Shown: in pieces, positions 1 to 64,000 of the stretch
How positions within the stretch are numbered: the first letter of the stretch is position 1
How the letters are laid out: each line of letters opens with the position of its first letter
NCBI RefSeq assembly: GCF_011299615.1
Contig: NZ_CP049861.1
Location: 1,860,001-1,924,000 of the forward strand
Source: Erysipelothrix sp. HDW6C
GTDB lineage: Bacteria; Bacillota_I; Bacilli_A; Erysipelotrichales; Erysipelotrichaceae
Direction of reading: 5' to 3'
DNA length: 64,000 nt
Notes under the pieces: model-generated
Databases searched by the model: none
Told to the model about the DNA's origin: nothing
Seen by the model: only the letters and a program-made list of their open reading frames with translations
Program-made: the position numbers and the translations under genes

Positions 1-1317
1 TCCATCGAGATGCAATCCGACCCTAGCTGCACCATATATATTTGTAAGTGTAATTTTTGCATGACCTATTTCATCATCATACACAACATTTGTGATTTTT
101 CCATTGGAATTGGTTGCTTTTATAAATTTCATTCCGATTGGATAGTAAATTGAGTAAGTTTCTTCAGCAGCAAATGTATCAGCAGGATAAAATGCACTGT
201 CGCTATATCCACTTACGCCTTTTTTTTCATTGTTATAGTCTATTATCGATTCATCACCTTCAACCATTGTGTGGTCAAGACTAGAGTTATATGATATTTT
301 ATACATGTAATCACCCGTAGCAAGAACACTTTCGCTAATTGAGTCAACAACTGTGCCATTTATAGAAGTCGAAACTTCAATTGCATTCTCAATCTTTTTT
401 TCTCCATAATATATAAATGGGTCTATTGATATTTTTGTTCTAGTCAAATCTGATTTTGTAGATGTTGGTACGACAGTATACTTGACAGTTCCTAGACTCG
501 CAGGATAAAACTCATGGCGCACCGGTTTCTCCACTGATTCATAGAAATTAACATAAGTTGATTCCATGTCAAGTTCCCCGAATTTCTCAATTGCATCGGA
601 CTTAACTTCATATTTAGAAAAAGACATCCCCGGTGCGAGCTTAATTTCAATTTCTTTAACGTTTTTATCATCACCTAAATAATCAGCCTCCACGCGGAAA
701 TCATACTCTTGCTTTATTTGCATACCTACACTTGGGTTATAACCGTAGATTGTGACAGTTAGATTTCCCTGAGTAATCACGTAGTCATTTCCTACTTGTA
801 CTCCGGTTTGTTGAATATCAATTGATGGCGAGGCTTGTTCTAGCGGTAATATAGATTCAACCTCCTCATTAACCTCGACGTTAAATTCGTTCACAACAAC
901 TGTGAAGACTTGTTCAAATACTTCTGGCTCGTCTTCTTCAATTACAATTTCTTCATCAGTTGTTTCAACATGATCATTCACTTCTTCTGAGTCAACATCA
1001 TTCTTTACATAACGTAAAGTGAATGTATATTCACCATTCGCTTGTGCTAGATAGCGGTATGATTTCGCACCTTCTAGCGTAAAGATTTCTTCTTCTAGAG
1101 TAAGATCAAGTATCTCGATACCTTCCTTACCTGTAAATTCCATATCGACGAGAACATTTGATTCATCATCGCTTAATGTTTTCGTAGTTTTTACGGATAC
1201 ATCGTCATTACTGATTTCACTATCATTATTGGCAAACACCGTTTGTCCATTTAATGATGTAATAGTGATTAAACCAGCGAGCAATATTCCTAATGCTTTT
1301 TTTAATCTCTTATTCAA
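1..1317 (-). CDS. Secreted or cell-surface protein, partial (3' end beyond left edge)
   Basis: The minus-strand frame is open from a TTG start at 1317 to base 1, giving 439 residues without a stop, so the C-terminus is missing. An AAGGAGG ribosome binding site lies 8 bases before the TTG. The protein opens with a typical signal peptide (basic LNKRLKK, a hydrophobic stretch, then cleavage near TVFA|N). Residues about 30-150 are very acidic, with runs such as DEEIVIEEDEPE. The rest looks like beta-rich extracellular modules with many Thr/Ser/Tyr residues. I recognise no named domain and cannot see whether it ends in an LPxTG-type sorting signal. Surface adhesin-like protein is an inference from the signal peptide and composition. 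Confidence 0.7.
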   Translation of the reverse strand, partial: MNKRLKKALGILLAGLITITSLNGQTVFANNDSEISNDDVSVKTTKTLSDDESNVLVDMEFTGKEGIEILDLTLEEEIFTLEGAKSYRYLAQANGEYTFTLRYVKNDVDSEEVNDHVETTDEEIVIEEDEPEVFEQVFTVVVNEFNVEVNEEVESILPLEQASPSIDIQQTGVQVGNDYVITQGNLTVTIYGYNPSVGMQIKQEYDFRVEADYLGDDKNVKEIEIKLAPGMSFSKYEVKSDAIEKFGELDMESTYVNFYESVEKPVRHEFYPASLGTVKYTVVPTSTKSDLTRTKISIDPFIYYGEKKIENAIEVSTSINGTVVDSISESVLATGDYMYKISYNSSLDHTMVEGDESIIDYNNEKKGVSGYSDSAFYPADTFAAEETYSIYYPIGMKFIKATNSNGKITNVVYDDEIGHAKITLTNIYGAARVGLHLDG

Positions 1318-1713
1318 AATAATTTCCTCCTTGTTTGAATTATTCGTTTTCTGAGTCGGTAGCGTGTTCAGAATTAACGTTGAATTCTAACCCTATACTA
1401 CCTTGACTCAGTATTTAATTCGGTGATTTGTTCTTAACTGTATTGAAAGTTTAACTAATCGGTGAATTTTTGCGTGTTTGTTTGTTATATGTCTGTTTCT
1501 TCATATTATGCTTCATATTCTTCATAACTCTATATTTCTCGTTATTCGATTCACATGCTCTTATGTTACAAAGCACTTTTACTATTAGATGTTCCGATTA
1601 AATGATAAATCGAGATAACGGCCATCTACTTCCATTGCGGTTTACTCATTTTCATAGTTGTTTTATCCCCTCTCGTTGATGTGTGATTCACAATACATCT
1701 TCCTCACAAAACT

Positions 1714-1742
1714 AATATATCAAATACTTTCGATACTGATAA
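1714..1742 (-). promoter_or_regulatory. Candidate promoter in the 1318-1872 gap
   Basis: The 555-base gap between the surface protein and the Yhf operon holds no convincing gene. On the minus strand TTATCA (1737-1742) and TATATT (1714-1719) are 17 bases apart. A perfect 12-bp palindrome ATTTTCGAAAAT lies at 1751-1762, just upstream. If used, it would give the surface protein a 5' leader of about 390 bases. The -35 box is a weak match. Confidence 0.3.
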
Positions 1743-1813
1743 GTTCACGAATTTTCGAAAATGAAAATATTTGACCTCCTTCAAAATAGATTTGTTTCCC
1801 AACGTTAAAAGGC

Positions 1814-1847
1814 ACAAAAAAACTGCCAATCGATCTGATTAGCAGTT
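1814..1847 (-). terminator. Terminator of the Yhf operon
   Basis: Bases 1821-1847 form a hairpin with AACTGC/GCAGTT and inner AATC/GATT arms, joined by a G-T wobble on the minus strand. It is followed on that strand by a run of T (1815-1820). It sits 26 bases past the yhfW stop. Confidence 0.8.
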
Positions 1848-1872
1848 AATAATATTCAATGTTTGTGATAGC

Positions 1873-3087
1873 TTATTTCATTATCTTATCAAGAAATGAT
1901 GTACCGTGTTCAATTTTAGTACCAAAATAATCTGCAACAGTTTGACCAACATCTGCCATTGTATCGCGTTCACCAATATCAATAAGGCCCTTATGCTGTG
2001 TCTGTTTGATCAAAAGCGGTACTCTTTCGCGGGTATGACGCGTGTGTCCAATGGTCGGATCATTACCATGATCTGCCATCACTACAAGAAAATCTTGAGG
2101 ATTTAAACAATTAATGAGTTGTGCAAGCTTTCGATCCGAAACATTCAGACGATCAATATAGCGCTCTGCATCTTCAGCGTGGCCTGCAAGATCGGTTTCT
2201 TGAATGTTTAGAAAAAAGAATCCTGTTGTGTAGTCCTTCATATCCTGAAGCAGTGCATCAAAAGTATCTTCCGTGTCCACACACGCAAAACTTGTGCCCT
2301 TTGGATTGTAGATGATATTTTCAACTTTACCATAAAAATGATTTTCTACACCGATGTTTGCCAATGCAATTGGGACTTGCTTACTGGTATCAACACCATA
2401 GCCAATATGAATGACATGATAATTCTGATCGTAAACACCCGATCCCGGTGCATCAATGCCAATAAAATCACCGCTAACAACAATATTATCAAGAATCCGT
2501 TCTATGGTAACACCCGACCCGCCAAATGCGATGACGCGGGGCACATGAACATGTTTCCGCACGATTTGTCCGACTTGATCAATTAAATCGAATCCACAGT
2601 AATCCAAAGCACCGACAACATTGATTGCTTGCCCCAAATCAGTTTCCATGTTGTCGCCAATACAAATAACATCATTAACTTTTAGAAGCGACAGTCCACC
2701 ACGACTTACACGTTCAACTGTGAATCCTTGTGAGAGCAAATCCGCTTCAATATCGTCAAGGTGCCGTTGAATTTGAGTGAATAACGGTTTCTTTGGATCG
2801 GTTCCGGCAATCTCCTGATGTCCAAAATAGGAATCTGCGCCAAAGTGTTTCAAATTACTCTTACCGAAGATGGCATTCTTACTTTTTGGAAAACCAGGAA
2901 CATCTTTATTGAGTGCATTTATCAATCCCAAGTCAATCAGAGTTGGCCACTGTTTCGCAGCTGGATATTCTAACAAATGGAGACAGGTATTAGACCCGAT
3001 ATCAGCTGGACGCACTTCGGGTACATCTGCCATTGCTCCAATACCAAAACTATCAAGCACAATCACAATAAATCTTCCTTTATTCAT
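1873..3087 (-). CDS. yhfW: YhfW-like phosphopentomutase-family metalloenzyme
   Basis: This 404-residue protein belongs to the alkaline phosphatase/phosphopentomutase superfamily of two-metal enzymes. The N-terminal metal site is in LDSFGIGAM (D12), and the C-terminal metal ligands are in ADHGND and GHTRH (about D339, H340, H348, H351). The active-site segment of DeoB (KDTxTGH) reads ADSYFGH here (85-90), so a Ser stands near the position of the usual phospho-Thr. Position in the operon next to YhfX, Php and YhfS identifies it as YhfW rather than DeoB; its substrate is not known. I chose ATG 3087 because it matches the family N-terminus and overlaps the yhfX stop; ATG 3108, behind an AGGAG only 3 bases away, is the alternative. 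Confidence 0.8.
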   Translation of the reverse strand: MNKGRFIVIVLDSFGIGAMADVPEVRPADIGSNTCLHLLEYPAAKQWPTLIDLGLINALNKDVPGFPKSKNAIFGKSNLKHFGADSYFGHQEIAGTDPKKPLFTQIQRHLDDIEADLLSQGFTVERVSRGGLSLLKVNDVICIGDNMETDLGQAINVVGALDYCGFDLIDQVGQIVRKHVHVPRVIAFGGSGVTIERILDNIVVSGDFIGIDAPGSGVYDQNYHVIHIGYGVDTSKQVPIALANIGVENHFYGKVENIIYNPKGTSFACVDTEDTFDALLQDMKDYTTGFFFLNIQETDLAGHAEDAERYIDRLNVSDRKLAQLINCLNPQDFLVVMADHGNDPTIGHTRHTRERVPLLIKQTQHKGLIDIGERDTMADVGQTVADYFGTKIEHGTSFLDKIMK

Positions 3088-4234
3088 AGACTTTACCAAT
3101 TCCGTCATAGACTCCTAGAAGTTGAGGGTTGTGTGACTGGATCCCTTCGATGAGAACAACCTTACTTCTCGTAACAAACATTTGAAAACGGAAAGCCATG
3201 ATTACTGTTGCACTGACCGGTTGTTCGTGATCAAGTTCAAAATAGTAATCAATGCTATCATCATTCACGGGAATGACACCATCTCTTGTTTCCAAGGTTC
3301 CATCATTAATCAGAGCATGCTTGACGTGGGAGCGACGATAGTGTCCACCACCATACGCATACGACTTACCACGGAAATTATGAGATACCTCACTGAGATA
3401 GATAACAGCAGGCAATTCTTCCAAATCATGATACGCATGCGCTGGTGTGGTACCGGTAAGTCCATGTCCTGGTTCCCCCATGTTTCCTTCCCCTTCCGCC
3501 ATCACGCGAATGGTTGAGACGCAGGTTGTTGAGGGCACATTGATTTGCGTCACCTCAAGCCCTCGTTTACGCATCATTCCAACCGCTTCAATAACGGTTG
3601 TATAGTTGGGTGTCTTCTCAACACGACCCGTATTCGCATCATACAAATAGCACGGGAAGGCAGTTGCACCAACAATGCGTACATGCGATAGTTGGGCAAC
3701 CTGGTCCATGAACTCATCAAGACGCGTCAAATCGATTCCAGACATCTGGCCACTGTAATACAAATCACTCGCATCGGATACTTTTACAATAATGTCTTGT
3801 ACCTTGCCAAGTTCTTGTGCGGCTTCATGAATTTCCAAAACTTTATCAAAGGAGAACACTGTGAAAACTTCGACACCATAGTCTATAACGCGTTTGAGTC
3901 CACGCTTGGGTGGTTGAACAAGGTGTCCAACGTTCCCAAGGGGTATATTATGGTTCATCATAATCTCTGCTTCTCTGAAATCAACAACAACAGCGCCACG
4001 ATATCCCATTGCTACGAGTTCCTTCGCAATCAAAGGGTTACGTCCGAGTTGCTTGAGCATGAAGTAAACATCCATATTATTGGCATGCGCCGCTTCAAGG
4101 ATTTGTTTTGCATTGACACGTAAAACATCCATATCGATAACATAACTATCGGGTTCCAATATTCCTTTTTGGTGTAAGTCAATCGTGACATCAATCAGAG
4201 CACGATTGCGACGGTTAACAGTATCTAAGAACAC
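3080..4234 (-). CDS. yhfX: YhfX-like PLP enzyme (alanine racemase fold)
   Basis: This 384-residue protein is a fold-type III PLP enzyme, the alanine racemase/D-amino acid lyase class. The expected PLP lysine is K61 in YFMLKQLGR, close to the start of the barrel as in the family. The C-terminal half contains GEPGHGLTG and SYAYGGGHY, typical of YhfX relatives. It lies fifth to sixth in a tightly spaced operon with YhfS, another PLP enzyme, and overlaps the following yhfW start by 8 bases, which suggests translational coupling. The reaction is unknown; an amino acid or amino-sugar derived substrate is an inference from the two PLP enzymes. Confidence 0.82.
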   Translation of the reverse strand: MFLDTVNRRNRALIDVTIDLHQKGILEPDSYVIDMDVLRVNAKQILEAAHANNMDVYFMLKQLGRNPLIAKELVAMGYRGAVVVDFREAEIMMNHNIPLGNVGHLVQPPKRGLKRVIDYGVEVFTVFSFDKVLEIHEAAQELGKVQDIIVKVSDASDLYYSGQMSGIDLTRLDEFMDQVAQLSHVRIVGATAFPCYLYDANTGRVEKTPNYTTVIEAVGMMRKRGLEVTQINVPSTTCVSTIRVMAEGEGNMGEPGHGLTGTTPAHAYHDLEELPAVIYLSEVSHNFRGKSYAYGGGHYRRSHVKHALINDGTLETRDGVIPVNDDSIDYYFELDHEQPVSATVIMAFRFQMFVTRSKVVLIEGIQSHNPQLLGVYDGIGKVYE

Positions 4235-5328
4235 GATATCACCTGCTCAAGTGCTTCCTTAATGATACGAATAACAGTATCGGCACCACTACGCATCGGA
4301 TTAATACGGACCCAATATTCCGAAAACGCTGGATCAGATGCTAGCATCGTTCCTGATACACGATAAATCATCGGCACGACTTCATATTTACTTTCCGCAC
4401 CAACAGGGTATGCAGCAGCACCATGTTGTGCTGTTGCTTCGAGAATTTGCTTTGCAATTGGTTCGCTAAATTTAACCAGTACAACTTTTGATTGGGCATT
4501 CACAACCACGGCTTCTTCAACACCTGTAATTTCACCCGCATTGAGACGTTGGGCAATCTTGTTAATTTCTTGCGCTTGAACAGCAAGCGCAACAGGAGCA
4601 TACACCAATGAGCGCATGGCTTCCATCGCTTCAAACCCTTGTGTTTGTGTTCCGCCTGAATAGTGAAACTTCCGAATGCTCGCAATGTTTTCACGATTTC
4701 CAACAACACATCCAATGCCTTCTGGACCTAACAATTTAAACATCGAGAAACAGGACATATCAGCACCCAATTGAGATCCAATTTGCGCCACTTTCATAAC
4801 GGCGTAATTATCATCAGTTACGATGGTAACTGCGCGTATACCCTTAATGCAGGCAATAACTTCATCCATATCATAACTATCTTCCAAACTTTGTCGTGTG
4901 TATTGAATGAGTGCAGTTTGAATATCTGCATGTTCTTGAAGCGTTTGTTTTATGGATTCAAGATTATTAAAATCACAACTCACAGCTTCCAAACCTAAAT
5001 GTTCAAAAGTAGTGATGGTTGTTGAATAGATTGGCGATGTGTGGACCAAGACTTTATCGCCTGACTTTGTACAGCTTGCCAAGCCTTCACGAATTGCTGA
5101 AGTTCCCGCACCGCGAACAAAACAAGCATCTTCCGCATCAAAGAGATCAGCAAGTACACGCTCGACCTTACGTGTTGTTTGCGGCTGATTTCCAGCCGGG
5201 TGTACACCCAAATCCCCATTTGTAAGAATCTCATAGCCATCAAATTCACGCGTGATTGCATCAACAAGTTTGAATTGCATCGCAATCGCCTGGTCTATTG
5301 TAAGGCTTGGTAATGGGTGTGCTTTCAT
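4225..5328 (-). CDS. yhfS: YhfS-like PLP-dependent aminotransferase-fold enzyme
   Basis: This 367-residue fold-type I PLP enzyme is of the YhfS group. GAGTSAIR (73-80) is the phosphate-binding stretch, D172/D173 lie where the pyridine-nitrogen aspartate is expected, and K198 in SMFKLLGPEG is the Schiff-base lysine. It overlaps yhfX by 10 bases and starts 4 bases inside the end of php, so the three are likely translated together. YhfS relatives are usually annotated as uncharacterised aminotransferases, and beta-elimination or lyase chemistry is equally possible from sequence alone. Confidence 0.82.
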   Translation of the reverse strand: MKAHPLPSLTIDQAIAMQFKLVDAITREFDGYEILTNGDLGVHPAGNQPQTTRKVERVLADLFDAEDACFVRGAGTSAIREGLASCTKSGDKVLVHTSPIYSTTITTFEHLGLEAVSCDFNNLESIKQTLQEHADIQTALIQYTRQSLEDSYDMDEVIACIKGIRAVTIVTDDNYAVMKVAQIGSQLGADMSCFSMFKLLGPEGIGCVVGNRENIASIRKFHYSGGTQTQGFEAMEAMRSLVYAPVALAVQAQEINKIAQRLNAGEITGVEEAVVVNAQSKVVLVKFSEPIAKQILEATAQHGAAAYPVGAESKYEVVPMIYRVSGTMLASDPAFSEYWVRINPMRSGADTVIRIIKEALEQVISCS

Positions 5329-6215
5329 CGAATTTCACCTCCGAAAATACGTTGCGGGTTATCATTAATCATCATTTGAATGGATGCCTCGGTGATGCCT
5401 TCTTCACGCAACATGGGAAGGAAATCTGTGAAAAGATAGGAGTATCCAATACCACCTTGATACTTGAAATTTGACTTACGAGTAATATCCAGTGCCAAAG
5501 TAATGTGATCGAGTTTTCCTTCATCTTGAAGTTGTTTTAAATAAACCGCACGTTCGCGATCTGGAAAGTAGTTGTTTTTGCCAATAGTATCAAATGCCAC
5601 ATTAAACCCCATATCAATCAATGTACGAATTTGATCGAGATTCCCCGATAAATCTTGATGACCAATAATTACTTTACGTGGATCAATACCATGTTCTACA
5701 AAGAATGCAGCTTGCTCTAAAGCAAGGGTTCCTAAGGATGTATGGGTTGAAATAATTGCACCCGTTTCTTTTGCAGCAAGAACTGCAGCCTCAAATACTT
5801 TACGTTCCATTGGTTCCATAACATCAACACTTGTACCAATTTCTCCAATAACTTGCGCCTTTGTATCCGTTCCATCAATACCGTTACGAATTTCATTCAC
5901 CATGTGTTGCGCAAGCTCTTCAATACTTTGTTCATAAACAAATGCTGGTAAAAATGGTTCCTTATAGAATCCTGTTGCTTGTACAATGTTGATGCCTGTT
6001 AGATCAGCAACACTATTTACATAGTCAACATTGCGGCCCATCCCCATAGCTGTAACATCAACGATGTTACGAACACCCAGGTCATACAAATCACGATATT
6101 CTTGAACTGTTTCATCAAAACAGTCTAAGAAACAATCAGGATTGTTTTTTACTTTCGACAAATCAATGGTTGTATGTTCATGAATTAATGTTAATCCCTC
6201 TTTTAATAGTGCCAT
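5325..6215 (-). CDS. php: Php phosphotriesterase-homology protein
   Basis: This 296-residue TIM-barrel metalloenzyme belongs to the phosphotriesterase family. All metal ligands are visible: H12 and H14 in LIHEH, E125 in VIGEIGTS, H158 in STHTS, H186 in IGHQD and D243 in LALDIT. The bridging residue is Glu, as in Php-type members, instead of the carboxylated Lys of true phosphotriesterases. A GGAGG ribosome binding site 5 bases ahead supports ATG 6215 over the upstream in-frame ATG. Family members often act as lactonases or hydrolases of small phosphorylated or lactone compounds; the natural substrate of Php is not established, and none can be read here. Confidence 0.88.
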   Translation of the reverse strand: MALLKEGLTLIHEHTTIDLSKVKNNPDCFLDCFDETVQEYRDLYDLGVRNIVDVTAMGMGRNVDYVNSVADLTGINIVQATGFYKEPFLPAFVYEQSIEELAQHMVNEIRNGIDGTDTKAQVIGEIGTSVDVMEPMERKVFEAAVLAAKETGAIISTHTSLGTLALEQAAFFVEHGIDPRKVIIGHQDLSGNLDQIRTLIDMGFNVAFDTIGKNNYFPDRERAVYLKQLQDEGKLDHITLALDITRKSNFKYQGGIGYSYLFTDFLPMLREEGITEASIQMMINDNPQRIFGGEIR

Positions 6216-6229
6216 TCTTACCTCCATAA

Positions 6230-7246
6230 TCAGTATTTTTCAACTGAAAAATAACGTTCTTCTAATGCTGAGCGTTCAAATTGGATCCTTTTAGCCATTT
6301 CAAACATGGTTTGAATATGAGCTTCCTCCGATTTGCAAATCATCAGTATCCCCACACTTAAATCCTGAGTAGGAATGATTAATGCGCTCAACCCTAACAT
6401 ATTTACAACTGTTAGATAATACTTATATCCTTGCATTTGGTATTCTTTCATTGCTTCTGAATAGTGACCCATGAGCGAATCACCATATTCAAACAAATCA
6501 ACCGGTCCCTCAAAACATACTAATATTTCCGCATCAAAATTAACGGCGTCCAAATCATTCATCAACGCTTGACGGGATGACGCATCGTAAGTAAGTTCTA
6601 TGCGTTCAGCCTTTGGAAATGTGGAAACGACTGTTTCAAATGCCGCCGTATGAAATACATTCTTTGACTCAGCAATACGCATGGTGAGTGATTTTGAATG
6701 AACAAGCGGCAAACTCAGAGCAACAATATTTTGGATTGGTGCCAGTGTTTTTGAAATGAATCCTATTGAGGGTTGAAACGTAATATTGTCTGTTGATTTC
6801 TTTGAATACTGTGACAATGCTTCATTACAGATGCGTGGCGATATAAATCCAAAAAGATTCAATGCAATTGCCGGTCCCAAAACAGAGCCACCGCCATCGG
6901 TTCCAATACCAATATCGTTAATACCTTTAAATACATTTATTGCTGTCCCACTGGATGATCCAGTCATGAGTCTTCCTGTGATGGGGTTGTGCAAACAATG
7001 GTCAATCGCACGACCACGTTCTGACATCGCATCGCGTGTATGCATGAGGTATCCTGCTTTTTCCAACGTCTTTAAATATTCAAAAGGAATTACGTTGGTG
7101 TTTTTAACACCAACGTAATAAACTTCTTCACCTTTTTCAAGGCGGTCGGCACATTCCCGGATAATATTTGGGTATGCTTCCACAACAGAAGGTTGATTGA
7201 ATGTATTGAAAGATTTAATTGCGAAATTTGCTATTTTATGTGTCAT
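6230..7246 (-). CDS. Amidase-signature family protein in the Yhf operon
   Basis: This 338-residue protein carries the amidase signature. Lys in VGVKNT (K48), Ser in TGSSSGTA (S97/S98) and the nucleophile Ser in GTDGGGS (S121) together make up the Ser-cisSer-Lys triad. It is clearly shorter than the usual 450-500 residues: the helical N-terminal part and parts of the C-terminal substrate region are reduced. It lies between yhfT and php with spacings of 3 and 14 bases, so it is a full member of the operon. The E. coli yhf operon, as I know it, has no such gene. An amide-hydrolysing step in the pathway is an inference; activity could be altered by the truncation. Confidence 0.8.
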   Translation of the reverse strand: MTHKIANFAIKSFNTFNQPSVVEAYPNIIRECADRLEKGEEVYYVGVKNTNVIPFEYLKTLEKAGYLMHTRDAMSERGRAIDHCLHNPITGRLMTGSSSGTAINVFKGINDIGIGTDGGGSVLGPAIALNLFGFISPRICNEALSQYSKKSTDNITFQPSIGFISKTLAPIQNIVALSLPLVHSKSLTMRIAESKNVFHTAAFETVVSTFPKAERIELTYDASSRQALMNDLDAVNFDAEILVCFEGPVDLFEYGDSLMGHYSEAMKEYQMQGYKYYLTVVNMLGLSALIIPTQDLSVGILMICKSEEAHIQTMFEMAKRIQFERSALEERYFSVEKY

Positions 7247-7249
7247 TGG

Positions 7250-8539
7250 TTAAACGGGTAGAACCCAAAGTCCCATGACCAACAGAATATTAAGAAGAAT
7301 ACCAAATGCAATCGCTGCAACAGGACCAACAGCAAGATCAACAATAGGTTTCTTAGATTGCTTGTTCAGTAAGTAGAAGCCAATAACAAAGAGACTACCT
7401 ATGCCATTTGCCATTGTATTTGCGGCAGTAACACCACCGACTAACAATGCTACTTCTAGAACTTTACTCATCGATGTACGGATGTGTTCTCCCATTTCAC
7501 GAACACCTGGGAATTTATCCATACCTTTTGCAAATGCATTGATTAAAAATACTTCGATAACCATGACGACAGCACCAACAACGAATGCAAATAATGGGTT
7601 ACCATGAAGCAAGATACCAATTGCAAAGACAAATGTTGCACCCGCAGGTCCATAAACACCGGTTACAATCGCCGTAGTAAATACGAGTGGAATAAATCCA
7701 ATTGCGCGCGCAAATGCAGCCATTGCAGCACTCGCGAATTGACCTTCTGCAAGCAATGCAAGTGATGTTGGGTCACCAGCAATAATAAGAAGACTTGTTC
7801 CCGCAGCAATTAAACCACCCATCAATCCAAGGACCCACCAGTTTTTTTGGATACGTGATACTTGAGTTGAGAATACGTTTGTTAAATCTTGATTGTTTGT
7901 TTTTGCATCTGTCTTTGTACGTGTTGCAAAAAATAACATCATGACCGTTCCAAACAACATTGCAATACCTTCGGCATTGAGTGCTACTGTTGCCTCTCCG
8001 ATTGCGAATGTACCAAAACGTTTGACAACAAACCAAATTAGAACTGAAACTGCACCTGTAATTGCACCCTTTTTGAAGCCGTGTTGCATTGCAACAGCAA
8101 CAGCAGGGAAGATTGCGAACGCTGCAGTAACTGGAGCACTTACGCCTCCCAAGGCACTTAAGAAGTCAAATGGTAATTTGCTAAAGAGATCTACAATTAC
8201 TTGTAGTCCACCTAAGATAGCTGCCCCATAAAGTGCACCGGCAACTCCAGCAAAAATCATTCCCTTCATATCATCTTTAAATACTGTACCAATGATATCG
8301 GTAGCAAGTAAGATGGAGTGAATCAAGATAATTGAAGCAGCGATTGATGTTGGAATACCAAATCCAACAACCAAACCAAAGCTAATTGCAAAACTTGTTG
8401 CTGCTAATTCTTTACGACTGATTTTCCCATCAAAATATTGTGGTACGAGTGGTCTAAAACCATCGTTGAATACGGCAATCCCCTTGTTGGCTAAGATTGA
8501 TGCCAATGCACCAATAGCCATGATAATAATGAATTCCAT
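7250..8539 (-). CDS. yhfT: YhfT-like membrane transporter
   Basis: This 429-residue, very hydrophobic protein has about 10-12 predicted membrane helices and glycine-rich loops such as GFGIPTSIAAS and GVYGPAGATFVF. It corresponds in place, size and character to YhfT, a putative permease always found beside YhfU. It lies between yhfU (14 bases upstream) and the amidase gene (3 bases downstream). It is the only integral membrane protein of the operon and therefore the likely uptake system for the pathway substrate, which is an inference from context. Confidence 0.8.
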   Translation of the reverse strand: MEFIIIMAIGALASILANKGIAVFNDGFRPLVPQYFDGKISRKELAATSFAISFGLVVGFGIPTSIAASIILIHSILLATDIIGTVFKDDMKGMIFAGVAGALYGAAILGGLQVIVDLFSKLPFDFLSALGGVSAPVTAAFAIFPAVAVAMQHGFKKGAITGAVSVLIWFVVKRFGTFAIGEATVALNAEGIAMLFGTVMMLFFATRTKTDAKTNNQDLTNVFSTQVSRIQKNWWVLGLMGGLIAAGTSLLIIAGDPTSLALLAEGQFASAAMAAFARAIGFIPLVFTTAIVTGVYGPAGATFVFAIGILLHGNPLFAFVVGAVVMVIEVFLINAFAKGMDKFPGVREMGEHIRTSMSKVLEVALLVGGVTAANTMANGIGSLFVIGFYLLNKQSKKPIVDLAVGPVAAIAFGILLNILLVMGLWVLPV

Positions 8540-8553
8540 TATTTATTCTCCTT

Positions 8554-8913
8554 TTATTTAATGAATTCTCGAATCAAAATCGGTAAAACATGTTCAGCAT
8601 GTTGGGCTGTAAAACCAAACGCTTTCTTTCCCTTAGATACTTCATCCACCATGAATGACTCATCTTTAATGGATCCAGGCATTGACACAGTTGAACACAA
8701 ATCAGGACCAAGCATTGCCATCGCCATCGCTAATGCGCCTCCGCCACCGGTATTACAAGCACCAACGTAATAATCATACTCGCCAGCTTTCATCGCCATG
8801 GCTGCATCAAGATCACCTTTTACTTCAACCGATACATGATCACCGCCAAGTTTTTCAACAAGGGCAGCGATTGCTTGTTTATCGATTTGTCCACCTACTA
8901 CTATTTTTTTCAT
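8554..8913 (-). CDS. yhfU: YhfU-like DUF2620 protein
   Basis: This 119-residue protein matches the DUF2620 (YhfU) family: it starts MKKIVVGGQ and has a glycine-rich ACNTGGGGALAMAMAMLGP segment followed by a conserved-looking SMPGSIKDE. It is soluble, with no signal peptide. The small Rossmann-like character and the pairing with YhfT recall cytosolic components of transporters, but no biochemical role is known. It starts 1 base after the PRD gene ends. Confidence 0.82.
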   Translation of the reverse strand: MKKIVVGGQIDKQAIAALVEKLGGDHVSVEVKGDLDAAMAMKAGEYDYYVGACNTGGGGALAMAMAMLGPDLCSTVSMPGSIKDESFMVDEVSKGKKAFGFTAQHAEHVLPILIREFIK

Positions 8914-8914
8914 T

Positions 8915-9271
8915 CTAGTTGTCTCCTCCGTTCTCTCTTAAGACATTACTTAGATGTAACCAAATGAATTGCATTTCACTGTCTGGAAATTCAACAACAC
9001 CGTCCGTGAGGATTTCAGTTGTTAAAACCTGTACACGCTCAAAGTCTGCAAACATTTTGATTTCATCTAAAATGAAATCATCCATTGCGTTGACAACGTC
9101 GTCATTGCGAATGCGTTGTGTTGCCATTGCAAGGTGTGTCAATAGCACTTCCGCAGCAGAACTATCCAAGCCTTCTCGCTTGATAATTCCTTCATATACG
9201 TTGAGACAATAGTCATGGACATCTTGGTCAATGATGTTGTTCTCACGTAAAACTTTCAATCGTTCTTCCAA
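8915..9271 (-). CDS. yhfY: Single PRD-domain protein (YhfY-like)
   Basis: This 118-residue protein is essentially one PRD domain. The first conserved His is in LLTHLAMAT (about H46) and the second in IWLHLSNVL (about H106). In other proteins these histidines are phosphorylated by HPr or EIIB and tune a regulator. No DNA-binding or EII domain is attached, as in YhfY. The start is TTG 9271 with AGGAGG 6 bases upstream. It is first in the operon, just behind the palindromic operator. It could sense the PTS state for the whole operon, but the partner is not visible in the window. Confidence 0.78.
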   Translation of the reverse strand: MEERLKVLRENNIIDQDVHDYCLNVYEGIIKREGLDSSAAEVLLTHLAMATQRIRNDDVVNAMDDFILDEIKMFADFERVQVLTTEILTDGVVEFPDSEMQFIWLHLSNVLRENGGDN

Positions 9272-9282
9272 TTCAACCTCCT

Positions 9283-9302
9283 ATATACAATATATTGTAT
9301 AT
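9283..9302. promoter_or_regulatory. Perfect 20-bp palindromic operator of the Yhf operon
   Basis: ATATACAATATATTGTATAT is a perfect 20-bp palindrome. It starts about 7 bases after the expected transcription start and ends just before the AGGAGG of the first gene. Length, position and TATACA half-sites suit a dimeric repressor of GntR/HutC type. No such regulator is encoded next to the operon. Confidence 0.7.
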
Positions 9303-9315
9303 TAAATACAAACTT

Positions 9316-9344
9316 ATTATAGCCCTCGTTTCGCAACCTGTCAA
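9316..9344 (-). promoter_or_regulatory. Yhf operon promoter
   Basis: Perfect TTGACA (9339-9344) and TATAAT (9316-9321) with a 17-base spacer on the minus strand. A consensus promoter with a palindrome directly downstream indicates strong transcription that is normally repressed. Confidence 0.82.
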
Positions 9345-9395
9345 TTATTCTGAATCCGTTTTCATTTTTCACACAAATCATTCAGTAAAAAAGAT

Positions 9396-9423
9396 ATAAA
9401 AAAGAGTAGCCCATGGCTACTCT
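9396..9423 (-). terminator. Terminator after ffh
   Basis: AGAGTAGC (9403-9410) pairs with GCTACTCT (9416-9423). On the minus strand the stem is followed by a run of T (9397-9402). It closes the ezrA-thiI-ffh operon. Confidence 0.85.
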
Positions 9424-9456
9424 AAATTGACAGGTTACATCAAGACTAAGGGTGTA

Positions 9457-10752
9457 TTATCCCATCATCCTTGAGAACATTCTCATTTGCTTTTTCATTT
9501 TATCATATTGACTTAAAAGTCGGTTTACATCTGTTGTTGAAACACCCGAACCATTAGCAATACGACGTTTACGTGTTGAACGAATAATACTTGGATCATT
9601 ACGTTCTTCTTTTGTCATACTCAAAATCATCGCTTCTGTCTTCTTCATGCCTTTGCTTGCATCTGCGTCATCAACTTGACCCGCAAGGTTGTTCGCACCT
9701 GGAAGCATTTTTAGAAGTCCGGACAAAGGCCCCATTTTTGAGACTTGTTGTAATTGAATGAGCATATCATCAAGGGTGAATTGGCCCTTCATCATACGTT
9801 CGGCTGATTTCTCACTTGCTTCAATATCCATCTTCTCTTGTGCTTTTTCAACAAGAGAAACAATATCACCCATGCCTAGAATACGGGATGCGGTACGGTC
9901 AGGATAGAATGCATCGATTTCATCAATACCTTCACCCACACCAACATATTTAACAGGCACATTTGTCATATAACGAACCGAAAGAATAGAACCCCCACGG
10001 GAATCGCCATCAAATTTTGTTGCAACAAGTCCCGTTAGATTTAATTTCTCTTTAAATCCATTTGCAACATGAATAACATCTTGCCCTGACATTGCGTCAA
10101 CACTGAGTAAAATTTCTTCTGGTTTGGCAAGTTTTTCAATATCAACGAGTTGTTGCATCAATGCTTCATCAACTTGTAGACGTCCTGCCGTATCAATTAA
10201 GATAGCGTCAAATTCTTTGCCGTATGCAAGAGCATCTTGGACGACTTCAACCGGTGTTGCATTCTCCTTGCTGAAGACTTCAACACCAATGCGTTCTCCA
10301 AGAATTTTCAGTTGTTCAATCGCTGCAGGACGAGCAAGGTCAGCTGCAACAAGAAGGACTTTCTTATCTTCTTTTTTAGTGAGTTCGTTGGCAATTTTCG
10401 CAATTGTTGTGGTTTTACCAGAACCTTGTAAACCAACCATCATCATGATGCCTGGTTTCTTAGTAAAGCTTAAACCTACTTGTTCTTCACCTAAAATTTC
10501 AATAAGCTTGTCGTTGACAATTTTAATGAACATTTGTGATGGATCAACATCACGAACAACTTTCATCCCCAATGACTCTTTGCGTGTATGTTCAAGGAGT
10601 TCATTAATGACTTCCAAACTCACGTCTGCTTCAAGCAAGGAAATACGGATCTCCGAAAGTGCGTCCGTAATATTCTTTTCAGAAAGTTTCCCTTTGCCCG
10701 TCATATTTCTAAATGTATCCTGTAAACGATTGGTTAGATTATCAAATGCCAT
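9457..10752 (-). CDS. ffh: Signal recognition particle protein Ffh
   Basis: Ffh binds 4.5S RNA and delivers nascent membrane proteins to FtsY. The 431-residue protein has the N-domain (1-95), the GTPase G-domain with P-loop GLQGSGKTT (107-115), DTAGR and TKFDGDSRGG motifs, and a methionine-rich M-domain ending MKKQMRMFSRMMG. It follows thiI by 9 bases and ends the ezrA-cysteine desulfurase-thiI-ffh gene run. The common neighbour ylxM is not present upstream, so this is a rearranged location for ffh. Confidence 0.95.
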   Translation of the reverse strand: MAFDNLTNRLQDTFRNMTGKGKLSEKNITDALSEIRISLLEADVSLEVINELLEHTRKESLGMKVVRDVDPSQMFIKIVNDKLIEILGEEQVGLSFTKKPGIMMMVGLQGSGKTTTIAKIANELTKKEDKKVLLVAADLARPAAIEQLKILGERIGVEVFSKENATPVEVVQDALAYGKEFDAILIDTAGRLQVDEALMQQLVDIEKLAKPEEILLSVDAMSGQDVIHVANGFKEKLNLTGLVATKFDGDSRGGSILSVRYMTNVPVKYVGVGEGIDEIDAFYPDRTASRILGMGDIVSLVEKAQEKMDIEASEKSAERMMKGQFTLDDMLIQLQQVSKMGPLSGLLKMLPGANNLAGQVDDADASKGMKKTEAMILSMTKEERNDPSIIRSTRKRRIANGSGVSTTDVNRLLSQYDKMKKQMRMFSRMMG

Positions 10753-10761
10753 GATTTCCTC

Positions 10762-11961
10762 CTATAAGAATGTTTCAGTTTCTTCTGCTTGTTGTTTTGT
10801 AACTTCAATGATTTCAATTCCCTCAATTGCTTTCGTAACCATTGCTTCGATATCAAATGCCGATTCATAACGCTCAATCTTGTCACCATGCGGTTTTGTT
10901 GTTGGTTTTGCTGGCGTGAAGATTGTACAGCAATCCTCGAAAGGAAGAATGGATGTTTCATATGTATCAATTTTGCGCGCAAGATCAATAATTTCAACCT
11001 TGTCATAGGTAAGCACTGGACGTAAAATTGGCAATGTTGGAATTGTGGTAATTTCCTTCATGCTATGGAGTGTTTGTGATGCAACTTGGCCCAAACTCTC
11101 GCCGTTCGCAATTGCTAAGCATCGACGCTTGTTTGCCAATGCATCACCAATACGAAGCATAAAGCGACGCATCATTGTAATTGCATAGCTTTCTGGAACT
11201 TTCTTGTTGATTTCCAATTGAATATCTGTGAATGGAACAACATGAACCTTAATGCTTGATTGGTAATTGGTAAGTTTACGCGCAAGGTCAATGACTTTCT
11301 TTTGCGCCTCAGCAGATGTGTAGGGTGGTGATGCAAAGTGAATTGCCTCGAGTGAGACACCGCGTTTCAACATCAAATATCCAGCCACAGGTGAGTCGAT
11401 TCCTCCTGATAACATCAGCATGACCTTCCCTTGGATCCCAACAGGATAGCCACCGGCACCTTGGACTTTCTTCATCATAATATATGCAGCATCTGTTCGC
11501 ACCTCGATGATAACGCCAATGTCTGGTTGACGAACGTTTACAGTAAGTTCTGTGTTTTGTAAGATGCGTGTCGCAACATGACGGTTAATCGCATCTGAAA
11601 TGTGCTCATAAGACTTATCATGACGGCGAGCAAGGACTTTAAACGTTGCCCCTGTTTCTTCCTTAATGAGTTCAACAGCTAATTCTGCCATCTTCTCTAA
11701 ATCACGTTCTGCTTTTACGGCAAGTGAGAATGAACTCAATCCAAAGACATGTTTAAGTTCTTCACTCACAGCCAAACCATCTTCACCATTTAATGTAATG
11801 TAAAGACGGTCGTATGTTTCACGATAGGTAAGTGCTGGAAATGCGACAAGTTGCGCACGGACGTTTCGGACAAGCTGCGCTGTAAAATTACGGCGATTCT
11901 TTCCTTTGGTTGAAAGTTCACCATAGCGGCAAACAATAAATTCATAGTTAGTGGTTGACAT
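10762..11961 (-). CDS. thiI: tRNA 4-thiouridine synthetase ThiI
   Basis: ThiI transfers sulfur to U8 of tRNAs, and in some organisms to ThiS for thiamine synthesis. This 399-residue protein has the N-terminal ferredoxin-like and THUMP domains (1-165) and the PP-loop ATPase with LSGGIDSPVAGYLM. It ends after the ATPase domain without a rhodanese extension, as usual for Bacillota. It overlaps the upstream cysteine desulfurase gene by 14 bases, and that enzyme is the likely direct sulfur donor. Confidence 0.93.
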   Translation of the reverse strand: MSTTNYEFIVCRYGELSTKGKNRRNFTAQLVRNVRAQLVAFPALTYRETYDRLYITLNGEDGLAVSEELKHVFGLSSFSLAVKAERDLEKMAELAVELIKEETGATFKVLARRHDKSYEHISDAINRHVATRILQNTELTVNVRQPDIGVIIEVRTDAAYIMMKKVQGAGGYPVGIQGKVMLMLSGGIDSPVAGYLMLKRGVSLEAIHFASPPYTSAEAQKKVIDLARKLTNYQSSIKVHVVPFTDIQLEINKKVPESYAITMMRRFMLRIGDALANKRRCLAIANGESLGQVASQTLHSMKEITTIPTLPILRPVLTYDKVEIIDLARKIDTYETSILPFEDCCTIFTPAKPTTKPHGDKIERYESAFDIEAMVTKAIEGIEIIEVTKQQAEETETFL

Positions 11962-13099
11962 ATTTCTTGATCTCCAATATTTGTTTTACTACTGTTTCCA
12001 ATTCATCCATCGTTGTAAGATGGGACAAACTAATTCTCACACTGGTCAGTGCAGCTTGATCACTGCGTCCCATTGCCTTAAGAACATGCGATGGTTCGAG
12101 TGATTTTGAGTTACAGGTGCTTTGTGCTGAAACAGCAATTCCCTGTGCATTCAGTCCATTCATCATAATTTCCGAACCAACATTAAGTACCGATATATTA
12201 AAGATATAAGGGGTTCCAGAAAGTGTAGAATTAAATTCAATGCCCTCTTCTTGCGAAAATGACTCGTGTAAATATTTTTGCATGCGTATTATATCATTAA
12301 ATGAGCGTTTGTGGTCATCTCTTGCCAAACGTAATGTCTTGGCCCACAAAATTGCAGCAACATTATCAAGAGTGCCGCCACGAAGACCAAACTGTTGTTG
12401 GCCCCCATTTATCAAAGACAAGCACGGCACTGCGGCTTTCTTAACTAACAAACCACTTCCCTTGAGACCATAAATCTTATGGGCTGAATATGAAACAGCA
12501 TCGATTTGTGTCATTTCAAAATCATGGCGTGCCAACGCTTGGACACCGTCAATATGTACAAATGCATTGGATTCTTTCTTTACAAGACGCGCAACAGCAT
12601 TCACATCCGTGATAGCGCCAACCTCATTGTTTACAGCCATTAGTGTGACCAGAATCGTATCTTTGCGAAGTTTATGTTTCAATTCATCCAAATTAATGTT
12701 GCCATTATGATCAACAGACAAGTAATCAATCTCAAAGCCATGATAATCACGAAGTTGAGCTGTTGCTCCCATTACGGAGCTGTGTTCGATTTGCGTGGTT
12801 ATAATGTGCTTGCCGAGATGTTGATTGGCAAATGCAATGCCTTTAATAATCGTACTATTGGCCTCACTCGCACCAGAAGTAAAGTATATTTCATGAGGGA
12901 GAACTCCCAGCATCTTTGCAAGGGCATTGCGTGATTGTGTCACTAAGTCAGAAACACGCTGACCCCCAAAATGCAATGAGTCAGCGTTTTCGTAATACTC
13001 AGCCATAACTTTCTGTGCATCCTGAAGAATTTCAGGACGCGTCGGGGTTGTACTGGCATAATCAAGATAAATCTTATCGGGCACTTTTGGCATTGTCAC
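11948..13099 (-). CDS. Cysteine desulfurase (NifS/IscS-like) dedicated to ThiI
   Basis: This 383-residue fold-type I PLP enzyme releases sulfur from cysteine. Visible signatures are YLDYASTTP at the N-terminus, the PLP lysine in YSAHKIYGLKGSG, and the active Cys loop QSTCNSKS. The start is GTG 13099, 7 bases after AGGAG, and overlaps the ezrA end. The genome also has SufS (29224-30435), so this copy, coupled to thiI, most likely supplies tRNA thiolation rather than Fe-S assembly. That division of labour is known from B. subtilis NifZ/ThiI. Confidence 0.92.
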   Translation of the reverse strand: MTMPKVPDKIYLDYASTTPTRPEILQDAQKVMAEYYENADSLHFGGQRVSDLVTQSRNALAKMLGVLPHEIYFTSGASEANSTIIKGIAFANQHLGKHIITTQIEHSSVMGATAQLRDYHGFEIDYLSVDHNGNINLDELKHKLRKDTILVTLMAVNNEVGAITDVNAVARLVKKESNAFVHIDGVQALARHDFEMTQIDAVSYSAHKIYGLKGSGLLVKKAAVPCLSLINGGQQQFGLRGGTLDNVAAILWAKTLRLARDDHKRSFNDIIRMQKYLHESFSQEEGIEFNSTLSGTPYIFNISVLNVGSEIMMNGLNAQGIAVSAQSTCNSKSLEPSHVLKAMGRSDQAALTSVRISLSHLTTMDELETVVKQILEIKKYVNH

Positions 13100-14813
13100 G
13101 AATCATCTCCTCATAAGCTGAACCAGGGCGATAGTGATCAATCGCATTAATTACAGTGGTTAGTGCCTGTGTGTATTCACCATTATTGAATGATAATTCA
13201 GCACGCGTTAGCTCCGCATCAATGTCAGGGACAAATGCTCTAAATTTATTTGCATAAACAATCGCATTCTCACACATATCGACAACACCCACAAGGTTGT
13301 TAACATTATTGTGGAGTTTATAAATGTAATCAATCGCTTCATCAACAGTCGCATTCATTGCGGTCATATCAATCATATCTTGTTTTAAAATATCTGAAAT
13401 TTGACGGGTATAGTTTCGCGCAGTTGCAATGTCACTGCTGTATTTGTCAGAAATGATTGGCAATGAACGTTTCTTTATACGAACTTGGACATCATTAATA
13501 ATCAAGTACAACTTCATCAATTGTTTCTCAGCACGGATCTCATCAGCATTAGCTTGTTCAACTTTTTCAACTAATGTTGAGAATTCCTGTTTTAGCATGA
13601 CAACATCTTGACCCAATTCATTAATCGAAATAAGAATGGTTGAAGCGGGAATTTTTTCTTCTTCAATCATGCGTGAAATTTTAACACGAAGTCCATCATA
13701 ATCTTTGATTGTTTGATCATATGCCTCAACTTGAGCAACATAGCCTTCAAAGTTGAAACGTGTTTCGACTTTCTGTGCTCCTTCTCGTAAAGCAGCAACC
13801 GTTACACTGAGACCATCAAGATTTTCAAAAACTTCGGTTGTTTGGCCTTGAACTTCTTGGTGTGCTTTGTCTTCTTTTTGAATTTGCATTCCCAATTGTT
13901 CCAGTCGTTTTTGACTTTCCATTAAACTTTCTTTTGACTTCTCAATCTCACCTTGACCAATACCAATGAGATCATCTTTAAGAATTTCACTCAAGACGCC
14001 AATGTTCTTCGCAACTTCTAAGTGCTCAATATAGACACCGCTTTGACGCACTCCTTGGTACATTTTTGAAATTTCGTCAAGAAGTGATGGAATATGACCT
14101 TTGGCAACTTCATACAGTTTCGGTATCTCAGTAATACGGGCTTCTAACATATCAATTTCACGTTTTGTATTTTCACTGACTTCCTTCGCTTTCTTGAAGT
14201 CAGAAGCATACATCCATTCTTCAAATGTTGAAAAAGCATGCTCAATATCACGAACTTGGTCTTCAACAGTATCATTCGCATCACCCAAGCGAACAGCAGT
14301 TGCAATGCTCCGTTGTTTCAACTCACGGAAGCGGTCTTTAAGGTTGGTAATTTCCAAACGTTGGGCTGTTTCTTGCTCTAAAAGTTTCTCAAGATCTTGA
14401 TCCAATTGATGGGTCTTCTCGAGTGAGATTTCCACGAGCTCCTCAAGGTTTTCGAGTAAAAGAGCCGTGTCTTTTAATTTGTTATAGGCAAGCGCATCTT
14501 CAGTATCTGCCATAACTTGCGTAATTTCTTCTTGATTTTTATTAATGTCGTTAAAAAGTGCCTTGCACTCAATGACACTCGATTCCACATTTGGATTTAA
14601 TTTAGCCAGTCCGGTTGCCTTATTAATCTTAAAGAGAACTGGAATACTCATCAGTTCATTGTAACGCACTTCGAGTGCATCAAATTGCTTGCGTAAACCG
14701 CGTTTTTTTGATGATCTTACATAAAAGAAAATTATCACGATGAGAACGACAAGTGCAATCGCGATAGGGAATTTATATTGATTTAGAAACGTTGATATAG
14801 ATTGTAAATTCAT
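13074..14813 (-). CDS. ezrA: Septation ring regulator EzrA
   Basis: EzrA is a membrane-anchored, spectrin-like protein that controls FtsZ ring assembly in Bacillota. The 579-residue protein has one N-terminal membrane helix (about 15-32) followed by a basic SSKKRG stretch and then long coiled-coil repeats rich in Glu, Lys and Leu up to the end. Length agrees with the family (about 560-580). ATG 14813 is preceded by GAGGTGACATT. It is first in the operon with the cysteine desulfurase and thiI. Confidence 0.9.
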   Translation of the reverse strand: MNLQSISTFLNQYKFPIAIALVVLIVIIFFYVRSSKKRGLRKQFDALEVRYNELMSIPVLFKINKATGLAKLNPNVESSVIECKALFNDINKNQEEITQVMADTEDALAYNKLKDTALLLENLEELVEISLEKTHQLDQDLEKLLEQETAQRLEITNLKDRFRELKQRSIATAVRLGDANDTVEDQVRDIEHAFSTFEEWMYASDFKKAKEVSENTKREIDMLEARITEIPKLYEVAKGHIPSLLDEISKMYQGVRQSGVYIEHLEVAKNIGVLSEILKDDLIGIGQGEIEKSKESLMESQKRLEQLGMQIQKEDKAHQEVQGQTTEVFENLDGLSVTVAALREGAQKVETRFNFEGYVAQVEAYDQTIKDYDGLRVKISRMIEEEKIPASTILISINELGQDVVMLKQEFSTLVEKVEQANADEIRAEKQLMKLYLIINDVQVRIKKRSLPIISDKYSSDIATARNYTRQISDILKQDMIDMTAMNATVDEAIDYIYKLHNNVNNLVGVVDMCENAIVYANKFRAFVPDIDAELTRAELSFNNGEYTQALTTVINAIDHYRPGSAYEEMIRDNAKSAR

Positions 14814-14833
14814 AATGTCACCTCATTGGTGTC

Positions 14834-14842
14834 ATTGTATCA
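14834..14842 (-). promoter_or_regulatory. Candidate extended -10 promoter of ezrA
   Basis: On the minus strand TGATACAAT (an extended TG plus TACAAT at 14834-14839) lies about 20 bases before the ezrA start. No good -35 box is visible. The rpsD promoter is divergent from it. Confidence 0.4.
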
Positions 14843-14871
14843 TATTGGCACCGTTTATGGTATGCGTTAGA

Positions 14872-14900
14872 TTGACTTTTCACGATAAGTTCTGTATATT
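14872..14900 (+). promoter_or_regulatory. rpsD promoter
   Basis: TTGACT (14872-14877) and TATATT (14895-14900) are 17 bases apart. This places the transcription start near 14907 and leaves a leader of about 145 bases before rpsD. Confidence 0.75.
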
Positions 14901-14906
14901 ATTAAG

Positions 14907-15045
14907 GTCATTATAAATCAGCACACAAAGTTATGAGCCACGTGTTCATCCCGCGGCAGGAGCTAAAGTACCTTAGCTGAAATAGGGAAACAGCATAGAT
15001 GAACTCAACTTGTAGTAATTTGTGAACTGACTCGACAATTAGGAG
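14907..15045 (+). ncRNA. Structured rpsD leader (S4 autoregulation element)
   Basis: The leader can fold into nested helices: CACAAA (14924-14929) with TTTGTG (15019-15024), GTTCATC (14944-14950) with GATGAAC (14998-15004), and AGCTAA (14961-14966) with TTAGCT (14973-14978). Leaders before rpsD in Bacillota bind S4 and repress translation. The position and the compact nested fold match this class, although I cannot test it against a covariance model. Confidence 0.6.
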
Positions 15046-15053
15046 GTCAGATT

Positions 15054-15656
15054 ATGGCAACAGTTAATGGTCCAGTATGGAAAAAAGCGCGTCGTTTAAG
15101 TTTTTCAATCTTGGAAACAGGAAAAGAATTACAACGTCGTGATTACGCCCCAGGGCAACACGGAAAAGCACGTCGTCCAAAGTTATCAAACTACGGATTA
15201 CAACAACGTGAAAAACAACGTATTCGTTTCACTTATGGTGTAACAGAAAAACAATTCTACAACACTTTCTCAAAAGCTGTTAAATTAGAAGGCGTGGCAG
15301 GTCACAACTTCTTATTCATGTTAGAATCACGTTTAGACAATGTTGTTTACCGCATGAACTTATCACGCACACGTCGTGGTGCACGTCAATTGGTAAACCA
15401 CGGTCATATCCTTGTTGATGGAAAGAAAGTAGATATTCCTTCATTCCAAGTAAAACCAGGACAAACAATCGAAGTTAAAGAAACTTCACGCTCAATGGCA
15501 TCAATTAAAGAAGCTATGGAAGCATCAGTTGGAACAGTAGCATACGTTACTTTCGACGCTGACAAGATGAAGGGTGAGTATGTTCGTCTACCAGAACGTA
15601 GCGAATTGAACCAAGAAATCAACGAAGCACTTGTTGTTGAATTCTACAACCGTTAA
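15054..15656 (+). CDS. rpsD: 30S ribosomal protein S4
   Basis: S4 is a primary 16S rRNA-binding protein that nucleates 30S assembly. The 200-residue protein has the basic N-terminal region ([23 protein letters not shown]), the S4 RNA-binding domain RLDNVVYRM...[13 protein letters not shown] (about 90-150), and the usual length. The Zn-type Cys residues of some S4 paralogues are absent. It is a monocistronic gene with its own promoter, leader and terminator, and codon use is clearly optimised (many CGT and TTA codons), as for a highly expressed gene. Confidence 0.97.
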
Positions 15657-15666
15657 TCATCAAATT

Positions 15667-15698
15667 AAAAGATACATCATTCGATGTATCTTTTTTTT
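15667..15698 (+). terminator. Terminator after rpsD, shared with the opposing gene
   Basis: GATACATC (15671-15678) and GATGTATC (15683-15690) pair, and a run of eight T follows (15691-15698). The TGA stop of the opposing regulator gene (15677-15679) lies within the stem. Confidence 0.85.
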
Positions 15699-16441
15699 GT
15701 ATCTTCTGGATGCATCACATCATAAATATTCTCACCACGTACGATGTGTGGAATGAGTCCATACTTGTCAGCAACTGAAATCCCTTTTTTACTTAAATAA
15801 TCACAGAGAATCGGGATATCTTTGATGAGACGCGACCCAATATCAAATTTATAATTGTTCCCATCATGGGTTTGAAACTCAAGATAAAATGGATCGGGAT
15901 TAAAATCGAAAGGACTGAATCGTTTGCGAACAACGTAAACAAGGCAGACCACATCAATCTCGTCATAAGTATAACTGTGACGGTATGTTCCCAGACGAAA
16001 CATTGACTTTAGTCGGTCACGAAAACGTTCATACCAATAGACTTGAATTTTATCACGTCCAACAATGAGTTTCCCCTCACGCAACAAGAGCAAAGCAAGC
16101 AACATAAGTCCACAGAACACGGCTATAAATACTGGACCGTTTCCGCCTGACATGATGAGCGCAAAAAATGAGCAGGTAATAGTTGCCGTCAACGCTCTGA
16201 TTTTACCATTGCGATCGCCCAAGATATAAGGTTTCGGAAGAAATCGCGCCCCGCGTAAGAGTTCATCGATTGAAATATCGTACAAGTCACTAAGACGAAC
16301 GATATTTTCAATATCTGGCATCGATTCCCCGCGTTCCCATTTTGATATTGCTTGTCGACTTACATACAATTTATCCGCTAATTGTTCTTGGGTTAAATGA
16401 TGTTTCTCGCGATGTGTTTTTAATAATTCTGCTGTATTCAT
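15677..16441 (-). CDS. XRE-family regulator with membrane region
   Basis: This 254-residue protein has an N-terminal helix-turn-helix of the XRE/Cro type (about 5-60, with LTQEQLADKLYVSRQAISKW), then two hydrophobic segments (about 85-130), and a C-terminal soluble part rich in aromatic residues, perhaps PH-like. AAGGAGTGG before ATG 16441 decides the start over an upstream ATG. Such HTH-membrane proteins are common in Bacillota and probably sense an envelope condition; the target is unknown. It ends inside the shared rpsD terminator. Confidence 0.8.
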   Translation of the reverse strand: MNTAELLKTHREKHHLTQEQLADKLYVSRQAISKWERGESMPDIENIVRLSDLYDISIDELLRGARFLPKPYILGDRNGKIRALTATITCSFFALIMSGGNGPVFIAVFCGLMLLALLLLREGKLIVGRDKIQVYWYERFRDRLKSMFRLGTYRHSYTYDEIDVVCLVYVVRKRFSPFDFNPDPFYLEFQTHDGNNYKFDIGSRLIKDIPILCDYLSKKGISVADKYGLIPHIVRGENIYDVMHPEDTKKRYIE

Positions 16442-16506
16442 GATACCACTCCTTATCTGCAACTATCGTAGTTGAGATTTTCAATTCCGTCACGCAACTG
16501 TTGGTT

Positions 16507-17532
16507 TCATTGACTGAATATGCTCATGCGGTTATCAATTACGATACTTCCATCATCCAAGTCTAATGTTGCGAAAGCGCCGTAAGGAATGCAGATCATT
16601 GGTTCTGTATGACCAAAATTCACATTCATAATGACTGGTAATGTTTCACAGTTAAATTCCGCTAAAACTTTTTGAATGGTGTCACGATAGGCTTGGTAGT
16701 GCACATTGTCGTAGGGCTTACCAAATAGTAGTCCTGCAAGTTGATGAAGAACCCCCATGATTCCCAAACTGCGCAAGAAATCTTCCAAATACCAGGGTGG
16801 CGACATTAATTCAGAGGTCTCAAGAAAGAGAATACTTTCATTGAAGTCACGCAACGATGGAAAAATATCAGTCCCTTTGGCTGTATTAAGTACTTCGACA
16901 CAACCGCCTAAAAGATGGCCAGTTGTCTTACCCTGTCCTTGAACACAATCATAACCTTCGTGGGGATTCAATACTTTAATAATGTTCTTATTGGTTTCCA
17001 ACCATTCAACACGCTCACTTGTCCACCCTTCAGATGGCGCAACATTGCCAATCATTGCATCCGACATTAAGGCTCGCGAGAATGCTTTCTGGCTGTACGA
17101 AAACATGCCCCCGTTCTCAGCAAACTCAGCAAGAATCGAAGGACCATAAAATGACTGAACGCCTGCCTTATAAGATATCAAATGCGTAATTGTAGAATCT
17201 GAGTAGCCAATGAACGGTTTGGGATTGTTGCGAATAACATCATAATCAATATAAGGCAACATTCGAATACTGTCATCACCACCGATGCAAGCAATTATGG
17301 CTTTAATTTGTGGATCATTGTATGCATCCATGAGATCTTGAGCACGTGCTTGGGGATTATTATAGAGGTACTCCGAGCCATTGAGCGTATGCGTCATTGG
17401 TATAACTGTCAACCCCAAGTTCGCTTTAATGTAATCAACACCCGCATCATAGCGCCAGCAAATGTCAGGATCACCCGCTCCGCCCCACGATAAACTCACA
17501 GCTGCGACGCAATCACCATTTTTCAGTATCAT
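16507..17532 (-). CDS. LD-carboxypeptidase / MccF-like S66 peptidase
   Basis: This 341-residue protein belongs to peptidase family S66, which contains LD-carboxypeptidases for murein recycling and MccF-type immunity peptidases. The nucleophile Ser is in FIGYSDST, IACIGGDDS is the oxyanion region, and a His candidate is in VNFGHTEP. It has no signal peptide, so it acts in the cytoplasm. AAAGAGGTG precedes ATG 17532, which I chose over the longer frame. MccF members remove toxic acyl-nucleotide antibiotics, while LdcA members trim tetrapeptides; the sequence does not separate them with certainty. Confidence 0.83.
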   Translation of the reverse strand: MILKNGDCVAAVSLSWGGAGDPDICWRYDAGVDYIKANLGLTVIPMTHTLNGSEYLYNNPQARAQDLMDAYNDPQIKAIIACIGGDDSIRMLPYIDYDVIRNNPKPFIGYSDSTITHLISYKAGVQSFYGPSILAEFAENGGMFSYSQKAFSRALMSDAMIGNVAPSEGWTSERVEWLETNKNIIKVLNPHEGYDCVQGQGKTTGHLLGGCVEVLNTAKGTDIFPSLRDFNESILFLETSELMSPPWYLEDFLRSLGIMGVLHQLAGLLFGKPYDNVHYQAYRDTIQKVLAEFNCETLPVIMNVNFGHTEPMICIPYGAFATLDLDDGSIVIDNRMSIFSQ

Positions 17533-17563
17533 AATCACACCTCTTTCTTTCTCCATTATAACG

Positions 17564-17596
17564 CAAAGAACCCACATGGTCTATCATGCGGGTTCT
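17564..17596 (-). terminator. Terminator of the nucleoside operon
   Basis: AGAACCCACATG (17567-17578) pairs with CATGCGGGTTCT (17585-17596), a 12-bp stem with one G-T wobble on the minus strand. Only three T follow, so part of the transcripts may continue into the S66 peptidase gene. Confidence 0.6.
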
Positions 17597-17625
17597 GCTA
17601 TTTGTGATGAATTAAACGTGATGAA

Positions 17626-19008
17626 TTAGAACAGAATCATGGTTAAGATAAACATAAACACAACTCCGAAGACCATTGGAACACCTGTACGCTTGACGAT
17701 GTCCATTGGACTTTCTTTTGTAGTTCCTGCAACAATCATGACAACTGCAGAAACGGGTGAGACAGCACGTAACAAGTTACCTGCCATTCCCATTGGGAGT
17801 GCAAGTGCAAGTGGGCTAATGCCTGCTGCAGCTGCAAGTGGAACCATAAGGGGTACCATTGCAAAGAAGAGTGATGTTCCACTACCACTAAGCAATACAA
17901 TAACCGCAGTCATTAAGACCATTACAAGTGGCAGAATGATACCTGAATTGCTCATTGTTTCCATTGATGTTTGAAGTGATTGAATTAATCCAATGCTTGT
18001 AAGACCATCAACAAATACTGCAGCAGCAACAGTTAGGACAACAATATCCATTGCGCTACCCATTCCTTTGAAGAAGTCTCCAGAACGATCAAGTGCTTGT
18101 TTTCCTTCTTTACCATTGAAGATGATATCAATGATAAGCGCGATTGCAAAACTGATCAGGGTTACAACGTGAACTGAAAGGTCAATTTTAATGCCAAATC
18201 CGAGATCAAGAATTGTTGTACAGATAAGAATTAAGATTGGAAGTAATGGAAGCAATGTATAAACAAATGCTTTGATTCCTTTGAAGTTATCTGCTTTTGA
18301 TGCTTTGGTTTCAACATTAAGTTCTGCACCACCGGCAATTCCGGCTTTTTTATCACAATGACGTTGCCATAATGCATGGACAATCGCAATCGCAATCAAC
18401 GTTGGAATGGATACTAATGCGTGGTTTTTGAATACATAATCAAAGACTGGCATTCCGATTTGTTCGGCGATTGCAACGTTATCCGATCCGAGTGGTGTTG
18501 GCATAATGGTAGCAGTTGTTGCAATAACACCTGCTGCTGTCAATGTTGACATTCCCGAAGCCTTTAATACTGGGAATAAAGTTGCAAGTAAGATAATTGC
18601 CAAGTTTGATGCACTTGGAACAACTAATGATAAGAGGTTCCCTACCAAGAACACAACGATAACGAGTACATATTTGTTCTTGAATAAGCCAATTGGTTTT
18701 AGCAATGACTTAACTGTCATATCGTTCGCACCAATTGAACTCATATATGCTGTATAACCACCCAAAATTAGGATTGTTAAACCAGCACCTTGAAGGTAGT
18801 TTTTAAATTGATTGATAATGTTTGTAAATGCGTCAATAAATGGGTTAATACTCTTTTCAAGAATTGGCCCCACTGTAAATCCCGCAATAATCGTTAATAC
18901 TAAACCAATTGTAAATAAAGCAATTTTAATATCATATTTCTTGATAAGCATATAACCCAAAAGTACAACTGAGAGTATACTTAATCCATACATCATAAAC
19001 TCATTCAT
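17626..19008 (-). CDS. DcuC-family carrier in a nucleoside operon
   Basis: This 460-residue integral membrane protein has about 12 helices and belongs to the DcuC/YfcC anaerobic C4-dicarboxylate carrier family. Signature stretches are LVVPSASNLAIILLATLFP, MPTPLGSDN and GMAGNLLRAVSPVSAVV. It is the last gene of an operon with nucleoside hydrolase and ribokinase. No dicarboxylate enzymes lie nearby, so I infer that it imports nucleosides, or possibly ribose or bases. Family assignment is firm; the substrate is inference from context. Confidence 0.82.
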   Translation of the reverse strand: MNEFMMYGLSILSVVLLGYMLIKKYDIKIALFTIGLVLTIIAGFTVGPILEKSINPFIDAFTNIINQFKNYLQGAGLTILILGGYTAYMSSIGANDMTVKSLLKPIGLFKNKYVLVIVVFLVGNLLSLVVPSASNLAIILLATLFPVLKASGMSTLTAAGVIATTATIMPTPLGSDNVAIAEQIGMPVFDYVFKNHALVSIPTLIAIAIVHALWQRHCDKKAGIAGGAELNVETKASKADNFKGIKAFVYTLLPLLPILILICTTILDLGFGIKIDLSVHVVTLISFAIALIIDIIFNGKEGKQALDRSGDFFKGMGSAMDIVVLTVAAAVFVDGLTSIGLIQSLQTSMETMSNSGIILPLVMVLMTAVIVLLSGSGTSLFFAMVPLMVPLAAAAGISPLALALPMGMAGNLLRAVSPVSAVVMIVAGTTKESPMDIVKRTGVPMVFGVVFMFILTMILF

Positions 19009-19024
19009 ATGTCTTTCTTCTCCT

Positions 19025-19948
19025 TTAGACTACGTCACATTTAGAAATTGCTTCCATGAACCATTCTTTAAATGCTTCAGGATCGATATCCAAGGTAACC
19101 TTGGCATTATTCGGTTTGTTGAGGTAACCGCGTAAGTCAACAAGTGTTGCCCCTGCTGTGTACTCTCCATGTAATTCAACTGAAACATGGGTTTCGACTG
19201 TTTCAAACATTTCTGGTTTTAAAAGATATGCGATTGCACTTGCATCATACATTTTAAGACCTGTCATAAAGCTGCCACCGCGATATTGTTTAAACAAGTG
19301 ATAGAACATATTTCCTACTTTGTTCATATCTTTAAGTTTTTCTGAGTCCTCAGGGTATACAAGGGCTTTAAGTCCAACATCAAGACCGACCATTGTGAAC
19401 GGTATGCCACTGTCGAACACGATGTGAGCAGCTTCAGGGTCATATCCAATGTTAAATTCGGAATAAACACCAAAGTTTCCACGTGATGCACTACCACCCA
19501 TGAGAACAATCTCATCAATGTATTGACCTGCATCTGGATATTTGCGCAACATCATGGCAATGTTGGTCAACGGACCAATCGGTACCAATGTTGTTTTGCC
19601 ATTCTTGACCAAGGTATTGTACATTGCATCAACAGCATCGTCTTTGAGCAAGAGGCTTGTGTCTTCCTCTGGGAATTCGTAACCTCCCATACCGGTTTCA
19701 CCATGAACACCACTTGCATCGCGTGCTTCACGAATTAGAGGACGGTCGGCCCCTTTTGCAACAGGAATGTCTTTGTTATAAAACTTTAAGAGTTTCAATA
19801 AGTTTTTTGTCGTTTTTTCAACACTGACATTTCCTGCAACTGTTGTAATCAGACTTACCTCTACGGTTTCATCAAACAAGGCAATTGCCAAAGCAACTGC
19901 GTCATCGATACCAGGATCGGTATCAATGATGATTTTACGTTTATCCAT
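19025..19948 (-). CDS. Inosine-uridine preferring nucleoside hydrolase
   Basis: This 307-residue enzyme hydrolyses the N-glycosidic bond of ribonucleosides to free base and ribose. The calcium-binding N-terminal motif DTDPGIDDAVA is intact, as are the VPIGPLTNIA segment and the HGETGMGGY loop. Residues around LDVGLKA and MYDASAIAYL match the C-terminal metal and substrate region. It starts 1 base after the ribokinase gene ends, and the DcuC-like carrier follows 16 bases later. The product ribose is phosphorylated by the neighbouring ribokinase. Confidence 0.93.
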   Translation of the reverse strand: MDKRKIIIDTDPGIDDAVALAIALFDETVEVSLITTVAGNVSVEKTTKNLLKLLKFYNKDIPVAKGADRPLIREARDASGVHGETGMGGYEFPEEDTSLLLKDDAVDAMYNTLVKNGKTTLVPIGPLTNIAMMLRKYPDAGQYIDEIVLMGGSASRGNFGVYSEFNIGYDPEAAHIVFDSGIPFTMVGLDVGLKALVYPEDSEKLKDMNKVGNMFYHLFKQYRGGSFMTGLKMYDASAIAYLLKPEMFETVETHVSVELHGEYTAGATLVDLRGYLNKPNNAKVTLDIDPEAFKEWFMEAISKCDVV

Positions 19949-19949
19949 A

Positions 19950-20876
19950 TTAGTTCTCCTTATTTTCTTGTATAAATGTTTCTAACTCCGTCAGTACCGG
20001 CAAGGAACTTTGCGCCCCTTTTCGTGTACATGCCAATGCTCCAGCTGCACTTGCATACTCAAGCATCTTTTGAACACTAAACTCGTGAGCGAGACCATAG
20101 ATGAGGGTCCCAATGTAAGCATCTCCTGCTCCGGTCGTATCTACAACATCCACTTTGTAGGGTGACACGGAAACTTCGTTTTCAGCATCGATGTAGTAAC
20201 TTCCATCACCACCCAATGTAAGAATAATGTGCTTAACACCACGTTTAATAAAATACGCAGCCGCTTCCTTTGCTTCAGCATGATTGCTTGGGAAGATGCC
20301 GGATAATGCCTTACTCTCAGATTGATTGAGCACAAGATAATCCATATATTGGTATTGTGATTCATCAATATCAAATGCAGGTGCTGGATTGACAACAGTC
20401 TTCATTCCCAAATCTTTCGCCATTTGAAGCCCTTCATAAACAGTATTCATGGGAACTTCAAATTGGGTTAGAAACACGGATGCTTCACTTTCCTTGAGAG
20501 CGTCTTCCAGTTGTTTTTGTGTGATGGCACCGTTTGCGCCTTGATTGATAATAATACGATTGTCATTATCAACTCTTAATACAACTGCAGTTCCGGTGTG
20601 CTCGGTATCGCTTACACCAACATACTGAGTGTTGATGTTTGCCTCTTGCAGTGCATTCAAAGCAAGTTGTCCTTGGTAGTCACGTCCAACACATCCAATT
20701 AATGCTGTTTGTGTTCCAAGTTTTGAAACTGCAACCGCTTGGTTGCCGCCTTTTCCACCGATGGATTGAAAATAGTCAAACCCAGCGATTGTCTCCCCTT
20801 GTTCTGGAATGCGATTGCTCGATATCATAATATCGGCATTAATGCTTCCTAAAACAACTACATTACGTTCTTTCAT
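19950..20876 (-). CDS. rbsK: Ribokinase
   Basis: This 308-residue PfkB-family kinase converts ribose to ribose 5-phosphate. Signatures are VVLGSINADIMI at the start, the GGKGGNQAVA sugar-binding loop, and VVDTTGAGDAYIG with the catalytic Asp near the C-terminus. ATG 20876, overlapping the end of the acetyltransferase gene by 14 bases, fits the family N-terminus; a GTG at 20894 in the same frame is less likely. In this operon it takes up the ribose released by the nucleoside hydrolase. Confidence 0.92.
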   Translation of the reverse strand: MKERNVVVLGSINADIMISSNRIPEQGETIAGFDYFQSIGGKGGNQAVAVSKLGTQTALIGCVGRDYQGQLALNALQEANINTQYVGVSDTEHTGTAVVLRVDNDNRIIINQGANGAITQKQLEDALKESEASVFLTQFEVPMNTVYEGLQMAKDLGMKTVVNPAPAFDIDESQYQYMDYLVLNQSESKALSGIFPSNHAEAKEAAAYFIKRGVKHIILTLGGDGSYYIDAENEVSVSPYKVDVVDTTGAGDAYIGTLIYGLAHEFSVQKMLEYASAAGALACTRKGAQSSLPVLTELETFIQENKEN

Positions 20877-21291
20877 AAAATAAAACCATCCCACTTCCTA
20901 AATCTGCGTTTGGTCGGCGAATGAATCCAAAGTTCTCATAATAGCTTTCCATCCCTTTTGTGGACATGAGTCCAACATAAGCTCCTGGGCAAGCATGAGC
21001 ATCAATGTATTCAAACAAGCGATTCATCAACAGTGTTCCACACCCTTGATGTTGGTAGCGTGGATCAACGATTACATCTTTAATAAAGAAGACAATGCGA
21101 TCATCACCAACGATGCGGGCGCATCCAATGATTTCATTCTTATCTTTAATAACGACATCAAACAAATCGTGAGCTAAAGCAGATTCAACATCTTCGTGAG
21201 CATACATTGCAAACCCAACCCGACGGTGCAAATCCAAATAATCTTCAGCAGACAAACTGTTATCTGTTAGAGTATATGCGTGATTCTTCAT
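20863..21291 (-). CDS. GNAT-family N-acetyltransferase (first gene of nucleoside operon)
   Basis: This 142-residue single-domain GNAT protein has the acetyl-CoA binding loop RYQHQGCGTLLMNRL (about 88-102) and a C-terminal YYENFGFIRR segment. It resembles small YjcF/ElaA-like acetyltransferases. It is the first gene behind the LacI-type operator and overlaps rbsK. The AGGAGG at 21306-21311 is 14 bases from ATG 21289-21291, an unusually long gap that contains the operator. Substrate unknown; its place in the operon may be regulatory or accidental. Confidence 0.78.
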   Translation of the reverse strand: MKNHAYTLTDNSLSAEDYLDLHRRVGFAMYAHEDVESALAHDLFDVVIKDKNEIIGCARIVGDDRIVFFIKDVIVDPRYQHQGCGTLLMNRLFEYIDAHACPGAYVGLMSTKGMESYYENFGFIRRPNADLGSGMVLFYERT

Positions 21292-21293
21292 GA

Positions 21294-21305
21294 TAAAGCG
21301 CTTTA
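21294..21305. promoter_or_regulatory. LacI-type operator between ribosome binding site and start codon
   Basis: TAAAGCGCTTTA is a perfect 12-bp palindrome with the central CG typical of LacI/CcpA-family sites. It lies about 10-20 bases after the predicted transcription start, between AGGAGG and the ATG. The LacI-type gene is the immediate upstream neighbour. Binding of CcpA instead cannot be excluded. Confidence 0.65.
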
Positions 21306-21321
21306 CCTCCTTCGCATAGTT

Positions 21322-21350
21322 ATCATATACCAGTTTGTAACCGCTGTCAA
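21322..21350 (-). promoter_or_regulatory. Promoter of the nucleoside operon
   Basis: TTGACA (21345-21350) and TATGAT (21322-21327) with a 17-base spacer on the minus strand. Expected start of transcription is near 21315. Confidence 0.82.
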
Positions 21351-21359
21351 CATTTTCAT

Positions 21360-21382
21360 AAAAAAAGAGAAGCTTCTCTTTA
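21360..21382 (-). terminator. Terminator of the lacI-type gene
   Basis: AAAGAGAAGCTTCTCTTT (21364-21381) is self-complementary and overlaps the TAA stop. A T run follows on the minus strand (21360-21366). It separates the regulator from the operon it is likely to control. Confidence 0.75.
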
Positions 21383-22363
21383 AGGTATCAATCGTGGTTG
21401 CAGAATGATATTCTCAGAGTCCGTCTTCTCATCAATTTGTTTAAACAGTACTTCTATTGCCTTGTGAACCATAATGTGAATATCTTGCTCCACAGATGGC
21501 ATGTCAATTCCAAACATTTTAGATTGTTGCAAATTATCGTAACCAACAACTGATAGCTCACGATCATAATCATTAATTTTATAACTCAATACAGCATAGG
21601 CCATCAAGTCATTCGCTGCAAAGACACCTTCAATACTTTCGTCTTCAACAATAACTTTAGCAAAAGGCTTCGCAGAGTCAAAGCGGAAATCTCCTTCAAA
21701 GATGATGGTTTCATCAAGCGGAATATTATGCTCTTTCAAGGCGCGACAATAGCCTTCAAACCGTTCTCGGCCAAGTCGTGATCCTTTTTTACCTGTAATA
21801 CACGCAATGCGACGTAATCCTTGATCAATCATATATTTTGTGGCAATATAACCACCTTGTTCGTTATCAAAGAATACTTGGTTGGTTGTTTTTTGATCGT
21901 ATTGTCGGTCAACCAGGACATAGGGTTTACGAATTGGAGCTAGGACTTCTTGATAGAACGTCGTATCTGCACTCGCATCATTGGAAACACACAGAATCAA
22001 TCCATCAACCTCACGTGCCAAATGTTGATTAATAAGAACTCGATCGCTTTCCTTGCGGTCATCACTGTTTGAGATAAATACCATATAACCACGTTCCAGT
22101 AATTGTTGCGCTAATTCTTTCGACATTGCAGAGAAGAATGGGTTTTCAATATCTGGGACAATAAGACCAATAGTGTGAGTTTGCATCATCGATAACGATC
22201 GCGCAACATAACTTGGTCTGTAGTCATGTTCTTTTGCAATAGCACGGATTTCTTCCTTCTTAGCTGCCGATATTCGGGTCTCTTTACCATTTAAGACTAA
22301 GGAAACTGCGGTTTCTGACACTCCCGCCATTTGGGCAATATCTTTCAATCTGATTCGCTTCAT
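21380..22363 (-). CDS. LacI-family transcriptional regulator of nucleoside/ribose genes
   Basis: This 327-residue protein has the LacI helix-turn-helix (LKDIAQMAGVSETAVSLVLNG, about 5-25), a hinge (RPSYVARSLS) and a periplasmic-binding-like effector domain (IGLIVPDIENPFFS onward). GAGGTGTTGT before ATG 22363 decides the start over a longer frame. An extended -10 TGGTATAAT (-10 at 22383-22388) lies upstream. It should repress the operon at 17626-21291 through the TAAAGCGCTTTA site, with ribose or a nucleoside as effector; this is inference from adjacency. Confidence 0.88.
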   Translation of the reverse strand: MKRIRLKDIAQMAGVSETAVSLVLNGKETRISAAKKEEIRAIAKEHDYRPSYVARSLSMMQTHTIGLIVPDIENPFFSAMSKELAQQLLERGYMVFISNSDDRKESDRVLINQHLAREVDGLILCVSNDASADTTFYQEVLAPIRKPYVLVDRQYDQKTTNQVFFDNEQGGYIATKYMIDQGLRRIACITGKKGSRLGRERFEGYCRALKEHNIPLDETIIFEGDFRFDSAKPFAKVIVEDESIEGVFAANDLMAYAVLSYKINDYDRELSVVGYDNLQQSKMFGIDMPSVEQDIHIMVHKAIEVLFKQIDEKTDSENIILQPRLIP

Positions 22364-22413
22364 ACAACACCTCATTTTACACATTATACCAAAACAACAG
22401 ACAACATGCATTC

Positions 22414-22443
22414 ATAAAAAAAGCAGGTTATTCACCTGCTTCA
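22414..22443 (-). terminator. Terminator after the lipoprotein gene
   Basis: AAGCAGGT (22421-22428) pairs with ACCTGCTT (22434-22441), followed on the minus strand by a T run. It overlaps the TAA at 22428-22430, which ends the displaced reading frame of the lipoprotein gene. Confidence 0.8.
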
Positions 22444-22625
22444 TCCGTTTCCTCAGCCGGAGGCGTTTGTGCATCTGCTGCTGGCGCCTTTTCTTCCGTC
22501 TTCTTAAATTCCAAATTATACTCAAGATACTCTTTGGTTGTTTCCAAATGTGAGAAATCTTTCCAAATTACCAACACTTTTAAATTAACGGTTGGTTCAC
22601 TAATTTCCCCATTAAGGAAGATTCC
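22428..22625 (-). pseudogene. Displaced C-terminal part of the lipoprotein (frameshifted)
   Basis: Downstream of a GGGG tract (22624-22627) the alternative frame is open for 65 codons and ends at TAA 22428-22430, exactly at the terminator. It starts GIFLNGEISEP, continues as an ordinary beta-rich sequence, and ends with a low-complexity tail rich in Ala, Pro and Glu (KAPAADAQTPPAEETDEAGE). One extra G in the tract would join it to the upstream part, giving a protein of 188 residues. A sequencing error or a phase-variable tract are both possible. Confidence 0.65.
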
Positions 22626-22993
22626 CCTACAAATCCTTTTTCAAGTCGGGATTGATTGGGAATCATCGTATATTGCCCTTCAAAGATACCTGCTGATGGC
22701 ATCATCTTTTCCGTGGTAAATGGAGCATTGTTTTCAATTACGATAACTTCAACTTCATACATGGCAATCTGTGGATTATCAATGGTAATTTCATAATTAT
22801 AGATATCTCCAGACTGTGATATTTCTGTATGCACATCAAAATAATTTGACTTTGTCGCAAACTTTTCAGTATCAAGGATTGACTCCCAGTTTGTTTCATA
22901 TCGTTTTGCACGTTCATTGGCCAAACTGCGGTCACCAAACGAGCACCCTGTGATGAGTAAAATTAAAGTGAGACTTAGGATTAGTTTTTTCAT
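22580..22993 (-). CDS. Lipoprotein, apparently truncated by a frameshift
   Basis: The frame encodes 137 residues starting with a lipoprotein signal (MKKLILSLTLILLITGC; lipobox LITG|C17). The mature part has no recognised domain and looks like a small beta-rich FxLYD-like module. After FVG (residue 123) the frame continues only 14 more residues, while the other frame carries a sensible continuation up to the terminator. I therefore think the intact gene spans 22428-22993. It lies between lacI and tyrS without an obvious partner. Confidence 0.7.
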   Translation of the reverse strand: MKKLILSLTLILLITGCSFGDRSLANERAKRYETNWESILDTEKFATKSNYFDVHTEISQSGDIYNYEITIDNPQIAMYEVEVIVIENNAPFTTEKMMPSAGIFEGQYTMIPNQSRLEKGFVGESSLMGKLVNQPLI

Positions 22994-23012
22994 AAAATAC
23001 CTCGCCTCATTA

Positions 23013-24263
23013 TTATAACACGTGGTTTATTAAATGATATGTCTTTTTACCACGACGAATCACCGTGATTTCTTGACCAATTGCATCAGCCTTTGTAACA
23101 ACAAACGCAACATCATTAACTACCGCCCCATTGACGCGAATCGCACCATCACTAACCAGTTGGCGTGCTTCACGTTTGCTTGGTAAAATTTTCGTATCAA
23201 CAAGTAAATCAACGATCGTTGCATCAGCTGTGACATCAATTGCATTGCTGTCAGCAAATGCGCTCTTAAGTTCGTCAACAGACAAGTCTTGAACATTTCC
23301 CGAGAACAAGGCTTGTGTCATGCGTTCGGCCATTGCCAGTCCTTCTTCGCCAAATACAATAATGGTAAGTTCTTTGGCAAGTTCTTTTTGAGCAAGGCGT
23401 TGGTGTGGCGCAGCTAAAAACTCAGCTTCAATTGCCTTGATTTCATCGACTGATTTGAATGAAAGACGTTTGGTAAAGTCAATAACATCTTCATCACTTG
23501 TATTAATAAAGTATTGGTAGAATGCATATGCATCCGTACGGCTTGGATCAAGCCAAATGTTTTGTCCTTCACTCTTTCCGAATTTTGTACCATCTGCCTT
23601 CATAATTAAGTGCGATGTGACACCGTATGTTTCTGCTTCATGACCTTCAATTTTACGAATGAGTTCGGTACCGCTGACAAGATTTCCCCATTGATCAGAT
23701 CCGCCAATTTGTAACTGAACACCCTCTTTTTGGAAGAGATGTAGGTAGTCAATTGCTTGAAGAATTGTATATGAGAACTCTGTATACGAGATACCCGTAC
23801 TCAATCGTTTTGCAATTGTATCTTTTGCGAGCATTGTTGCGACACTGAAGTATTTACCATAGTCACGTAAAAAGTCCAATGCATTCATACTTCCCAACCA
23901 ATCGCGATTGTTCACGATTTTTACTGGGTTATTATCGGATGTTAAAATACGCGTGATCTGTGCTCCAATTCCTGCGATGTTTTGTTGCAGATCTGCATCT
24001 GTCAACATTGATCGTTCCGTAGTTGGACGGGGATCCCCAATCATACCGGTTGCCCCACCAATAAGTGCAATCGGATGGTGTCCTTGCATTTGGTAACGTT
24101 TCAAGAGTATTAATTGTTGAAGATGTCCCACATGCAAAGAATCAGCAGTCGGGTCAAATCCACAGTAAAGTGAAATGGGAGTCTCTAAACGCTTTGTGAG
24201 TGCTTCGCGATTGGTAACATCTTTAACAAGACCACGCCATTCAAGTTCATCTAAAAAATTCAT
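23013..24263 (-). CDS. tyrS: Tyrosyl-tRNA synthetase
   Basis: This 416-residue class I synthetase charges tRNA-Tyr. The HIGH-type motif is HVGHL and the KMSKS-type motif is KFGKS; the tyrosine pocket QIGGSDQWGN and a C-terminal S4-like domain (SKREARQLVSDGAIRVNG) are present. AAAGGTGG precedes ATG 24263; a GTG 9 bases earlier is in frame but overlaps this site. It follows the CitX-CitG-like gene by 11 bases. I see no T-box in front, unlike alaS. Confidence 0.95.
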   Translation of the reverse strand: MNFLDELEWRGLVKDVTNREALTKRLETPISLYCGFDPTADSLHVGHLQQLILLKRYQMQGHHPIALIGGATGMIGDPRPTTERSMLTDADLQQNIAGIGAQITRILTSDNNPVKIVNNRDWLGSMNALDFLRDYGKYFSVATMLAKDTIAKRLSTGISYTEFSYTILQAIDYLHLFQKEGVQLQIGGSDQWGNLVSGTELIRKIEGHEAETYGVTSHLIMKADGTKFGKSEGQNIWLDPSRTDAYAFYQYFINTSDEDVIDFTKRLSFKSVDEIKAIEAEFLAAPHQRLAQKELAKELTIIVFGEEGLAMAERMTQALFSGNVQDLSVDELKSAFADSNAIDVTADATIVDLLVDTKILPSKREARQLVSDGAIRVNGAVVNDVAFVVTKADAIGQEITVIRRGKKTYHLINHVL

Positions 24264-24274
24264 AATATCCACCT

Positions 24275-25522
24275 TTATTTTTCTTGTGTATCAAATAACA
24301 TTTTAATCTTTAAGTAATAGCGTTGCATGATATCGAGCATGCTCGTTACAACAAGTAGCGTTGTATCGTCATGCGGATAAACATAAATTGAGCTGCAGAA
24401 TTTATCCAATTCAATCCATTTATCTTCTTTGTGGATTAAATTCTTTGCTAAAAATTGTACTTTTAGCAATGCTTGCTCGCCATTGTGACCCAAGATTGCT
24501 TGATCATCATGACGACTCATAATATAGAGAAGTGTTGAGGTAATTGATTTGCTCTTTTGTAAGAATGGCACATATTGATTGAATACTTCGCGCATTCCAT
24601 TTTTAAGAATATCATAACGTTGGGGTTCTTCACCTAGAAGATCATTTTGAGCAAAGGACTCACCAAGTTTTTTAATTTGTTTGGTAATATCTGCATAACC
24701 GCGTGAGTTAATGAAGGCAAACATCACAATGCTTGTCATAAACACAGTATATTGATACGACTGTTGATTCAAAACAGCGCGCTGAATCTTATTTTCAACC
24801 TCGGTTTGGAATCGGGCAATATCACTAGCACTGTTACTATTTACCGTAAAGATTCGATGAATTTCATCTTTGTATGTTCGTACCAAGTGAATGAACTTTT
24901 CAAAATTCATTTGCTCGTTACTGCCTTTGTAGTTAGGACCATACATTCCAAAGCCCATCTCTTTTGTAAATCCACTAACATAACCATATACGAGTATATT
25001 TGATAAGATAGTTTGTTTATCACCTTTTACAATATAGCCTTCGACGCGTTTGATATAATTATCAATATATTTTGGATCTTCCACAATATCATTCATCAGT
25101 TCATCCAAAGAAGATTTTGTAAAATCATCCATGCGGTTGGGCATGCCCAATGATTCGCGAGACCATTTTTGTTGGCTATCGAATACATCACTGTCAATCG
25201 CAAAACCGATTGGGTGGTGATCTTCATAGTGGACCAGAATGTCTTTAACATCTTTGGCATCTTCTTCAAGTTTCACGTAGAAAATAAGTCCCTCAGCGTC
25301 ATAAGTATATGACCAAGACTCCATATTAAAACGTTCCCACAATTCGAAGAATATTGTGAAAACTGCATAAGATACAACATGGCGTTGGCGATCATCTCCA
25401 GCAAACGATCCACCCAATACGAGGAGTGAACCCGATTGTCCTTCAATCATCCCCTTCATGATACCATTTCGTTTTGCACGCAGTTCGCGTATAGACTCCG
25501 ATGTTAACTGAACAATATTCAT
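24275..25522 (-). CDS. Degenerate CitX-CitG fusion-like protein
   Basis: This 415-residue protein aligns by eye with the CitX-CitG pair, which makes and attaches the citrate lyase prosthetic group. Residues 8-135 follow CitX: a basic start, then HHPIGFAIDSDV (102-113) for HPLGRLWDIDV, then WSRESLGMPNR. Residues 165-400 follow CitG: GFTKEMG (184-190) for TPKPGL, SNEQMN (201-206) for the HxDM region, DDQAILGHNGEQALLKVQ (339-356) for the DTN-RGG region, and VYPHDDTTLL (381-390) for SPGGSADLL. The catalytic motifs of both domains are therefore lost or changed. No citrate lyase gene is in the window. It is co-transcribed with tyrS. A new or non-enzymatic role is inference. Confidence 0.65.
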   Translation of the reverse strand: MNIVQLTSESIRELRAKRNGIMKGMIEGQSGSLLVLGGSFAGDDRQRHVVSYAVFTIFFELWERFNMESWSYTYDAEGLIFYVKLEEDAKDVKDILVHYEDHHPIGFAIDSDVFDSQQKWSRESLGMPNRMDDFTKSSLDELMNDIVEDPKYIDNYIKRVEGYIVKGDKQTILSNILVYGYVSGFTKEMGFGMYGPNYKGSNEQMNFEKFIHLVRTYKDEIHRIFTVNSNSASDIARFQTEVENKIQRAVLNQQSYQYTVFMTSIVMFAFINSRGYADITKQIKKLGESFAQNDLLGEEPQRYDILKNGMREVFNQYVPFLQKSKSITSTLLYIMSRHDDQAILGHNGEQALLKVQFLAKNLIHKEDKWIELDKFCSSIYVYPHDDTTLLVVTSMLDIMQRYYLKIKMLFDTQEK

Positions 25523-25616
25523 AGCGATACCTCTTTCAACATTACTATTCTATCATAAAACAATGACTGTCTTGTAGCGTATTGTACACAAAAGCGATTA
25601 AAAATCACAAAGTTTC

Positions 25617-25640
25617 ATAAAAAGGGTCCTTTCGCCCTTC
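25617..25640 (-). terminator. Terminator after the MFS gene
   Basis: AAGGG (25622-25626) and CCCTT (25635-25639) pair in a short hairpin, followed by T on the minus strand. It would end the long suf-to-MFS transcript. The stem is short, so confidence is moderate. Confidence 0.5.
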
Positions 25641-25653
25641 ATATAATAATTAT

Positions 25654-26811
25654 TTATGAATGTTTCGTTAATTGTGGCTTATAAAACAAAATAATCACAA
25701 TAGATAAAAACATCATTGCAGCAAATACGAAGAACGCTGTTTGAATCGATGTTGATGCGATCAACTGTGATGCGATGAGCGGTGTCAGTATTGAACTTAA
25801 TCCCGTACAAATAGACGTCGCAATCATCTGGGCACTCGAACTCAAGAACGCTGGTACTTCGTGAAAAATGAGGTCTTTTTGGGTAACTAAAATAATTGGA
25901 AATGTGAACATTTGCAGGGTAGTTAACCAATATATTTGGCTAATATCCCCCACAAATCCGTAGAGAATGTAACGTACCCCCGCAACTGCGGCAGCAAATA
26001 TCATGAGTTTCTTACCACGATATTTCAGGAGCAGTGCACCCATGATGAACATGGTTGGCATTTCAAAAAGAGCATGAATAAACCATTTGGTTCCAACATT
26101 TTGAGCATTCCCACCCAGGCTGTATATAAGATCAACAACCGTAATTCCCTCAGCATTAAATGCGAGATAAGCAACTGTATAAACTACTAATAACAAAACA
26201 TAGTTCTTATTCTTAAAAAGCAGTTTCACATCATTGAAACTAAACTGTTCGTTTTTAATTTTATGAGCATCTTCCAAACGGAATGAGAGAAAGATGATGA
26301 TGAGACTCAATCCTCCAGCGATGAAGCCAAGCGGCCTAAAACCATAGTGTGTGACAACATAGCCACTGAAAAGACTGGCGACTGCCCAACCAAGCGATCC
26401 AAAGGTTCGTATTTTCCCAAAATCATGGTATAAACCTTCAACTTCCAAGGTCCATATTTCATATATATTAGCAATAATCCGTGTCATAGCGGCCATGAAA
26501 CTGATTAAGAAGAAATGAAACCAAAAGTTGGGTTGGTCAAACCAAAACGCAAAGAGTCCGGCCCAAAAGTAAATAAATGCCGCGAAAATAAAGAACTTTC
26601 GCGTTTCACCTGTTTTATCACTTAAAAAGCCAACTCCAATTTGACCAATTATTGCAATAGCTGCAAAAAAAGACAACACATACCCTCGCTGGGTCACACT
26701 ATAACCAACTTCAGTTAGGAATGGGATAATTTGTGTATATAACATGGCATGAGATACAAATACGAGAAACATTACAATACTAAACAGCACGATTTTCTTA
26801 TTCTTGGACAT
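25654..26811 (-). CDS. MFS permease (HcaT/nucleoside:H+ symporter-like)
   Basis: This 385-residue protein has 12 membrane helices of the MFS_1-like group. The loop GFLSDKTGETRKFF between helices 2 and 3 is the classical MFS motif. This group includes HcaT-type phenylpropionate permeases and LacY/NupG relatives; I cannot assign a substrate. AAGAGG before ATG 26811 decides the start, which overlaps the cyclo-ligase gene by 14 bases. Being last in the suf operon, it could carry something linked to folate or sulfur metabolism, but this is only context. Confidence 0.8.
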   Translation of the reverse strand: MSKNKKIVLFSIVMFLVFVSHAMLYTQIIPFLTEVGYSVTQRGYVLSFFAAIAIIGQIGVGFLSDKTGETRKFFIFAAFIYFWAGLFAFWFDQPNFWFHFFLISFMAAMTRIIANIYEIWTLEVEGLYHDFGKIRTFGSLGWAVASLFSGYVVTHYGFRPLGFIAGGLSLIIIFLSFRLEDAHKIKNEQFSFNDVKLLFKNKNYVLLLVVYTVAYLAFNAEGITVVDLIYSLGGNAQNVGTKWFIHALFEMPTMFIMGALLLKYRGKKLMIFAAAVAGVRYILYGFVGDISQIYWLTTLQMFTFPIILVTQKDLIFHEVPAFLSSSAQMIATSICTGLSSILTPLIASQLIASTSIQTAFFVFAAMMFLSIVIILFYKPQLTKHS

Positions 26812-27349
26812 TGATAACCTCTTGATTTGTAATGATGACATCACATGGAATGTCATGGGCTTCTTGGAAGACTTCGGGTGTTTCTTGGAAGTCATAGGCG
26901 ACCCCAATTTTTATGAATGACTGGTTTTTCAAATAACGATCATAATATCCGCCACCGTATCCGATACGGTATCCTTCACGATTGAAGGCAGCCATTGGTA
27001 CGATTATGCAGTCAATGGCTGATGCTTCTATCGGTTGTTCTGCTGTGGGTTCAAGGATTCCCATCACCCCTGGTTTTAAATCTGTGAGATTTTGAATGGA
27101 ATAAAAATCCATGGATTGTCCCTTTACACGTGGCAGTACAATTGTGATATCATCACGCCACAATAAAGTTTCAATAATTCCATAGGTATCCACTTCGTGA
27201 TTGAAAGCCGCATAAAGGGCTATCACTTTATGATTCCCAATGCGATCAATGACATCATCGTGGATCTTCTGATCCCAGAGAATGCGTTGCTCGACAGTAT
27301 ATGTGGCACGTTTGCTCATTTTTTCGTGTGCAATTTTTCGTTTATCCAT
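26798..27349 (-). CDS. 5-formyltetrahydrofolate cyclo-ligase
   Basis: This 183-residue enzyme converts 5-formyl-THF with ATP to 5,10-methenyl-THF. The signature GYGGGYYDRYL is complete (about 130-140), and the N-terminal Lys/Arg-rich phosphate region (AHEKMSKRATY) is present. Length matches the family. It starts 15 bases after sufB. A suf-to-folate gene link is unusual but can make sense, because the Fe-S and folate pathways are jointly needed for radical SAM and purine synthesis. Confidence 0.9.
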   Translation of the reverse strand: MDKRKIAHEKMSKRATYTVEQRILWDQKIHDDVIDRIGNHKVIALYAAFNHEVDTYGIIETLLWRDDITIVLPRVKGQSMDFYSIQNLTDLKPGVMGILEPTAEQPIEASAIDCIIVPMAAFNREGYRIGYGGGYYDRYLKNQSFIKIGVAYDFQETPEVFQEAHDIPCDVIITNQEVINVQE

Positions 27350-27364
27350 GGCTTCCCTCGCAGT

Positions 27365-28780
27365 CTATCCGACCGACCCTTCCATCTCCATTTTCATGAG
27401 TTGATTTAACTCTACTGCATACTCCATAGGGAGCTCACGTGTAAAGGGTTCTAAAAATCCTAAGATGATGGTTTCAGCTGCTTGCTCTTCACTCAAACCG
27501 CGACTCATTAGATAGAACAGTTCTTCTTCAGATATCTTCGATACACGCGCCTCATGTTCTACAATCGATGCATTTGTTTCAACAATATTAACAGGCATTG
27601 TATCACTCATCGAGAGTTCATCAAGAATCAGCGTATCACACTCTATTTTTGTTTTTGCATTGATGGATGCTTTATCATGGTGCACAATACCACGATAGTT
27701 AACAGTTCCACCATTTCGTGAGACCGATTTAGAGATAATGGTACTTTGCGTATTGGGGGCTTTATGAATCATTTTAGCACCCGTATCTTGCCATTGATTG
27801 CGGCCTGCAACTGCAATTGAGATAGTCATACCACGGGCGCTATTACCTGCCAAAATACAGGATGGATATTTCATGGTTTTGTAGGCTCCGATATTACCAT
27901 CAATCCATTCCATCATGCCATGGGCATCCACAGTAGCGCGTTTGGTAACAAGGTTATAGACGTTATTTGACCAGTTTTGAATGGTTGTATAACGACATTT
28001 TGCGTTTTCATGAACAAATATTTCAACAATTGCTGCGTGCATTGAGTCTTTAGAATAAATTGGTGCCGTACACCCTTCTACATAATGGACATCTGCCCCC
28101 TCATCTACGATAATCATCGTACGCTCAAATTGCCCCATTGATTCTGCGTTAATACGGAAATAGGACTGGAGTGGTTTATCCAGTACGACCCCTTTGGGGA
28201 TGTAGATAAATGAGCCACCTGACCATACGGCAGTATTAAGTGCTGCGAATTTATTGTCATTATAAGGCACAAGTGTTCCAAAGTATTTCTTTACAATTTC
28301 AGGATGCTCACGCAATCCAGTGTCCATATCAAAGAATAAGACGCCTTTTGATTCAACCTCTTGGAGCATGCTTGCATACACAACTTCGGAATCATATTGT
28401 GTTGCCACACCCGACAGATACTTTGCCTCAGCCTCGGGAATCCCCAAACGGTCAAATGTATTCCGAATTGTTTCCGGAACATCATCCCATGCTGTTTCAG
28501 TCCGATCACTGGCACGCAAATAATAGATATAATCATCAAAGTTAATTTCCGTTAAATCTGCTCCCCATGTTGGCATGGGTGCCTCTTTAAAATATCGGTA
28601 TGCTCGCAAACGGTGTTCAAGCATCCATTCTGGTTCATTTTTAATCCGTGATATTTCGCGGACGACATCTTCGTTCAGTCCTTTATCAAACTGTACGACC
28701 GCATCGACAGTATCGTGAAACCCATATTGATATTCTTCATTGGGCAAACGATCGCGATCAGTTATTTTTTCCTCACTCAT
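27365..28780 (-). CDS. sufB: Fe-S cluster assembly scaffold SufB
   Basis: SufB forms the SufBC2D scaffold on which Fe-S clusters are built. The 471-residue protein has the SufB/SufD beta-helix core with conserved [19 protein letters not shown] and the C-terminal [23 protein letters not shown] chose ATG 28780, overlapping the sufU end by 8 bases, because the long upstream extension has no support. It is the last suf gene of the order C-D-S-U-B typical of Bacillota. Confidence 0.95.
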
Positions 28781-29213
28781 GGTCATCCCTACTTTCTTCA
28801 ATTAATGCTGTAATGCCACGCCATCCCAAAGTCGCACAATGAATTCGATTTGCCTGGCGTCCTACATTCTTAAATGCAACTGCTTCCTGTAATACGTTGG
28901 CATCGAATTCATGCAAGTGAACCATTTTATTGTACTCAGCAATAATAAGATTTGCTTGATCAAGGGTTTTCCCTTTCAGCAATTCAGTCATGATTGACGT
29001 TGACGATGTCGCAATGGTACATGCTTGTCCATTAAAGGCAATATCTTCAATCACACCATCTTTAATCTTTGCTTGTACACTAATATCATCAATACACGAA
29101 TCGGTACTCATTTGTTTGTGGGGATATGACGGTTCTTCGCGCTTATTGCGAGGATTTTCATAGTGATCCATAATCAATTGGCGTAAAAACGTGGGATCAT
29201 CAAAATAGTTCAT
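28773..29213 (-). CDS. sufU: Sulfur-relay scaffold protein SufU
   Basis: SufU is a zinc-bound IscU-like protein that takes persulfide sulfur from SufS. This 146-residue protein has the three Cys and one Asp expected: DSCID, GQACTIA and IHCATLGW. The conserved insertion after the second Cys typical of SufU, compared with IscU, is present. It lies between sufS and sufB, 10 bases after sufS and overlapping sufB. Confidence 0.94.
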
Positions 29214-29223
29214 AGCTTACCTC

Positions 29224-30435
29224 CTACAAATAAACATCGATTGCTTTTTCGATTGTTATTTCTTCCATTGCTTTAATAAAACGATCAATTTCTACTTCAG
29301 TATTATAAAAATATAAGGACATTCGAACACTCTTTTCAGCATGCAATACACCATTCAGCATCTTTGCACAATGTTCTCCAGAACGTACTGAGATATTCAA
29401 ACTGTCAAGATAAACAGCGACATCTTGTGCAAAAATACCTTTCACAGCAAAGGATATAATCGATGAATCCGCGTAAGGATTATAAACCGTAACATGTTCC
29501 ATTGCCCCAAGTGCACGGAGCGCTTTTTGATGCAAGGGTTGAATCATCGCATGAATGTTTTCCATACCGACTTTTTCTAAGTAATCGATGGCACTTCCAA
29601 ATCCAATGACCCCTTCAATGTTGGGTGTTCCTGACTCAAATTTTGCAGGACCATCTTTAAAGACCACTTCGCCGCAAGCATTATAACGGATATTGTTACC
29701 GCCGCCCGTACTAACGGGTTGCATTGATGCAAACATCTCTGGTTTCGCATACAGAACACCGACACCCGTTGGTCCCAGCATTTTATGGGCAGAGAACGCG
29801 AAGAAGTCGACATCCAAGTCCGCTACATCAACTGGAATATGGCCGATTGATTGTGCACCATCAACACAGAATACTGCACCATGATGGTGAATGCGCGCTG
29901 CCATAGCTTTGATATCATTGATATACCCCAAGACATTTGAGATATGTGCAAGGGAAACGACTTTAACCTTTTCATGCAATGCATTTTCAAGAGAATCAAG
30001 GGTAATTCGTCCCGTTTCATCCAAAGGCACATATTCAACAACAATTCCAATTTCTTCAGCAAGTTGAAACCATGGAAGCGTGTTGGATGCATGTTCTGAT
30101 TCACTCAGTAACACGACATCGCCTGGATGAAGATTGTATTTTCCATAACCATATGCCACAAGATTTAAACTTTCACTTGCACCTGATGTAAAGACAATAT
30201 TGCGAGGATCTGTTTGAATGAATCCCGCAATTTTCGAACGTGTTCTCTCATACAAATTGCTTGTTTCAAGGGACGCTGCATAATCACCACGGTGAATATT
30301 GGCACTGAGACGTTCATAATAATCAACGACTGCATCAATAACCCCTTGTGGTTTGAGTGTTGTTGCAGCATTGTCAAAGTAAGCAACTTCAGGGTTGCGT
30401 TTGAAAAAAGGAAAGTCTTTTCTCGTTAGTTCCAT
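29224..30435 (-). CDS. sufS: Cysteine desulfurase SufS
   Basis: This 403-residue group II cysteine desulfurase supplies sulfur to SufU. AYFDNAATTLKP is at the N-terminus, the PLP lysine is in FSAHKMLGPTGVG, and the active Cys is in SVRSGEHCAKML near residue 360. The gene overlaps the end of sufD by 10 bases. It is distinct from the ThiI-linked cysteine desulfurase at 11948-13099. Confidence 0.95.
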   Translation of the reverse strand: MELTRKDFPFFKRNPEVAYFDNAATTLKPQGVIDAVVDYYERLSANIHRGDYAASLETSNLYERTRSKIAGFIQTDPRNIVFTSGASESLNLVAYGYGKYNLHPGDVVLLSESEHASNTLPWFQLAEEIGIVVEYVPLDETGRITLDSLENALHEKVKVVSLAHISNVLGYINDIKAMAARIHHHGAVFCVDGAQSIGHIPVDVADLDVDFFAFSAHKMLGPTGVGVLYAKPEMFASMQPVSTGGGNNIRYNACGEVVFKDGPAKFESGTPNIEGVIGFGSAIDYLEKVGMENIHAMIQPLHQKALRALGAMEHVTVYNPYADSSIISFAVKGIFAQDVAVYLDSLNISVRSGEHCAKMLNGVLHAEKSVRMSLYFYNTEVEIDRFIKAMEEITIEKAIDVYL

Positions 30436-31238
30436 TGGTTGTTCACCTTCTCCATAATCTCTTCACTCAGTTGTTCTTTAATTGCAGGATCATCAATTCC
30501 CTCTACAATCGGCATCAAATAACCCATAATGATGAGTTTCAGCGCATCCAAACGGCTTAACCCTCGAGACTGTAGATAGTAAATATGTTCTTCATTGGGT
30601 TGTCCAACTGAAGCAGCATGAGAGGCCGCTACGTCATTTTCATCAATCAACAGCATCGGATACACAATGCCATGGACATTCTCACCCAGATTTAAAATAC
30701 GACTCATTTGGTGTGTTTCCGAACCACCATTGCCTTTTGAAATGGACCCGATGACTTCAAGATGTAAGTCAGCATTATCCAAAACAATGGCATTACATGT
30801 AACCATCGCAAAACTTTTCTTTGCTTGATGATCTGCCTTGATTTGCCATTTCAGTTTATTAAAGCTAATGATAGCACCACGGAAATCGACATGACTGCGA
30901 ATGCCGCGGTACTCAATATGCGTCTTTTTTTGGTGATTTCCCAACGTCATCTCTCCATAGTTTGCCAAGAGATTGGTGTTTTCTTCAAGTATTAAATGTT
31001 CATTCACGCTCAATGAACCATTGCTTTGGTTGATCCACAAATACTTCCAATCAGTGTTGTCGAGGACATGGAGTGTCAAATTTAAACAACCATCCCCTTT
31101 TACAACAAGATACAAGCTCCCTGTTGTTCCCGCAGGAATTGTGAGGGTGACATCCATGGTATCAGAGACAATTAATTCAATTGGATTGAATCCAGAGTCC
31201 AAGAGATGACGCTCGGAACGCCAGATTACGTGTGTCAT
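30426..31238 (-). CDS. sufD: Fe-S assembly protein SufD (short form)
   Basis: SufD pairs with SufB in the scaffold. This protein is only 270 residues, whereas SufD is usually about 400-430; the N-terminal helical region is largely missing, while the beta-helix core and C-terminal YYLQSRGLSRLDALKLIIMGYL are kept. It begins at the sufC stop (1-base overlap). I see no upstream frame that could supply the missing part, so the short form looks natural for this lineage. Confidence 0.88.
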   Translation of the reverse strand: MTHVIWRSERHLLDSGFNPIELIVSDTMDVTLTIPAGTTGSLYLVVKGDGCLNLTLHVLDNTDWKYLWINQSNGSLSVNEHLILEENTNLLANYGEMTLGNHQKKTHIEYRGIRSHVDFRGAIISFNKLKWQIKADHQAKKSFAMVTCNAIVLDNADLHLEVIGSISKGNGGSETHQMSRILNLGENVHGIVYPMLLIDENDVAASHAASVGQPNEEHIYYLQSRGLSRLDALKLIIMGYLMPIVEGIDDPAIKEQLSEEIMEKVNNQWN

Positions 31239-32056
31239 TATTTGTCACCTACACGATCACGAATGGCGCATGATTCAAGAACAATGCGACGTTGATGCTC
31301 CTCTGGTTTTTCAGCTGGTTTTGCATCCAACCAGTCATATCCTTCACGGTCAATTTTTGTAACCAAAGTATCATCCGAACTGAGGACAATCTTACCATCC
31401 ATCATAATATGTGTATGTGTTGGTTTGATTAATTCAAAGAAACGCTCATAATGACTCACAATAATGAGACCCATTTTTTGCTTATCTTGTTCTTCCTTCA
31501 ACACCCGAGCAACAAGTGCCAATGCATCAATATCAAGACCTGAATCAATTTCATCCAGCATTGCAAAACGAGGTTGTAACATAATCATTTGCAAAATCTC
31601 ATTACGTTTCTTCTCACCACCTGAGAATCCTTCATTAAGGAAACGGTGTGCCAAATCCTCTTTCATGCGTAATCGCTCAATGCTTGACTCCATGCCCTTC
31701 ACAAACTCAAACAATCCAATCGGCGTTTCGCGGTGGGCATTAAGTGCAGATTTCAAGAAATCAGAGTTGGTAACCCCGGATACTTCTTGTGGATATTGCA
31801 TGCCTAAAAAGAGTCCCAGTTTACTGCGCTCATCAACTTCAAGTTCCAAGACATCAACATCGTCAATGAATACGCGCCCTTCTGTCACTTCATAACGCGG
31901 GTGCCCCATGATTGCAGATAAGAGTGTAGACTTACCATTTCCATTAGGTCCCATGATTGCATGAATCTCCCCTTCATTAATTTCCAAATCAACGCCTTTG
32001 AGAATTTCTTTACCATCAATCTCGACATGGAGATTTTCGATTTTTAATTGTGCCAT
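31238..32056 (-). CDS. sufC: Fe-S assembly ATPase SufC
   Basis: This 272-residue ABC-type ATPase powers the SufBCD scaffold. Walker A is GPNGNGKST, the signature is NEGFSGGEKKRNEILQM, and the Walker B region is RFAMLDEIDSGLDIDALALV. It extends about 15-20 residues past the usual 250, with a basic tail. It is the first gene of the operon, and a TATAAT with an extended TG lies upstream. Confidence 0.95.
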   Translation of the reverse strand: MAQLKIENLHVEIDGKEILKGVDLEINEGEIHAIMGPNGNGKSTLLSAIMGHPRYEVTEGRVFIDDVDVLELEVDERSKLGLFLGMQYPQEVSGVTNSDFLKSALNAHRETPIGLFEFVKGMESSIERLRMKEDLAHRFLNEGFSGGEKKRNEILQMIMLQPRFAMLDEIDSGLDIDALALVARVLKEEQDKQKMGLIIVSHYERFFELIKPTHTHIMMDGKIVLSSDDTLVTKIDREGYDWLDAKPAEKPEEHQRRIVLESCAIRDRVGDK

Positions 32057-32091
32057 TTTTGTTTCTACCTCGTCTCATAGTTCTACCAATC

Positions 32092-32120
32092 ATTATACCA
32101 TAGGTATGATAAATTGGTCA
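32092..32120 (-). promoter_or_regulatory. suf promoter with a short dyad
   Basis: On the minus strand TATAAT (32092-32097) is preceded by TGG, an extended -10. A 13-bp dyad ATACC-ATA-GGTAT (32095-32107) overlaps the -10 and spacer, and could be an operator. The -35 box TGACCA is weak. Confidence 0.45.
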
Positions 32121-32222
32121 TCTATTGGATTTTGATTTTGGTTGAAAAACTTAGAAAATAATCCATGAAATTTCACGATGGTTTCACTTGAATATGAGAC
32201 ACTTAGTTAGTTGTCGCAAATA

Positions 32223-32251
32223 TTGCAAAGGGTCAGTAAATACCCTATAAT
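32223..32251 (+). promoter_or_regulatory. Promoter of the PrsA-like pair
   Basis: TTGCAA (32223-32228) and TATAAT (32246-32251) with a 17-base spacer, 25 bases before the start of the first gene. It faces away from suf. Confidence 0.75.
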
Positions 32252-32276
32252 TAGAAAGAAACAAAGGAGGAATATA

Positions 32277-33260
32277 ATGATTGACAATTTAAAAAAATAT
32301 TGGTTTGTCGTCGTTATTTGTTTAGTGCTTATAGTCGGAACAGTGCTTTTCGCTAAACAACAAATGGGTACCGTTTTACGTGGTAAAACAGTAGAGGGGA
32401 AACAAGTCGTTTCAGAAATAGCTGGAATTAATTACTTTGGTGATGATTATCAACAAGATCTTAAAGACCGCTATGGTGATGCTGAACTATATAAACTCTT
32501 TGAACGATCCGTTCTGGGTTCAATTGAAACACCAGAAGAAGTAGTAACAAAAGCAAAAGAAGATGCAGCAACAGTTAAAACAAATGTTTCTGCACAACAA
32601 GGACAAGCAGGTTTGGACACATTGAACAGCCAAATTGTTGCCCTTGGTTATAAAGGCCTTGACGAATTAAACTTGGTTTACGAAGATATGGCAAAACGCG
32701 ATACGCTTGTATTAGACCTTATCGCATCAAATAAAGATTTATACTTAAAACCATACGTGGATGCAAAATCACCACGCGTCGTCAGTCATATTCTTGTAAA
32801 AATGACCGACCCAAAAAATCCAACTGCTGAAGAGCAAAAGAAAATTGACGATGTCAATGCTCGCCTTGCTGAAGGAACAGCTTTCAGTGAAGTAGCGATG
32901 GCTTTATCTGATGATACAGGTTCAGCCCAAAAAGGTGGAAGTATCGGATTTATGGATAAAGACTCACAACTTGTTACTGAATTCCTTACAGCTGCAATCG
33001 CAACTGAAGAAGGTCAAATGACTGAATGGGTGGAATCAGAGTATGGACGTCACTTAATTAAAGTTGACTCAACAAACACAGATACATTTATGACTGATGA
33101 AAACTATAAAGGTGACTTTATCTCAGCAATCAGTTCATTCGACAGTTCTGTAATTTATCAAGCAATTTGGAATACAGCACAAACCTTGGAAGTTTCATTT
33201 AAAGATGAAGCAGTCAAGAAATCATTAATGGAATACATGAACATCAAGGAGGGTCAATAA
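32277..33260 (+). CDS. PrsA-like parvulin foldase, membrane-anchored
   Basis: This 327-residue protein has one N-terminal membrane helix (about 9-26, no lipobox) and an extracellular part with a parvulin-type peptidyl-prolyl isomerase domain (about 165-290: SHILVKMTDP, DDTGSAQKGGSIGFMD, EYGRHLIKV). Such proteins fold secreted proteins just outside the membrane. AAAGGAGG before ATG 32277 decides the start. It is followed by a second, lipidated family member 2 bases later. The anchor type, helix instead of lipid, differs from classical PrsA. Confidence 0.88.
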   Translation: MIDNLKKYWFVVVICLVLIVGTVLFAKQQMGTVLRGKTVEGKQVVSEIAGINYFGDDYQQDLKDRYGDAELYKLFERSVLGSIETPEEVVTKAKEDAATVKTNVSAQQGQAGLDTLNSQIVALGYKGLDELNLVYEDMAKRDTLVLDLIASNKDLYLKPYVDAKSPRVVSHILVKMTDPKNPTAEEQKKIDDVNARLAEGTAFSEVAMALSDDTGSAQKGGSIGFMDKDSQLVTEFLTAAIATEEGQMTEWVESEYGRHLIKVDSTNTDTFMTDENYKGDFISAISSFDSSVIYQAIWNTAQTLEVSFKDEAVKKSLMEYMNIKEGQ

Positions 33261-33262
33261 TC

Positions 33263-34117
33263 ATGAAGAAATTACTCGCAGTATTATTAACACTCTTGGT
33301 TCTTGTTGGATGTGCTGATGCACGCGTCACACCTTCAACAAACAATGAAATCTTCACCGTTGGTAATATTACCATCGATGATAACAAACTCTTTGACGTA
33401 ATGAAGACTGTCGATGGGGGTCAACTCGTGATGGCTCAAGCCGAACGTGACCTTAGCAAAGATGTTGTTGATGACACTTTGGAAGCAAAAGCTGCTGAAG
33501 AATTGGCAAAAACAAAAGAATCCTTGGGTGATCGTTTCGAAGAAATTCTAAAACAATTACACATCGAAAATGAACAAGCTTATGTTGATCTCTACATCCT
33601 TCCTGCACTCCGTATGGAAAGCCTTATTAAATCAACAATTGAAGCTGATTTCGAAACACTCGTATCAGACTACAAGCCAATGAAGGCACGTATCTTGCAA
33701 ACAGATTCAAAAGAAAAAGCAGCAGAAGCACTTGCGAAAGTTCAAGCTGGTGAAGACTTTGGAACTGTAGCAACTGAATTTGTGGGGGCAAACGCTACCT
33801 ACAAAGGTGATGAAAAAATCTATAACATCAAAGGAACTGAGTTCCCATCTGTTGTTGCAAAATTCATCACAGTTCAAGAAGCGCCTGGATTAAGTGAAGT
33901 TCTTGTTGATGAAGCAAACGGTGTATCATACATCGTCCAAATCATCGAAACACAAGCAGATCGTTTCAAAGATGAACTCCTTGAACAATGGACCAACGAT
34001 ACAACAATGGTTAAGACTTACAAGATTAAGCTCTTCAAAGATGCTAACTTCGCAGTCTACGATAAAGACATTGTCGCTGGAATGAAGAAGAACTTCGGTG
34101 ACTTCTTACCTCAATAA
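33263..34117 (+). CDS. PrsA/SurA-like lipoprotein with degenerate isomerase domain
   Basis: This 284-residue protein has a lipoprotein signal with lipobox LVGC (C17). The middle has a SurA-N-like helical part and a region KARILQTDSKEKAAEALAKV...EDFGTVATEF that follows the parvulin fold. The GG-LG and GYHII motifs seen in the first protein are replaced, so the isomerase activity may be lost. It ends at a good terminator. The two genes may form a foldase pair, with this one acting as chaperone only; this is inference. Confidence 0.78.
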   Translation: MKKLLAVLLTLLVLVGCADARVTPSTNNEIFTVGNITIDDNKLFDVMKTVDGGQLVMAQAERDLSKDVVDDTLEAKAAEELAKTKESLGDRFEEILKQLHIENEQAYVDLYILPALRMESLIKSTIEADFETLVSDYKPMKARILQTDSKEKAAEALAKVQAGEDFGTVATEFVGANATYKGDEKIYNIKGTEFPSVVAKFITVQEAPGLSEVLVDEANGVSYIVQIIETQADRFKDELLEQWTNDTTMVKTYKIKLFKDANFAVYDKDIVAGMKKNFGDFLPQ

Positions 34118-34124
34118 AAAAAAT

Positions 34125-34150
34125 AAACCACGTCACGGCGTGGTTTTCTT
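34125..34150 (+). terminator. Terminator after the PrsA-like pair
   Basis: AAACCACG (34125-34132) pairs with CGTGGTTT (34139-34146), followed by TTCTT. An extended -10 TGCTATACT (-10 at 34155-34160) for the next gene follows directly. Confidence 0.8.
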
Positions 34151-34183
34151 ATGCTATACTTGAATCAAACTGGAGGAATAATT

Positions 34184-34573
34184 ATGACTTTATTCAAACG
34201 TATTATCGACGGCGAAATCCCTGCAAAGGTTGTTTACGAAGACGACGACGTTTTGGCATTTCTGGACATCTCACAAGGGACACCTGGCCACACACTTATC
34301 ATCCCCAAAGAAGAGACTGCATCCCTTCTCACGGCAAGTCCCGAAGTCCTCACTGCAGTCAGTATTGCGTCACAACACGTTGCCAAGCTACTCATGGAAA
34401 AACTGGGTGCATCAGGTGTTAATATTCTTAGCAATGCCAATGCGGTAGCGGGACAAACCGTCTTTCATTACCATGTTCATGTGATCCCGCGTTATGACCA
34501 CGATGAACTCACCTTCACATTCAAGAAACATGAAAATGATATCGATCGGATTCACCAAAGGATAACACAATAA
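34184..34573 (+). CDS. hit: HIT-family nucleotide hydrolase
   Basis: This 129-residue protein belongs to the HIT superfamily (Hint/HinT branch), which hydrolyses AMP-linked phosphoramidates. The catalytic HYHVHVIPR is at about residue 93-101, and an N-terminal CIFCKI-like zinc motif is absent (TLFKRIIDGEIPAKVV is the start instead). TGGAGG before ATG 34184 fixes the start; the upstream ATG is not supported. It stands alone between two terminators. Confidence 0.9.
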   Translation: MTLFKRIIDGEIPAKVVYEDDDVLAFLDISQGTPGHTLIIPKEETASLLTASPEVLTAVSIASQHVAKLLMEKLGASGVNILSNANAVAGQTVFHYHVHVIPRYDHDELTFTFKKHENDIDRIHQRITQ

Positions 34574-34618
34574 CAAAGCTCCCTCCAGGAGCTCTGTTCA
34601 CATATAAATCAATACGCG

Positions 34619-34644
34619 ACTCACTTTTGTTGGTGAGTTTTTTT
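34619..34644 (+). terminator. Terminator after hit
   Basis: ACTCAC (34619-34624) pairs with GTGAGT (34633-34638), followed by T. An extra hairpin without a T run, AGCTCC/GGAGCT, precedes it at about 34577-34593. Confidence 0.7.
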
Positions 34645-35197
34645 AATCCTTTAACATTCCATGCAAAAGTAACTTCTTAATGAGTTCTAATTCCTCACCA
34701 TTAGCATATTCAATCGTGTTTACTGCATTAATGAACTTCAAATATACAGTATCGGAAATCGTTTCATCGATTGATTTTGACGCCCTTCCCTGCGCAAGAA
34801 TCTTGAGGTAAAGCGATTGCTTATTCGTGCTGATGGAAGTCTTAATCAAATCGATAAAGCGTGCATCATCACTCTTAGCGATTAAATTATTAATTTTCAC
34901 ACCCATAGCATTGTCGCACAGTTTAAGGACAGCTGCCATTTTTTCAGTAAAGAGTGACTTTGATTTCAAGAGCACATCTACTTCGTTATCGATTTCAGAC
35001 ATCCAGGTATTGATGATGCCATCAACAATACCCTCTTTGCCACCAAAGTAATTATAGATTGATGCCTGAGACACCCTTGAATCTTTCGCAATGGCCGCGA
35101 TGGATACAGATCCATATCCATCGTGCGAAAACAAAGTCAAAGCACTTTGTAGTACACGGTCTTTTTTCTCAATTGTTGTTTTCTCATACTTGTTCAT
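34643..35197 (-). CDS. TetR-family regulator
   Basis: This 184-residue protein has an N-terminal TetR helix-turn-helix (SVSIAAIAKDSRVSQASIYNYFGGKEGIV, about 24-52) and an all-helical ligand domain. GGTGATAAA precedes ATG 35197, and an extended -10 TGCTATAAT lies upstream. It is divergent from the methyltransferase gene, and the large inverted repeat in the methyltransferase promoter is its likely operator. Ligand unknown. Confidence 0.85.
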   Translation of the reverse strand: MNKYEKTTIEKKDRVLQSALTLFSHDGYGSVSIAAIAKDSRVSQASIYNYFGGKEGIVDGIINTWMSEIDNEVDVLLKSKSLFTEKMAAVLKLCDNAMGVKINNLIAKSDDARFIDLIKTSISTNKQSLYLKILAQGRASKSIDETISDTVYLKFINAVNTIEYANGEELELIKKLLLHGMLKD

Positions 35198-35261
35198 TTT
35201 ATCACCATCTGAATTATAGCACGTTTATAGTTTGGAATATATAACAAATATTACAAAGTTA

Positions 35262-35290
35262 TTGACGGTTCAAAACATCGGTGTTACACT
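35262..35290 (+). promoter_or_regulatory. Promoter of the methyltransferase gene
   Basis: TTGACG (35262-35267) and TACACT (35285-35290) with a 17-base spacer. The start of transcription falls inside the inverted repeat at 35289-35325. Confidence 0.75.
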
Positions 35291-35325
35291 GAGTTTAGAA
35301 ATATCGTTAAATATTCTAAACTCAG
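35289..35325. repeat. 37-bp inverted repeat (TetR operator candidate)
   Basis: CTGAGTTTAGAA (35289-35300) and TTCTAAACTCAG (35314-35325) are perfect 12-bp arms separated by 13 bases. The left arm overlaps the -10 box. Bound protein would block the polymerase; the transcript could also form a 12-bp stem at its 5' end. Confidence 0.8.
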
Positions 35326-35337
35326 AAAGGGCTGCAG

Positions 35338-35994
35338 ATGCTTATAAACAAGAAACGATTTCAATTTCTACTTGCAGCAATGGTGTTATTTATCATGGCA
35401 TACAATCCAATTACAAAATACCTTGTAGATCAAGCTAAACACCCCACAAGATTCATAGGACAGTTAATCACAAACATTTGGTCTTCATACTTTGAAACGC
35501 TTAGTATATGGAGTAACAACCTTGTCTATTTGCCTGAAGGTTCAACTATCCTCGATGTTGGTTTTGGTGGTGGTTCTAACATTAAATATATTAATAAAAC
35601 CATTGCGAACGTCACACTCTATGGGATTGATATCTCACAAGAGTCACTTAAGACAGCAGCACGAAACAATCAAAATGGCATTACCAAGGGAAACATTTCA
35701 TTATCAGTACAAGATGTGGCAGCAATGGCATTCGATGATGCCATGTTTGATACAATTTTTGTCATTCAATCTCATATGTATTGGAATCAATTGGATGATG
35801 GACTTCGCCAGTGTTATCGCACATTGACCGATCATGGAACACTTGTCATTGCTAGCGAAATTGATAAAATTAACTACCATCTTTCAGAATACAGCAACCA
35901 CGATCTATTTAAGAATCATCTTCAAAAACTTGGCTTCACCAAAGTCACCGTTCGTATCAAGGGAAACTACGTCGCATTCATTTGCAACAAATAG
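35338..35994 (+). CDS. Membrane-anchored SAM-dependent methyltransferase
   Basis: This 218-residue protein has an N-terminal hydrophobic segment (about 8-22) followed by a class I methyltransferase domain. Motif I is ILDVGFGGGSN (about 71-81), motif II is LYGIDISQ, and the post-motif DDAMFDTIFVIQSHMYW fits the UbiE/lipid class. The membrane anchor suggests a lipid or quinone-like substrate, or a toxic amphiphile in view of the TetR neighbour. The ribosome binding site AAAGGG is weak but well placed before ATG 35338. Confidence 0.75.
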   Translation: MLINKKRFQFLLAAMVLFIMAYNPITKYLVDQAKHPTRFIGQLITNIWSSYFETLSIWSNNLVYLPEGSTILDVGFGGGSNIKYINKTIANVTLYGIDISQESLKTAARNNQNGITKGNISLSVQDVAAMAFDDAMFDTIFVIQSHMYWNQLDDGLRQCYRTLTDHGTLVIASEIDKINYHLSEYSNHDLFKNHLQKLGFTKVTVRIKGNYVAFICNK

Positions 35995-36011
35995 ATTGCG
36001 TTGTTATCCAT

Positions 36012-36046
36012 AAAAAAAGATCAACTTGAGATTACTCTCAAGTTGA
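36012..36046 (-). terminator. Terminator after pnp
   Basis: TCAACTTGAG (36021-36030) pairs with CTCAAGTTGA (36037-36046), a perfect 10-bp stem followed on the minus strand by a run of T (36012-36018). Confidence 0.8.
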
Positions 36047-36052
36047 CCCTTC

Positions 36053-36073
36053 GACTCCTTTTGGAGTCTTTTA
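36053..36073 (+). terminator. Terminator after the methyltransferase gene
   Basis: GACTCC (36053-36058) pairs with GGAGTC (36063-36068), followed by TTTT. It lies between the methyltransferase and the convergent pnp gene. Confidence 0.6.
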
Positions 36074-38224
36074 TTATGCTTCAGTTTTTGGTTCTGTTGC
36101 TGTTTCTTCTTTTTTAACTTCTGGTTTTGGAAGAAGCGCCTTACGTGAGACATTAACACGTCCACGGTCATCAACTTCTGTAACCTTAACCTGAACTACA
36201 TCACCGAGTTTAAGGACGTCTTCAACGTTCTCAACACGTTCATGTGCAATTTTTGATACATGCAACAATCCATCTGTTCCTTCAAACAATTGAACAAAGG
36301 CACCGAATTTTTCAACACGAACAACTTTCGCATCGTAAATTTCGCCAACTTTTGCCTCACGAACAATGGATTCGATTTTCGCTTTTGCTTTATTGATTGC
36401 GGCCATATCACTATGGTAGATAACAACACGTCCATCGTCCTCAATATCAATTTTAACATTGTCTGAGTCTTCGATGATTTGGTTGATAATTTTACCGCCA
36501 GTACCAATAACATCACGAATTTTATCCGGAGCAATTTGAATTTGTGCAATCTTCAATGCATATGTACCAACTTCTGGACGTGGCTCTGAGATAACTTCAT
36601 TCATAGCATCCATCATTTCAGCACGGCCCTTTTTGGCTTGTGCTAGTGCTTCTTTCAAAATTTGACGGCTTAAACCGGCAATTTTAATATCCATTTGTAA
36701 TGCAGTGATTCCTTTTGACGTACCGGCAACTTTAAAGTCCATATCGCCAAAGTGATCTTCCATACCTTGAATATCAGTAAGGATTGTATAGTCATCGCCC
36801 AATTGGACAAGTCCCATTGCAATACCACTAACAGCAGCTTTAATTGGAACCCCGGCAGCCATTAATGCAACCGAACCTGCACAGATACTTGCTTGTGAAG
36901 ATGAACCATTGGATTCAAGAACTTCAGCAACCAAACGAATTGTGTATGGGAATTCTTCCATTGTAGGTAATACATAAGATAACGCACGTTCACCCAAGGC
37001 ACCGTGACCAATTTCACGACGTCCAGGCGCACCCATACGTCCTGTTTCACCAACTGAGTAGGGTGGGAAATTATAGTGATGCAAGAAACGCTTTTCTTCA
37101 ACCTCGGATAAGTCATCGATGATTTGTGTATCGCCCATCGCACCTAATGTACATACTGAGAGTACTTGTGTTTCACCACGGGTGAATAATCCACTTCCGT
37201 GTACACGTGGTAAGATATCCATTTGAACGTTTAGTGGTCTAACTTCGTCAACACCACGTCCATCCGGACGAATTTTCTCAACAGAAATTAAGCGACGCAC
37301 TTCACCCGCTACAATATCATGGGTGTATTCTTTTACGAATTTAAGTGCTTTATTCTTTGCAGCTTCATCTTCATATGATTTTGATTCAAAATGTAAATAT
37401 GCTTTCTCTTCAAAGTCATCAATCGCACCATAGCGCTCAAGTTTACCTTCGATAGCGACTGCCTTACGTAAGTCTTCACCGACTAATGCTTCAACTTCTT
37501 CTGCAATTTCTGTAGGAACTTCGTATAAGTTTACGGCCATTTTTTCTTTGGCTACAGCCTGTGCAATTTCAATTTGGAATGCACAAAGTTTTTTGATCCA
37601 CTCATGTCCAAACATCATCGCATCTAAGAATTCTTCTTCCGATACTTCTTCAGCACCCGCTTCAACCATGTTGATAGCGTCTTTGGTACCCGCAACGATT
37701 AAGTGCATGCGTGATTTTGATTGTTGTTCGAGGTTTGGATTAATCACAAACTCGCCATCAATCAAACCAACAATAACACCTGCAATCGGTCCTTCAAATG
37801 GAATGTCAGAAACACCCAATGCCAATGAAGCACCAAACATTGCTGCCATATCTGGCGCATAGTCTTTATCAACAGAAAGTACAGTATTTACAACTTGGAC
37901 TTCATTTCGGAATCCTTCTGCAAATAATGGACGTACAGTACGGTCAATCAAGCGTGATGTCAATGTTGCATGCTCGCTTGGTCGTCCTTCACGACGTAAA
38001 AATCCACCTGGGATTTTTCCTACTGAATACAATTTTTCTTCATATGTAACCGTAAGTGGGAAGAAATCAATGTCCTTCGCTTTCTTACTCGCAGTCGCTG
38101 CGGAAAGTACCACGGTGTCTTCATAACGGATTAATACGGATCCCCCTGCTTGTTTCGCAAGTTCTCCTGTTTCAACTTTTAAACTCTTACCATCGAAATC
38201 TAATTCAAATACTCTCTTACTCAT
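36074..38224 (-). CDS. pnp: Polynucleotide phosphorylase
   Basis: PNPase degrades RNA 3' to 5' with phosphate. The 716-residue protein has two RNase PH domains (about 10-215 and 305-535), a KH domain ([22 protein letters not shown], about 550-615) and an S1 domain ([18 protein letters not shown], about 620-690). It ends with an acidic/basic tail ([18 protein letters not shown]). It follows rpsO, as in many bacteria, but with a terminator in between. An extended -10 TGTTAAAAT upstream suggests an own promoter. Confidence 0.96.
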
Positions 38225-38320
38225 AGATTCACCTCATATTGTCTGTTTCAATTTTAACATAATTCCCAGTCTTTTCCTATCGAAAATGAGACATCGCCCA
38301 CTTCTTAGCGTGGATTACAA

Positions 38321-38344
38321 TAAAAAAGGAGCTTTCGCTCCTTA
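38321..38344 (-). terminator. Terminator between rpsO and pnp
   Basis: AAGGAGC (38326-38332) pairs with GCTCCTT (38337-38343), followed by a run of T on the minus strand (38322-38327). Confidence 0.8.
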
Positions 38345-38348
38345 GAAA

Positions 38349-38615
38349 TTATTTTCTTAATCCTAAACGTGTGATTAATTCACGGTAACGGTTGATGTCT
38401 TCATTACGTAAGTATGTTAATAAATTACGACGACGTCCAACTTTTTTAAGAAGTCCACGGTTTGAATGGTGGTCTTTCTTGTGTACTTTCATGTGCTCTG
38501 TTAAGAGATTGATTTCGTTTGTAAGAACTGCAACTTGCACTTCAACGGAACCTGTATCTTTATCATTGCGACCGAAGTCTTTCATGATTGCTTGTTTTTC
38601 TGCTTGTGATAACAT
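38349..38615 (-). CDS. rpsO: 30S ribosomal protein S15
   Basis: S15 binds the central domain of 16S rRNA. The 88-residue protein matches the family over its whole length: [36 protein letters not shown], and [19 protein letters not shown] at the end. AGGAGGAATAACAC precedes ATG 38615. It has a consensus-like promoter and a leader of about 76 bases. Confidence 0.97.
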
Positions 38616-38691
38616 GTGTTATTCCTCCTATATCTAAAGTCCTTTGTAACCGCGTATACCGTCGAGGAGACGTGTACCCCAGTTATAAAGC
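38616..38691 (-). promoter_or_regulatory. rpsO leader, candidate S15 autoregulatory RNA
   Basis: The leader contains short pairings (for example GTCTCC-TCGAC and GTATACGCGGTTAC around 38645-38680) and GC-rich elements ahead of the ribosome binding site. S15 leaders in other Bacillota imitate the rRNA site. I cannot show such a fold with certainty here. Confidence 0.35.
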
Positions 38692-38697
38692 CTGTTC

Positions 38698-38726
38698 ATT
38701 ATATCATGTCTCTTTTGAATGTACAA
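38698..38726 (-). promoter_or_regulatory. rpsO promoter
   Basis: TTGTAC (38721-38726) and TATAAT (38698-38703) with a 17-base spacer on the minus strand, directly behind the stop of the DUF871 gene. Confidence 0.78.
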
Positions 38727-38728
38727 TC

Positions 38729-39886
38729 TTATTTGATGAATTGGAACATATCTTGTGATTGTAGGTATTCTACAAGTTTCGCTTCTTCAGGTTTGATGTG
38801 AGCAACAACATTATAGCTGCCATCGTTAACAATACCATCCCGGGTAATAATTGAAATTTCACCCGCATAATGCTTGAGATTATCGTTTACGATAACAACA
38901 TCGCCTTTTTGGATCGATTCTACTGTATTATTGGGCGCAACTGATGTTCCTTTATTTGTAAATCGCGACACAAAATCCCGTTTCATGTATGCTGCGAATT
39001 CACGGCAAACATGCGGATCGGCAAAGAGTATTTTTTGTTCAATTGGACTTAAATTATCTATGGGAATCACACCAATTTGTGTCACGTTACGATCAAGTTG
39101 AGAAAGACTTACAAGTTCTTCATCGGTTGCATAAGCATTTCCAATCATAACTGACTTGATCTTTTTAGTAGCAATCATAAAACGTGCTTGGTAATCGATT
39201 GGCAATCCACGAAGATCTTCCATACTCACAAGACCTTGGTATACAGGCCAAGGACCATACGTATTCTCGGCATTTGAGGATACAAATCCCGCCACACTGA
39301 CACCCAATGCATCAATGCCAGTTGAGAAACGGACAAAATCTTCTTCCGATAAGCCAGTATATTTTTGCGGGTAAAAGTTATGACAGGTGCTCAGTTTATG
39401 AACATCTGCGCCTGCCGCAATCATCGCTGCAAGATGTGATTCATTCGTACTGGCATTCAGTTCAATCTTCAAACCACTCTTGTTGTGTGTCATTGCCGCA
39501 TCTTTTTCAACGCCATACCCCATATCTAAGCGAATTGTATCCACATTCATTTGCTTGAAGATACGCAAGTCCTCTCGTGTTGCACCAAGTTTATCAAAAA
39601 CCATCGGATTAACATCAACAATCACTTCATATCCAAGTGATTGTGCATACCCATTAACATCAGTAAATTCTTCAATTATTTGTTGAACATCGTCACCAAC
39701 ACTTAACAGACATGTAAACATCTTTGTAAATCCAAGTTCAGCAGCACGTTTAAGATACGCTTTATCAGCATCAGGAGTACTGTGTTCTGGGTAAATTGAA
39801 ACACCTAAATTGATATTACGCTGTGATTGCTTCAAAAAGTCCTGCACTTCTGGTAATGCCATTGCTTGTTCTAAATCTATCGCCAT
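38729..39886 (-). CDS. DUF871 / MupG-like 6-phospho-N-acetylmuramidase
   Basis: This 385-residue protein has an N-terminal TIM-barrel (about 1-260: LGVSIYPEHS, GFTKMFTCL, IVDVNPMVF, IRLDMGYG, HNFYPQKYTGL) and a C-terminal cyclophilin-like domain. The family (DUF871) includes MupG of S. aureus, which cleaves MurNAc-6P-GlcNAc taken up during peptidoglycan recycling. No MurP transporter or MurQ gene is nearby, so the role is uncertain. GAGG before ATG 39886 (7 bases) supports the start; a second ATG 3 bases upstream is possible. Confidence 0.8.
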   Translation of the reverse strand: MAIDLEQAMALPEVQDFLKQSQRNINLGVSIYPEHSTPDADKAYLKRAAELGFTKMFTCLLSVGDDVQQIIEEFTDVNGYAQSLGYEVIVDVNPMVFDKLGATREDLRIFKQMNVDTIRLDMGYGVEKDAAMTHNKSGLKIELNASTNESHLAAMIAAGADVHKLSTCHNFYPQKYTGLSEEDFVRFSTGIDALGVSVAGFVSSNAENTYGPWPVYQGLVSMEDLRGLPIDYQARFMIATKKIKSVMIGNAYATDEELVSLSQLDRNVTQIGVIPIDNLSPIEQKILFADPHVCREFAAYMKRDFVSRFTNKGTSVAPNNTVESIQKGDVVIVNDNLKHYAGEISIITRDGIVNDGSYNVVAHIKPEEAKLVEYLQSQDMFQFIK

Positions 39887-40039
39887 CATAAGTCCTCGCT
39901 TTCCTATAACTATTATCCCCCTATTCGCAAGATTATTCAACTTTAACCATTTTAGACAACCATCATCTATTTTTCCAACGACTTGGGAAACCAATGGCAC
40001 GAATAGTGTTATAATAAGGGAAATGGAGGTAACAAAATT

Positions 40040-40891
40040 ATGAAAAAAATAGCATGGATTGGAACGGGGGTCATGGGGAAACCAATGGCACTTCATTTAG
40101 CAAATGCCGGTTATGATGTGAGTGCCTACAACCGAACATTCTCGAAAGCACAAAGTTTACAACCACAGGCAACGGCATACGAAACAATTCAAGACGTTGT
40201 GAAAGATGCCGACATCGTTTTTACCATTGTGGGTTATCCAAAAGATGTTGAGGAAGTCTTTAGCGAAATAATGACACATGCCAAACCAGGAACTGTTTTG
40301 GTTGATATGACAACATCTTCGCCAACGCTTGCAAAACAACTTCATGAAACAGGAAGAACCAAGGGGTTCCCAGTTCTTGATGCACCTGTAACCGGTGGTG
40401 ATCTTGGAGCAATCAACGCAACGCTATCCATCATGGTCGGTGGTGATCGCTTAGTATTTGAACGGGTATTACCGCTTCTTGAAATTCTTGGTCAAACTAT
40501 CAACTATATGGGTGAAGCAGGAAATGGTCAGCATGCAAAACTCGCCAATCAAACAGCAATCGCAGGTGCAATCGCCGGGACTGCCGAAGCACTATACTAT
40601 GCTCGGGCACAAGGCATTGATATGACAACAATGCTGGCAGTTATTACGGGTGGAAGTGCATCATCATGGCAAGCAGCAAACAACGGGCCTAAAATGATTT
40701 CAAAGGACTATGCTCCGGGATTCTATGTCAAACACTTCCTCAAAGACTTAAAACTTGTGATGGATGAAAAGCACGATTTGTATCTACCAATCGTTGAGAA
40801 TGTCACTAAAATTTATGATGTTATGAGTGAGCAAGGCTTTGCGGAAAATGGAACTCAAGCTATCATAGAATACTACTTGCAAAAACTCTAG
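40040..40891 (+). CDS. NAD(P)-dependent beta-hydroxyacid dehydrogenase
   Basis: This 283-residue protein belongs to the 3-hydroxyisobutyrate/tartronate semialdehyde dehydrogenase family. The Rossmann start IAWIGTGVMGKPMA, the substrate loop LDAPVTGGDLGA and the catalytic Lys in GNGQHAKLANQT (about K171) are present. The preferred substrate (3-hydroxyisobutyrate, glycerate or similar) cannot be read. ATG 40040 has GGAGGTAACAAAATT upstream, and a TATAAT lies at about 40010. It stands alone with its own terminator. Confidence 0.87.
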   Translation: MKKIAWIGTGVMGKPMALHLANAGYDVSAYNRTFSKAQSLQPQATAYETIQDVVKDADIVFTIVGYPKDVEEVFSEIMTHAKPGTVLVDMTTSSPTLAKQLHETGRTKGFPVLDAPVTGGDLGAINATLSIMVGGDRLVFERVLPLLEILGQTINYMGEAGNGQHAKLANQTAIAGAIAGTAEALYYARAQGIDMTTMLAVITGGSASSWQAANNGPKMISKDYAPGFYVKHFLKDLKLVMDEKHDLYLPIVENVTKIYDVMSEQGFAENGTQAIIEYYLQKL

Positions 40892-40924
40892 AAAAAAATC
40901 AGCTGAAAATGCTGATTTTTTTTA
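40892..40924 (+). terminator. Bidirectional terminator
   Basis: AAATCAGC (40896-40903) pairs with GCTGATTT (40911-40918). Runs of T flank it on both strands, so it serves the dehydrogenase gene (plus) and the kinase gene (minus). Confidence 0.82.
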
Positions 40925-40927
40925 GGT

Positions 40928-42010
40928 TCATGATGTCTTAGATGAAAATAAACTCGGGTCACTCGCAAGATGCGTAAGTGGCTGAATAAGAAATCCTAAA
41001 AATAAGAATGTAAAGAACCACAACGTTCCGACGATTAAAATTTTAGAGGCCCGTGTTTCTCGATTTTTTACAAATGAGAATCCAAGAATGAAATACGGTG
41101 GCCAAATCAGAATATTCAACATATAATTTCCATAAACTATCATGATTAAGGCATCTGTGAACGAATTTTTATCAAAGTATAATAGCGTTCCGAGTAAAAA
41201 GAAAATACTGAACCCTCGTAGAATCTTAAACGCCGTGAGTCGGTGATTCTTCGGTACTTGTTTTTCTACTTTAGTGTTGGTAAATGGTGCAAATGCAGTT
41301 TTCATGGCCAACACACTTGTGTATCGATCTTGTGGGTCAAATGCTGTTGCCTTTAGAATGATATTTTTAAATGGGGACATGATTGGCAAGTTCTGATCTG
41401 AAGGTTCCTGATCAGTGACAATTGTTTTTAGTGTCATTCCGATGCTATAAATATCGGTTCGAACATCGGTTTGACGATACCCAAATTGTTCGGGAGCAGC
41501 ATAACCAATGGTCCCAACATAAACGGTATCTTGACCTTTACCGTGTTCAAATATACGAAAGGATTGTAAATCAATCAACGTTACGTGCCCAGATTCATCA
41601 ACCAGAATATTATCCGGTTTAATGTCACGATGAATAATCGGATGTGTATGTTGATGCAAGTATGCAACAGCATCAAGCAGCTGTACCATGAGGTTTGCAA
41701 TTTCAGCATCGGTTGCGCGTGTCGTACGAATATAGTCTAAGAGATTTTGACCTTGAATATACTCGATAATGAATATTGTCGCATCTTCCACTTCGTAGTA
41801 ATCATAGATTTTTGCAACATGGGGATGATTTAGAGTTTTTAAGACGGCCAATGACGCATTATCAACGTTACTTTTATGAATTCGTTTGCGAACGCACAGA
41901 CGATCGTGTTCGTGCGAATACACCAAATCAACATTCACGCTGTCTTTGCTGGCCAACTCACGAACATGATCGTATTGGTTATCTTTTAAAATCCCTGTTA
42001 TTCCCGACAT
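40928..42010 (-). CDS. Membrane-bound serine/threonine protein kinase
   Basis: This 360-residue protein has a eukaryotic-like kinase domain (about 15-245) followed by about three membrane helices (about 265-345). K42 in VRKRI is the ATP lysine, HRDIKPDN (127-134) is the catalytic loop and GTIGYAAPEQ the activation-segment end. The DFG motif reads DLQ (147-149), a change that keeps the metal-binding Asp. There are no PASTA repeats, so this is not PrkC/IreK. It overlaps the small HTH gene upstream by 13 bases. Substrates unknown. Confidence 0.85.
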   Translation of the reverse strand: MSGITGILKDNQYDHVRELASKDSVNVDLVYSHEHDRLCVRKRIHKSNVDNASLAVLKTLNHPHVAKIYDYYEVEDATIFIIEYIQGQNLLDYIRTTRATDAEIANLMVQLLDAVAYLHQHTHPIIHRDIKPDNILVDESGHVTLIDLQSFRIFEHGKGQDTVYVGTIGYAAPEQFGYRQTDVRTDIYSIGMTLKTIVTDQEPSDQNLPIMSPFKNIILKATAFDPQDRYTSVLAMKTAFAPFTNTKVEKQVPKNHRLTAFKILRGFSIFFLLGTLLYFDKNSFTDALIMIVYGNYMLNILIWPPYFILGFSFVKNRETRASKILIVGTLWFFTFLFLGFLIQPLTHLASDPSLFSSKTS

Positions 42011-42423
42011 ATATAACTTTCCCCATGTTTTTCAAGAAGTTCTTCTGTCTCTGACAAATCATGTTTGTGATTTATCGCATAGATTATAATGGCATCGCGT
42101 GTATTCTTAGGATAGAGCGGATTAACGTTTGAGTGTTTTAAGACATATTTGGTTTCTTCAAGTGTACATCCCATTCCTAGGGTAAGTTGAAGAATATGGT
42201 TACGAGATGGATTGGTTTTCTTGCCTGAAAATATCTCGTATGCGTACGTTGGATTGAGCAGGCTTGCATCAATGACTTCACGTTTTGAGAGTGACTTCGC
42301 TTCCAGTAACTCGTTAAAAATATGTGCAAGCGTTGGCATAACATGCAATGTCTCATCCAACGTTGAATTCAACTTTCCTTCAAATGCTAACGCATCAAAC
42401 AATTCATCTGTATTCTTCGCCAT
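41998..42423 (-). CDS. Small HTH-like protein paired with the kinase
   Basis: This 141-residue protein has a region SKREVIDASLLNPTYAYEIFSGKKTNPSRNHI (about 45-76) that resembles an XRE-type helix-turn-helix, then an all-helical C-terminus. AAGGAGACACT precedes ATG 42423. It overlaps the kinase gene, so the two are co-translated. Proteins of this type commonly sit beside kinases in Bacillota and are likely regulators or substrates of them; this is inference. Confidence 0.7.
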   Translation of the reverse strand: MAKNTDELFDALAFEGKLNSTLDETLHVMPTLAHIFNELLEAKSLSKREVIDASLLNPTYAYEIFSGKKTNPSRNHILQLTLGMGCTLEETKYVLKHSNVNPLYPKNTRDAIIIYAINHKHDLSETEELLEKHGESYICRE

Positions 42424-42432
42424 AGTGTCTCC

Positions 42433-43533
42433 TTATTCGCCCAATATATCCATAAATGGCAGTAAAACATCATCTAACATAATATAACCATTAAATGTCG
42501 TCACAATACCATCATCATTAACTTCAAGCAATTGGCTGTGAACCCCTTGTTGAATGGCATCGGAAAATACATCTTGCATGGTAATTCCAAAGCGATCATA
42601 AAACCGTTTAAAAGTAATCCCTTCACGAATTCGCAAGCCCATCATTATAAATTCAAACATTTCATCTTCTAAAGATAATTCAATAACTTCTTTGTATGCT
42701 TCTTTTTGAAGGTACTCACCCAACCGGACCGTCCATGTACGACGTGTATGGTCGACTTTCATACTTGAACCCGGTCCGAGTGCATAAAAGTCTTCATAGC
42801 GCCAGTAGACTTGATTGTGACGACTTCGTGCTCCTGGTTTACTGAAATTTGAAATCTCATAATGTTCAAACCCATTGGCTTGCATTATTTCAATACACGA
42901 AAGGAACATCTCTGTCTCGAGTTCAATAGGTACCGGTTTGATACCGCGTCGTCCAAACAGTGAATTGGGCTCAACAGTCAGCGCATAAATTGAGACATGA
43001 TCCGGTTGCAAGGCAATGATATCTTTCATCGATTTTTGAAACGACTCAAGAGTTTGTCCCGGAAGACCGTACATCAGATCCAAAGAGATATTGTCAATGC
43101 CAATGTCGCGAAGGAGTTGTACTCCTTTTCCAACATCATAAAATTTATGATGACGGCCAATTTTTTCCAGCAAATCATCATCGGATGTTTGCACGCCCAA
43201 ACTCATGCGGTTCACACCATAATCATGGAGCATCTTTACTTTATCATACGTCAGATTCTCAGGGTTTCCCTCAAATGTCCACTCATAGTCCGTCGCCAAG
43301 TGGGGCTTGAGTGCTTGCAAAAGTGCTTCGAGCTGATCATCTTCTAAAGAGGTTGGTGTTCCTCCACCAACGTAGATTGTTTCAAGATTATTGGGTAATG
43401 CATTGATTTGTTGGATCAATCGAATCATAAAATCATCTGAAATTACGCGTGCATATTTAAACCGTGTAAAATCACAATACCCACAGATGTGGTCACAAAA
43501 TGGAATATGAACATACAACGCCTTAGTACTCAC
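42433..43533 (-). CDS. hemW: Radical SAM heme chaperone HemW
   Basis: HemW (formerly HemN-like) is a radical SAM family heme chaperone. The 366-residue protein has the cluster motif CDHICGYCDF (C-x3-C-x2-C) at residues about 13-22, the GGGTPTSL loop and the HemN C-terminal domain. The extra Cys typical of true HemN is missing, which supports HemW over coproporphyrinogen dehydrogenase. It overlaps the mazG-like gene by 11 bases, and lepA lies just upstream, the usual lepA-hemW linkage. Confidence 0.92.
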   Translation of the reverse strand: MSTKALYVHIPFCDHICGYCDFTRFKYARVISDDFMIRLIQQINALPNNLETIYVGGGTPTSLEDDQLEALLQALKPHLATDYEWTFEGNPENLTYDKVKMLHDYGVNRMSLGVQTSDDDLLEKIGRHHKFYDVGKGVQLLRDIGIDNISLDLMYGLPGQTLESFQKSMKDIIALQPDHVSIYALTVEPNSLFGRRGIKPVPIELETEMFLSCIEIMQANGFEHYEISNFSKPGARSRHNQVYWRYEDFYALGPGSSMKVDHTRRTWTVRLGEYLQKEAYKEVIELSLEDEMFEFIMMGLRIREGITFKRFYDRFGITMQDVFSDAIQQGVHSQLLEVNDDGIVTTFNGYIMLDDVLLPFMDILGE

Positions 43534-43786
43534 GCTTCATCACCTCAGCAATCTTGTTATTAATGATTGTCTCAACATCATAACCGCGGTCATAACAAAT
43601 TGAGAGCACGTACATGAGGACATCGGCAAGTTCTGCTTTGAATGCCGCTTCACTTTCGTTAAGACTTTCTTTGAGTTCTTGTGATTCTTCTAAAACACAA
43701 TTGACCATAAAGTCAATTGTGTCTGTTTCATCCCAGCCAAAATGCGTGCGCATTTTTTGTATGCTGGCAAAGATATTATTCATCAT
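43523..43786 (-). CDS. MazG-like nucleotide pyrophosphohydrolase
   Basis: This 87-residue protein is a small all-alpha NTP pyrophosphohydrolase of the MazG-like type. The metal-binding motif EExxE...ExxD is visible as LEESQELKE followed by [12 protein letters not shown]. It overlaps lepA by 11 bases and hemW by 11 bases. It probably hydrolyses non-canonical (d)NTPs; the length is that of a single-domain member. Confidence 0.83.
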
Positions 43787-45578
43787 CCATCGAAAGAACT
43801 GCCATAAATGCTTCTTGAGGAATCTCTACAGACCCTACTTGCTTCATGCGTTTCTTTCCCTCTTTTTGTTTTTCTAATAGTTTTTTCTTACGACTGATAT
43901 CTCCACCATAACATTTCGCAATAACATTTTTACGAACTGCCTTGATTGTGGAGCGTGCAATGACTTTTTGATTGATTGCCGCTTGAATTGGAACCTCAAA
44001 CTGGTGACGGGGAATCAACGTACGGAGTTTTTCCGTAATTGTCTTTCCACGTGCTTGGGCAAAATCACGATGAACGATTGTTGACAAGGCATCGACAATC
44101 TCTCCATTTAGTAAAATATCCATCTTGACAAGTTTAGACTCTTTATAACCCACAAACTCGTAATCAAATGAGGCATACCCACGCGTTGATGATTTGAGTC
44201 GGTCAAAAAAGTCAAAGACGATCTCGACAAGTGGCATGTGATAGATAATGTTCATACGTGTTGCATCAAGTGCTTGCATATCGATATAGGTACCACGTTT
44301 ATTTTGACACAATTCCATTACCGATCCTACATATTCTGAAGGAACGATAATTTCTGCTTTTACATAAGGTTCTTCAACTTTTTCGATAACATTTGATACC
44401 GGCATCTTTGAAGGATTCTCGATTTTAATCATTTCACCATTGGTTAAATAAACATGGAATACTACGGATGGTGCAGTTGCAATAAGATCAAAGAGATATT
44501 CTCGCTCCAAACGTTCTTGAATGACATCCATATGTAAGAGCCCTAAGAACCCACAGCGGAAACCAAATCCTAGAGCTTGCGATGTTTCTGGTTCAAAAAC
44601 CAAGGAAGAATCGTTAAGCGCCATTTTCTCTAAGGCATCACGCATGTCTGTGTAACGCTTGCTATCGATTGGATAAAGTCCACAATATACCATCGGATTA
44701 AGTTTGCGATATCCTGGTAGTGGCGCTGCTGCAGGACGTGCGTCATGCGTAATCGTATCCCCTACTTGAACATCCTTAATTGATTTAATGGATGCTCCAA
44801 TCCAACCTACTTCGCCCGTAACGAGTTGATTCTTCTTAACTTCTTTAGGTGTACGAATTCCCAACTCTGTGACCTCAAAAACGGCACCTGTTTGCATGAA
44901 TCGGATTTCATCACCAATTTTCACAGAGCCTTCTTCGATACGGACATATGCAATAACACCACGATATGTATCGTAAATCGAGTCAAAGACTAACGCTTTT
45001 AGCGGTGCATTGATATCACCTTGTGGTGCGGGAATTTTTTCAACAATCGCTTCTAATACTTGATCGATATTCAAGCCTGTTTTTGCAGAAATAAGTGGAG
45101 CATCACTGGCATCAATGCCAAGGACATCCTCAATTTCTTTCTTAACACGCTCAGGGTCAGCAGAAGGCAGATCAATTTTATTGATAACAACCATGATTTC
45201 CAAATCATTTTCAATCGCAAGATATGCGTTGGCCAATGTCTGAGCTTGAATTCCTTGTGTTGCATCAACAATCAAAATAGCACCTTCGCAAGCAGCAAGT
45301 GAGCGTGATACTTCATACGTAAAGTCGACGTGCCCAGGCGTATCAATCAAATGAAACGTATAATCTTGACCATCTTTGGCGTGGTATTCTAATTGCACGG
45401 AGTTAAGTTTTATGGTAATTCCGCGCTCACGTTCAAGATCCAATTGATCGAGTAACTGTGCTTGCATATCACGTGTCGCAACGGTATTTGTTTGTTCTAA
45501 AATCCTATCTGCCAATGTTGACTTACCATGGTCAATATGAGCAATGATAGAAAAGTTTCTTATATTTTTCTGATTCAT
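43776..45578 (-). CDS. lepA: Elongation factor 4 LepA
   Basis: LepA is a translational GTPase acting on stalled or pre-initiation ribosomes. The 600-residue protein has the G-domain ([23 protein letters not shown]), domains II, III and V of the EF-G type, and the LepA-specific C-terminal domain ([19 protein letters not shown]...[26 protein letters not shown]). The length is that of the family. It overlaps the ECF gene upstream by 4 bases. Confidence 0.97.
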
Positions 45579-46090
45579 GAATCAAGACTCCTTAAACGAT
45601 CCACAAGTTCTTTAAACTTGGGGTAAAACAGGCTAACAATAAGTGCAGATATGAGCCCCTGAGGTAAATTCCCCACTGCTGATACCCAGAAGATGTTAGC
45701 ATCTTCCAAAAGTAGAGCATCCAATCCCGCATACAAGACAACCATTGTTAATCCTGCTGCAAAGAAAGCAATATAACGACGCTTGTGCGTGAGATAACGT
45801 TTCAGCATAATAATAACCAAAACTTCTGATGCTTTGATAAAAATCGTAAAGATCGCATACTGTGGGTAGCCACCCAATATATCCGCCAAAGCACTTCCAA
45901 CACTGGCAGCAAAAATAGCACCGCGCATTGGCAGTAATAAAGCCCCCAACATAACACCCACATCGCCTAAGTTTAAATAACCATAAGCAATCGGAAAACG
46001 TGTGAATAAGGTTAGTCCGGTAATTAGTGCTGTCACAATTCCTATTAACACAAGTGTTTGTGTTCTTTTTACTTCGTATTTATTGTTCAT
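45575..46090 (-). CDS. ECF transporter S-component
   Basis: This 171-residue membrane protein has about 5-6 helices and the S-component pattern [27 protein letters not shown]. It resembles S-components for vitamins such as PdxU2/HmpT/riboflavin types, but the substrate is not clear. The ATPases and T-component are not in the window and are likely shared with others. It overlaps fmt by 4 bases and lepA by 4 bases. Confidence 0.8.
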
Positions 46091-47013
46091 TCAAATATTT
46101 TCCCCTTCCAATCGCGTCCAATACCATTGGCAAAGTCTTTCGCAGCAGTCACAGGTTTGCCTGCAGGCTGAATACGAGTGATGATAACTGAACCATTTAG
46201 GCACGCAATTGTAATTCCTTCATCTGTCACTTGAGTTATTGTTCCTGGTATTTTGCTTTGTACCGTTTCAATCATTTTGGCTTGGTGAAACTTCACATTT
46301 TCACCTTCCAAACGACCATATCCTACTGGCCATGGAATTAGCCCTCTAATATGATTGTACACGATGTGAACATCTTGATTAAAAGAGATAAACTCGTCAT
46401 CACGTTGAATTGTATAGGCAAGTGTCACTGCATCTTTATCTTGAGGCACAAACACGAGCTCACCATTTAGATAACGTGCAAGATCAACATGAATTAAATC
46501 CTTTGAGACATGCATAAGTTTTGCTTCTACATCACCCATTGTGTCGTCGGCCGCAATTGGAACGCTGCGTGAGGTTAACATATCACCACTATCCATACCA
46601 ACATCCATGAGCATCAAGGTAACACCCGTTTCCATCTCACCACGAATGATTGACCAATGAATCGGTGCTCCCCCACGGAATTTCGGTAACAATGAAGCAT
46701 GGACATTCAAACATTTATATTTGGGATAATCCAAAATAGGTTTGGGTACAATCTGCCCATATGCGCAGGTAATAACTAAATCCGGTTGCATCGCTAAAAC
46801 TTCATCAACACTGTTCTTAATGCGCTCAGGTTGGAGCACTGGAATTCCATGTTCAAACGCCATCTCTTTAACTGGAGATGCCTTAAGCACTTTCTTTCGT
46901 CCAAATGGACGGTCAGGTTGCGTTACAACTGCAACCACATCATAACCATCATCAATTAATTGTTGTAAAATAACACATGAAAAAGGGGTCGTCCCCATAA
47001 ACATTACGCGCAT
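46087..47013 (-). CDS. fmt: Methionyl-tRNA formyltransferase
   Basis: Fmt formylates initiator Met-tRNA using 10-formyl-THF. The 308-residue protein has the GART-like N-terminal domain with CLNVHASLLPKFRGGAPI and the C-terminal Fmt domain. AGGATGTGATAGT before ATG 47013 decides the start, and a TGCTATAAT (-10 near 47036) lies upstream. It is first of a seven-gene run down to the kinase. The usual partner def is not adjacent. Confidence 0.95.
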   Translation of the reverse strand: MRVMFMGTTPFSCVILQQLIDDGYDVVAVVTQPDRPFGRKKVLKASPVKEMAFEHGIPVLQPERIKNSVDEVLAMQPDLVITCAYGQIVPKPILDYPKYKCLNVHASLLPKFRGGAPIHWSIIRGEMETGVTLMLMDVGMDSGDMLTSRSVPIAADDTMGDVEAKLMHVSKDLIHVDLARYLNGELVFVPQDKDAVTLAYTIQRDDEFISFNQDVHIVYNHIRGLIPWPVGYGRLEGENVKFHQAKMIETVQSKIPGTITQVTDEGITIACLNGSVIITRIQPAGKPVTAAKDFANGIGRDWKGKIFE

Positions 47014-47083
47014 ACTATCACATCCTATCACTTATTATAGCATGGTTCACAAGCAAGATTAAAGAAGTATTGCCCCATGTGAA

Positions 47084-47111
47084 TAAAAGAAAACGTCACT
47101 GGGACGTTTTC
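47084..47111 (-). terminator. Terminator of the surface protein gene
   Basis: GAAAACGTC (47089-47097) pairs with GACGTTTTC (47103-47111), followed by TTTTATT on the minus strand. Confidence 0.82.
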
Positions 47112-47114
47112 GAA

Positions 47115-49892
47115 TTATTTCTTGCGTTTATGGGAAACTACCGCACCCAAAATTGCTACAAATCCGCCAAGAGCAATTCCCAGTCCAATTATCACAATCG
47201 GATGGTTGGATACACCTGAATGTGGTAATACAGGCGGTTTGGGTGCCAATGGTTGTTCGGGTTCAATTGGGTCAATGGGACTCGTTGGGGCATGATATAC
47301 ATTTATAAATTGAACATCCGCAATTGTATCCGCAACAACTTTTCCCGTAATGATACCAGAGGCTGGAACTGAAGTATAGTTGGAATGTTGCAATTCGGTC
47401 ACCAAGTATTCCAATCCAGCTGGAATGTCGTGAACCGTTAACGATTCGCCATGCTTTAACTCAATCACATCACCACTTTGAATACTACTCGTAATATTTC
47501 CCTTCGTGATCTTAAATATCGCATCAGTATCAATCTCTAGTACAAATGAGAACGAATCCGCGGGTGCTTTATCACCTGTGACAGTCTTGGAAATGACAAG
47601 ATCACCGTGTGGCGGCAGGATTCGCTTATTCACGATTTCGATCGCCAGTATGTCATCACTGTTGGTTAAATCAATCGTTGTTGAAGCCTCACCAATCGTA
47701 TGTCCACTTGGAGCTTTTGTTTCAACGAGTTTGTAGATACCTGGCGTTAACGCTGTAATTGCAATCTTTCCTTCAAAATCCGTTGTATATGTCCGGTCAC
47801 TATGCAATGTGCCATCGGCATAATGAAGCTTAAACTCCGCACCTGCTAACACTGATTTTTGAGTTGAATCATCAACCTTTGTTATTACGACACTTGACGT
47901 TGGTAGCCATGTTTTTGATGTTTCTACAGTTTGCGCATCGCCTTCAAGGTCCAAATAATCCACTCGGGCTCCCATTTCTATCCCATCATAGTTTGTAGGT
48001 GCAAAGCCATTGGATGCTGAGGTATCTGCATCATCATTTAGAAACAATGGTATGGATACACGTTGTGATAAAAGAGTCTCATCCGAAACCGTAAAGGTAA
48101 ATGTTACACGTTGAACTGGAACGCCATCCACAGTATCTGACACAATGCTAACATCAGTATATTCAGATGGAAAATATACATTGTCGCTATTCATCATCAA
48201 TCGTGACTCATCAACTCTAAAATAGCGATTATCAATCACATCACTCATCGTGACAATTTTGGTTGATTGAGTAATTTCATCGTATGCTTTTTTAAAGATA
48301 TCATTAAAACTTGCTTCAATGCCCTCAGTATCATCGGCATTGATACTGAAAATATTCTCTTCATCAATAAATTTACTTAAACGTGTCATCATTGCGCTCT
48401 CATTGGAGCTTTGAATCGCAATTGCATAAAAATCATAATCCGGGTATGTTCTTTTGATTGTCTCGCTCATTAATTGATTATCACTGTCAGCAATACCATG
48501 CCCGCCACTCCGTATGGCAGCTACAGCCTCACTCCCATTTGAGTTTGCATTTAAGTTATCCATAGTATATGTTGGTGCACCATCGGTAACCAACACAACT
48601 GCCTTGGCATGATCGTTCACTTCAGTATCTGCTTTCATGATTGTATAACCCGACATTAGTGCAGCAAGATAATTCGTCCACATTGATTGGGTTGTCTGCC
48701 CCGTTTCCCCTTTAAGGTACTGTTCTACGAATTCACCGGTGTATTTTACACTTTCTTCGACACCGCTCATAAAGGTATTCTTATCATCTGTGAACATCGC
48801 ATAATCTTGTGAGTGAACTGGATTCCCTACAGTATCAATACCTCGTGCACGGGTGTTGAATGAAGAGAACGCCAGGCGGCTTTCTGGTGTTTGTGTTAAG
48901 AGGCGATTACCAAAGTATGCGACAGCATCATACAAGAGATGAACCCTTTGATACGACCCCTCACGATTTCCTGTAACTGAATTCAGCGAACTTTCATACC
49001 ACGATCGTGGAACACCAGCAAGATCATACGACGCATCATTGCCATCCAAATCTATCAGCTCCATCTTGTCAACATAAGAGGGTTGGTAAGCGTAATTTGT
49101 ATAAGTTGTCGGTGAATTCTCCAGTCTCGCTATCGGATAGCTCACGCGACTTCCCAATCCATCACGGTGGTAAACATTATTTTCAACCTCACTCATATAA
49201 TTCTTTACAGGTTGATTAAAATCAACCAAGAACCAGGCAAGATCGCCTGTTCCACTCATAAACGCCAACCGTTGGTTGCTACTTGTTGTTCCTTGATAGT
49301 TACGTGGCACAAGGTGGACATCGGCACCATCCATATATGGGTATGTTGGGAAGAGTGTCGCTAAATCGTCCGGATCTATTTGTATTTTAATTTGTGGATC
49401 TACGCTATAGTTGTAACCCGTCTCTGTTAAGAAATGCTCCCCAGACGTAATATCAATTTCACCCGTCCCATTCAATGTACCACTATCATTGACTACCAAC
49501 GGCAGGATTAGATTGTTAAAGAAGTCATACATCGATGGCGTAATATTCAGTTTTGTATGATAAGTCCGCATGTAAAAGAACTCATGCTCGGGATTGAGGT
49601 TTCCACTTTGTTCACCCATGGATCCAGATGTATCCAACAAGAAAATTACATCCGTAGGCTTTGCTAGTTTATATACCGATTCAAACCCATCAAAAGTAAG
49701 ATCAACGCGTGCTTGATTCGTATTTGATTCCCATACTGCCGTCTTCTCCAAACTCACACGCTCATCGCCACTGATATTTGAAGTTGTTTGACTTGGGTAA
49801 CTATCATTAGCTAGCACTGGCTTTATCAAAAAGAATGAAGATACCATCAAAGTCACAACCATCACACTTTTCAGAATCTTTAAATGTCTCAT
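47115..49892 (-). CDS. vWA/Cna-B cell-wall-anchored surface protein (LPHSG)
   Basis: This 925-residue protein has a signal peptide (cleavage near VLA|N28-29), a von Willebrand A domain with MIDAS DTSGSM (87-92), a SpaA/Cna-B module (about 690-770), and a second module rich in beta strands (ISKTVTGDKAPADSFSFVLE, about 775-870). It ends with LPHSG (889-893), a hydrophobic segment and HKRKK, a sortase signal with Ser in place of Thr. This layout is that of pilus tip adhesins and other MSCRAMM-like adhesins. GGAGGTGCGT before ATG 49892 decides the start. No sortase or backbone pilin is nearby. Confidence 0.87.
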   Translation of the reverse strand: MRHLKILKSVMVVTLMVSSFFLIKPVLANDSYPSQTTSNISGDERVSLEKTAVWESNTNQARVDLTFDGFESVYKLAKPTDVIFLLDTSGSMGEQSGNLNPEHEFFYMRTYHTKLNITPSMYDFFNNLILPLVVNDSGTLNGTGEIDITSGEHFLTETGYNYSVDPQIKIQIDPDDLATLFPTYPYMDGADVHLVPRNYQGTTSSNQRLAFMSGTGDLAWFLVDFNQPVKNYMSEVENNVYHRDGLGSRVSYPIARLENSPTTYTNYAYQPSYVDKMELIDLDGNDASYDLAGVPRSWYESSLNSVTGNREGSYQRVHLLYDAVAYFGNRLLTQTPESRLAFSSFNTRARGIDTVGNPVHSQDYAMFTDDKNTFMSGVEESVKYTGEFVEQYLKGETGQTTQSMWTNYLAALMSGYTIMKADTEVNDHAKAVVLVTDGAPTYTMDNLNANSNGSEAVAAIRSGGHGIADSDNQLMSETIKRTYPDYDFYAIAIQSSNESAMMTRLSKFIDEENIFSINADDTEGIEASFNDIFKKAYDEITQSTKIVTMSDVIDNRYFRVDESRLMMNSDNVYFPSEYTDVSIVSDTVDGVPVQRVTFTFTVSDETLLSQRVSIPLFLNDDADTSASNGFAPTNYDGIEMGARVDYLDLEGDAQTVETSKTWLPTSSVVITKVDDSTQKSVLAGAEFKLHYADGTLHSDRTYTTDFEGKIAITALTPGIYKLVETKAPSGHTIGEASTTIDLTNSDDILAIEIVNKRILPPHGDLVISKTVTGDKAPADSFSFVLEIDTDAIFKITKGNITSSIQSGDVIELKHGESLTVHDIPAGLEYLVTELQHSNYTSVPASGIITGKVVADTIADVQFINVYHAPTSPIDPIEPEQPLAPKPPVLPHSGVSNHPIVIIGLGIALGGFVAILGAVVSHKRKK

Positions 49893-50088
49893 ACGCACCT
49901 CCATACACAATCTCCGCATTTGCGATTGTCTATAAAATAGCACACATAGTGAGCCCCGTATAACGAAAAATTGTGATAGCATATATCTATTTTATTGGTC
50001 GAGAATCATGTTGATACATTTTTTTACGATTGGTTCGCATAAACTGTGCTTTTTTGATATAATATTGAATATATTGGAGGTGGGAATT

Positions 50089-50352
50089 ATGCCACAAATT
50101 GAAAGTCAAAAGAAACGCGTCTTAACAAGCCGTAAGGAACAAGCTTCAAACCGTCGTCAAAAAACGACATTAAAAAATACTTTAGTAGATTTTAAAACAG
50201 CAGTAGAAGCAGAAGACAAAGAGAAAGCAACTGTATTGTTCAACCGTTCAAACCAACTCTTGGACAAATCAATTACAAGCAACATACACCATAAGAACTA
50301 TGTTAGCCGTAAAAAATCATCAATTTCAAAATTGATGAACACAGTAAAATAG
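50089..50352 (+). CDS. rpsT: 30S ribosomal protein S20
   Basis: S20 binds 16S rRNA early in assembly. The 87-residue, highly basic helical protein reads SQKKRVLTSRKEQASNRRQK at the start and IHHKNYVSRKKSSISKL at the end. TTGGAGGTGGGAATT precedes ATG 50089, and a TATAAT (50058-50063) lies upstream. It stands back to back with the surface protein and convergent with the acetyltransferase and holA, the common holA/rpsT linkage. Confidence 0.95.
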   Translation: MPQIESQKKRVLTSRKEQASNRRQKTTLKNTLVDFKTAVEAEDKEKATVLFNRSNQLLDKSITSNIHHKNYVSRKKSSISKLMNTVK

Positions 50353-50364
50353 TCTTTCAAAAGT

Positions 50365-50397
50365 AAAGTGTAGACGAGCAATCATCGCACTTTTTTT
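50365..50397 (+). terminator. Terminator after rpsT
   Basis: AAAGTG (50365-50370) pairs with CACTTT (50388-50393) with an inner CGA/TCG stem, followed by a run of T (50391-50397). Confidence 0.6.
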
Positions 50398-50476
50398 GTG
50401 TCAAATTTCCTCCAGAAACAAGAAGCATCACGCCATATTGAGTGCCTTTTTATCGCTAATGGCGCACAGCACACAA

Positions 50477-50512
50477 TAAAAAAAACCAACCAGGACACTG
50501 TCCAAAGTTGGT
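50477..50512 (-). terminator. Terminator after the acetyltransferase gene
   Basis: ACCAAC (50485-50490) pairs with GTTGGT (50507-50512) and GGAC with GTCC inside; a run of T follows on the minus strand (50478-50485). Confidence 0.75.
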
Positions 50513-50534
50513 CTAAATTTTTAACGTTCTGATT

Positions 50535-50957
50535 CTATAAGTATTTTCGATAGAAATAGTAATCAATACCTTCAAGAGGTGTATTTTCAATCACACCAAA
50601 ACGCTCATAATTATTTTTCTCGTAGAAAACAGGCGCTTCAAAAGAAAAGGTTTCAAGAGTGATGCACGTACATTTTTCAGAACGCGCTTTCTCTTCCATT
50701 GCTGCGAGAAGCTCGCTACCCGTCCCTTTACCGCGGTAATTTTCATCAATCCAAAAATAATCAATGTGAAGCATATTCCAAAAACTGTGCCCCGTAATAC
50801 CGCCGACTATTTCTTCATTATCATTATACAAATAGGCACCCAAATAACTCTCAGCAATTGTATCGATGGTCGTTGGTAGTTTCGATTCACTGAACTCAAC
50901 TATTTTTTCTTTAATTAAAGGGTGAAGTGAATCACCTTTATAACTTCTTATTTTCAT
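50535..50957 (-). CDS. GNAT-family N-acetyltransferase
   Basis: This 140-residue protein is a single GNAT domain: the acetyl-CoA loop is IDENYRGKGTGSELL (about 73-87) and the C-terminal part has APVFYEKNNYERFG. It resembles small acetyltransferases acting on antibiotics or small amines, but I cannot name a substrate. It lies downstream of holA with a 55-base gap, so it may be its own unit. Confidence 0.82.
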   Translation of the reverse strand: MKIRSYKGDSLHPLIKEKIVEFSESKLPTTIDTIAESYLGAYLYNDNEEIVGGITGHSFWNMLHIDYFWIDENYRGKGTGSELLAAMEEKARSEKCTCITLETFSFEAPVFYEKNNYERFGVIENTPLEGIDYYFYRKYL

Positions 50958-51012
50958 ATACTCACCTCTAACAACACAGGGAATTGTGTTGATTCAAAAA
51001 TCATAGAATAAC

Positions 51013-51951
51013 TTAACGCATAACTTCTATCATAAAAAGTTCGAAGGCAACAAAGCGATCAATTTTTCCTAACTTCACGTCTTGATCAATTTGCCCCAAA
51101 CGATTGAGTAAACTTAAAATCGTTGTAGCATTACCAGCTTGATAACGGACCAAGAAGTGCGCTTGCTTTTCAGAGATATCCAACTTGCGAGCAATATCAT
51201 TCGCCTGATAATGAGCCTCAACCAACGCACTCACTTGGAAAGTTCGGCGCAAACTTGCAGCAACCATTCCAATGAGTGCCAAGGGGTCCATTTTTAAAGC
51301 AAGTAAATCATGATAGACCGTAAAAGTCTCATTCATTTTCTTTTTTACGAGTGCATCGCTGAGCGCAAAAATATTATCATCTAATGAACGTGCTACAAGT
51401 AACTCGACATCTACTTCAGTAATCGCACGCCCAAGCACCTCAAGCTTATCAAATTCCTGTTGCATACGTAACAAGTCAATTCCCACGCGACTCGCAAAAA
51501 GATTCACGGCACGCTCATTCATACTCAAACCTCTGCGCTTTACTTCTTGATTCACATAGTTTACAGTCTCATTCTCTGTAAGTTCTGATATCGTATGAAC
51601 ATTGGCCGTTTTATCAATCTGTTTCTTTAGTTTCGTTTTCGCAAGTGGTTTCTTATCAAACACTAAGACTACACTGATTTCAAACGATGATGCACCCATG
51701 AGTTCAAGCAACTGCTCTTCGCTGGCTTTCTTCGCTTCTTTTTCACGAATTGTTAGGATGATTCTTTTCTTATCTCCAAAGAGGGACACTGTGAACGCAG
51801 CCTCAAATACGGCATCCATTGTAAATTCACGGTCTAGCATGTCAAAACGCAACACTTCCGCTTCACCGTAGTTTTGTAGTTGATCTTTTAAAATTTTATC
51901 GATTTTTTGTTGAATTAAATAATCGTTTTTTCCGAAAATAACGTCTAGCAT
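51013..51951 (-). CDS. holA: DNA polymerase III delta subunit HolA
   Basis: HolA is the clamp-loader subunit that opens the sliding clamp. The 312-residue protein has the divergent AAA+ fold of the family (MLDVIFGKNDYLIQQKI, VLVFDKKPLAKTKLKK, MDPLALIGMVAASLRR). It overlaps comEC by 7 bases, the typical comEA-comEC-holA order. Confidence 0.9.
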   Translation of the reverse strand: MLDVIFGKNDYLIQQKIDKILKDQLQNYGEAEVLRFDMLDREFTMDAVFEAAFTVSLFGDKKRIILTIREKEAKKASEEQLLELMGASSFEISVVLVFDKKPLAKTKLKKQIDKTANVHTISELTENETVNYVNQEVKRRGLSMNERAVNLFASRVGIDLLRMQQEFDKLEVLGRAITEVDVELLVARSLDDNIFALSDALVKKKMNETFTVYHDLLALKMDPLALIGMVAASLRRTFQVSALVEAHYQANDIARKLDISEKQAHFLVRYQAGNATTILSLLNRLGQIDQDVKLGKIDRFVAFELFMIEVMR

Positions 51952-53726
51952 TTTATCACCGTGTTAATTATACCAAATGCACCCTTGGAAGTAACGAAAT
52001 AATCCAAAAACGGTGTCCAGATGAAGGTAATATTCCCAAGTTGTGAGGTTTGAAGCGGGGTAATTCTTAGGTTGAAAAGATTTCGCATCACATCATTATG
52101 AGGATGTCCGTATGTTGAAGGTCGCGAACTTATGATTGCATACCGTGGTCGCAGCGCTTGTAAGAAATCACGACCACTCGATGTTTTTGAACCATGGTGC
52201 CCCAACTTCAATAAATCAGCAGATAAGAACGGATTGGAACGCATGAGTTCGCGCTCTTGTTCAAGCCCGGCATCACCCATGAATAAGGTATTGTGTGGCC
52301 CAAGGACAATGAGAGAGTTGGCATTACTTTCTTCGTAACTAATATCTGACAAAAGCATTGTGTAGAATTCAAGCGTATCTGTTTTATTTTTTATGATTCT
52401 CGGATTGAATTCACGTTCTAATTGCTCTGTATTTTCACTGTGGTCTAAGTCATCATGAGTAATGATTAACTGATCAAGTTCTTTTACACCTTGAGCGTAT
52501 AACGTATTGCGGAGGTCTGAGTATGCTTGACGTCGACCTGTGTCAATGAGGGTGGTATCAAGATTGAATGGATATTGGATCAGCGTTGCGTCCCCTTGAC
52601 CAACATCGATGTATGTAATACGTGTAAATGGATAAAACGTTAACCACAAACACATCATCGAGACCACATATTTTTGTGTGTTCGATTGTCGATATGCACT
52701 CATTACCAAAAGAATCAAAAAAAGGATGGATGGTTTCCCCACAAGTGTTAGACGTTTCACAACACTAATTTCAAAAAATCCAATATACCACTCAAAGAAT
52801 TTGACTGTGTATTCCAGCATAAACGACCAATGCAAAGAGAGCAGTGCGCCAATATACACAAGTCCACATACAATCCGAGTCACCTTGTAAAGCGCCAATT
52901 CAAGAGGATTGAATCGATACAATACACGTAAGTTAAGATATAGCGTAATTGCATACGAATCCTTCAGCCGCATCGATAACCCAGAAATTAGAAACTTGCC
53001 AAAAACAAGTATGAACGCGATATTCGTGACACTACCTGGAAAAAGGATTAAGAGGATAATCACTTGTTTTTCTTTGCTTACAAGGTCTTTTAGCATGACA
53101 CGCAGCAATGAAAAGCCAATCCCAAAAAGGATGGCATGAATACTACATATGAAAAGACGAACAGACTTGCATTTTTGCATTCCAATGTAAGGGCGAAGGA
53201 TAAAAGTTACAATTGTAAGAAGGCCTGTAAGTTGAAAAGACAATGACGTTAATAACGGATAATCCGAATTGTACTGTGAAAATAAAATATCTTGAAGTAA
53301 GGGATAGTCAGAAGTCTTCTTCCAAAGTATCGTTCGAATTGAAGTATTCTTTGACTGAACGGTTGTTTGCGGCTTTGTTATCACGGTTTGAATGCGATTA
53401 TTTGAATTCACTATGCGTGTTTGATCACCAACAACTGACAAACGATCTCCAAGTGCCCCATCATATTGTCCAATAATGCGATAACCTTGTGTTTTACTCC
53501 GCACAACATAGCTCGATGCCCCGATAGACTCTACAAACCCAGTCACGTTTGATTCAATAGGATACCAGTAGTGTGTAACCATCAACGCAATCCCAAGAAT
53601 ACAGAAAACTGCACCACGATTTTGTTTCCTCTCCACAAACATCGCCCACGCCAGAATGAAAACCCACTGGTGATAGAACCAAGAACCAAAAAGAGAGAGA
53701 ACAACAATGCCATAAACTACAAGCAT
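51945..53726 (-). CDS. comEC: Competence DNA channel ComEC (short form)
   Basis: ComEC forms the channel for single-stranded DNA uptake. The 593-residue protein has N-terminal membrane helices, the Competence domain (about 160-375), and a C-terminal metallo-beta-lactamase-like domain (VGQGDATLIQ, THDDLDHSE, KLGHHGSKTSS, about 385-575). It is shorter than the usual about 750 residues, with a reduced N-terminal OB region. It overlaps comEA by 10 bases. Confidence 0.9.
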   Translation of the reverse strand: MLVVYGIVVLSLFGSWFYHQWVFILAWAMFVERKQNRGAVFCILGIALMVTHYWYPIESNVTGFVESIGASSYVVRSKTQGYRIIGQYDGALGDRLSVVGDQTRIVNSNNRIQTVITKPQTTVQSKNTSIRTILWKKTSDYPLLQDILFSQYNSDYPLLTSLSFQLTGLLTIVTFILRPYIGMQKCKSVRLFICSIHAILFGIGFSLLRVMLKDLVSKEKQVIILLILFPGSVTNIAFILVFGKFLISGLSMRLKDSYAITLYLNLRVLYRFNPLELALYKVTRIVCGLVYIGALLSLHWSFMLEYTVKFFEWYIGFFEISVVKRLTLVGKPSILFLILLVMSAYRQSNTQKYVVSMMCLWLTFYPFTRITYIDVGQGDATLIQYPFNLDTTLIDTGRRQAYSDLRNTLYAQGVKELDQLIITHDDLDHSENTEQLEREFNPRIIKNKTDTLEFYTMLLSDISYEESNANSLIVLGPHNTLFMGDAGLEQERELMRSNPFLSADLLKLGHHGSKTSSGRDFLQALRPRYAIISSRPSTYGHPHNDVMRNLFNLRITPLQTSQLGNITFIWTPFLDYFVTSKGAFGIINTVIKC

Positions 53727-54190
53727 ATATCGGCCTTTATTTTTTCGAACTTCTTCACGCCCATTCCTTTAACAAGCATTAAATCTTCTAACATCTGAAA
53801 ATTTCCATGCTCCTCACGGTATGCGACAATATCACTTGCCATCTTCGGACCGACACCGGTCAATACTTGAAGTTCTAAAGCTGTTGCTGTATTGATCGAG
53901 ATTGGTTCAATTTCAGTAAGCGTTGGGATTGTAATCACATCGCGATGGGCAACTATCTTCTGGCGATTTATCTTACGCTCGTCAACATCACCATCCAACA
54001 CAACCTTTTCCAGCACTTCATCTAGCGTTGCAAAAGGTTCAATTAAAACTGTCTTGGTCTCGTTCTTATAAATAACTGTAACATTCATCAAAGATTGGTT
54101 TGCTTGATCTATCGGTCGCATATCTTTGAGTCCCACAATCCCCATGATACACACTCCCAACAAGAGCATAAAAAAAAGAACACGTTGCAT
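53717..54190 (-). CDS. comEA: Competence DNA receptor ComEA
   Basis: ComEA binds double-stranded DNA at the membrane. The 157-residue protein has an N-terminal anchor (about 5-20), an SLBB-type region (about 35-85) and a helix-hairpin-helix pair (INTATALELQVLTGVGPKMA, LMLVKGMGVKKFEKI, about 95-155). AGGTG 6 bases before ATG 54190 decides the start. Together with comEC it indicates possible natural transformation. Confidence 0.9.
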   Translation of the reverse strand: MQRVLFFMLLLGVCIMGIVGLKDMRPIDQANQSLMNVTVIYKNETKTVLIEPFATLDEVLEKVVLDGDVDERKINRQKIVAHRDVITIPTLTEIEPISINTATALELQVLTGVGPKMASDIVAYREEHGNFQMLEDLMLVKGMGVKKFEKIKADICL

Positions 54191-54236
54191 TGTAATCACC
54201 TACCCTAAAGTGTGTGGTCACTGCATCGTGTCCTAA

Positions 54237-54707
54237 TTATTTAATCTTAAGAACTTTAACTTGGTAAGGTTCTTCAACGTTAACCTCAACCACGTCTCCT
54301 TCAACTGCTTCAAGCATTGCTTGGGCAAGTGGTGATACGTTTGAGAGTTTCCCGTTGTCTGGATCCGCTTCAACTGATCCAACAATTGAAAATGTTTCTT
54401 CTTCACCAAGTTCCATATCGAAGATGGTGACAGTAGCACCAAGGCTTACTGTTTTGTGTTTTGTTTTACTGTTTGTGTCAATAATCTCAACTTTTGAGAT
54501 TGTAGCTTCAAGTTCACGAATACGGGCTTCGACACGTGCTTGACGGTCACGAGCTGCATCGTAGTCAGCGTTTTCTGACAAGTCACCTTGTGCACGCGCT
54601 GCTTTTAGGTCTTCAATGACCTCAGGACGTTCGACATCAATAAGATGGCGGAGTTCACGATTAAGATCGTCAAGTCCCTCTTGAGTAACTGGAATTCTTT
54701 CTGTCAT
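54237..54707 (-). CDS. greA: Transcription elongation factor GreA
   Basis: GreA rescues backtracked RNA polymerase. The 156-residue protein has the N-terminal coiled coil with the acidic tip (ADYDAARDRQ) and the C-terminal FKBP-like domain (GATVTIFDMELGEEE, SNVSPLAQAMLEA). AAGGAG before ATG 54707 decides the start. It is last in the alaS-to-greA block, right after udk. Confidence 0.95.
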   Translation of the reverse strand: MTERIPVTQEGLDDLNRELRHLIDVERPEVIEDLKAARAQGDLSENADYDAARDRQARVEARIRELEATISKVEIIDTNSKTKHKTVSLGATVTIFDMELGEEETFSIVGSVEADPDNGKLSNVSPLAQAMLEAVEGDVVEVNVEEPYQVKVLKIK

Positions 54708-54729
54708 ATTATCACTCCTTGAATTAGAA

Positions 54730-55359
54730 TTATACCACACTACTGGTTATGATACTACCTATTTTCGTAGTCAGCAAATCAATCGCTACGGCGTTATGTG
54801 CGCCTTCTGGAATGATTATGTCGGCATGACGTTTGGAAGGTTCGACAAACTGGTCATGCATGACTCGAACGGTTGTAACATATTGATCAATTACGTGTTC
54901 CATTTCGCGACCACGTTGATTCACATCACGTTTTAAACGGCGAATGAATCGCACATCAGCAGCTGTATCAACAAATACTTTAATATCAAGCATCTCTCGA
55001 AGTGCCTCATTATCAAGTGTCATAAGACCCTCAATCACAATAACATCGCTTGGCGCAATATCTTCATGGTATGTGCTCCGTGTGTGATTCATAAAATCGT
55101 ACACAGGTTTCTGAATGGCTTGACCATTCTTGAGTGCTGTAATATCAGCAACCAATAAATCCATATCAAACGCAAATGGGTGGTCATAATTGGTTCCAAT
55201 GCGAACTTCCATCGGTACATCAGTTTGATCACGATAGTAATCATCCATACGAATGATTACGACATTTTGAGTTTCTTCAAAGTGATTTTTTAAGCGCTTG
55301 GCAATGCTCGATTTCCCCGAGGCACTTCCTCCGGCAATCCCAATAATAATCGGATGCAT
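54730..55359 (-). CDS. udk: Uridine kinase
   Basis: Udk phosphorylates uridine and cytidine with a nucleoside triphosphate. The 209-residue protein has the P-loop GIAGGSASGKSSI (about 7-19), the DDYYRD substrate motif and the EGLMTLDN lid region. It lies between mltG and greA as in Bacillota generally. It may cooperate with the nucleoside operon at 17626-22363 in salvage. Confidence 0.93.
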   Translation of the reverse strand: MHPIIIGIAGGSASGKSSIAKRLKNHFEETQNVVIIRMDDYYRDQTDVPMEVRIGTNYDHPFAFDMDLLVADITALKNGQAIQKPVYDFMNHTRSTYHEDIAPSDVIVIEGLMTLDNEALREMLDIKVFVDTAADVRFIRRLKRDVNQRGREMEHVIDQYVTTVRVMHDQFVEPSKRHADIIIPEGAHNAVAIDLLTTKIGSIITSSVV

Positions 55360-55368
55360 AACGTCCTC

Positions 55369-56418
55369 CTAGTATCCTAATAATTCTTTACGAACAACTT
55401 CGTGTTCTGCATATGTTTTTTGGTAATGGACACTGCCATCACCATTAACGTCTGCAATGAAGAAGAAGTAATCATTTTTATCATAATCCAATGTTGCTTC
55501 GATAGCTCGTACCGATGGATTCAAAATTGGTCCAGGTGTTAACCCTTCATAGCGGTATGTGTTGTATGGAGAGTCTGGACTTTCACGTTCACAGTCTTCC
55601 CAACTTTCAAACGTATACAGTGCATAACAGACGGTAACACTTGACTCAAGCTTTACCCCATCACGCAAACGGTTCATAAAGACACCAGCAACCATACGCA
55701 TGTCCACATCTGTATTTGCTTCATATTCAACAATTGAAGCAAGAGTCATAAGTTCATAATGATTGAATCCAGATGCGGCAATTTTACCTTTGTAATCATT
55801 GTAATGACGGTTTCCATTCGAAATGATCAATTCCGTAATTTCTTTTTCGGATGCTTCAATATCAAATGTATAGGTATCTGGGTAGAGGAAGCCTTCTAGG
55901 AGTACATTGGCTGATTTATTATCCAATAATTCAACAGGCAGTACATCATAGTATTCCATCAATAACGATATATAGGCTTTATCATTCCACAGTTCCAATA
56001 GTTTTTCTTCAGAGGCGGTTGTATGTTGTGAAATTGTACGTGCCATGTCTTTGGCCCAACTTCCCTCCACCAACATAATGGTCACCTCTCTGGGTGCTGC
56101 ATTATCACGATTATTCATATACTCAAGTATTTCGACGGATGACCACGATTTGTCTAATTCAAAATAACCAGCATAGGTATCTGTATAACCTGAAGTTTTT
56201 GCTTTTAATTTCGTAAAGAACGCCGATTTAATGATCCCCTCAGACTCAAGCTTGTCAAGAACATCACTTTGAACTTGACCTTCCTCAACTTGAAATAAAA
56301 CCGGTTCGCTTTCCTTAGAAATTGCGCTTGTGTTGCTGTTTAAGAGCACGATAAACAGAACAGCAGCCGCTACAAGTAAACTGATAGCGGCTGTAATAAT
56401 CTTAGTGGACTTCTTCAT
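55369..56418 (-). CDS. mltG: Endolytic murein transglycosylase MltG
   Basis: MltG cuts nascent peptidoglycan strands and sets their length. The 349-residue protein has an N-terminal membrane helix (about 5-25), a LysM-like part and the YceG catalytic domain with the Glu in ASIVEYEANTD and NTYRYEGLTPGPILNPS. ATG 56418 overlaps the DUF1292 gene by 17 bases; the longer frame lies inside that gene. Confidence 0.92.
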   Translation of the reverse strand: MKKSTKIITAAISLLVAAAVLFIVLLNSNTSAISKESEPVLFQVEEGQVQSDVLDKLESEGIIKSAFFTKLKAKTSGYTDTYAGYFELDKSWSSVEILEYMNNRDNAAPREVTIMLVEGSWAKDMARTISQHTTASEEKLLELWNDKAYISLLMEYYDVLPVELLDNKSANVLLEGFLYPDTYTFDIEASEKEITELIISNGNRHYNDYKGKIAASGFNHYELMTLASIVEYEANTDVDMRMVAGVFMNRLRDGVKLESSVTVCYALYTFESWEDCERESPDSPYNTYRYEGLTPGPILNPSVRAIEATLDYDKNDYFFFIADVNGDGSVHYQKTYAEHEVVRKELLGY

Positions 56419-56704
56419 TGCTGTGATCGTGGTCGCAGTTTGAATGGTCATGTTCTTCGCCTTCATGCTTAATAACGAATGCATTAAAGACTTCTTCAAT
56501 CATTGCCCATTCTTTTTCATCAGTAATGCTTTCAAGCTCACCTTCAGTAGTGTAGCTAGAAACGAAAACTTCACCTGATTCATCTTCTGGGTTTACGTAA
56601 AGTACGTATGATTTGTTGAAGGTATCATCGTCAAATGTAAAGAGGATATCCATTGATACCTCACTACCGTCTTCATTGATAACAATAATTGTTTTTTCTT
56701 CCAT
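56402..56704 (-). CDS. DUF1292 protein with His-rich tail
   Basis: This 100-residue acidic protein belongs to DUF1292 (YrzB). It has the family core (EDGSEVSMDILFTFDDDTFNKSYVLYVNPE, DEKEWAMIEEVFNAF) and ends with a His/Asp-rich stretch (HDHSNCDHDHSNEEVH), which could bind a metal. It lies 1 base after ruvX in the conserved alaS block. Confidence 0.88.
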   Translation of the reverse strand: MEEKTIIVINEDGSEVSMDILFTFDDDTFNKSYVLYVNPEDESGEVFVSSYTTEGELESITDEKEWAMIEEVFNAFVIKHEGEEHDHSNCDHDHSNEEVH

Positions 56705-56705
56705 G

Positions 56706-57140
56706 TTAATTTCCCTCTAGGAACCGTTGTCGGTCAAGAAACGATTGCAATATCTGCACCGCAGCTAACTGGTCAACGACTTTCTTTCTTTTTTTACGTG
56801 AGACATCTTGATCAATCAAAATACGATGCGCAGCAACACTTGTTAACCTCTCGTCAATCAAGGTTACTTCCACATCAAACCACGTCTCAAGTGTTTGTTT
56901 AAAATCTTCAGACAATTGTGCACGTTCCCCAATATCATTGTTCATCATTTTAGGGTAACCGAGCGCAATCTTTTTTACACGTTCTTTGGTTATGATTTCT
57001 TGCAGTGGTTCTTTAAGTTCGTCAATAGAAGCACTGTAATACAGTGTTGCAACTGGATGCGCAAACATCCCTAAGGCGTCTGACACCGCTACACCACATG
57101 TTTTGGAACCATAGTCCAAGCCAATTACTTTACCGACCAT
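56706..57140 (-). CDS. ruvX: YqgF/RuvX Holliday junction resolvase-like protein
   Basis: RuvX (YqgF) is an RNase H-fold nuclease involved in 16S rRNA maturation and perhaps junction resolution. The 144-residue protein has the motifs GLDYGSKTCGVAVSD, DERLTSVAAHR and VDQLAAVQILQ with the expected acidic residues. It overlaps ireB by 1 base. Confidence 0.94.
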   Translation of the reverse strand: MVGKVIGLDYGSKTCGVAVSDALGMFAHPVATLYYSASIDELKEPLQEIITKERVKKIALGYPKMMNNDIGERAQLSEDFKQTLETWFDVEVTLIDERLTSVAAHRILIDQDVSRKKRKKVVDQLAAVQILQSFLDRQRFLEGN

Positions 57141-57400
57141 TACTTTTGATCGAGATAGAAACGAACCAATTCTTCGATGATTTCGTATCGCTCAACTTCT
57201 TGGATTGTATTACGTGCATTTTTATGCGACGAAATATAAGCCGGGTCGTTAGAAATGAGATATCCTGAGATCTGGCTTACCGCTTGGTATCCACGATCTT
57301 CAAGCGCATCTTGAACTTGTAATAAAATCTCTTTAATTCTATCATGACGAACTTGATCAGAATTATAAGCCATTGTTTCTGTCATATTACTTTTAGACAT
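57140..57400 (-). CDS. ireB: IreB-family regulatory phosphoprotein
   Basis: This 86-residue DUF965 protein corresponds to IreB, which in Enterococcus is phosphorylated near its N-terminus by the kinase IreK. Threonines T7 and T9 in NMTETM are candidates for the same modification. The core YQAVSQISGYLISNDPAYI is typical. AAAGGATGTGATACT precedes ATG 57400. The PASTA kinase is not in the window; the kinase at 40928-42010 lacks PASTA repeats. Confidence 0.92.
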   Translation of the reverse strand: MSKSNMTETMAYNSDQVRHDRIKEILLQVQDALEDRGYQAVSQISGYLISNDPAYISSHKNARNTIQEVERYEIIEELVRFYLDQK

Positions 57401-57445
57401 AGTATCACATCCTTTGTTTCTATTTTATCGCATCCGCAACCAAAT

Positions 57446-60064
57446 TTAAAGATTAATCCCCACTTTGTTGAAGATTTCCGCTTTTGCAGTTGAGAGTTTG
57501 GTGATATCCTTGCCACCAGCCTGTGCAAAGTTGGGACGACCACCCCCATTACCACCGGTAACGAGTGCAGCAGCTTTCGCGAAATCGCCAGCTTTGTATC
57601 CATTTTTAATCGCAGCATCACTCATTCCAACGACAAATGTCACGCTATCTGCCTTTGCATTAGCAACAAAAACGACATCTACATGATTGCGAACACGTTC
57701 AACTAAATCCTTAACCATTTCTGTTTCTTGATCCTCAAGATCAATCCATACAAATTTTAAGTCATCATTGATAACGTGCGCAGCATTTACATAGTCTTGG
57801 GTCTTTGCATTTAACACATCACCCATAACCTCTTGGAACTTTTGCTCAAGCGTTTTAATCTCATCACTCATTTCTTGAATTTTATCATGAATTGATTTTT
57901 GGGGAGATAGTTTTAATTGGTCACGAATTGCTGCAATTGCCATTTCACTGGCTTTAAGTGTTTCGAAAGCACCTTTGCTTGTTTTACCAATAATTCGACG
58001 GACACCCGAACCAACACTTTCTTCAGAAACAATTGTAAAGAGCCCAATTTCACCTGTTCCCTGTGCATGAATTCCGCCACAGAGTTCAATGGAGACATCA
58101 CCCATACTTACAACACGTACAATATCACCATAATTTTCTGAGAACAATGCCATTGCTCCCATTTTCTTCGCTTCATCCAATGGTTTCTCTTCGGTAACAA
58201 TGGGTAAAGATGCTGCTATCCAATCATTAATCAAGGTTTCAATTTCTTGTTGTTGCGCATCATTGAGACGTTCAAAATGCGAGAAATCAAAGCGGAAGTA
58301 TTCGTCATCAACATAGGAACCCGCTTGTTTGACATGATCTCCAACAATTTGTTTAAGCGCTGCTTGAAGCAAATGAACTGCTGAGTGATTCTTGCGAATG
58401 AGAACACGACGTTGACGATCGACACTTAACATGAAGGTTTGTCCTTCTTCAATCGCCCCTTCAACTTCAACAAGATGGAGGTTTTGTCCACCAGGTATGC
58501 GTTGAACATCAATCACACGGCCGCTTGCAGCAGCAGCGTTAATTGTTCCGGTATCGGCGACTTGTCCCCCACTCTCAGCATAAAACGGTGTCTGAGCAAA
58601 GACAACGTGTCCTTTACCACTGAACGAATCAACACGTTTACCATCTACAAACAATCCAACCACTGTTGATTCCAGACTCAATGCATCGTATACAAATTCA
58701 CTTGGAACCGTGAAATTCATGATTTCTTCTTGCTGTGAGTTCATAGATTCTGTTTTTGTACGACTTGAACGTGCACGTTCTTTTTGTGCTTCCAAGGCGA
58801 TATTAAATCCCTCAAGGTCGACAGTGAAATGATATTCCGCGGCAATTTCTTGAGTCAATTCAACAGGGAATCCATAGGTATCATAAAGTTTGAATGCGAC
58901 ATCACCGGCGATATTATGACTCTCACTTGCCTTAATGCTGTCTAACAAGAGTTTCTCTCCACCTGCTAAGGTTTTTGCAAAGCGTTTCTCTTCACTCAGG
59001 ATTAATTCAACAATCATGTCACGACGTTCGCTTATGTATGGATAGAAATCTTTCATAACTGCGATGACTTCATCAACAAGTCCATTCAAGAAACTGCCTT
59101 CAATTCCCAAGACTTTTCCAAAACGAACCGCACGACGAAGCAAGCGACGTAAGACGTATCCACGGCCTTCATTAGAGAATAACGCTCCATCCGCCAACGT
59201 AAATACGAGTGAGCGAATATGGTCAGCAATGACACGATATGCCATCACATTGTCCTCATATTGCACTACAGTAAGCTTGCTAATTGCATCAATAATCGGT
59301 TTAAACAAATCGGTATCGAAGTTTGTTTCTGCTTCTTGTACAATACTGACGAGTCGTTCAAATCCCATTCCTGTATCAATATTTTTTTGTGGAAGTTCTT
59401 TAAATGATGAAATCGGTTGACCTTCAACAGCATCATACTGTGAGAATACAACATTCCATACTTCGACATAACGATCATTTTCTAAATCTTCAAAAAAGAG
59501 TTTCTCACCAATATTTTCTGGATCAAATGCAGGACCACGATCGTAAAATATCTCACTGTTAGGACCACTTGGACCATTTCCAATCATCCAATAGTTGTCA
59601 TCAGTGCGAAGGATACGACTTGGATCGATATTGTGATTTTTCACCCAAAAATTATACGCATCATTATCCCCTGTATGAACGCTAAAGTACGCTTTATTGA
59701 CATCAAGACCAATCCATTCAGGCGAAAACAAGAACTCGTACGCAAAAGCGATGGCTTCTTCTTTAAAATAATCGCCAATCGAAAAGTTTCCCATCATTTC
59801 AAAGAAAGTATGGTGACGTGCTGTACGTCCAACATTATCAATGTCGTTTGTGCGCAAGGACTTTTGAATATTTACGATACGCGGATTCGCAGGTTTGACA
59901 CTTCCATCAAAATAACGTTTGAGTGCTGCAACACCTGAGTTTATCCACAATAAAGTATCATCATTGACGGGAACAAGGGGCGCTCCGGGTTCAATCATGT
60001 GTTGCTTGGACGCAAAGAAATCCAAGAACATATTTCTAATTTCGCTACTGCTTAAGTTTTTCAT
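57446..60064 (-). CDS. alaS: Alanyl-tRNA synthetase
   Basis: AlaS charges tRNA-Ala and edits Ser and Gly. The 872-residue protein has the class II catalytic domain (about 1-360), the editing domain with HSAVHLLQAAL and a CGGIH motif, and the C-terminal C-Ala domain with GGGRPNFAQAGG. GGAGG 8 bases before ATG 60064 decides the start. It is the first gene of the block behind a T-box. Confidence 0.96.
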   Translation of the reverse strand: MKNLSSSEIRNMFLDFFASKQHMIEPGAPLVPVNDDTLLWINSGVAALKRYFDGSVKPANPRIVNIQKSLRTNDIDNVGRTARHHTFFEMMGNFSIGDYFKEEAIAFAYEFLFSPEWIGLDVNKAYFSVHTGDNDAYNFWVKNHNIDPSRILRTDDNYWMIGNGPSGPNSEIFYDRGPAFDPENIGEKLFFEDLENDRYVEVWNVVFSQYDAVEGQPISSFKELPQKNIDTGMGFERLVSIVQEAETNFDTDLFKPIIDAISKLTVVQYEDNVMAYRVIADHIRSLVFTLADGALFSNEGRGYVLRRLLRRAVRFGKVLGIEGSFLNGLVDEVIAVMKDFYPYISERRDMIVELILSEEKRFAKTLAGGEKLLLDSIKASESHNIAGDVAFKLYDTYGFPVELTQEIAAEYHFTVDLEGFNIALEAQKERARSSRTKTESMNSQQEEIMNFTVPSEFVYDALSLESTVVGLFVDGKRVDSFSGKGHVVFAQTPFYAESGGQVADTGTINAAAASGRVIDVQRIPGGQNLHLVEVEGAIEEGQTFMLSVDRQRRVLIRKNHSAVHLLQAALKQIVGDHVKQAGSYVDDEYFRFDFSHFERLNDAQQQEIETLINDWIAASLPIVTEEKPLDEAKKMGAMALFSENYGDIVRVVSMGDVSIELCGGIHAQGTGEIGLFTIVSEESVGSGVRRIIGKTSKGAFETLKASEMAIAAIRDQLKLSPQKSIHDKIQEMSDEIKTLEQKFQEVMGDVLNAKTQDYVNAAHVINDDLKFVWIDLEDQETEMVKDLVERVRNHVDVVFVANAKADSVTFVVGMSDAAIKNGYKAGDFAKAAALVTGGNGGGRPNFAQAGGKDITKLSTAKAEIFNKVGINL

Positions 60065-60081
60065 AAACTTTTCCTCCATAA

Positions 60082-60295
60082 CATAAAAAAAACATCCCTA
60101 ACAGGAACGTTTTCACGCGGTACCATCCTGATTTATACAATCGTATACACCTTCACTGTTTTTAACGCAAACAATACGGGTTTCCCATCTGCCAAAGGAG
60201 CACTTACTTACAAATCAGAAGACTTCTCACCAACCAGTCTCTCTCTTATCATCATTTGTAATAAAGCATGTCTTTAGTACGATTTTCATTGTTAT
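60082..60295 (-). promoter_or_regulatory. T-box leader of alaS
   Basis: The minus strand shows the T-box element with its AGG-TGGTACCGCG-type core (60114-60135) and a terminator of ACGTTCC/GGGATGT arms with a run of T (60084-60110). The upstream part forms a Stem I with AGAGAGA and GGTTGGTGAGAAGTC elements. GCT at 60199-60201 fits as Ala specifier codon. Uncharged tRNA-Ala should allow read-through. Confidence 0.87.
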
Positions 60296-60319
60296 TCTAC
60301 CATAAACGTCGTGGAATTG

Positions 60320-60940
60320 CTAGTTTTGAATCAACAATTCGACACTGGCAACATCAAGGACATTTCCAATTACAATTAATACATCACCCGCTTCAAAAAT
60401 AGCATCTGGACCTGGAGATAAAATCATATCTCCACCACGATTAAGTGCAATGATCGTCATCTTTGTTGTTTGATAGAATGACGAACTTCGAATGGATTCT
60501 CCAATTAATTTTGAGTTCTCTTTCAAGACAAACTCAAAACGCTTTAAAGGGTCAGAGAATGTAAAACGACCGGATAAATCGACAATTTGATTGATAACAT
60601 TATTAATTTCGTCATCGATTTTTGTACGTTGTTCCATCAGTACGTTCAACTGATGCTTCAACTCCGTAACATCACTCACCGAAGAAAACGAGTCGAGATA
60701 TTTAATGGCGTGAGCTTTGGGTCCTACGATAACACCGTAATTTGTGGCAACATGGACACAACCGACTTCGTCAAGAAGATTAACAGCACGACGAATCGTT
60801 TCAGGAGAAACTCCGTATTCACTCGATAATATTGACCGACCGGAAATACGTTGGCCTTCAACAAGATCATTGCGTGCAATCCGAGCAGCAATATCCAATG
60901 CAATTTGTTGGTATCGTGGTTGTTTTTTCTTTGTAATCAT
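60320..60940 (-). CDS. GntR-type regulator with RCK_C domain (BusR-like)
   Basis: This 206-residue protein has a winged helix-turn-helix of GntR type (about 8-75: ISGRSILSSEYGVSPETIRRAV), a coiled coil (about 85-125) and a C-terminal RCK_C/TrkA-C domain (about 130-206: GESIRSSSFYQTTKMTII, GPDAIFEAGDVLIVIG). The same architecture is known from BusR, which uses c-di-AMP to repress the BusA betaine importer. No busA genes are near. AGGTGAGACA precedes ATG 60940. Target unknown here, perhaps the divergent membrane gene. Confidence 0.83.
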   Translation of the reverse strand: MITKKKQPRYQQIALDIAARIARNDLVEGQRISGRSILSSEYGVSPETIRRAVNLLDEVGCVHVATNYGVIVGPKAHAIKYLDSFSSVSDVTELKHQLNVLMEQRTKIDDEINNVINQIVDLSGRFTFSDPLKRFEFVLKENSKLIGESIRSSSFYQTTKMTIIALNRGGDMILSPGPDAIFEAGDVLIVIGNVLDVASVELLIQN

Positions 60941-60982
60941 TGTCTCACCTCATCCTGTACTTAATATATCAAATTATGGCTC

Positions 60983-61011
60983 TTGTGAACAGTAGTAAAC
61001 CGTGCTAGTGT
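60983..61011 (+). promoter_or_regulatory. Promoter of the small membrane gene
   Basis: TTGTGA (60983-60988) and TAGTGT (61006-61011) with a 17-base spacer and an extended TGC before the -10 box. Confidence 0.6.
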
Positions 61012-61034
61012 AGAGTTATTTAAGGGAGACCATC

Positions 61035-61439
61035 ATGATTTTTACGTTAAACAAGAGGCCATTGTTTTATAATTTCAAAAGTGTCGGTCGTTTTGTGCTT
61101 CGTTTTTATGGTCTAACACTCGCTCTTTTGATCATATTCTCACTTATTCTACGCACTGATTTGCACGATTTTTTCTTAGGCTTTGCACTTCCAATACTTG
61201 TGATACTTACTTTGACCATGATAGCTTGGGGTCTAACAGCAATCATCCAATACTCATTTTGGCCAGATACAATTCAAATTAGTGGAACACAGCTTATCTT
61301 CAAAAATAAAATCATTGACCTACAAACAGCTTCCTTTCGATTGGTTCACCCTCGAAATCGCCACGGTGGTTCAGTGGGAATCGAATGGATTAAAGTATCC
61401 TATAGTGGGCACTCTGTTAACATTCATTATCGCTGGTAA
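61035..61439 (+). CDS. Small membrane protein, unknown
   Basis: This 134-residue protein has two membrane helices (about 22-42 and 47-72) followed by a short soluble tail. I recognise no family. AGGGAGACCATC precedes ATG 61035. It is divergent from the BusR-like gene, so it may be under its control. The other forward frame (61282-61479) stays open past the stop, so a late frameshift cannot be ruled out, but I see no clear sign of it. Confidence 0.6.
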   Translation: MIFTLNKRPLFYNFKSVGRFVLRFYGLTLALLIIFSLILRTDLHDFFLGFALPILVILTLTMIAWGLTAIIQYSFWPDTIQISGTQLIFKNKIIDLQTASFRLVHPRNRHGGSVGIEWIKVSYSGHSVNIHYRW

Positions 61440-61471
61440 CATGGGTCTTAAATTGGTGCGCATGCTCAATC

Positions 61472-61497
61472 TAAAATAAAGACACCTTACGGTGTCT
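61472..61497 (-). terminator. Terminator of cysK
   Basis: AGACACC (61480-61486) pairs with GGTGTCT (61491-61497), followed on the minus strand by TTTATTTT. It may also help end the membrane gene from the other side. Confidence 0.65.
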
Positions 61498-61502
61498 CTT
61501 CA

Positions 61503-62432
61503 TTATTCGTTAAACATTGGTGTTGATAAATAACGTTCTCCAGTATCTGGTAAAACAACAACAATGGTCTTTCCTTTATTCTCAGGACGTTTGGCGATTT
61601 CAACTGCTGCACTGACTGCCGCTCCAGAGGATACACCTACGAGGAGTCCTTCACGTTGTGCCAATGTGCGCCCCATTTCCATTGCGTCAGCATCTGTAAC
61701 ACGAACAACTTCATCATAAACTGTTGTATCAAGAATGCTCGGAACAAACCCAGCTCCAATTCCTTGAATCTTGTGTGGTCCAGGTTTCTCACCACTTAAT
61801 ACAGGAGACGCATCGGGTTCAACAGCGATTACTTGAACATTTGCGTTCTTCTCTTTGAGGTACTGTCCTGAACCTGTGATTGTTCCGCCCGTTCCTACAC
61901 CGGCAACAAGAATATCAACGGAACCATCTGTATCACGCTCAATTTCTGGCCCTGTTGTTTCATAGTGCATTTTCGCATTGTTGAAGTTATCAAACTGGGA
62001 TGGAATGAATGCTTTATCATAATCTTGTGCGAGTGCTTCTGCCTTCGCAATGGCACCCTTCATGCCTAGTGGACCTTCTGTTAAAACAACTTCCGCTCCA
62101 TATGCCTTAAGAAGATTACGACGTTCAACGCTCATTGTTTCAGGCATTGTAAGAATAACCTTTAGTCCAAGGGATGCACCAATTGATGCAAGACCGATTC
62201 CGGTATTTCCACTGGTTGGTTCGATAATGACAGTATCACTATCTACAAGTCCTTCTTTGATTGCTTGATCAAGCATTGCAAATGCAGCTCTATCTTTGAC
62301 ACTTCCACTGGGATTGAAGTATTCTACCTTGGCAAGAATTGTCGCTTCCAACTTATTATCAGCTTCAATATTTGTTAATTCAACCAAGGGCGTATTACCA
62401 ATGAGTTCACGAATATTTTTATATGTTTTCAT
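61503..62432 (-). CDS. cysK: Cysteine synthase CysK
   Basis: CysK makes cysteine from O-acetylserine and sulfide. The 309-residue fold-type II PLP enzyme has the PLP lysine in NPSGSVKDRAA (about K45), the substrate loop EPTSGNTGIGLA and the phosphate loop GVGTGGTITG. AGGTGGTATAT before ATG 62432 decides the start. It is divergent from a CymR-like gene; in B. subtilis and S. aureus CysK binds CymR and passes on the cysteine signal. Confidence 0.94.
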   Translation of the reverse strand: MKTYKNIRELIGNTPLVELTNIEADNKLEATILAKVEYFNPSGSVKDRAAFAMLDQAIKEGLVDSDTVIIEPTSGNTGIGLASIGASLGLKVILTMPETMSVERRNLLKAYGAEVVLTEGPLGMKGAIAKAEALAQDYDKAFIPSQFDNFNNAKMHYETTGPEIERDTDGSVDILVAGVGTGGTITGSGQYLKEKNANVQVIAVEPDASPVLSGEKPGPHKIQGIGAGFVPSILDTTVYDEVVRVTDADAMEMGRTLAQREGLLVGVSSGAAVSAAVEIAKRPENKGKTIVVVLPDTGERYLSTPMFNE

Positions 62433-62446
62433 ATATACCACCTTCT

Positions 62447-62473
62447 CTAGTATGTTTACTATGTGACTAGTAT
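62447..62473. promoter_or_regulatory. Direct repeat in the cysK control region
   Basis: CTAGTAT occurs at 62447-62453 and 62467-62473, exactly 20 bases apart. The second copy overlaps the cysK -10 box TATACT (62469-62474); TTTACG (62493-62498) may be its -35. This is a candidate CymR-type operator. Confidence 0.45.
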
Positions 62474-62516
62474 ACCACTCTCTGTTCCCTCTCGTAAACT
62501 GCTATGATTAGATTGA

Positions 62517-62545
62517 TTGACATTGAGGTGGAAACCTAATAACAT
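62517..62545 (+). promoter_or_regulatory. Candidate promoter of the CymR-like gene
   Basis: TTGACA (62517-62522) and TAACAT (62540-62545) with a 17-base spacer; transcription would start very close to the ribosome binding site. An extended -10 TGCTATGAT at about 62500-62508 is an alternative with a longer leader. Confidence 0.4.
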
Positions 62546-62567
62546 AGTGCTAAAGGATGTGAAAGAA

Positions 62568-62993
62568 ATGAAACTCTCAGCTCGAACTCGATACGGAATT
62601 GCCGCACTGACTTACATGCACATTAACGAAAAAGAACTTACAACTTTGGTAAATATTGCCGATCATTTGAATATATCTAAAATCTATCTTGAACAAGTGT
62701 TCTCAAGCCTGAAACAAGCCAATTTAGTGGATGCTGTGAAAGGTCCATCTGGTGGATACTTCCTCAAAGCCGCAAACTGCAATATGTTCAACATACTGAA
62801 CGCACTTGAGCCATCACTATTTGAAAAAACACCACCGTCAACTGACGATGATGTTATTAATGCCGCATTGTGCACACACTTGTATACCCCATTGGATACC
62901 GTGCTTGTTGCCAAGTTAAAAGAAATTAGGCTCAAAGATATCGCCGAAGTCATAAAATCTGAATCCGGCGATAATTTAATGTATTATATTTAG
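62568..62993 (+). CDS. cymR: Rrf2-family regulator, CymR-like
   Basis: This 141-residue protein has the Rrf2 winged helix (MKLSARTRYGIAALTYM, LVNIADHLNISKIYLEQVFSSLKQANLV, about 1-60) and the Rrf2 loop VKGPSGGYFL. It lacks the three closely spaced Cys of IscR, which supports CymR rather than an Fe-S sensor. AAAGGATG precedes ATG 62568. Divergent from cysK, it most likely represses cysteine and sulfur genes with CysK as partner. Confidence 0.82.
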   Translation: MKLSARTRYGIAALTYMHINEKELTTLVNIADHLNISKIYLEQVFSSLKQANLVDAVKGPSGGYFLKAANCNMFNILNALEPSLFEKTPPSTDDDVINAALCTHLYTPLDTVLVAKLKEIRLKDIAEVIKSESGDNLMYYI

Positions 62994-64000
62994 TCTTCCA
63001 TAAGCGAGTCACCTGTGACTTGCTTTTCTTTTGTCACACGGACTTTCGCAATGACTTTTTCATCCAATTCAACAATGCAGAATCGGTATCCGTTAAAGAC
63101 AAGATCAGATTCATCATTGATAACATCTTCCAACGTTGGTATACGTCCCAATTCACTCACGATAAATCCACTCAATGTGTCATAATCGTCAATTGGAAGC
63201 CCGATACCAAGAATATCTTCAAGTTCTTCCAAGTCCACAAGTCCTTCGACAAGGTACTCATCCGGACCAATTTCTTGAATTTCATTGCCTTCTTCTTCGT
63301 CATACTCATCCATGATATTACCCATGATTTCTTCAATGAGGTCTTCCATTGTAACAATACCTGCTGTCCCACCGTATTCATCGATAACAACAGCCATGTG
63401 CATTTTTACATTTTGAAGTTCTCGGAAAAGTTCATCGGTTCGTTTTGAATCAGGAACATAATAGGGTTCACGCATGATCTGCTTAATATCGAACGCTTCA
63501 CCGTTTGAATCTTTGATATAGCGAAGAATGTCGCGTAAATGAATCAATCCGATAATCTTATCAATGCTATCATCGTACACAGGGTAACGTGTGAATCGTT
63601 CTTCATCAACAAGACTCATAATTTCTTCAAAGGTACTTTCAATGTTGATTCCAACAATATCGGTACGGTGTGTCATGATGTCACCAACTTCTTGATTATC
63701 AAAATCAAAGATGTTGTTAATCATTTCTTTTTCGCTGATGTCAATTTCACCCGCATCAACCATGATACGAATTTCTTCCTCAGTTACTTCATCATTTGCC
63801 TTATGAGGATCAATACCTACAAGACGTAACATGATATTTGTTGAGAAGGATAAGAACTTAACGATTGGTTTTGTTATCTTCGACAAGATCCAAATTGGAT
63901 ATGCTACAAAGAATGCAAACCCTTCTGAGTTCGTCATCGCGATACGCTTTGGCACTAGTTCACCAAACACAAGCATAAGATAGGATGTGATTAAGGTTAC
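62990..64000 (-). CDS. CBS-domain hemolysin-family protein, partial (5' end beyond right edge)
   Basis: The frame stays open to base 64000, giving 336 residues and no start codon, so the N-terminus is missing. It shows the end of a DUF21/CNNM membrane domain (VFGELVPKRIAM, IWILSKITKPIVKF), two CBS domains (about 125-245: GDIMTHRTDI, YDDSIDKIIGLIHLRDIL, MAVVIDEYGGTAGIVTMEDL) and a C-terminal CorC_HlyC domain (about 255-336). Family members are putative ion or magnesium efflux proteins. It overlaps the cymR stop by 4 bases tail to tail. Confidence 0.9.
   Translation of the reverse strand, partial: VTLITSYLMLVFGELVPKRIAMTNSEGFAFFVAYPIWILSKITKPIVKFLSFSTNIMLRLVGIDPHKANDEVTEEEIRIMVDAGEIDISEKEMINNIFDFDNQEVGDIMTHRTDIVGINIESTFEEIMSLVDEERFTRYPVYDDSIDKIIGLIHLRDILRYIKDSNGEAFDIKQIMREPYYVPDSKRTDELFRELQNVKMHMAVVIDEYGGTAGIVTMEDLIEEIMGNIMDEYDEEEGNEIQEIGPDEYLVEGLVDLEELEDILGIGLPIDDYDTLSGFIVSELGRIPTLEDVINDESDLVFNGYRFCIVELDEKVIAKVRVTKEKQVTGDSLMED

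Follow-up and report, generated by a model that had tools for sequence, protein, structure and literature searches.

The yhf operon of E. coli K-12 has had no assigned function despite the solved structures of YhfX, YhfS and Php, and in the literature searched we found neither a function for the operon, YhfX, YhfT, Php or DUF2620 nor a substrate or an activity for any Yhf enzyme. The window analysed here, a 64,000-nucleotide stretch of DNA from Erysipelothrix sp. HDW6C, contains a yhf operon with an amidase homologue (AMI), and we asked what this protein is and what it could tell about the pathway. The preliminary description of this DNA had placed the amidase homologue between yhfT and php in an operon with yhfY, yhfU, yhfT, php, yhfS, yhfX and yhfW; its open reading frame proved to be exact, and Pfam and NCBIfam searches confirmed the identities of the products, with YhfT, YhfU, YhfX, YhfS, YhfW, Php and a PRD protein all found in one unit (Table 1). 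The eight genes are arranged in the order Y-U-T-AMI-Php-S-X-W, with gaps of 2-3 bases between AMI and both yhfT and php. The unit is preceded by a consensus promoter and ends, beyond yhfW, in a terminator-like hairpin, which makes a single transcript of all eight genes very likely. The gene for YhfZ (399 bits) lies 12 kb from the operon in the same genome. In addition, a secreted surface protein of 2097 aa, whose C-terminus carries an LPSTG-type sorting signal, is encoded 3' of the operon on the same strand (L111:7025-13318, reaching window position ~1317).

Table 1. Features of the yhf operon in the window.
Feature	Coordinates	Strand	Remarks
YhfW, phosphopentomutase-like metalloenzyme	1873..3108	-	NCBIfam PRK12383
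YhfX, alanine-racemase-like PLP enzyme	3080..4234	-	Pfam; relative solved as 4kbx (YhfX)
YhfS, PLP fold-type I enzyme	4225..5328	-	Pfam; relative solved as 4j8l (YhfS)
Php, phosphotriesterase (PTE)-family metal hydrolase	5325..6227	-	Pfam/NCBIfam
AMI, 338-aa amidase-signature protein	6230..7246	-	ATG start; catalytic K48-S97-S121
YhfT, 429-aa polytopic membrane protein, putative transporter	7250..8539	-	PF10797, 540 bits
YhfU, DUF2620, invariant Cys53	8554..8913	-	Pfam
YhfY, single PRD domain (PTS regulation domain)	8915..9271	-	Pfam
Palindrome ATATACAATATATTGTATAT, candidate YhfZ operator	9283..9302		between -10 box and yhfY start
Promoter TTGACA-17-TATAAT	9316..9344	-	12/12 consensus bases
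Terminator-like stem-loop with T run	1821..1847	-	after yhfW, transcript end

The AMI protein matched the amidase-signature (AS) family PF01425 at 31.1 bits against a cut-off of 27, over residues 87-134 only (Pfam), and scored far under the cut-off of each NCBIfam AS family that it matched, including the GatA equivalog TIGR00132 (32 versus 481.1 bits). The predicted model of AMI (AlphaFold2, pLDDT 95.3) was superimposed on GatA (2df4) with a Z score of 28.9 and an rmsd of 3.8 over 313 of the 338 residues (VIA-align), and all of the 50 fold matches listed were AS enzymes. As previously claimed from the sequence, the Ser-Ser-Lys triad is intact: K48, S97 and S121 are invariant in 56/56 aligned AMI sequences, which are 29-57% identical to the window protein. 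S97 and S121 align with the cis-Ser and the nucleophile of FAAH (S281/S305) and of GatA in profile alignments, while K48 was assigned as the AS lysine from its motif, VGxK(N/D)T, and from where it lies in the AS fold. Further invariant residues in the 56 sequences include G46, T70, D72, R79, R225, E246, D250 and K275; the charged ones that are specific to the family (R79, R225, E246, D250 and K275) would fit a polar or charged substrate. The shortened scaffold that had been noted was also found, AMI being 338 aa in length compared to 446 aa for the GatA-like AS amidase encoded elsewhere in the same genome, a difference of ~100 residues; the latter, full-length protein adjoins a gatB-like ORF. 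By our reading of the alignment, ~26 residues are gone in AMI between the Lys and the helix preceding the Ser motif, and hhalign of AMI with the genome's own GatA aligned the signature region alone. No signal peptide was seen in the N-terminal sequence of AMI, and the protein is probably cytosolic.

AMI thus shares with the PF01425 superfamily (GatA, FAAH, malonamidase E2, allophanate hydrolase) the fold, the GSSSG...TDGGGSV stretch and the Ser-cisSer-Lys triad, but differs from its members of 410-480 aa or more in its length of ~330 aa, in lacking the loop after the catalytic Lys, in an invariant set of its own (R225, EGPxD and K275) and in its occurrence in yhf clusters only. Judged by these sequence features, AMI forms an AS subfamily of its own, linked to an operon that has no assigned function. 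We found no description of the subfamily in the literature searched, and a copy on a Cetobacterium plasmid is annotated merely as 'amidase family protein'. Amide hydrolysis would be the chemistry expected of the conserved active site. Because the closest folds of AMI are GatA proteins, we also considered that AMI, as GatA, may be an ammonia-producing, glutaminase-like subunit feeding an amination in the pathway; however, the similarity to GatA is limited to the signature stretch, with the low equivalog score given above, and no GatB/GatC-like partner was recognised in yhf clusters, which makes this role improbable.

In order to examine how AMI is distributed, 392 genomes drawn from the phylum of the window were sampled. 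YhfT was encoded in 12 of these genomes and AMI in 10, all of them within the 12 (Fisher p = 3e-18). The weakest true AMI scored 463 bits, compared to 28 bits for the next AS protein. Among the best 80 loci of a scan of named-species genomes (some loci share one genome), 74/74 true AMI relatives adjoin yhf genes, and the other six loci encode ordinary proteobacterial amidases. These relatives span Bacillota, Fusobacteriota, Spirochaetota and Actinobacteria, with hosts that include Erysipelothrix, Enterococcus, Lacrimispora, Clostridium, Alkalibacterium, Virgibacillus, Brachyspira, Sebaldella and a Coriobacteriia bin, in addition to the Cetobacterium plasmid copy. AMI was found in at least a dozen arrangements, among them T-AMI-Php (25 loci), X-AMI-S (12), W-AMI (9), divergent from yhfU (7), Php-AMI-S (6) and as the first gene. 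In [Clostridium] citroniae, YhfT and AMI form one uninterrupted open frame of 768 aa (L031:8696-11002), representing either a natural fusion or the loss of a stop codon. The proposal that the amidase might lie near yhf genes by chance or hitch-hiking, without a role in the pathway, could draw on the ~40% of sampled clusters, that of E. coli included, which lack it, but it is contradicted by the 74/74 linkage, the Fisher test, the many independent gene orders and the operator-like palindrome described below, and we regard it as very nearly dismissed. The placement is therefore not random, the check that had been suggested for it. Based on its conserved triad and this linkage, AMI is almost certainly an active AS enzyme of the yhf pathway.

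The 14-base core of the palindrome in Table 1 occurs once in the Erysipelothrix sp. HDW6C genome, at the operon promoter. Of 105 clusters, 47 have the core, with up to two mismatches, in a promoter or between genes, a number reached by 0.2% of 310-bp shuffles, in a count for which some loci were fetched twice and some of the gaps searched exceeded 310 bp. In loci in which AMI is the first gene of its own unit, the palindrome lies directly upstream of it, with one mismatch in L076, L089 and L091 and two in L096, and in Alkalibacterium, Marinilactibacillus and Jeotgalibaca a related palindrome with three mismatches is present in the divergent gap between yhfU and AMI. Searched genome-wide, an 18-base form occurs once, at the yhf locus, in five genomes (G000, G1135, G1209, G1225 and G960); it also occurs once in G141 and G394, where the reversed control pattern likewise occurs once, and there are one to two further sites in G024, G049 and G398. 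The GntR-type protein YhfZ is probably the regulator that acts on this palindrome, and the two constitute a candidate regulator-operator pair for inducer screening. In one group of Erysipelotrichaceae, a small zinc-ribbon/membrane protein (~130-150 aa) is encoded between yhfZ and yhfY (L055, L057, L060, L068, L071, L080 and L081).

The preliminary description had regarded the amidase as an extra gene relative to E. coli. In agreement with this, AMI is absent from the yhfSTU-php-WXYZ operon of E. coli K-12, and PF01425 had no match anywhere in E. coli; AMI is also absent from a Vibrio plasmid cluster. The E. coli operon shares S, T, U, Php, W, X, Y, Z and the type of regulator with the AMI-bearing clusters, whereas both the E. 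coli and the Vibrio cluster differ from them in gene order as well as in the lack of AMI, and the Vibrio cluster also lacks YhfS in the stretch read. The gene is, however, no peculiarity of the window operon, since AMI was found in 29 of 48 YhfT-bearing genomes across several phyla when four samples were pooled (~60%, a figure that is slightly high because three centre genomes were chosen for having AMI). YhfT was encoded in 7 of 230 genomes of Lachnospiraceae (AMI in 5 of these), in 13 of 105 of Enterococcaceae (AMI in 6) and in 16 of 98 of Fusobacteriota (AMI in 8), the names of the three groups being taken from the named loci whose genomes served as centres. In G142 (L020) no AMI was seen on a contig that ends inside yhfW. 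The gammaproteobacterial sample contained no YhfT (0/274), so that clusters of the E. coli type are represented by E. coli K-12 and the Vibrio plasmid only. We found no unlinked copy of AMI in 18 genomes with an AMI-less yhf cluster, and no family member apart from yhf genes in the sampled genomes as a whole, which answers the concern that the amidase might occur elsewhere without relation to them. In a midpoint-rooted tree of X+W+S, in which the placement of E. coli and Vibrio has low support, the AMI-less clusters form six patches, of which most are nested within AMI-bearing groups (6 changes compared to at least 14 in shuffles). Repeated loss of AMI is the likeliest history suggested by this tree, and since AMI-less clusters are scattered among AMI-bearing ones, E. 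coli is probably one of several losses.

We examined the genes that recur beside yhf clusters as clues to the substrate. The commonest families that adjoin the clusters in the same direction were PF00144 (9 members) and PF01182 (8). The PF01182 genes encode NagB (glucosamine-6-phosphate deaminase), with TIGR00502 scores of 248-307 bits against a cut-off of 236.9 in five of the five loci tested. NagB follows yhfW by 2-106 bp on the same strand in L032, L038, L043, L064, L065, L066 and L069; in L087 it lies at another place in the flank, and in L133 it precedes yhfZ. It was found with clusters of at least six lineages against an expectation of 0.04, with the background assumed at 1.5 such genes per 2500. 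The PF00144 genes matched that family and encode secreted beta-lactamase-family hydrolases, with signal or lipoprotein N-termini by our reading, whose best NCBIfam match is PBP4B/YfeW PRK03642 (236-309 bits, under the cut-off of 385). Such a YfeW/PBP4B-like hydrolase was found at nine AMI loci and also in five Fusobacteriota clusters that lack AMI, where php and yhfS flank its gene within the operon. NagB and the YfeW-like gene each adjoin a minority of clusters; neither adjoins the yhf cluster of the window, and this genome's own NagB (231.6 bits, just under the cut-off) lies 0.7 Mb away. HPr genes adjoin three clusters and a gene for PTS enzyme I one (L094 only). A PTS EIIBC gene and a YhcH/YjgK/YiaL (DUF386) gene lie directly upstream of yhfZ in Fusobacteriota (L142:11762-13833, with similar genes in L143 and L145), and the Vibrio cluster is preceded by DUF7916 and, by our reading of the sequences, PTS-like genes. 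The gene after HPr in L080 was tried as a further PTS enzyme I and rejected, as it encodes a phosphoglucomutase-family protein. Taken together, the NagB, YfeW-like and PTS-related neighbours point to amino-sugar chemistry, and we put the chance that the yhf substrate is derived from an amino sugar at about even.

What AMI would do in such a pathway can be read in two ways. First, AMI may free the amine of an N-substituted glucosamine (phosphate) for NagB by removing its acyl or aminoacyl group, with the housekeeping NagA standing in for AMI in E. coli and others. NagB, which abuts the cluster, requires a free amine, and it was found beside AMI-bearing clusters only (0/19 AMI-less clusters), with no NagA-type gene among the recurrent neighbours listed; but the co-occurrence of NagB and AMI is too sparse for a test, Php, YhfS and YhfX would need another target or an earlier action, and we know of no AS enzyme that deacetylates GlcNAc-6-P. 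That AMI itself is the N-deacylase of this amino sugar is therefore a tentative proposal. Second, and with similar reserve, AMI may act ahead of the racemase-like YhfX and YhfS on an imported conjugate, either muropeptide-like or of an amino acid, in which it would cut an amino-acid amide or a peptide bond. This would be consistent with the alanine-racemase-like nature of YhfX, with the AMI-specific invariant R/E/D/K set, which could hold a zwitterion, and with the recurrence of the secreted hydrolases, even though these remain under the PBP4B cut-off. E. coli yfeW (PBP4B) sits with murQ-murP (PMC5061867). Part of the yhf clusters resembles such MurNAc recycling clusters (murQ-murP-yfeW; murQRP-amiE-nagZ of B. 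subtilis) in having a secreted YfeW-like hydrolase and amino-sugar-phosphate enzymes beside a transporter, but yhf clusters differ in their PLP enzymes, PTE and mutase, and no MurQ, MurP or NagZ was noted among their recurrent neighbours.

The amidase had been proposed as a clue to substrate, with its action on an amide or N-acyl bond placed ahead of the PLP and Php steps. With NagB and the YfeW-like proteins as recurrent partners, the N-acyl part of this proposal is strengthened, but the sequence of steps is not, since the gene order varies in a dozen ways and no order of reactions can be read from it; the amide could be opened at any stage of the pathway. As the whole explanation, we lean slightly towards a cytosolic AMI dedicated to a yhf catabolic pathway with an amino-sugar endpoint. 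AMI would be a compact Ser-cisSer-Lys amidohydrolase serving this pathway only and induced with it, through binding of the GntR-type YhfZ to the promoter palindrome. The substrate would be imported via YhfT with YhfU, in some species once a YfeW/PBP4B-like hydrolase has trimmed it extracellularly, as the recurrence of this gene in other species suggests. Inside the cell, AMI would cleave an amide or N-acyl bond, the remainder would be converted by Php, the PLP enzymes YhfS and YhfX, and the mutase YhfW, and the product or part of it would reach glucosamine-6-phosphate and NagB, an endpoint proposed because NagB abuts the cluster in several lineages. A more specific version, which we offer as speculative, is an undescribed catabolic route for an amino-sugar/amino-acid conjugate derived from cell wall or glycan, in which the miniature AS amidase provides the N-deacylating or amide-opening step beside two PLP enzymes and a mutase, which ends at glucosamine-6-phosphate, and which enterobacteria kept while losing the amidase. 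A yhf-only amidase family with a common operator-like palindrome and NagB for company suggests N-substituted glucosamine phosphates and muropeptide-like conjugates as candidate substrates, and AMI and its neighbours would provide a first chemical role that can be tested for the E. coli operon, which has long been unexplained.

With regard to import, YhfU Cys53, in the motif YxGxCxTGxGG, is invariant in 61/61 sequences, which would be consistent with a phospho-cysteine like that of EIIB or with some other role in catalysis or binding. A confident YhfT model (AlphaFold2, pLDDT 86.6) was compared with known folds, and its candidacy as a PTS EIIC found no support (Foldseek best E 0.19; VIA best Z 5.3 over 41 residues); YhfT had no Pfam PTS match, and its sequence profile gave nothing against the PDB. 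Since no known transporter or PTS EIIC was found to match YhfT in fold, import by a PTS is unsupported. Two further features of yhf loci were observed. A second, diverged pair of Php and YhfS (~200 and 420-455 bits) is encoded after yhfW in Erysipelotrichaceae (L055, L058, L059 and L063), and genes of the class I/II aminotransferase fold (PatB/MalY-like) recur near yhf clusters (L031:17938-19149, L139:12276-13421, L079 and L095).
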